Below, piece after piece: positions 1 through 13,861 of a DNA stretch of 13,861 nucleotides. The stretch is from Spirochaetaceae bacterium. GTDB taxonomy: Bacteria; Spirochaetota; Spirochaetia; SZUA-6; Bin103. Numbering within the stretch: position 1 is the stretch's first letter; every line of letters begins with the position of its first letter. The notes beneath the pieces are model-generated. The model had not been told where the DNA came from, searched no databases, and saw nothing but the letters and a program-made list of their open reading frames with translations. Made by a program: the position numbers and the translations under genes. Location of the stretch: contig JAPPKD010000231.1 in the NCBI GenBank assembly GCA_028820215.1, positions 12,442-26,302 of the forward strand, written 5' to 3'.

Positions 1-135
1 ACAACCCACCCGGTTTAATACCCACCCCGCCCCCCAGATTTTTTTGGGACAGCGTCCACACGGGGCGGCGCCCGCCGCCCGGGGGTGGCGCGGGGCGGCG
101 CACAGCGGTATGGGCCGGTCTACTCGTCGGCCAGT
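1..135. other. GC-rich segment downstream of the binding-protein gene, no gene seen
   Basis: No credible coding sequence is seen. It has a short T-run at about 40-46 and a perfect GC-rich inverted repeat at 63-80 (7-bp arms GGGCGGC/GCCGCCC with a 4-nt centre). The repeat lies about 55 bp past the stop of the minus-strand binding-protein gene and could form a hairpin in its 3' untranslated RNA. It is not followed by a T-run in that direction, so it is not a classical intrinsic terminator. Confidence 0.4.
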
Positions 136-2097
136 TTACTGGCCCAGGAACAGTACGTCGAAGAACAGGTAGCTGGCCTCGGAGCTCAGCGGCTCGTCCG
201 GCACGTTGCCGACCCTGTTGTGGAAGTAGTAGAAGGAGACCTGCGGGATGTCGACCTTCGACTCCAGCGGAGAGATCGACCACAGCCCTTCGCTGAAGAT
301 CTGCACGACCTCCTGCTCGATCTTCTTCCTGGCGGCGAGGTCCATGGCACGCGGATACTCCTCGGACAACTCGTACAGCCTCTTCACTCCGTCCGGCGGC
401 TCCACTCCCTCGGCGCCGCCGGAGTGCAGCCAGCGCGCCCACGGGGTGGAGACGTGGTAGCCCTGCGGATTGCTCGGCACCACATGCGGAAAACGCGCGA
501 TGCTGGCGGTCGGTATGCCGCGTCCGATATCGACCGGGCCAACCAGGATGTCATAGTCGCCGGTGGTCAGCTTCTCCCCGTATGCATCGCCCGCGTAGGG
601 TCGGATCAGGAACTCGATGCCGGCCTTCTTGAGTTGCTCCTTGTAGATTTCGGACATGGAGACTTCGGCGCTCTTGTCGGTCTCGACGAGCCCGATCAGC
701 TCCAACGGCTTGCCGCTCGCGAAAGTGCGCGCGGTGCGGCCCGCGTTCCATGCCAAGCCCAGCTCATCGAGCATGCGGTTTGCCGCGTCGAGGTCGTACT
801 CCTTGTAGGGCTCGTCGGCCGGATGTACCAGGTCACCCGCCACCGGCGTCTGCGACAGCGTGTACTGGCCGCGGAACAGCAGGTTGTTGATTTCCTGCCC
901 GTCGATCGCCAGGGCCACGGCGCGCCGGAACTTGATGTCGTTGAACAGCTCTCGCCGCTCGGAGTCCTCGCTCGCAAAGTTGAAGTACACGGTGCCGTGA
1001 TACATGATCGCCGACATCGCCGCGTGCAGCCTGAAGTTGCCTGATTCCTCCGCGTTGCGCAGCACGCTGAAGTTCGAGATGTCGCCGAAGTCGCCGCGCA
1101 GGCCGAAGTCGATCTCGCCGGCCAGGCCCTGCAGCAGATAGGCGTCGCTGCCCATCCCCATCAGCGGAACGCGGATGCCGTCGATGTAGGGGAGCTGATT
1201 CCCCGCCACGTCCACCTTGTAGTAGTAGGGGTTGCGGCCGTACACGCCCAGGGTGTCGCTCTTGCTTTCCAGCCTCCACGGGTGAATGACCGGCAGCTCG
1301 GTGTTGAAGTTGCTCCAGATCACGTATTCCTTCCAATACGCCATCCAGGTGGTGAAACCGGCTTCCTTGGCCGCGCTCTCCGCCTTGTCGCCCGCCACGG
1401 CGGGGTGGAACTGGCCCATGTAGTGTTCGGGCAGGAACGAATCGGGGAACCAGCGCATCATATTGTTGGGCAGATTCGGGTAGGGGCCGGCGAACTGGAA
1501 CTGGAAGGTTGTGTCGTCGACCACGTTCAGGGTGGCCATCACCCCGCCGACCTTGAGGTTGCCGACGCCGTGCGGGTTGAGGTCCTTGTCGGAGGCGTCG
1601 TGGTCGAACCAGAACCGGATGTCCTCGGTGTCGAAGATCTCGCCGTCGCTCCAGCGGAGGCCGTCCCGCAAGCGGATGGTGTACACGGAGGCATCCGCAT
1701 TCGGCTCGTACGATGCGAACACGTTGGGCAACAGCGTTTCGCCGTTCACCGGTATGGTGAGACCCCACTGGCGCATGTACTCGTCGTTGATCCAGCCGGG
1801 ATCGCCGGGAATCACCAGGGTGCCGCCGTAGACGCCGATCTGATGGGCCGGCGCGATGACGATCGGATCGCTCGGCAGGCGCTCGCCGACCGGCGGCAGA
1901 TCGCCTGAGGCCACCAGCGCGGCCAGCACCGGCGCCTCGCCATAGGTCAGCGTGTGCCCGGTGGCCGCCTCGAATTCGGCGGGCGAGTTATAGAACTCCG
2001 GCACGCCCGACCCGACGAAGTCGTCCGCCTGCGCCAGCGTGAGGGCCAGCGGCAGCGCTGCCGCGACCAGAATCAGTCTCTTCAGAAATGTGTTCAT
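136..2097 (-). CDS. ABC transporter substrate-binding protein, family 5 (peptide/oligosaccharide type)
   Basis: A 653-residue periplasmic solute-binding protein of the SBP_bac_5 (DppA/OppA) family, which delivers peptides, nickel or oligosaccharides to an inner-membrane ABC importer. Residues 1-24 form a Sec signal peptide (positive MNTFLKR start, hydrophobic core, A-Q-A cleavage site) with no lipobox Cys, so a soluble periplasmic protein is expected. Family signatures are VYGGTL (89-94), a tail of the form YTIRLRDGLRWSDG (139-152) and the T-E-D-I-R-F-W-F stretch after it. The length is on the long side for the family. The ATG at 2097 has GAGG about 7 nt upstream. It lies 40 nt downstream of the sialidase gene on the same strand, suggesting co-transcription and a glycan ligand. 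No OppB/C/D/F partner is in the window. The C-terminal motif FYYFHNRVGNVPDEP recurs as a fossil at 3250-3292. Family call is secure; ligand is inference. Confidence 0.9.
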   Translation of the reverse strand: MNTFLKRLILVAAALPLALTLAQADDFVGSGVPEFYNSPAEFEAATGHTLTYGEAPVLAALVASGDLPPVGERLPSDPIVIAPAHQIGVYGGTLVIPGDPGWINDEYMRQWGLTIPVNGETLLPNVFASYEPNADASVYTIRLRDGLRWSDGEIFDTEDIRFWFDHDASDKDLNPHGVGNLKVGGVMATLNVVDDTTFQFQFAGPYPNLPNNMMRWFPDSFLPEHYMGQFHPAVAGDKAESAAKEAGFTTWMAYWKEYVIWSNFNTELPVIHPWRLESKSDTLGVYGRNPYYYKVDVAGNQLPYIDGIRVPLMGMGSDAYLLQGLAGEIDFGLRGDFGDISNFSVLRNAEESGNFRLHAAMSAIMYHGTVYFNFASEDSERRELFNDIKFRRAVALAIDGQEINNLLFRGQYTLSQTPVAGDLVHPADEPYKEYDLDAANRMLDELGLAWNAGRTARTFASGKPLELIGLVETDKSAEVSMSEIYKEQLKKAGIEFLIRPYAGDAYGEKLTTGDYDILVGPVDIGRGIPTASIARFPHVVPSNPQGYHVSTPWARWLHSGGAEGVEPPDGVKRLYELSEEYPRAMDLAARKKIEQEVVQIFSEGLWSISPLESKVDIPQVSFYYFHNRVGNVPDEPLSSEASYLFFDVLFLGQ

Positions 2098-2137
2098 GGA
2101 TACCTCGGCGGGACCTTCTCAGACCTGCCAGGGGGCG

Positions 2138-3229
2138 TCAACGGCTGCCGGCGACGTCCGCGCCGCGGGTGAGCCACTCCAGGTTGAAGCGCGCCAGGGT
2201 CAGCCGTTCGCAGGGGTCGTTGCCGGAACCGCTTTCGTACAGGCAGCAGACCATCCCGTCGTCCGTCACGCACAGATCGGAGTACGCCGCCGCGCCGTCG
2301 TGCAGCACCCGCGCAAGCGGCCAGCTCCGGCACCCGTCGTAGCTCAGGCGCACGGTCATGCGGCGCCGGGTGGTCGCCGCGGGGTTGCTGAACAGGATCC
2401 GCTGGCGTCCGTCGGTGCCGGGGTAGCGGCACATGCTCGCCTGACAGATCGGCTCGGGCAGCGCCACGTCGCGCACGATCGGAGAGAACGTCTCGCCGCC
2501 GTCGTTGCTCCACGCCACGGCACGGTGATGGCCGCCCCCGGCATCGCGCAGGAGGCTCTTGTTGCGGCAGTTGAGGCACAGCCAGCCGTCCTCGGTCTCT
2601 ACCCCGGTCGACTCGTTGGTGCCCTCGTCGGCGCTGCCGCCGATGGTCCAGGTCGCGCCGTGGTCGTCGGAGTGGATGACGTGGGAGTGGTAGGGATCTT
2701 GCGCCTCGTGGTGGCGGGCGACGATGTGGTCGCAGGGGATCAGGAGGCGGCCGGAGGCGAGTTGAATGCCGTGGCCGGGACCGGTGGCGTACCAGGTCCA
2801 GTCGGGCTGCTTGACCTGTGCCGTGATCTCGACCGGCTCCTCCCAGGTGCCGCCGTCGTCGTGGCTGGCGGTGACCCAGACCGTGCGCGGCGCCTGCCCC
2901 TGGCAGATCATGCGCTCGTCGCCGTCGCGGCGGTTCTTGCAGAACGGCAGCCAGATGCTTCCGGTATCGCGGTCCAGCACCGGCGCGGGATTGCCGCAGA
3001 CCCAGTCCGGCTCGGTGGCCACGAGCTGTGGCGGGGCGAAGGTCCTGCCGTGATCGCTTGAGCGCCGGACCAGGAGGTCGATCTGGTCCGAGTCCCCGCC
3101 GGTGTACTTGCGGGCCTCGCAGAATGCCAGCACGGTGCCGGCGGCGGTCACCGTAAGAGCGGGAATGCGGTAGCGGAAATAGCCGTCCTCGCCGCTGATC
3201 CAGAGTTGTTGGGTGTCGAGTCGCTGCAT
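2138..3229 (-). CDS. Exo-alpha-sialidase (neuraminidase), GH33-like BNR protein
   Basis: A 363-residue six-bladed-propeller sialidase, predicted to release terminal sialic acid from glycoconjugates. Seen: the (F/Y)RIP motif at residues 20-23 with the first triad arginine; Asp boxes SSDHGRTF (57-64), SHDDGGTW (122-129), SDDHGATW (187-194) and SNDGGETF (241-248), plus a degenerate SYDGCRSW (296-303); an N-E-S-T-G-V-E segment (205-211) likely carrying the catalytic Glu; R223; and A-Y-S-D-L (315-319) with the likely catalytic Tyr316. There is no signal peptide, so the enzyme looks cytoplasmic, unlike most secreted sialidases. I chose the ATG at 3229 because CGGAG sits a few nt upstream and the RIP motif follows at once. 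The longer reading frame upstream is residual binding-protein sequence. It lies 40 nt before the family-5 binding-protein gene. Substrate linkage cannot be judged. Confidence 0.9.
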   Translation of the reverse strand: MQRLDTQQLWISGEDGYFRYRIPALTVTAAGTVLAFCEARKYTGGDSDQIDLLVRRSSDHGRTFAPPQLVATEPDWVCGNPAPVLDRDTGSIWLPFCKNRRDGDERMICQGQAPRTVWVTASHDDGGTWEEPVEITAQVKQPDWTWYATGPGHGIQLASGRLLIPCDHIVARHHEAQDPYHSHVIHSDDHGATWTIGGSADEGTNESTGVETEDGWLCLNCRNKSLLRDAGGGHHRAVAWSNDGGETFSPIVRDVALPEPICQASMCRYPGTDGRQRILFSNPAATTRRRMTVRLSYDGCRSWPLARVLHDGAAAYSDLCVTDDGMVCCLYESGSGNDPCERLTLARFNLEWLTRGADVAGSR

Positions 3230-3249
3230 GGGACTCCGATTATGCCACC

Positions 3250-3292
3250 GCTCGTCCGGGGACGTTGCCGGCCCGGTTGAGGAAGTAGTAGA
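3250..3292 (-). pseudogene. Fossil of the 3' end of a second family-5 binding-protein gene
   Basis: Positions 3250-3292 match 192-233, near the 3' end of the binding-protein gene, with 38 identical bases by my hand alignment. Read on the minus strand, the fossil gives LYYFLNRAGNVP against FYYFHNRVGNVPDEP in the intact gene. One extra base at 3260-3261 shifts the frame just before the D-E codons, after which a stop is reached at about 3240. Similarity ends sharply at about 3293, eight bases before the ATG of the plus-strand acetyltransferase gene. So this is the stump of a paralogue whose body was deleted or replaced. It fills most of the 71-bp divergent gap between sialidase and acetyltransferase. 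Confidence 0.75.
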
Positions 3293-3300
3293 GCAGCGCC

Positions 3301-4026
3301 ATGCACACGCGAACCTCTCTGACCCGCGATCTGCGCGCGCTCGGCGTGCGCGAGGGCGACACGCTGTTCGTCCACTCATCGTTCAAGAGCCTGGGCGAGG
3401 TGGCCGGCGGCGCGCAGTCGGTCGTCGATGCCCTGATGGACGCGGTCGGTGACGGGCTGCTGCTGATGCCGTCCTTCAACCTGGACGGAGGGCGCGACTG
3501 GCGGGCGGCGAGCTGGGATGTGGAGAACGCGCCGTCATCGGTCGGCTGGCTCACCGAGTTCTTCCGCCGGATGCCGGGAACGGTGCGGTCGGACCACTAC
3601 TCGCACTCCGTCGCCGCGCGGGGCCGGGAGGCTCCGAGCTTCGTGGACGGCCACCGCCGCGACGAGGGGCTGCCGTCCCCCTGGGACCGTCCGCCGTGGG
3701 GACGGACCTACGGGACGCACTCGCCCATGATCCGGGCCCGCGACCGGGACGGGCGCCTCTTGATGCTGGGCGTGGACTACCACTCGTCGACCTACGTGCA
3801 CGTGGTGGAGGCGATGTGGTGGGAGGAGCGACGGCAGTCCGACCCGCGGGCGCGGTTCATGGGGCTCGACCGGCCGCGGCTGGGGGCGCTATGGGATCGC
3901 ACGGGCCGCCTGCGGCGGGGGCTGGTCGGAGACGCCGGGTGCCGGCTGTTCGGGATCCGCGACTACGTCGACACCCTGCTCGGCGTGGTGCGCGGCACGG
4001 GGACGCGATGGATCACCAGGAGCTGA
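3301..4026 (+). CDS. AAC(3)-family aminoglycoside N3-acetyltransferase-like protein
   Basis: A 241-residue member of the antibiotic_NAT (AAC(3)/YokD) family, which transfers acetyl from acetyl-CoA to an amine. Seen: T-R-x-S-L-T-x-D-L-R-A-L-G at the N-terminus, VHSSFKSLG (24-32), LLMPSFN (54-60), SDHYSHSVAARG (97-108), and GVDYHSSTYVHVVE (157-170), where H167 and E170 match the conserved C-terminal His/Glu region. It is a little shorter than typical AAC(3) resistance enzymes (about 260-280). Chromosomal homologues often have unknown amine substrates, so resistance should not be assumed. An in-frame TAG at 3289 fixes the start at or after 3301. No good ribosome site precedes it: the only purine run, GAGGAAG at 3279-3285, is about 15 nt away and belongs to the binding-protein fossil. 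It overlaps the dipeptidase-like gene by 19 nt. Confidence 0.85.
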   Translation: MHTRTSLTRDLRALGVREGDTLFVHSSFKSLGEVAGGAQSVVDALMDAVGDGLLLMPSFNLDGGRDWRAASWDVENAPSSVGWLTEFFRRMPGTVRSDHYSHSVAARGREAPSFVDGHRRDEGLPSPWDRPPWGRTYGTHSPMIRARDRDGRLLMLGVDYHSSTYVHVVEAMWWEERRQSDPRARFMGLDRPRLGALWDRTGRLRRGLVGDAGCRLFGIRDYVDTLLGVVRGTGTRWITRS

Positions 4027-4940
4027 TCGTCATCAACGGCGCCGAGGTGCTGGCGCGGCCGGACCAGCGCGGCGCGTACTGGCAGCGCATCCGGGCCGGC
4101 GGCACCACGGCATTCGCGGCGACCGCGGTCCGGTCACAGCTCCCGGCGTGGTTCAGGCGGTTCCGCGACGACGAGAGCCTCCTGCACGTGACCGAGCCGC
4201 GACACGTCCGCGAGGCGAAGGCGGACGGGCGGCTCGGTGTCATCTTCCATGCGCAGAAGCCGCCGCCGGAGTTGGCCGACGAACCCGACGAGGCGTGGAA
4301 CCTGCAACGGCTCGGCATCCGCATGCTGCAGCTCACCTACAACGATCACAGCCCGTTCGGGGACGGCTGCACGGAGGCCACCGACGACGGTCTGAGCGCC
4401 CTGGGCGCGCGGGTGGTGCGGGCGGCGAACGAGGCGGGGATCCTGCTCGACGTCTCGCACGCGGGCCGCCGGACCGCGATGGACGTCGTCGCGGCATCGG
4501 CGGAGCCGGTGGTCGCCAGCCACTGCAACGCGGACGCGGTCTGCCACAACCCGCGCAACCTCGCCGACGAGGCGATCGCCGCCATCGCGGAGCGCGGCGG
4601 CGTGATCGGCGTCACCGCCTTTCCCAGCATGGTCCGCTGGCAGGAGCCGACGCTGGAGCGGATGCTCGACCACATCGACCACGTCGCGGCGCTGGTGGGT
4701 CCGGAGCACGTCGGCTTCGGCCTGGACTTCTGCTCGATCCCGCAGGCGAGCTGGGATTCCGGCCGCTTCAGCCCGGCCGCCTACCCGCCGCCTCCCTGGA
4801 TCTTTCCGCCAGGCATCTCCGGGCCGGAGGAGGTACCCAACCTGACCGAAGGCCTCGTTCGGCGCGGCTACGGTGAGGCGGAGGTCGGCGGCATCATGGG
4901 AGCTAACCTGCTGCGGCTGTTCGAGACGGCCTGGCGCTGA
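4008..4940 (+). CDS. Membrane dipeptidase-like protein (peptidase M19 family), atypical metal site
   Basis: A 310-residue TIM-barrel protein of the M19 (renal dipeptidase) family, whose members are zinc enzymes cleaving dipeptides, often with D-residues. Seen: RAGGTTAF (29-36), QLTYNDHSPFGDGC (108-121), LLDVSHAG (146-153, H151), SHCNADAVCHNPRNLAD (171-187, H172) and GFGLDF (236-241, D240), matching the family's two C-terminal His ligands and the Asp. The usual N-terminal D-G-H-N-D ligand pair is absent (VINGAEV at 8-14), and the bridging Glu region reads IFHAQKPPP (79-87). Activity may therefore be altered. I chose the ATG at 4008 because GGGGA lies just upstream and the family fold begins there; the longer frame upstream is arginine- and glycine-rich shadow sequence. 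There is no signal peptide, so it is probably cytoplasmic. The 19-nt overlap with the acetyltransferase gene implies translational coupling. It ends 15 nt from the convergent permease gene. Confidence 0.85.
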   Translation: MDHQELIVINGAEVLARPDQRGAYWQRIRAGGTTAFAATAVRSQLPAWFRRFRDDESLLHVTEPRHVREAKADGRLGVIFHAQKPPPELADEPDEAWNLQRLGIRMLQLTYNDHSPFGDGCTEATDDGLSALGARVVRAANEAGILLDVSHAGRRTAMDVVAASAEPVVASHCNADAVCHNPRNLADEAIAAIAERGGVIGVTAFPSMVRWQEPTLERMLDHIDHVAALVGPEHVGFGLDFCSIPQASWDSGRFSPAAYPPPPWIFPPGISGPEEVPNLTEGLVRRGYGEAEVGGIMGANLLRLFETAWR

Positions 4941-4955
4941 TCCCGGCCGGTTCGT

Positions 4956-5879
4956 TCAGCCCTTCAGCGATCCCATCATCACGCCCTTGACGAAGTACTT
5001 CTGCAGGAACGGGTAGACGAAGACGATCGGCCCGATGGTGAGCAGGACGGTGGCCGCCTGCGCGGCCTTCGGCGGGATGCGCATCAGCTCCCGGAACTGC
5101 TCGGACTGGCGCAGCTCCTCGGTCAGCTCGGAGATGAACTCGTCGGTCTGCAGCAGGCTGAGGTCCATCATCAGGTCGCGGATCAACTCCTGCAGCACGC
5201 GCTTGTCGTCGTCGTTGACGAAGATCAGCGGCAGGATGAAATCGTTCCAGTGGCCGACGGCCGCGAACAGCGCGACGGTCGCCAGCACCGGCTTCGACAG
5301 CGGAATGATGATCCGGAACAGCACGCGCCAGTAGCCCGCGCCGTCGATGACCGCGGACTCCTCCAGCGATTCGTCGATCGTCATCAGGAAGTTGCGGCAG
5401 ATGATGATGTAGAAAACGCTCATCGCCGGCAGCAACAACAGAATGAGCCGGGTGTTGATCAGGTCGAGCCGGCGTACGACCAGGTAGAGGGGGATCAGAC
5501 CGCCCTGGAAGAACAGGGTGAACACGAACAGGAACGTCAGCACCGCGCGGCCGGGCAGCAGCCTCTTGGACAGCGCGTAGGCGGCGCTGAAGGTGACCAG
5601 CAGGGTCGCCGCCGTGCCCACCACCGTGCGGAAGATGGTGTTGAAGTAGGCCAGCCCGATCGTGTCGTCCTGCAGGACGAACCCCCACGCTTCCAGGTGC
5701 CAGGCGTCCAGCCAGATCCGGAGCCGCAGGCTGTTGACCGCGTCGATGGAAGAGAACGACTGCAGGATCAGCGTCCAGAACGGGTAGGCGATCGACAGGG
5801 CGAACAGCGCCAGGAACAGGTAGTTGACGCCGTCGAACAGCTTGCCGGTAACCGAGGTGCGGCTTGCTACGATCGCCAT
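4956..5879 (-). CDS. Carbohydrate ABC transporter permease, YtcP/LplC-like (MalG type)
   Basis: A 307-residue inner-membrane permease of the binding-protein-dependent transport family, second subunit of a sugar importer. Hydrophobic segments lie near residues 16-40, 83-105, 112-134, 143-165, 196-220 and 275-295. The cytoplasmic EAA loop that docks the ATPase is visible as EESAVIDGAGYWRVLF followed by IIPLSKP (173-197). The stretch G-H-W-N-D-F before segment 5 and the long loop with F-R-E-L-M-R-I-P-P are typical of the YtcP branch, which partners LipO-type family-1 binding proteins and takes up complex oligosaccharides. The ATG at 5879 has AGGA about 6 nt upstream and sits 6 nt after the stop of the LplB-like gene, so the two are one operon. 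No binding protein or ATPase gene adjoins them. Confidence 0.92.
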   Translation of the reverse strand: MAIVASRTSVTGKLFDGVNYLFLALFALSIAYPFWTLILQSFSSIDAVNSLRLRIWLDAWHLEAWGFVLQDDTIGLAYFNTIFRTVVGTAATLLVTFSAAYALSKRLLPGRAVLTFLFVFTLFFQGGLIPLYLVVRRLDLINTRLILLLLPAMSVFYIIICRNFLMTIDESLEESAVIDGAGYWRVLFRIIIPLSKPVLATVALFAAVGHWNDFILPLIFVNDDDKRVLQELIRDLMMDLSLLQTDEFISELTEELRQSEQFRELMRIPPKAAQAATVLLTIGPIVFVYPFLQKYFVKGVMMGSLKG

Positions 5880-5885
5880 CCGGTC

Positions 5886-6866
5886 CTACCAGACACTGAA
5901 GTCGTTGTAGCGGCGGGTGATCTGGTTGACGACCACCAGCAGCACCAGGCCCAGCACGTTCTGAAACAGCCCGACCGCGGTGGTGTAATCGAAGTCGCCG
6001 CCCTGGATGCCGACCCGGTAGATGTAGGTCTCCATGATGTCGCCGACTTCGTACACGGCCGCGTTGTACATCATGAACACGTGCTCGAAGCTCTGCTCGA
6101 ACAGGTTGCCCAGCCGCAGCAGGAACAGGATGGTGATGACCGGCACCAGCGACGGCAGCGTGATGTGAACGGCACTCTGCCAGCGGCTGGTGCCGTCGAT
6201 GGCTCCCGCCTCGTAGAGTTGCGGGTCGATCCCGGACAGGGCGGCCAGGTAGATGATCGAACCCCAGCCGACGCTCTGCCAGATGGCGGTGCCGACCAGC
6301 AACGCCCGGAACGTCTCGACGGTGGTGAACCAGTTGACCGGGTCAAGGCCGAGCTGCGTGAACAGCCACCCGGCGAAACCCGTGCTCGGCGACAGGAACT
6401 CCCGCAGGATGCCGGAAAGCACCACCCAGGACATGAAGTGGGGGAGATAGCCGATGGATTGCACGCTGCGCTTGTAGACGGTGTGCCGCACCTCGTTGAG
6501 CAGCAGCGCCAGGACGATCGGGGCGGGAAACGTGATCCCCAGGTGCAGCAGGCTGAGGATGACGTTGTTGCGGAACACCCGCAGGAAGAACGGCTCCCGG
6601 AACAGGCGGCGGAAGTGGGCGAAGTCGTTCCAGGTGCTGCCCAGGATGCCGTCGTAGAAGTTGAAGTCCAGGAACGAGATCGACACGCCCCACATCGGCG
6701 CGTACTTGAACAACGCCAGGAGCGCGAACGCCATCAGCAGCAGGCCGTAGAACGATCGCATGCGCCACGCCCTGGCGCGGGTCTGACGGCGCAGGACGCG
6801 CTTGTAGCCGGCCCTCGACTCGGCCGTCGACAGGTGAGGCGCGGTCTGGGGTGCGATGTTCGCCAT
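5886..6866 (-). CDS. Carbohydrate ABC transporter permease, LplB-like (MalF type)
   Basis: A 326-residue inner-membrane permease and heterodimer partner of the YtcP-like subunit. After a basic cytoplasmic N-terminus, the first hydrophobic segment spans about 39-62 (with F-K-Y-A-P-M-W-G, a hallmark of the LplB branch), followed by I-S-F-L-D-F. The EAA loop reads YEAGAIDGTSRWQSAV then ITLPSLVP (218-242), and the C-terminus is RRYNDFSVW, typical of LplB proteins. I prefer the ATG at 6866 (MANIAP) to a TTG 57 nt upstream because the extra residues are only basic and low-complexity; neither start has a clear Shine-Dalgarno sequence. It is the first gene of the two-permease operon. The usual upstream LipO-like binding-protein gene is missing, and a DUF4019 gene lies there instead. 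Confidence 0.92.
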   Translation of the reverse strand: MANIAPQTAPHLSTAESRAGYKRVLRRQTRARAWRMRSFYGLLLMAFALLALFKYAPMWGVSISFLDFNFYDGILGSTWNDFAHFRRLFREPFFLRVFRNNVILSLLHLGITFPAPIVLALLLNEVRHTVYKRSVQSIGYLPHFMSWVVLSGILREFLSPSTGFAGWLFTQLGLDPVNWFTTVETFRALLVGTAIWQSVGWGSIIYLAALSGIDPQLYEAGAIDGTSRWQSAVHITLPSLVPVITILFLLRLGNLFEQSFEHVFMMYNAAVYEVGDIMETYIYRVGIQGGDFDYTTAVGLFQNVLGLVLLVVVNQITRRYNDFSVW

Positions 6867-6961
6867 GTACGGGCAGGAGGCCGGAAGCCGCGCGATTCTA
6901 CGCCGGCCGGTACGTGCCGGCAAGGCGAACTGCCGCGCTCTCCCGGTCCTTCAGGCGGCCG

Positions 6962-7309
6962 CTACCGGATGAAGTACCCGCTCACCCGCCAGGCATCGTC
7001 GTCCCACGACGCCGTGACGGTTTCCGTCGCCGCCTGTTTGCGCCCGTAGGACGCGGAGAACCGTATGACCCAGTAGCGGCCGTCGGGCGCGCCCGGAAGG
7101 GTCTCGTGGTAGTCGGCGCCGTCGAGGGACCGCGACTGGGGAGCGCCCATCGGTTCCAGCGCCGACCGAAGCGACTTTGCAAGCTGACCCGGGCTCACGG
7201 CCCCGCGCAGCAGCGCGGAGCCGCCCTCCCAGCACGCCTGGTAATCGCCTGAGTCGAGAAGGGCCAGCCACTCGTGGGCCGCCGCTGCCGCATCGTCCCG
7301 GTCAGCCAT
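6962..7309 (-). CDS. DUF4019 domain protein
   Basis: A 115-residue protein that looks like a member of the DUF4019 family (function unknown). Seen: A-A-H-E-W-L-A-L-L-D-S-G-D-Y near residues 11-24, a central S-P-G-Q-L-A-K-S-L-R-S segment, LPGAPDGRYWVIRFSASY (residues 71-88), then E-T-V-T followed by W-R-V-S-G-Y-F-I-R at the C-terminus, all in the family's usual order. No signal peptide is visible, although many relatives are exported. The ATG at 7309 has a strong GAGGAG close upstream, overlapping the stop of the antitoxin-toxin gene, which ends 9 nt earlier. The two are therefore probably co-transcribed. Whether DUF4019 has any role with the toxin system or is just a downstream passenger cannot be told. 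Confidence 0.8.
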   Translation of the reverse strand: MADRDDAAAAAHEWLALLDSGDYQACWEGGSALLRGAVSPGQLAKSLRSALEPMGAPQSRSLDGADYHETLPGAPDGRYWVIRFSASYGRKQAATETVTASWDDDAWRVSGYFIR

Positions 7310-7318
7310 CCTCGCTCC

Positions 7319-7933
7319 TCACCAACAGGTCTCGACCGGATATCGATCGAGATTCCGGTCCGACGTCAGCAGGCTCATGCCGCCCACCATAGCCTGCGCG
7401 ACGAGCAGCCGGTCGAAGGGATCACGGTGGATCCACGGCAGGTCGATCAGCCTCTGCAGATGCGGCTTGTCGATGGGCAGCCACTCGACGCGGTTCCGCG
7501 TCATCTCTCGATCCGCGGTCGCCTGCCAGCCGGAGGCCAGCCGCAGCTTGCCGATCGACACCTTGATGCAGATCTCCCAATAGCTCGCCGCGCTCAGGAA
7601 CAGGTCGTGCTCGCTCGATTCGAGGAAGGAGCGCGCCTCGGCGCTGAGCTTCTGTGGTGCATCCATGCTCCACAGGAATACCTGCGTGTCGATCAGGAGT
7701 CGGATGGCGCGTACGCTCCGAAAATCGTCGATCTCGGCGTTGAAGTCCTCGGCCATGTACTCCACCAGCCCGGGCGCTCCGCCCAGCCTTCGCGGCTGCG
7801 GCGTGCCGTCGACGGCGACCAGCCGCACTACCGGCTTGTCGCCGCGCGCGATGATCACCTCTTCACCCGCCTGTGCCCGATGGATCAAGCGCGACAGGTG
7901 GGTCTTGGCCTCGTGCACGGTCACTTGTGCCAT
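7319..7933 (-). CDS. Fused Phd/YefM antitoxin - PIN (VapC-like) toxin
   Basis: One open frame encodes what is normally two proteins (204 residues from this ATG). Numbered from the GTG four codons upstream: residues 5-75 are a Phd/YefM-type antitoxin (MAQVTVHEAKTHLSRL, then G-E-E-V-I-I-A-R-G-D-K-P-V-V-R-L-V), ending in EDFNAEIDDF as free antitoxins do. Residues 81-208 are a PIN endoribonuclease with LLIDTQVFLW (D86), SYWEICIK (E124), HRDPFDRLLVAQ (D175/D178) and LLTSDRNL (D196), so all four acidic metal-binding positions seem intact. No stop or start codon separates them: at the expected toxin ATG the codon is ATC (residue 81, AIRLLID). I chose the ATG at 7933 since MAQVTV is the usual antitoxin start; GTG at 7945 is the alternative. 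If translated as one chain, the toxin is tethered to its own inhibitor. A degraded or frozen module is the main alternative. Confidence 0.85.
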   Translation of the reverse strand: MAQVTVHEAKTHLSRLIHRAQAGEEVIIARGDKPVVRLVAVDGTPQPRRLGGAPGLVEYMAEDFNAEIDDFRSVRAIRLLIDTQVFLWSMDAPQKLSAEARSFLESSEHDLFLSAASYWEICIKVSIGKLRLASGWQATADREMTRNRVEWLPIDKPHLQRLIDLPWIHRDPFDRLLVAQAMVGGMSLLTSDRNLDRYPVETCW

Positions 7934-7943
7934 GGTGCGACTC

Positions 7944-7972
7944 ACAATGACTTAGTCATAAGACTTAGTCAA
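7944..7972 (-). promoter_or_regulatory. Probable autoregulated promoter/operator of the antitoxin-toxin gene
   Basis: Two perfect copies of GACTTAGTCA lie at 7949-7958 and 7962-7971 with a 13-bp period. Each core is a palindrome (GACT-T-AGTC; the first copy extends to TGACT-T-AGTCA). The stretch is strikingly AT-rich for this DNA. On the minus strand, TTGACT (7972-7967) and CATTGT (7949-7944) are spaced 17 bp, a plausible -35/-10 pair that would place the operator inside the promoter. Paired palindromes upstream of Phd/YefM genes are typical of antitoxin autorepression. The operator assignment is inference from position and symmetry. Confidence 0.6.
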
Positions 7973-7983
7973 CAAGTGGCCGC

Positions 7984-8979
7984 TCAGGAAATGCGGCCGG
8001 TGATCAGGCCGCGCGGCTCCTCGCCACGGGCGATGCGGTCCAGGTTGTCGGCGGCGAAGCGGGCCCGGTTGTCGGTGGTCGACTGCGTGCCGCCGGCCGT
8101 GTGCGGCGTCGCGTACACGTTGGGGAGCGAGAACACCGGGTGGTTGCTGTCCGGGGGCTCGGACTCGAACACGTCAAGCCCGGCGCCGCCCAGGTTCCCG
8201 GCCAGGAGCGCGTTGTAGAGCGCCTCCTCGTCGATCAGCGCCCCGCGCGCGACGTTGATCACCCACGCGGTCGGCTTCAGCAGGCCGATGCGGCGCCGGT
8301 CGATGATATGGCGGGTGCTCGCATTCAGATGCAGGTTCACCGACAGGATGTCGCACTCGGCGATCACCTCGTCCATGTCCTCGGGCGATCCCAGGAACTC
8401 CAGGGGCACCTGGTCGAGCACCTCGGTGGGGATCATGCGCACGTCGATGGCGGAGACCTTGATCCCGAACGGATGGGCGCGCAGGGCGAGCTGCTGGCCG
8501 CTGGCGCCGTAGCCGACGATAGCCAGCTTCTTGCCGTCCAGCCGGATGCCCTCCGGGTGGTAGTAGGTGCCGCCGTCGAAGTTGACAGCCGCCGCCTTGT
8601 ACTGGGCGGCAAGCAGCAGGATGAACATCATGGCGTTCTGGGCCAGCGCTTCCGCGCTCAGGTAGCCGGGGCAGTGCGAGAGCGTGATCCCCCTGGCCAG
8701 GATGTGCTCCACCTCGACGTGGTCCAGGCCGTTGGTCTGCACCTGGAAGTGGCGGACGCCGGCCGCCGCGGCAAGGTCGATCCTCTCCTTGCTCGCGTTG
8801 CCGCCCATGTCGACCACGACCTCGATGCCGTCGAATTGTGGCGCCGCCGGCGTCGTGTCGTCGAACGCTCTGGTGTCGTGCCGTTCGCTGACCGCCGCCA
8901 GGTGGCGGTACGTGCGGCCTTCGGTAACCGGTACGCCCGGTTGTGTAAGAAAGAGAACTCGTAGGCGTCGTTCAGCCAT
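7984..8979 (-). CDS. D-isomer-specific 2-hydroxyacid dehydrogenase
   Basis: A 331-residue NAD-dependent oxidoreductase that interconverts 2-hydroxy and 2-keto acids. Seen: the Rossmann motif VGYGASG (155-161) with an acidic residue at the end of the second strand (SAIDV, D179), favouring NAD over NADP. The catalytic triad is in place: R245 in NVARGALIDE, E274 in DVFESEPP and H293 in TPHTAGG. Length is normal for the family, and no signal peptide is present. The ATG at 8979 has no strong ribosome site. It overlaps on the opposite strand the first possible ATG of the lactonase gene (CATG at 8977-8980), so the two units are divergent. Similar proteins include phosphoglycerate, glyoxylate/hydroxypyruvate and D-lactate dehydrogenases; the substrate cannot be fixed. 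Its position suggests it serves the same pathway as the divergent operon. Confidence 0.9.
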   Translation of the reverse strand: MAERRLRVLFLTQPGVPVTEGRTYRHLAAVSERHDTRAFDDTTPAAPQFDGIEVVVDMGGNASKERIDLAAAAGVRHFQVQTNGLDHVEVEHILARGITLSHCPGYLSAEALAQNAMMFILLLAAQYKAAAVNFDGGTYYHPEGIRLDGKKLAIVGYGASGQQLALRAHPFGIKVSAIDVRMIPTEVLDQVPLEFLGSPEDMDEVIAECDILSVNLHLNASTRHIIDRRRIGLLKPTAWVINVARGALIDEEALYNALLAGNLGGAGLDVFESEPPDSNHPVFSLPNVYATPHTAGGTQSTTDNRARFAADNLDRIARGEEPRGLITGRIS

Positions 8980-9067
8980 GTCGGGCGCATCATGGACGGT
9001 GATCGGTGGGTGCTGCTACCCTCCACTCGCCATCGCCAGCACCGGCATCAGTGCCAAACCCCTGACC

Positions 9068-10087
9068 GTGTACGTCGCGCTCAGCGGAGAAGACCGCGTG
9101 TCGCGGCTGGCGCTCGACCCCGACGACGGGGTGCTCCGGCCCGCCGGCTCGTACGCGCTGGCCGGCGGGCCCGCTCCCATGGCGTTCGATCCTCATCAGC
9201 GCTTCGTGTACGTCAGCCGCCGCACCGACGAGTGCGTCAGCACCCTGACGGTCGAACCGGACGGGAGCCTGACCCCTGCGGGCGAGGTGGCGACCCCATC
9301 GGGCGCCTGCTACGTGTCCACCGACCGCACCGGCCGCTTCCTGCTGACCGCCTACTACGCGGACGGCGCCGTGGCCGTGCACGCCATCGGCGACGACGGC
9401 GTGGCCGCGGGCCCGCCGCTCTGCCGGATCGACATCGGCACCGGCGCCCATATCCTGGAGACCGACCGGACCAACCGCTGGGCCTTCTCCTGCACGATCG
9501 CCAGCCCGGGCGGGTCGAACGCCGTGCACCAGTTCCTGTTCGACGAGCGGACCGGCACGCTGTGGCCCAACACGCCGCCGCGGCTGACCGGCGAGAACGG
9601 CTGCGGGCCGCGCCACTTCTGCTTCCATCCGCGGCTGCCGCTGATGTACGTCTCCAACGAGCAGGGCGGGAGCGTCACGGCCTACCGCCTGGACACCGGA
9701 AACGGCACGCTGACCCGGTGGCACACCGTCTCCACGCTGCCATCCGGCTACGACGGTGAGAACACCTGCTCGCAGATCCGCATCACCCCCGACGGGGCGA
9801 ACCTGTTCGCCCCCAACCGCGGCCACGACAGCATCGCCAACTTCGCGCTGGACGCCGAAACCGGCGCGCTGGCGCTGCGCGAGATCGTGCCCACGGAACC
9901 GGTGCCGCGTGCCTGCCAGCTCGACCCTGCGGGCCGCCTGCTGCTGGCAGCCGGGCAGGAATCGGGCCGGATCGCCGCCTACCGCATCGGGCCGGCGGAC
10001 GGGCGGCTGACCCCGCTCGAGGTGAGTGAGGTGGGCGAGTCGCCCGTGTGGATACTGTTTCGATCGGACAAGGAGATGCAGGCATGA
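9068..10087 (+). CDS. Lactonase family beta-propeller protein (6-phosphogluconolactonase YbhE type)
   Basis: A seven-bladed beta-propeller of the lactonase/Pgl (YbhE) family, 339 residues from this start, within the family's usual range. Members hydrolyse sugar lactones. Seen: YVALSGEDRVSRL at the start, GPRHFCFHP and MYVSNEQGGSVTAYRLD in the middle, GYDGENTCSQIRITPDG and LFAPNRGHDSIANF, then LLAAGQESGRIAAYRI and G-E-S-P-V-W-I-L near the end, in the order expected for YbhE proteins. The start is uncertain. GTG at 9068 begins exactly where the propeller begins and leaves an 88-bp divergent gap. ATG at 8978 and GTG at 8999 are in frame, but add a low-quality N-terminus. None has a clear Shine-Dalgarno sequence. 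The stop overlaps the next start by 4 nt (ATGA at 10084-10087), implying coupled translation. Substrate is unknown; the neighbours suggest a lactone made by the MocA-type enzyme. Confidence 0.85.
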   Translation: MYVALSGEDRVSRLALDPDDGVLRPAGSYALAGGPAPMAFDPHQRFVYVSRRTDECVSTLTVEPDGSLTPAGEVATPSGACYVSTDRTGRFLLTAYYADGAVAVHAIGDDGVAAGPPLCRIDIGTGAHILETDRTNRWAFSCTIASPGGSNAVHQFLFDERTGTLWPNTPPRLTGENGCGPRHFCFHPRLPLMYVSNEQGGSVTAYRLDTGNGTLTRWHTVSTLPSGYDGENTCSQIRITPDGANLFAPNRGHDSIANFALDAETGALALREIVPTEPVPRACQLDPAGRLLLAAGQESGRIAAYRIGPADGRLTPLEVSEVGESPVWILFRSDKEMQA

Positions 10088-10941
10088 CCGTGGGAGTAGA
10101 AGGCTATCGCTACCGGCTGGTGCCCGACTGGGGCGACCAGGCCATCCGCGCGGAGATCGGCATCGTCACGGCGGTGGCGACCGACGCGAACGACCGGGTG
10201 TACGTGGCCGACCGGGAGCCGAACGACGTGATCCGGGTGTTCGAGCGCGACGGCACCTACGTGGAGACCTGGGGCCGGGACTTCCTGAAGCGGCCGCACT
10301 CGATCTGGATCGGGCCCGACCAGCTCGCCTACATCACCGACATCATCCACCACACCGTGGAGATCTGCCGGCTGGACGGCACCGTCGTGCAGACCATCGG
10401 CACCCGCGGCAAGCCCGGCGAGCCCGGCGCACCGTTCAACCAGCCGACCTGGGCGGTGCGGGCGCCGTGGGGTGACCTGTACGTATCGGACGGCTACGGC
10501 CAGGAGCGCATGCACCGCTTCACGCCGGAGGGCGAGCTGGTGCGCTCCTGGGGAGTCGAGGGCGCCGGCCCCGGCCAGTTCCAGCTCCCGCACTGCGTGA
10601 AGGTCGACCCGCGCGGGCGGCTGCTCGTCATCGACCGCACCAACGCGCGCATCCAGGTGTTCGACCGGGAAGGCGACTTCGTCGAGGAGTGGACGGACGT
10701 GAAGGCGGCCAACGACCTGGTGATCGACGACCGGCACGTCATCCATCTGGCCGAGTGCGACGGGACGGTGGCGCTGGTCGATCTGGACGGCCGCGTCATC
10801 GGCCGCTGGGGACAGAAGGGGGACGAGCCCGGCCGGTTCAAGGGTTCCCCGCACGGCATCTGGGAGGACTCGCACGGCGACCTCTACGTCTGCGAGGTCC
10901 CGTTCGACCGCGACCGGCTGCAGAAGTTCGAGCGGATATGA
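10084..10941 (+). CDS. NHL-repeat beta-propeller protein, peptidyl-alpha-hydroxyglycine lyase-like
   Basis: A 285-residue NHL-type propeller with about six repeats. Typical repeat strings are YVADREPNDVIRVFERDG, LYVSDGYGQERMHRFTPEG, GPGQFQLPHCVKVDPRG and LLVIDRTNARIQVFDREG, followed by WGQKGDEPGRFKGSPHG. This pattern matches bacterial proteins related to the lyase domain of peptidylglycine alpha-amidating enzymes, but a binding or structural role is equally possible and I do not assert lyase activity. No signal peptide is present, which is unusual for NHL proteins of this group and suggests a cytoplasmic role. The ATG at 10084 has a good AAGGAG about 8 nt upstream and overlaps the lactonase stop. 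Its own stop overlaps the next ATG (ATGA at 10938-10941). It is therefore translated in step with both neighbours. Confidence 0.85.
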   Translation: MTVGVEGYRYRLVPDWGDQAIRAEIGIVTAVATDANDRVYVADREPNDVIRVFERDGTYVETWGRDFLKRPHSIWIGPDQLAYITDIIHHTVEICRLDGTVVQTIGTRGKPGEPGAPFNQPTWAVRAPWGDLYVSDGYGQERMHRFTPEGELVRSWGVEGAGPGQFQLPHCVKVDPRGRLLVIDRTNARIQVFDREGDFVEEWTDVKAANDLVIDDRHVIHLAECDGTVALVDLDGRVIGRWGQKGDEPGRFKGSPHGIWEDSHGDLYVCEVPFDRDRLQKFERI

Positions 10942-12050
10942 GCATGTATGGCGTTGCTCTGATCGGCACCGGCCGCGTCGGCTACCAGTTCACCTTCAGC
11001 GACCTGCCCGACAACCACGCCGCCGCGGTGGCGGCGAGCGACCGCTGCCGGCTGGTGGCGGGCGTCAACCGCGGGCGCGAGAAGCTCGTGGAGTTCGGTG
11101 AGCGCTTCGGCGTGGAGGCGCTGTATCACGACTACCGGAAGATGCTCGCCGAGACCTCGCCCGAGATCTGCATCGTCGCCACCCACCCCGAGCTGCACTG
11201 CGCGATGGTGGAAGACTGCGCGGCGGCGCCGTCCACGCGCGCGATCATCTGCGAGAAGCCGATGGCTCTCTCGCTGGAAGAGTGCGACCGCATGATCGCC
11301 GCCTGCGAGCGCGCGGGCGTGTTGCTGCAGATCAACCACAACCGGCGTTGGCACCCGGAGTGGATCCTGGCCAAGGAGCTGGTGTCAGGCGGCGCCATCG
11401 GCGAGCTCAACTACATCCGGTGCTCGATGGACGGCGGCAAGCCGACGCCGTCGTGGCGCAGCGAGAACGAGGGGCCTCTGCTGCATGACTTCACCCACTA
11501 TTTCGACCTGATGGACCTGTTCGCCGGCGAAGTGGAGTGGCTGTGCGGCATGGCCGAGCAGCGCTCCCGGCCGTGGGCGGTGGAGGACTTCAGCGCCGCG
11601 TTCATGAAGTTCGGCTCCGGTGTAACCGGCATCGTGCACGGGGCGGAGCTCACCGACTACGAGAATCATGCGTTCATGCTGAGCGGCTCGACCGGCATGA
11701 TCGACATGCAGGGCGAGCAGGTGCGGCTTCTCCGGTCGCACCCCGGCGACGTCGAGCCCGACAGCGGCTTCGCGTGGCGGGAGCTGGCCGAGTCCGCTGT
11801 CGAGCGGCCGGCCCCGGCCTCGACCTACTGCACCGCCCTCGACGAGTTGCTGGACGCGCTGGACGGCACGGGGACGCTGCGCAGCGACGGCCGCGTCGGG
11901 CGCCGCTCCATGGAGATGATCATGGCGATCTACCAGTCGCAGCTCGACGGCAACCGCCCGGTGAGCTTCCCGGTCACCATGGCCGGCTCGGGGGCGGAGG
12001 CGCTGCGCGCGGCCGGCCACTTCGTCGAGCGGAGCGACGATCGGGACTGA
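10938..12050 (+). CDS. Gfo/Idh/MocA family oxidoreductase
   Basis: A 370-residue NAD(P)-dependent dehydrogenase of the glucose-fructose oxidoreductase / inositol dehydrogenase family, acting on sugars or polyols. Seen: the nucleotide-binding motif IGTGRVG (9-15), IVATHPELH (79-87), the signature CEKPMALSLEECD (105-117, with K107 the usual catalytic Lys), NHNRRWHP (133-140), and the C-terminal-domain motif LLHDFTHYFDLM (181-192), where D184 and H187 align with the conserved substrate-binding Asp/His. The ATG at 10938 overlaps the NHL-gene stop. The longer frame upstream is shadow sequence within that gene. It ends 14 nt before the first dioxygenase gene. In operons of this kind it typically oxidises a ring hydroxyl to a ketone or lactone, which would explain the lactonase; the exact substrate is unknown. 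Confidence 0.92.
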   Translation: MSMYGVALIGTGRVGYQFTFSDLPDNHAAAVAASDRCRLVAGVNRGREKLVEFGERFGVEALYHDYRKMLAETSPEICIVATHPELHCAMVEDCAAAPSTRAIICEKPMALSLEECDRMIAACERAGVLLQINHNRRWHPEWILAKELVSGGAIGELNYIRCSMDGGKPTPSWRSENEGPLLHDFTHYFDLMDLFAGEVEWLCGMAEQRSRPWAVEDFSAAFMKFGSGVTGIVHGAELTDYENHAFMLSGSTGMIDMQGEQVRLLRSHPGDVEPDSGFAWRELAESAVERPAPASTYCTALDELLDALDGTGTLRSDGRVGRRSMEMIMAIYQSQLDGNRPVSFPVTMAGSGAEALRAAGHFVERSDDRD

Positions 12051-12064
12051 CGAGGGGGAAGGCG

Positions 12065-12871
12065 ATGGCGATGACCGACTCGGAACGGTTCCACTTCGAT
12101 CTGGCCGGGTTCATGGTGCGGCCGGCGATCCTCAACACGGACGAGATCGAGGCGATCGTCGACCAGATCGACCGCATCAAGCACGATCCCGAATCGCTGC
12201 CGCCGGCCCATCGGGCGGTGCCGGGCGGGCCGTCGAACGTGCTCATCGACCACCCGCAAGTCATCGACGTGCTGCACGACGTGATCGGCCCGGACGTCCG
12301 CCTGGAGTCGAGCTCCAGCGTGTGGCGCTTGCAGGGAGAGGCGCACGGCGACCTGCACGGCGGCGGGCCGCAGCAGGGGGATCCGATCTTCGGCTACCGG
12401 GTCCAGAACGGCCGCATCCACGCCGGCATGGTGCGCGTCGTGTTCGAGCTGACCGACGTCGCGAAGGGCGACGGCGGCACCCACTTCATCGCCGGCAGCC
12501 ACAAGAGCAACTTTCCCATGCACCCCGACCACATGTCGCTGGAGCCGGGCAAGCGCAGCCCGTTCCTGACGACCTATGAGTGCCCGGCCGGCAGCGCCAT
12601 CTTCTTCACCGAGAACGTGTGCCACGCCGGACCGGAGTGGCAGCGCGACACGCCGCGGGTGGCGGTGCTCAACGCCTACGCCCACCTCGCCACCCACTGG
12701 CACCGGCTGACCCTGCCCACGGCAGTCCTGGAGTCGCTGCCGCGCGAAAAGCAGGCGTATTTCCGCCCGCCGTGGATCGCCGACTTCCGCACCAGGCCGG
12801 CCACCCACAACACCATCGAGCGCTTCGTCGGCAACGACGAGGAGATGGTCAGCGTCGACCATCAGCCCTGA
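12065..12871 (+). CDS. Phytanoyl-CoA dioxygenase (PhyH) family protein 1
   Basis: A 268-residue protein of the PhyH family of Fe(II)/2-oxoglutarate oxygenases, which hydroxylate or oxidatively cleave small molecules. Candidate ligands are H94-G-D96 in GEAHGDLHGGG for the facial-triad HxD, and H187 in ENVCHAGPEW for the distal His, with R198 in PRVAV as the likely 2-oxoglutarate anchor. GGTHFIAGSHKSNF (138-150) is the usual GSH region. The HxD is embedded in an unusual L-H-G-G-G context rather than the common W-H-x-D, so the metal site deserves checking. ATG 12065 and ATG 12071 are both possible; a purine-rich GAGGGGGAAGG at about 12052-12062 precedes them and fits either. It lies 14 nt after the MocA-type gene and 21 nt before a second PhyH gene, in one operon. 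Substrate unknown. Confidence 0.87.
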   Translation: MAMTDSERFHFDLAGFMVRPAILNTDEIEAIVDQIDRIKHDPESLPPAHRAVPGGPSNVLIDHPQVIDVLHDVIGPDVRLESSSSVWRLQGEAHGDLHGGGPQQGDPIFGYRVQNGRIHAGMVRVVFELTDVAKGDGGTHFIAGSHKSNFPMHPDHMSLEPGKRSPFLTTYECPAGSAIFFTENVCHAGPEWQRDTPRVAVLNAYAHLATHWHRLTLPTAVLESLPREKQAYFRPPWIADFRTRPATHNTIERFVGNDEEMVSVDHQP

Positions 12872-12892
12872 CGGGCAGCGGAGGACAGCGGC

Positions 12893-13642
12893 ATGGGAAG
12901 CGCGATGCTGAGCGAAGCGGAGCGGTCCCACCTCGACGAGCGCGGCTTCGTGGTCCTGGAGGACGCCATCTCGGCCGATCACGCGGATGCCCTGCGCGAA
13001 CGGTCTATGGCCCTGGCGCGGCGGGAGCGCGGGACGTCGGGCGAATTCGTGTATCTGGAAGACAAGGCGCAACGGGTCTGGAACCTGGTCGACAAGGGCG
13101 AGGTGTTTGAGCGGGCGATTCAGCACCCGCGCGTGCTCGGCGCGATGACCTGGCTGCTCGGCGCGGACTGCACGCTGAGCTCGTTCACGGTCAACGTGAT
13201 CGGCGCCGGCGCACCGGCCGGCGGCCTGCACATCGACCATCCGCTGGGGACCATGCCGACGCCCCGTCCGGCGTTCCCGTTGTCCGCGAACAGCATCTGG
13301 TTCCTCGACGACTTCACGGCGAAGAACGGCGCCACGCGCTGCGTTCCCGGCAGTCACCGGCGGCTCGAAGGGCTGCCGGAGCCGGGCGTGCGCTATGAGG
13401 ACGAGTTGCAGGTCACCGGGCCGAAGGGCTCCGTCATGATCACCAACGGAGCGCTATGGCACGCGTCGTCGGCGAACGGCACCGACCGCGAACGCGTGTG
13501 CCTGCTCGGTTTCTTCTGCCGCGCGTTCCTGAAGCCGCAGCAGGATCAGATCAGGATCGTCTCCGACGAGGTGGTCGCGCGCGCCACCCCGACCCTGAAG
13601 CGCCTGCTCGGCTTCGACTCCAGGCCGAACACGCTCGCCTGA
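12893..13642 (+). CDS. Phytanoyl-CoA dioxygenase (PhyH) family protein 2
   Basis: A 249-residue Fe(II)/2-oxoglutarate dioxygenase of the PhyH family. The metal triad is clear: H113-I-D115 in GLHIDHPLG and H190 in NGALWHASSANG. R201 in D-R-E-R-V-C-L-L is the likely 2-oxoglutarate anchor, and ATRCVPGSHRR (147-157) is the usual motif between them. The N-terminus (L-S-E-A-E-R-S-H-L-D-E-R-G-F-V-V-L-E-D) is typical. The ATG at 12893 has GGAGG 8 nt upstream, a strong site. It is only distantly similar to the PhyH protein encoded just upstream, so the two are not a recent tandem copy and probably catalyse different steps or form a heteromer. It is the last gene of the operon, and its stop at 13642 is followed by a convergent gene fragment 49 nt away. 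Confidence 0.92.
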   Translation: MGSAMLSEAERSHLDERGFVVLEDAISADHADALRERSMALARRERGTSGEFVYLEDKAQRVWNLVDKGEVFERAIQHPRVLGAMTWLLGADCTLSSFTVNVIGAGAPAGGLHIDHPLGTMPTPRPAFPLSANSIWFLDDFTAKNGATRCVPGSHRRLEGLPEPGVRYEDELQVTGPKGSVMITNGALWHASSANGTDRERVCLLGFFCRAFLKPQQDQIRIVSDEVVARATPTLKRLLGFDSRPNTLA

Positions 13643-13691
13643 GCGGTCACGTCCAGCGCTCCAGGCACGCAGGTGTCGGTGTCGAGGATGA

Positions 13692-13807
13692 TCACAGGCT
13701 GACTTCGCGTCCCGTGGTTCGTTGGTCGTAGATGTCGGCGATGATCCGCTCGGTCGAGCGATCGTCCTCCCACGACCCGGAGATGCTGCGCCAGATCCTC
13801 AATTGGG
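13692..13807 (-). pseudogene. C-terminal fragment of an unidentified CDS, cut by a probable insertion
   Basis: Read on the minus strand, this stretch encodes about 38 residues ending in TGA at 13692-13694. The tail reads R-S-I-S-G-S-W-E-D-D-R-S-T-E-R-I-I, then A-D-I-Y-D-Q-R-T-T-G-R-E-V-S-L. The composition and the final T-G-R-E-V are protein-like and recall C-termini of Gfo/Idh/MocA oxidoreductases, but this is too short for a firm call. No ATG or GTG opens it. The first in-frame stop upstream (TAG, 13814-13812) lies 4 nt inside the sequence that begins GTAA at 13808, as expected if an insertion severed the gene there. It converges on the second PhyH gene. Confidence 0.55.
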
Positions 13808-13861
13808 GTAACTATTCAGCCGGGGCGGACGGTTTGAGGCAGGTTGGGATCATGGGGCGAC
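13808..13861. mobile_element. Possible end of an IS66-like insertion sequence (partial, runs off the window)
   Basis: From 13808 the sequence starts GTAACTATTCAGCC. IS66-family elements have terminal inverted repeats beginning GTAA and make 8-bp target duplications. The 8 bases before it (13800-13807, CAATTGGG) would be one copy of the duplication. The protein-like frame on the minus strand breaks exactly here. No transposase is visible in the 54 bases available, so this is a position-based inference. Confidence 0.35.

What the first reader, a model, noticed from the sequence alone, without database searches (positions are those of the whole stretch)
7319..7933. Antitoxin and PIN toxin fused into one polypeptide
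Phd/YefM antitoxins and VapC-like PIN toxins are normally encoded by two overlapping genes. Here one uninterrupted frame carries a complete antitoxin, including its C-terminal E-D-F-N-A-E-I-D-D-F, directly followed by a complete PIN domain with D86, E124, D175/D178 and D196. The usual toxin start codon is ATC. A toxin covalently tied to its inhibitor in 1:1 ratio could not be freed by simple antitoxin proteolysis. The protein may instead be an autoregulated RNase, a self-neutralised immunity gene, or a module released by cleavage at the S-V-R-A linker.
Basis: partly seen in the sequence, partly recalled or inferred. Interest (0 to 1): 0.75.

Follow-up and report, generated by a model that had tools for sequence, protein, structure and literature searches.

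The report
Toxin and antitoxin joined by frameshift
An ordinary two-gene bacterial toxin-antitoxin pair reads here as one long protein because of a one-letter length difference at the gene boundary; the closest relatives found have a separate antitoxin, so this looks like a lone variant and not a new kind of system.

Summary
In detail: on the minus strand, 7319-7933 is one open frame (204 aa from ATG 7933) with a Phd/YefM antitoxin domain followed by a PIN domain with its acidic residues. The 13 closest antitoxin clusters (77-94% identical, 73-88 aa) end 8-13 residues after the shared DDF motif, all with GAYAPS, and the unaltered window still spells FGAYAPSDS-stop in the neighbouring frame. 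So the fusion is a net one-base length difference at the end of the antitoxin gene, and the 'S-V-R-A linker' is an out-of-frame reading of conserved codons. The two closest PIN clusters (84-88%) are 115-aa PIN-only proteins called from an internal Met. All 8 genome loci have two separate frames. Fused toxin-antitoxin proteins (EzeT, CapRel, Phd-RelE, HicA-HicB) are in print. Real mutation and assembly error could not be told apart: no reads and no close relatives' DNA. The most interesting leftover is how this clade starts its toxin without a standard start codon.

The parts
7319..7933 (-). Fused open reading frame, 204 aa from ATG 7933 (alternative GTG start at 7945, 208 aa), stop included
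7721..7933 (-). Phd/YefM antitoxin part, residues 1-71, ending in ..EDFNAEIDDF
   Evidence: Pfam PF02604; 77-94% identical to 13 stand-alone antitoxin clusters
7706..7720 (-). Junction codons R-S-V-R-A: an out-of-frame reading of codons that in relatives encode the antitoxin tail; a net one-base length difference from the relatives lies about here
7693..7722 (-). Remnant of the relatives' antitoxin end in the neighbouring frame: FGAYAPSDS then TGA (7695-7693)
   Evidence: unaltered translation; same end as P0128
7716..7719 (-). GGAG, a Shine-Dalgarno-like site 10 nt before the ATC codon (read by eye, not scored)
   Evidence: sequence
7703..7705 (-). ATC codon (residue 77) at the place of the toxin start codon in relatives; possible weak internal start
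7694..7696 (-). CTG codon overlapping the remnant TGA; alternative non-standard toxin start
7322..7705 (-). PIN (VapC-like) toxin part, residues 77-204; D82, E120, D171, D174, D192
   Evidence: Pfam PF01850; best-ranked structure matches are VapC
7664..7666 (-). Internal ATG (residue 90), first standard start in the PIN frame after the junction; the start given to relatives P0003 and P0004
7949..7971 (.). Two direct copies of the near-palindrome GACTTAGTCA, starts 13 nt apart, just upstream of the ORF: candidate operator
   Evidence: palindrome judged by eye

Best explanation
This is a VapBC-like type II toxin-antitoxin module of the Phd/YefM + PIN class whose two overlapping genes have been joined, in this record, by a net one-base length difference at the very end of the antitoxin gene (shown by comparison with relatives' proteins and by the remnant tail in the neighbouring frame). 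The product is predicted to be a single chain: an N-terminal Phd DNA-binding/dimerisation domain, the antitoxin's neutralising segment up to DDF, then a PIN RNase with its acidic residues. Inferred mechanism: the Phd part binds the two GACTTAGTCA repeats and represses its own promoter, while the neutralising segment holds the tethered PIN domain inactive in cis or across the dimer, so the module is locked. It is most likely a recent, lone, nearly neutral allele on the way to loss and not a selected new architecture. Some free PIN could still arise from internal starts (ATG 7756, ATC 7705), which is inference only.
For: 13 of 13 closest antitoxin clusters (46 member sequences by the table) are 73-88 aa and continue FGAYAPS.. 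to their end. The unaltered window reads FGAYAPSDS-stop in the next frame. The two closest PIN clusters are 115 aa, PIN-only. 8 of 8 genome loci have two frames: 7 out of frame, 1 in frame with a stop between. The model gives two confident domains and its lowest confidence at the junction, residues 71-73. Pairwise PIN differences avoid conserved columns, which suggests constraint until recently. Altered relatives exist: antitoxins P0140, P0148, P0193 and P0123, which reads as a Phd domain followed by broken PIN pieces.
Against: Both halves look intact: the window departs from only 3 of 46 PIN columns conserved at 90% or more and 2 of 26 antitoxin columns conserved at 80% or more, so decay is not visible. 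The join lies after the whole conserved antitoxin core, the spot a functional fusion would need. Two other, diverged Phd-PIN single-chain proteins exist (P0075, P0115). No DNA of the close relatives was read. In-cis inhibition, repression and RNase activity are all untested.
Confidence: 0.65

Rival explanations
1. Sequencing or assembly error: the organism has the usual two overlapping genes and the extra base exists only in the record.
For: The window is the only copy of this fusion seen; close relatives are separate. No whole genome is held for it. A run of four T stands next to the junction.
Against: Thirteen other protein genes in the 13.9-kb window have Pfam matches in open frames, 10 of 13 over nearly the whole profile; the exceptions are a permease (43-182 of 184), the M19 dipeptidase (61-318 of 319) and an NHL repeat. 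So indels do not look frequent in this record; the site is not a long homopolymer.
Confidence: 0.2
2. A functional single-chain toxin-antitoxin kept by selection, working like EzeT or CapRel: inhibited in cis until a trigger, protease or partner frees the PIN domain.
For: Both domains conserved; operator-like repeats upstream; diverged Phd-PIN single chains P0075 and P0115; single-chain toxin-antitoxins with activity are in print.
Against: No other copy of this fusion among the 120 listed or the 5 hits; the linker is out-of-frame sequence; the antitoxin tail with GAYAPS, kept in 13 of 13 closest relatives, is replaced.
Confidence: 0.1
3. The two genes are still used separately at the protein level: the fused frame is translated, but free PIN toxin is made from an internal start (ATC 7705 with GGAG upstream, or ATG 7756).
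For: ATC sits at the relatives' start position and GGAG lies 10 nt before it; ATG 7756 is in frame.
Against: ATC is a very weak start in general (recalled, no call); an ATG 7756 product would keep part of the inhibitory segment; nothing was measured.
Confidence: 0.15

Closest known systems
Phd/YefM-PIN (VapBC-like) type II toxin-antitoxin modules
   Same: Same two domains in the same order, same acidic residues, operator-like repeats upstream; PHD-PIN is a recognised pairing (the table of PMC2701414 lists PIN with the number 276 under PHD; passages seen)
   Different: Relatives have two genes; here one frame, and the toxin has ATC in place of a standard start
EzeT (single-chain zeta toxin of E. 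coli)
   Same: N-terminal antitoxin joined to C-terminal toxin in one chain, said most likely to have evolved from a two-gene operon (PMC4826407, PMC4803016, passages)
   Different: Different toxin (kinase) with reported activity; the present case is a lone frameshift
Phd-RelE fusion of Ralstonia eutropha
   Same: Phd antitoxin fused to a toxin; PMC4826407 leaves open whether it is a dead end (passage)
   Different: RelE toxin, and truncations thought to abolish activity; here both halves look intact
CapRel-SJ46
   Same: Fused toxin-antitoxin (PMC9712102, passages)
   Different: Toxin first, antitoxin last, phage-triggered; different domains
Slr1999 HicA-HicB fusion of Synechocystis 6803
   Same: Fusion without fused homologues elsewhere, according to the authors (PMC4963859, passage)
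   Different: HicAB domains
Database proteins P0075 and P0115
   Same: Phd-PIN single chains, 203 and 209 aa, 42% and 41% identical over 99% and 98%
   Different: Diverged, with other junctions; their DNA was not seen

Membership tests
Phd/YefM antitoxin | PF02604 above its curated cut-off | tested here: met
   37.3 bits against 29.8, residues 1-42
Phd/YefM antitoxin | NCBIfam phd_fam TIGR01552 above its cut-off | tested here: not met
   20.1 bits against 20.8, just below
Phd/YefM antitoxin | Complete C-terminal neutralising tail | tested here: inconclusive
   Core to DDF kept; the tail after it, with GAYAPS in 13 of 13 closest relatives, is replaced
VapC-like PIN toxin | PF01850 above cut-off and the acidic residues present | tested here: met
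   63.9 bits against 23.6; D82, E120, D171, D174, D192
VapC-like PIN toxin | PIN fold like solved VapC | tested here: met
   Best Foldseek matches are Shigella VapC, E 1.1e-5, of 29 matches at 0.001 or better; by sequence no PDB match at 1e-3
VapC-like PIN toxin | Toxic RNase activity | not testable with these tools
   needs an assay
Two-gene type II toxin-antitoxin operon | Two separate genes with own start codons | tested here: not met
   One open frame; ATC at the toxin start position
Single-chain (fused) toxin-antitoxin | Both domains in one open frame | tested here: met
Single-chain (fused) toxin-antitoxin | Fusion conserved in close relatives | tested here: not met
   13 of 13 closest antitoxin clusters separate; could not return proteins as long as the fusion, could and showed none close among its 120 listed
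Single-chain (fused) toxin-antitoxin | Inhibition in cis | not testable with these tools
   needs expression tests

The most novel reading that the evidence does not exclude
The whole clade makes its PIN toxin without a standard start codon: either from AUC (7705, behind a GGAG) or CUG in a CTGA overlap with the antitoxin stop, or by a -1 frameshift from the antitoxin frame that yields an antitoxin-toxin fusion as a normal minor product, which this record has then made permanent. Support: the two closest PIN clusters (23 and 7 members) both begin at the window's internal Met 90; in the window no ATG/GTG/TTG lies in the corresponding upstream frame between the TGA at 7865 and the junction; and the differences between the two clusters avoid conserved columns (1 of 46 against 14 of 68, p 0.004), so the toxin seems to be translated. 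The relatives' DNA was not seen.
Probability: 0.12. Interest if true: 0.6.

Novelty: new member of a known kind. Interest (0 to 1): 0.27.

Why it matters
It shows how easily a two-gene toxin-antitoxin pair in G+C-rich DNA can become one open frame, and so warns against reading a single fused ORF as a new system. If the side observation holds, the clade would be a natural case of a toxin kept at low level by a non-standard start codon or by frameshifting, which could be tested directly.

Tried and rejected
Own genome: none is held, so copy number and host could not be read. Host: the TA query against even samples of the phyla of five relatives showed no member of the window's clade (best identity 50-51%): at 1e-30, 6 of 392 genomes, one of them the centre G001; at 1e-40, 1 of 201, the centre G003 itself, 0 of 194, 0 of 240 and 1 of 235. 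share genomes.

Mobile element: no match in phages; in viral contigs 4 stretches matched a pattern and none was confirmed. Plasmid records hold relatives (521 records, identity 60-80% in 5 and lower in 516). The 20 rows are all in two pieces. Of the 60 rows, five near-full-length matches were in one piece (H27, H37, H47, H48, H53): H27 and H37 have a stop between the halves; H47, H48 and H53 were judged from their two-gene annotation only.

Antitoxin-region search for fused proteins: 5 hits of 28 candidates, none annotated with PIN. It also missed P0075 and P0115, so its silence is weak evidence. S-V-R-A cleavage site: rejected because those codons are an out-of-frame reading. Sigma-70 promoter and terminator scan of 7250-8050: none found. 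Literature: five searches (20 of 35, 8 of 8, 15 of 30, 15 of 69 and 10 of 11 papers listed) showed no paper whose title or abstract start names a Phd-PIN fusion; of five papers passages were seen and none was read whole, so this is not proof of absence.

Structure: the alignment for the model misplaces the first residues of several PIN proteins, so the junction part of the model is not evidence. I found no coordinate file in the box, so docking of the antitoxin on the PIN was not tested. The p-values are nine uncorrected tests on related sequences. Its reference rows were 116 of the 118 further PIN hits listed (the two fusions left out) and 104 of the 107 antitoxins P0141-P0247 (P0148, P0193 and P0211 left out).

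Full report
What is there. The frame lies on the minus strand, 7319-7933, 204 aa from ATG 7933 (GTG 7945 would give 208 aa). Pfam finds PhdYeFM_antitox at residues 1-42 and PIN at 80-199. D82, E120, D171, D174 and D192 are present; the finding's numbers are four higher because they count from the GTG. There is no stop between the domains. ATC 7705 encodes residue 77, where relatives have the first codon of the toxin (M[K/R]LLLDT).

What the relatives show. A full-length search gave 3743 proteins at E 1e-3 or better; the best 120 were listed. The two nearest are 115-aa PIN-only proteins, P0003 (88%, 23 members) and P0004 (84%, 7 members), both beginning MDAPQ, the window's Met 90. Two of the 120 carry both domains, P0075 and P0115, at 42% and 41%. 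A search with residues 1-79 gave 621 proteins, 120 listed; by length that search could not return a 204-aa fusion. I fetched 20 of the 120. The 13 closest (P0128-P0140, 77-94% identical, 73-88 aa, 46 member sequences by the table) share the core to DDF (KDF in P0135) and then continue GAYAPS and two to seven more residues to their end.

The cause of the fusion. Read without change, the neighbouring frame of the window gives ..TIFGAYAPSDS-stop, with the TGA at 7695, the same end as P0128. The window thus still carries the relatives' antitoxin end, but in the other frame: a net one-base length difference between the DDF codons and the toxin joins the two genes. R-S-V-R-A is those codons read out of frame.

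Wider layout. In 8 of 8 loci from public genomes the two halves are separate: 7 with the toxin in another frame, 1 (L001) in frame with a stop between (in L008 the match covers residues 1-174 only). Of 8 further loci printed (L009 and L015 appear to repeat L001 and L003; the antitoxin of L013 was not seen) none is fused. Plasmid relatives looked at have two annotated genes or a stop between. In one of them, Sinorhizobium L023, the toxin's first residues look frame-broken, and P0123 reads as a Phd domain followed by broken PIN pieces, so damage around this junction is not unique.

Is it real? No reads are available. Thirteen other genes of the window have Pfam matches in open frames, 10 of 13 over nearly the whole profile, which speaks against a poor sequence but does not exclude a single error.

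How it would work. Upstream lie two copies of GACTTAGTCA, starts 13 nt apart, a plausible operator for the Phd domain (inference). The model has two confident domains (mean pLDDT 90.4, pTM 0.63); residues 41-80 are weaker and 71-73, the junction, weakest. Of 29 structure matches at E 0.001 or better the best-ranked are VapC, with FitB further down and a few other PIN-like or unrelated entries; that they cover the PIN half is inferred from the aligned lengths. I infer a self-repressing, self-inhibited, inert chain. In one search the window departs from 3 of 46 strongly conserved PIN columns and 2 of 26 antitoxin columns, so the allele is either young or maintained.

The start-codon puzzle. In the window, the first ATG/GTG/TTG in the PIN frame after the junction is Met 90; the frame that leads into the PIN in the two-gene layout has none between TGA 7865 and the junction. 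That P0003 and P0004 are both called from this Met suggests that they too lack a standard start. Yet their differences avoid conserved columns (P0003 against P0004: 1 of 46 conserved and 14 of 68 variable columns differ, p 0.004; window against P0003 2 of 46 and 12 of 68, p 0.042; window against P0004 3 of 46 and 15 of 68, p 0.035; columns conserved at 80% or more). A GGAG lies 10 nt before the ATC (by eye). This is a lead, not a result.

Comparison with what is known. PHD-PIN pairs are a recognised class (PMC2701414, passages). Single-chain toxin-antitoxins are in print: EzeT and a Phd-RelE fusion (PMC4826407, passages; PMC4803016, passages), HicA-HicB in Synechocystis (PMC4963859, passage) and CapRel (PMC9712102, passages). 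The present case works, if at all, like EzeT; it is not shown to be such a system.

Verdict.

Noticed in passing
window 7703-7705 and 7694-7696, minus strand; proteins P0003, P0004: The clade's PIN toxins seem to lack a standard start codon (ATC at the expected place, CTG overlapping the antitoxin stop) yet look constrained.
   Followed up: partly
proteins P0134, P0136, P0138: Antitoxin variants of 88 aa with a longer tail (..SMRW); only two PIN clusters above 62% identity were among the 120 listed, so these may be orphan antitoxins.
   Followed up: no
proteins P0140, P0148, P0193: Shortened or altered relatives of the antitoxin, one (P0140) seen in 9 contigs of up to 7.39 Mb, suggesting decay of this module in its host group.
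   Followed up: no
L023 (Sinorhizobium medicae plasmid): The toxin of a related pair appears frame-broken at its first residues; no feature is annotated there in the record.
   Followed up: partly
protein P0123: A 291-aa open frame with a Phd domain followed by pieces of a PIN domain in broken frames.
   Followed up: no
window 3301-4026, plus strand: Gene of the aminoglycoside 3-N-acetyltransferase family (Antibiotic_NAT) in a transporter neighbourhood; substrate unknown.
   Followed up: no
window 136-13642: Neighbourhood of ABC transporter parts, BNR-repeat protein, M19 dipeptidase, DUF4019, 2-hydroxyacid dehydrogenase, lactonase, NHL protein, Gfo/Idh/MocA and two PhyH proteins; host not identified.
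   Followed up: partly
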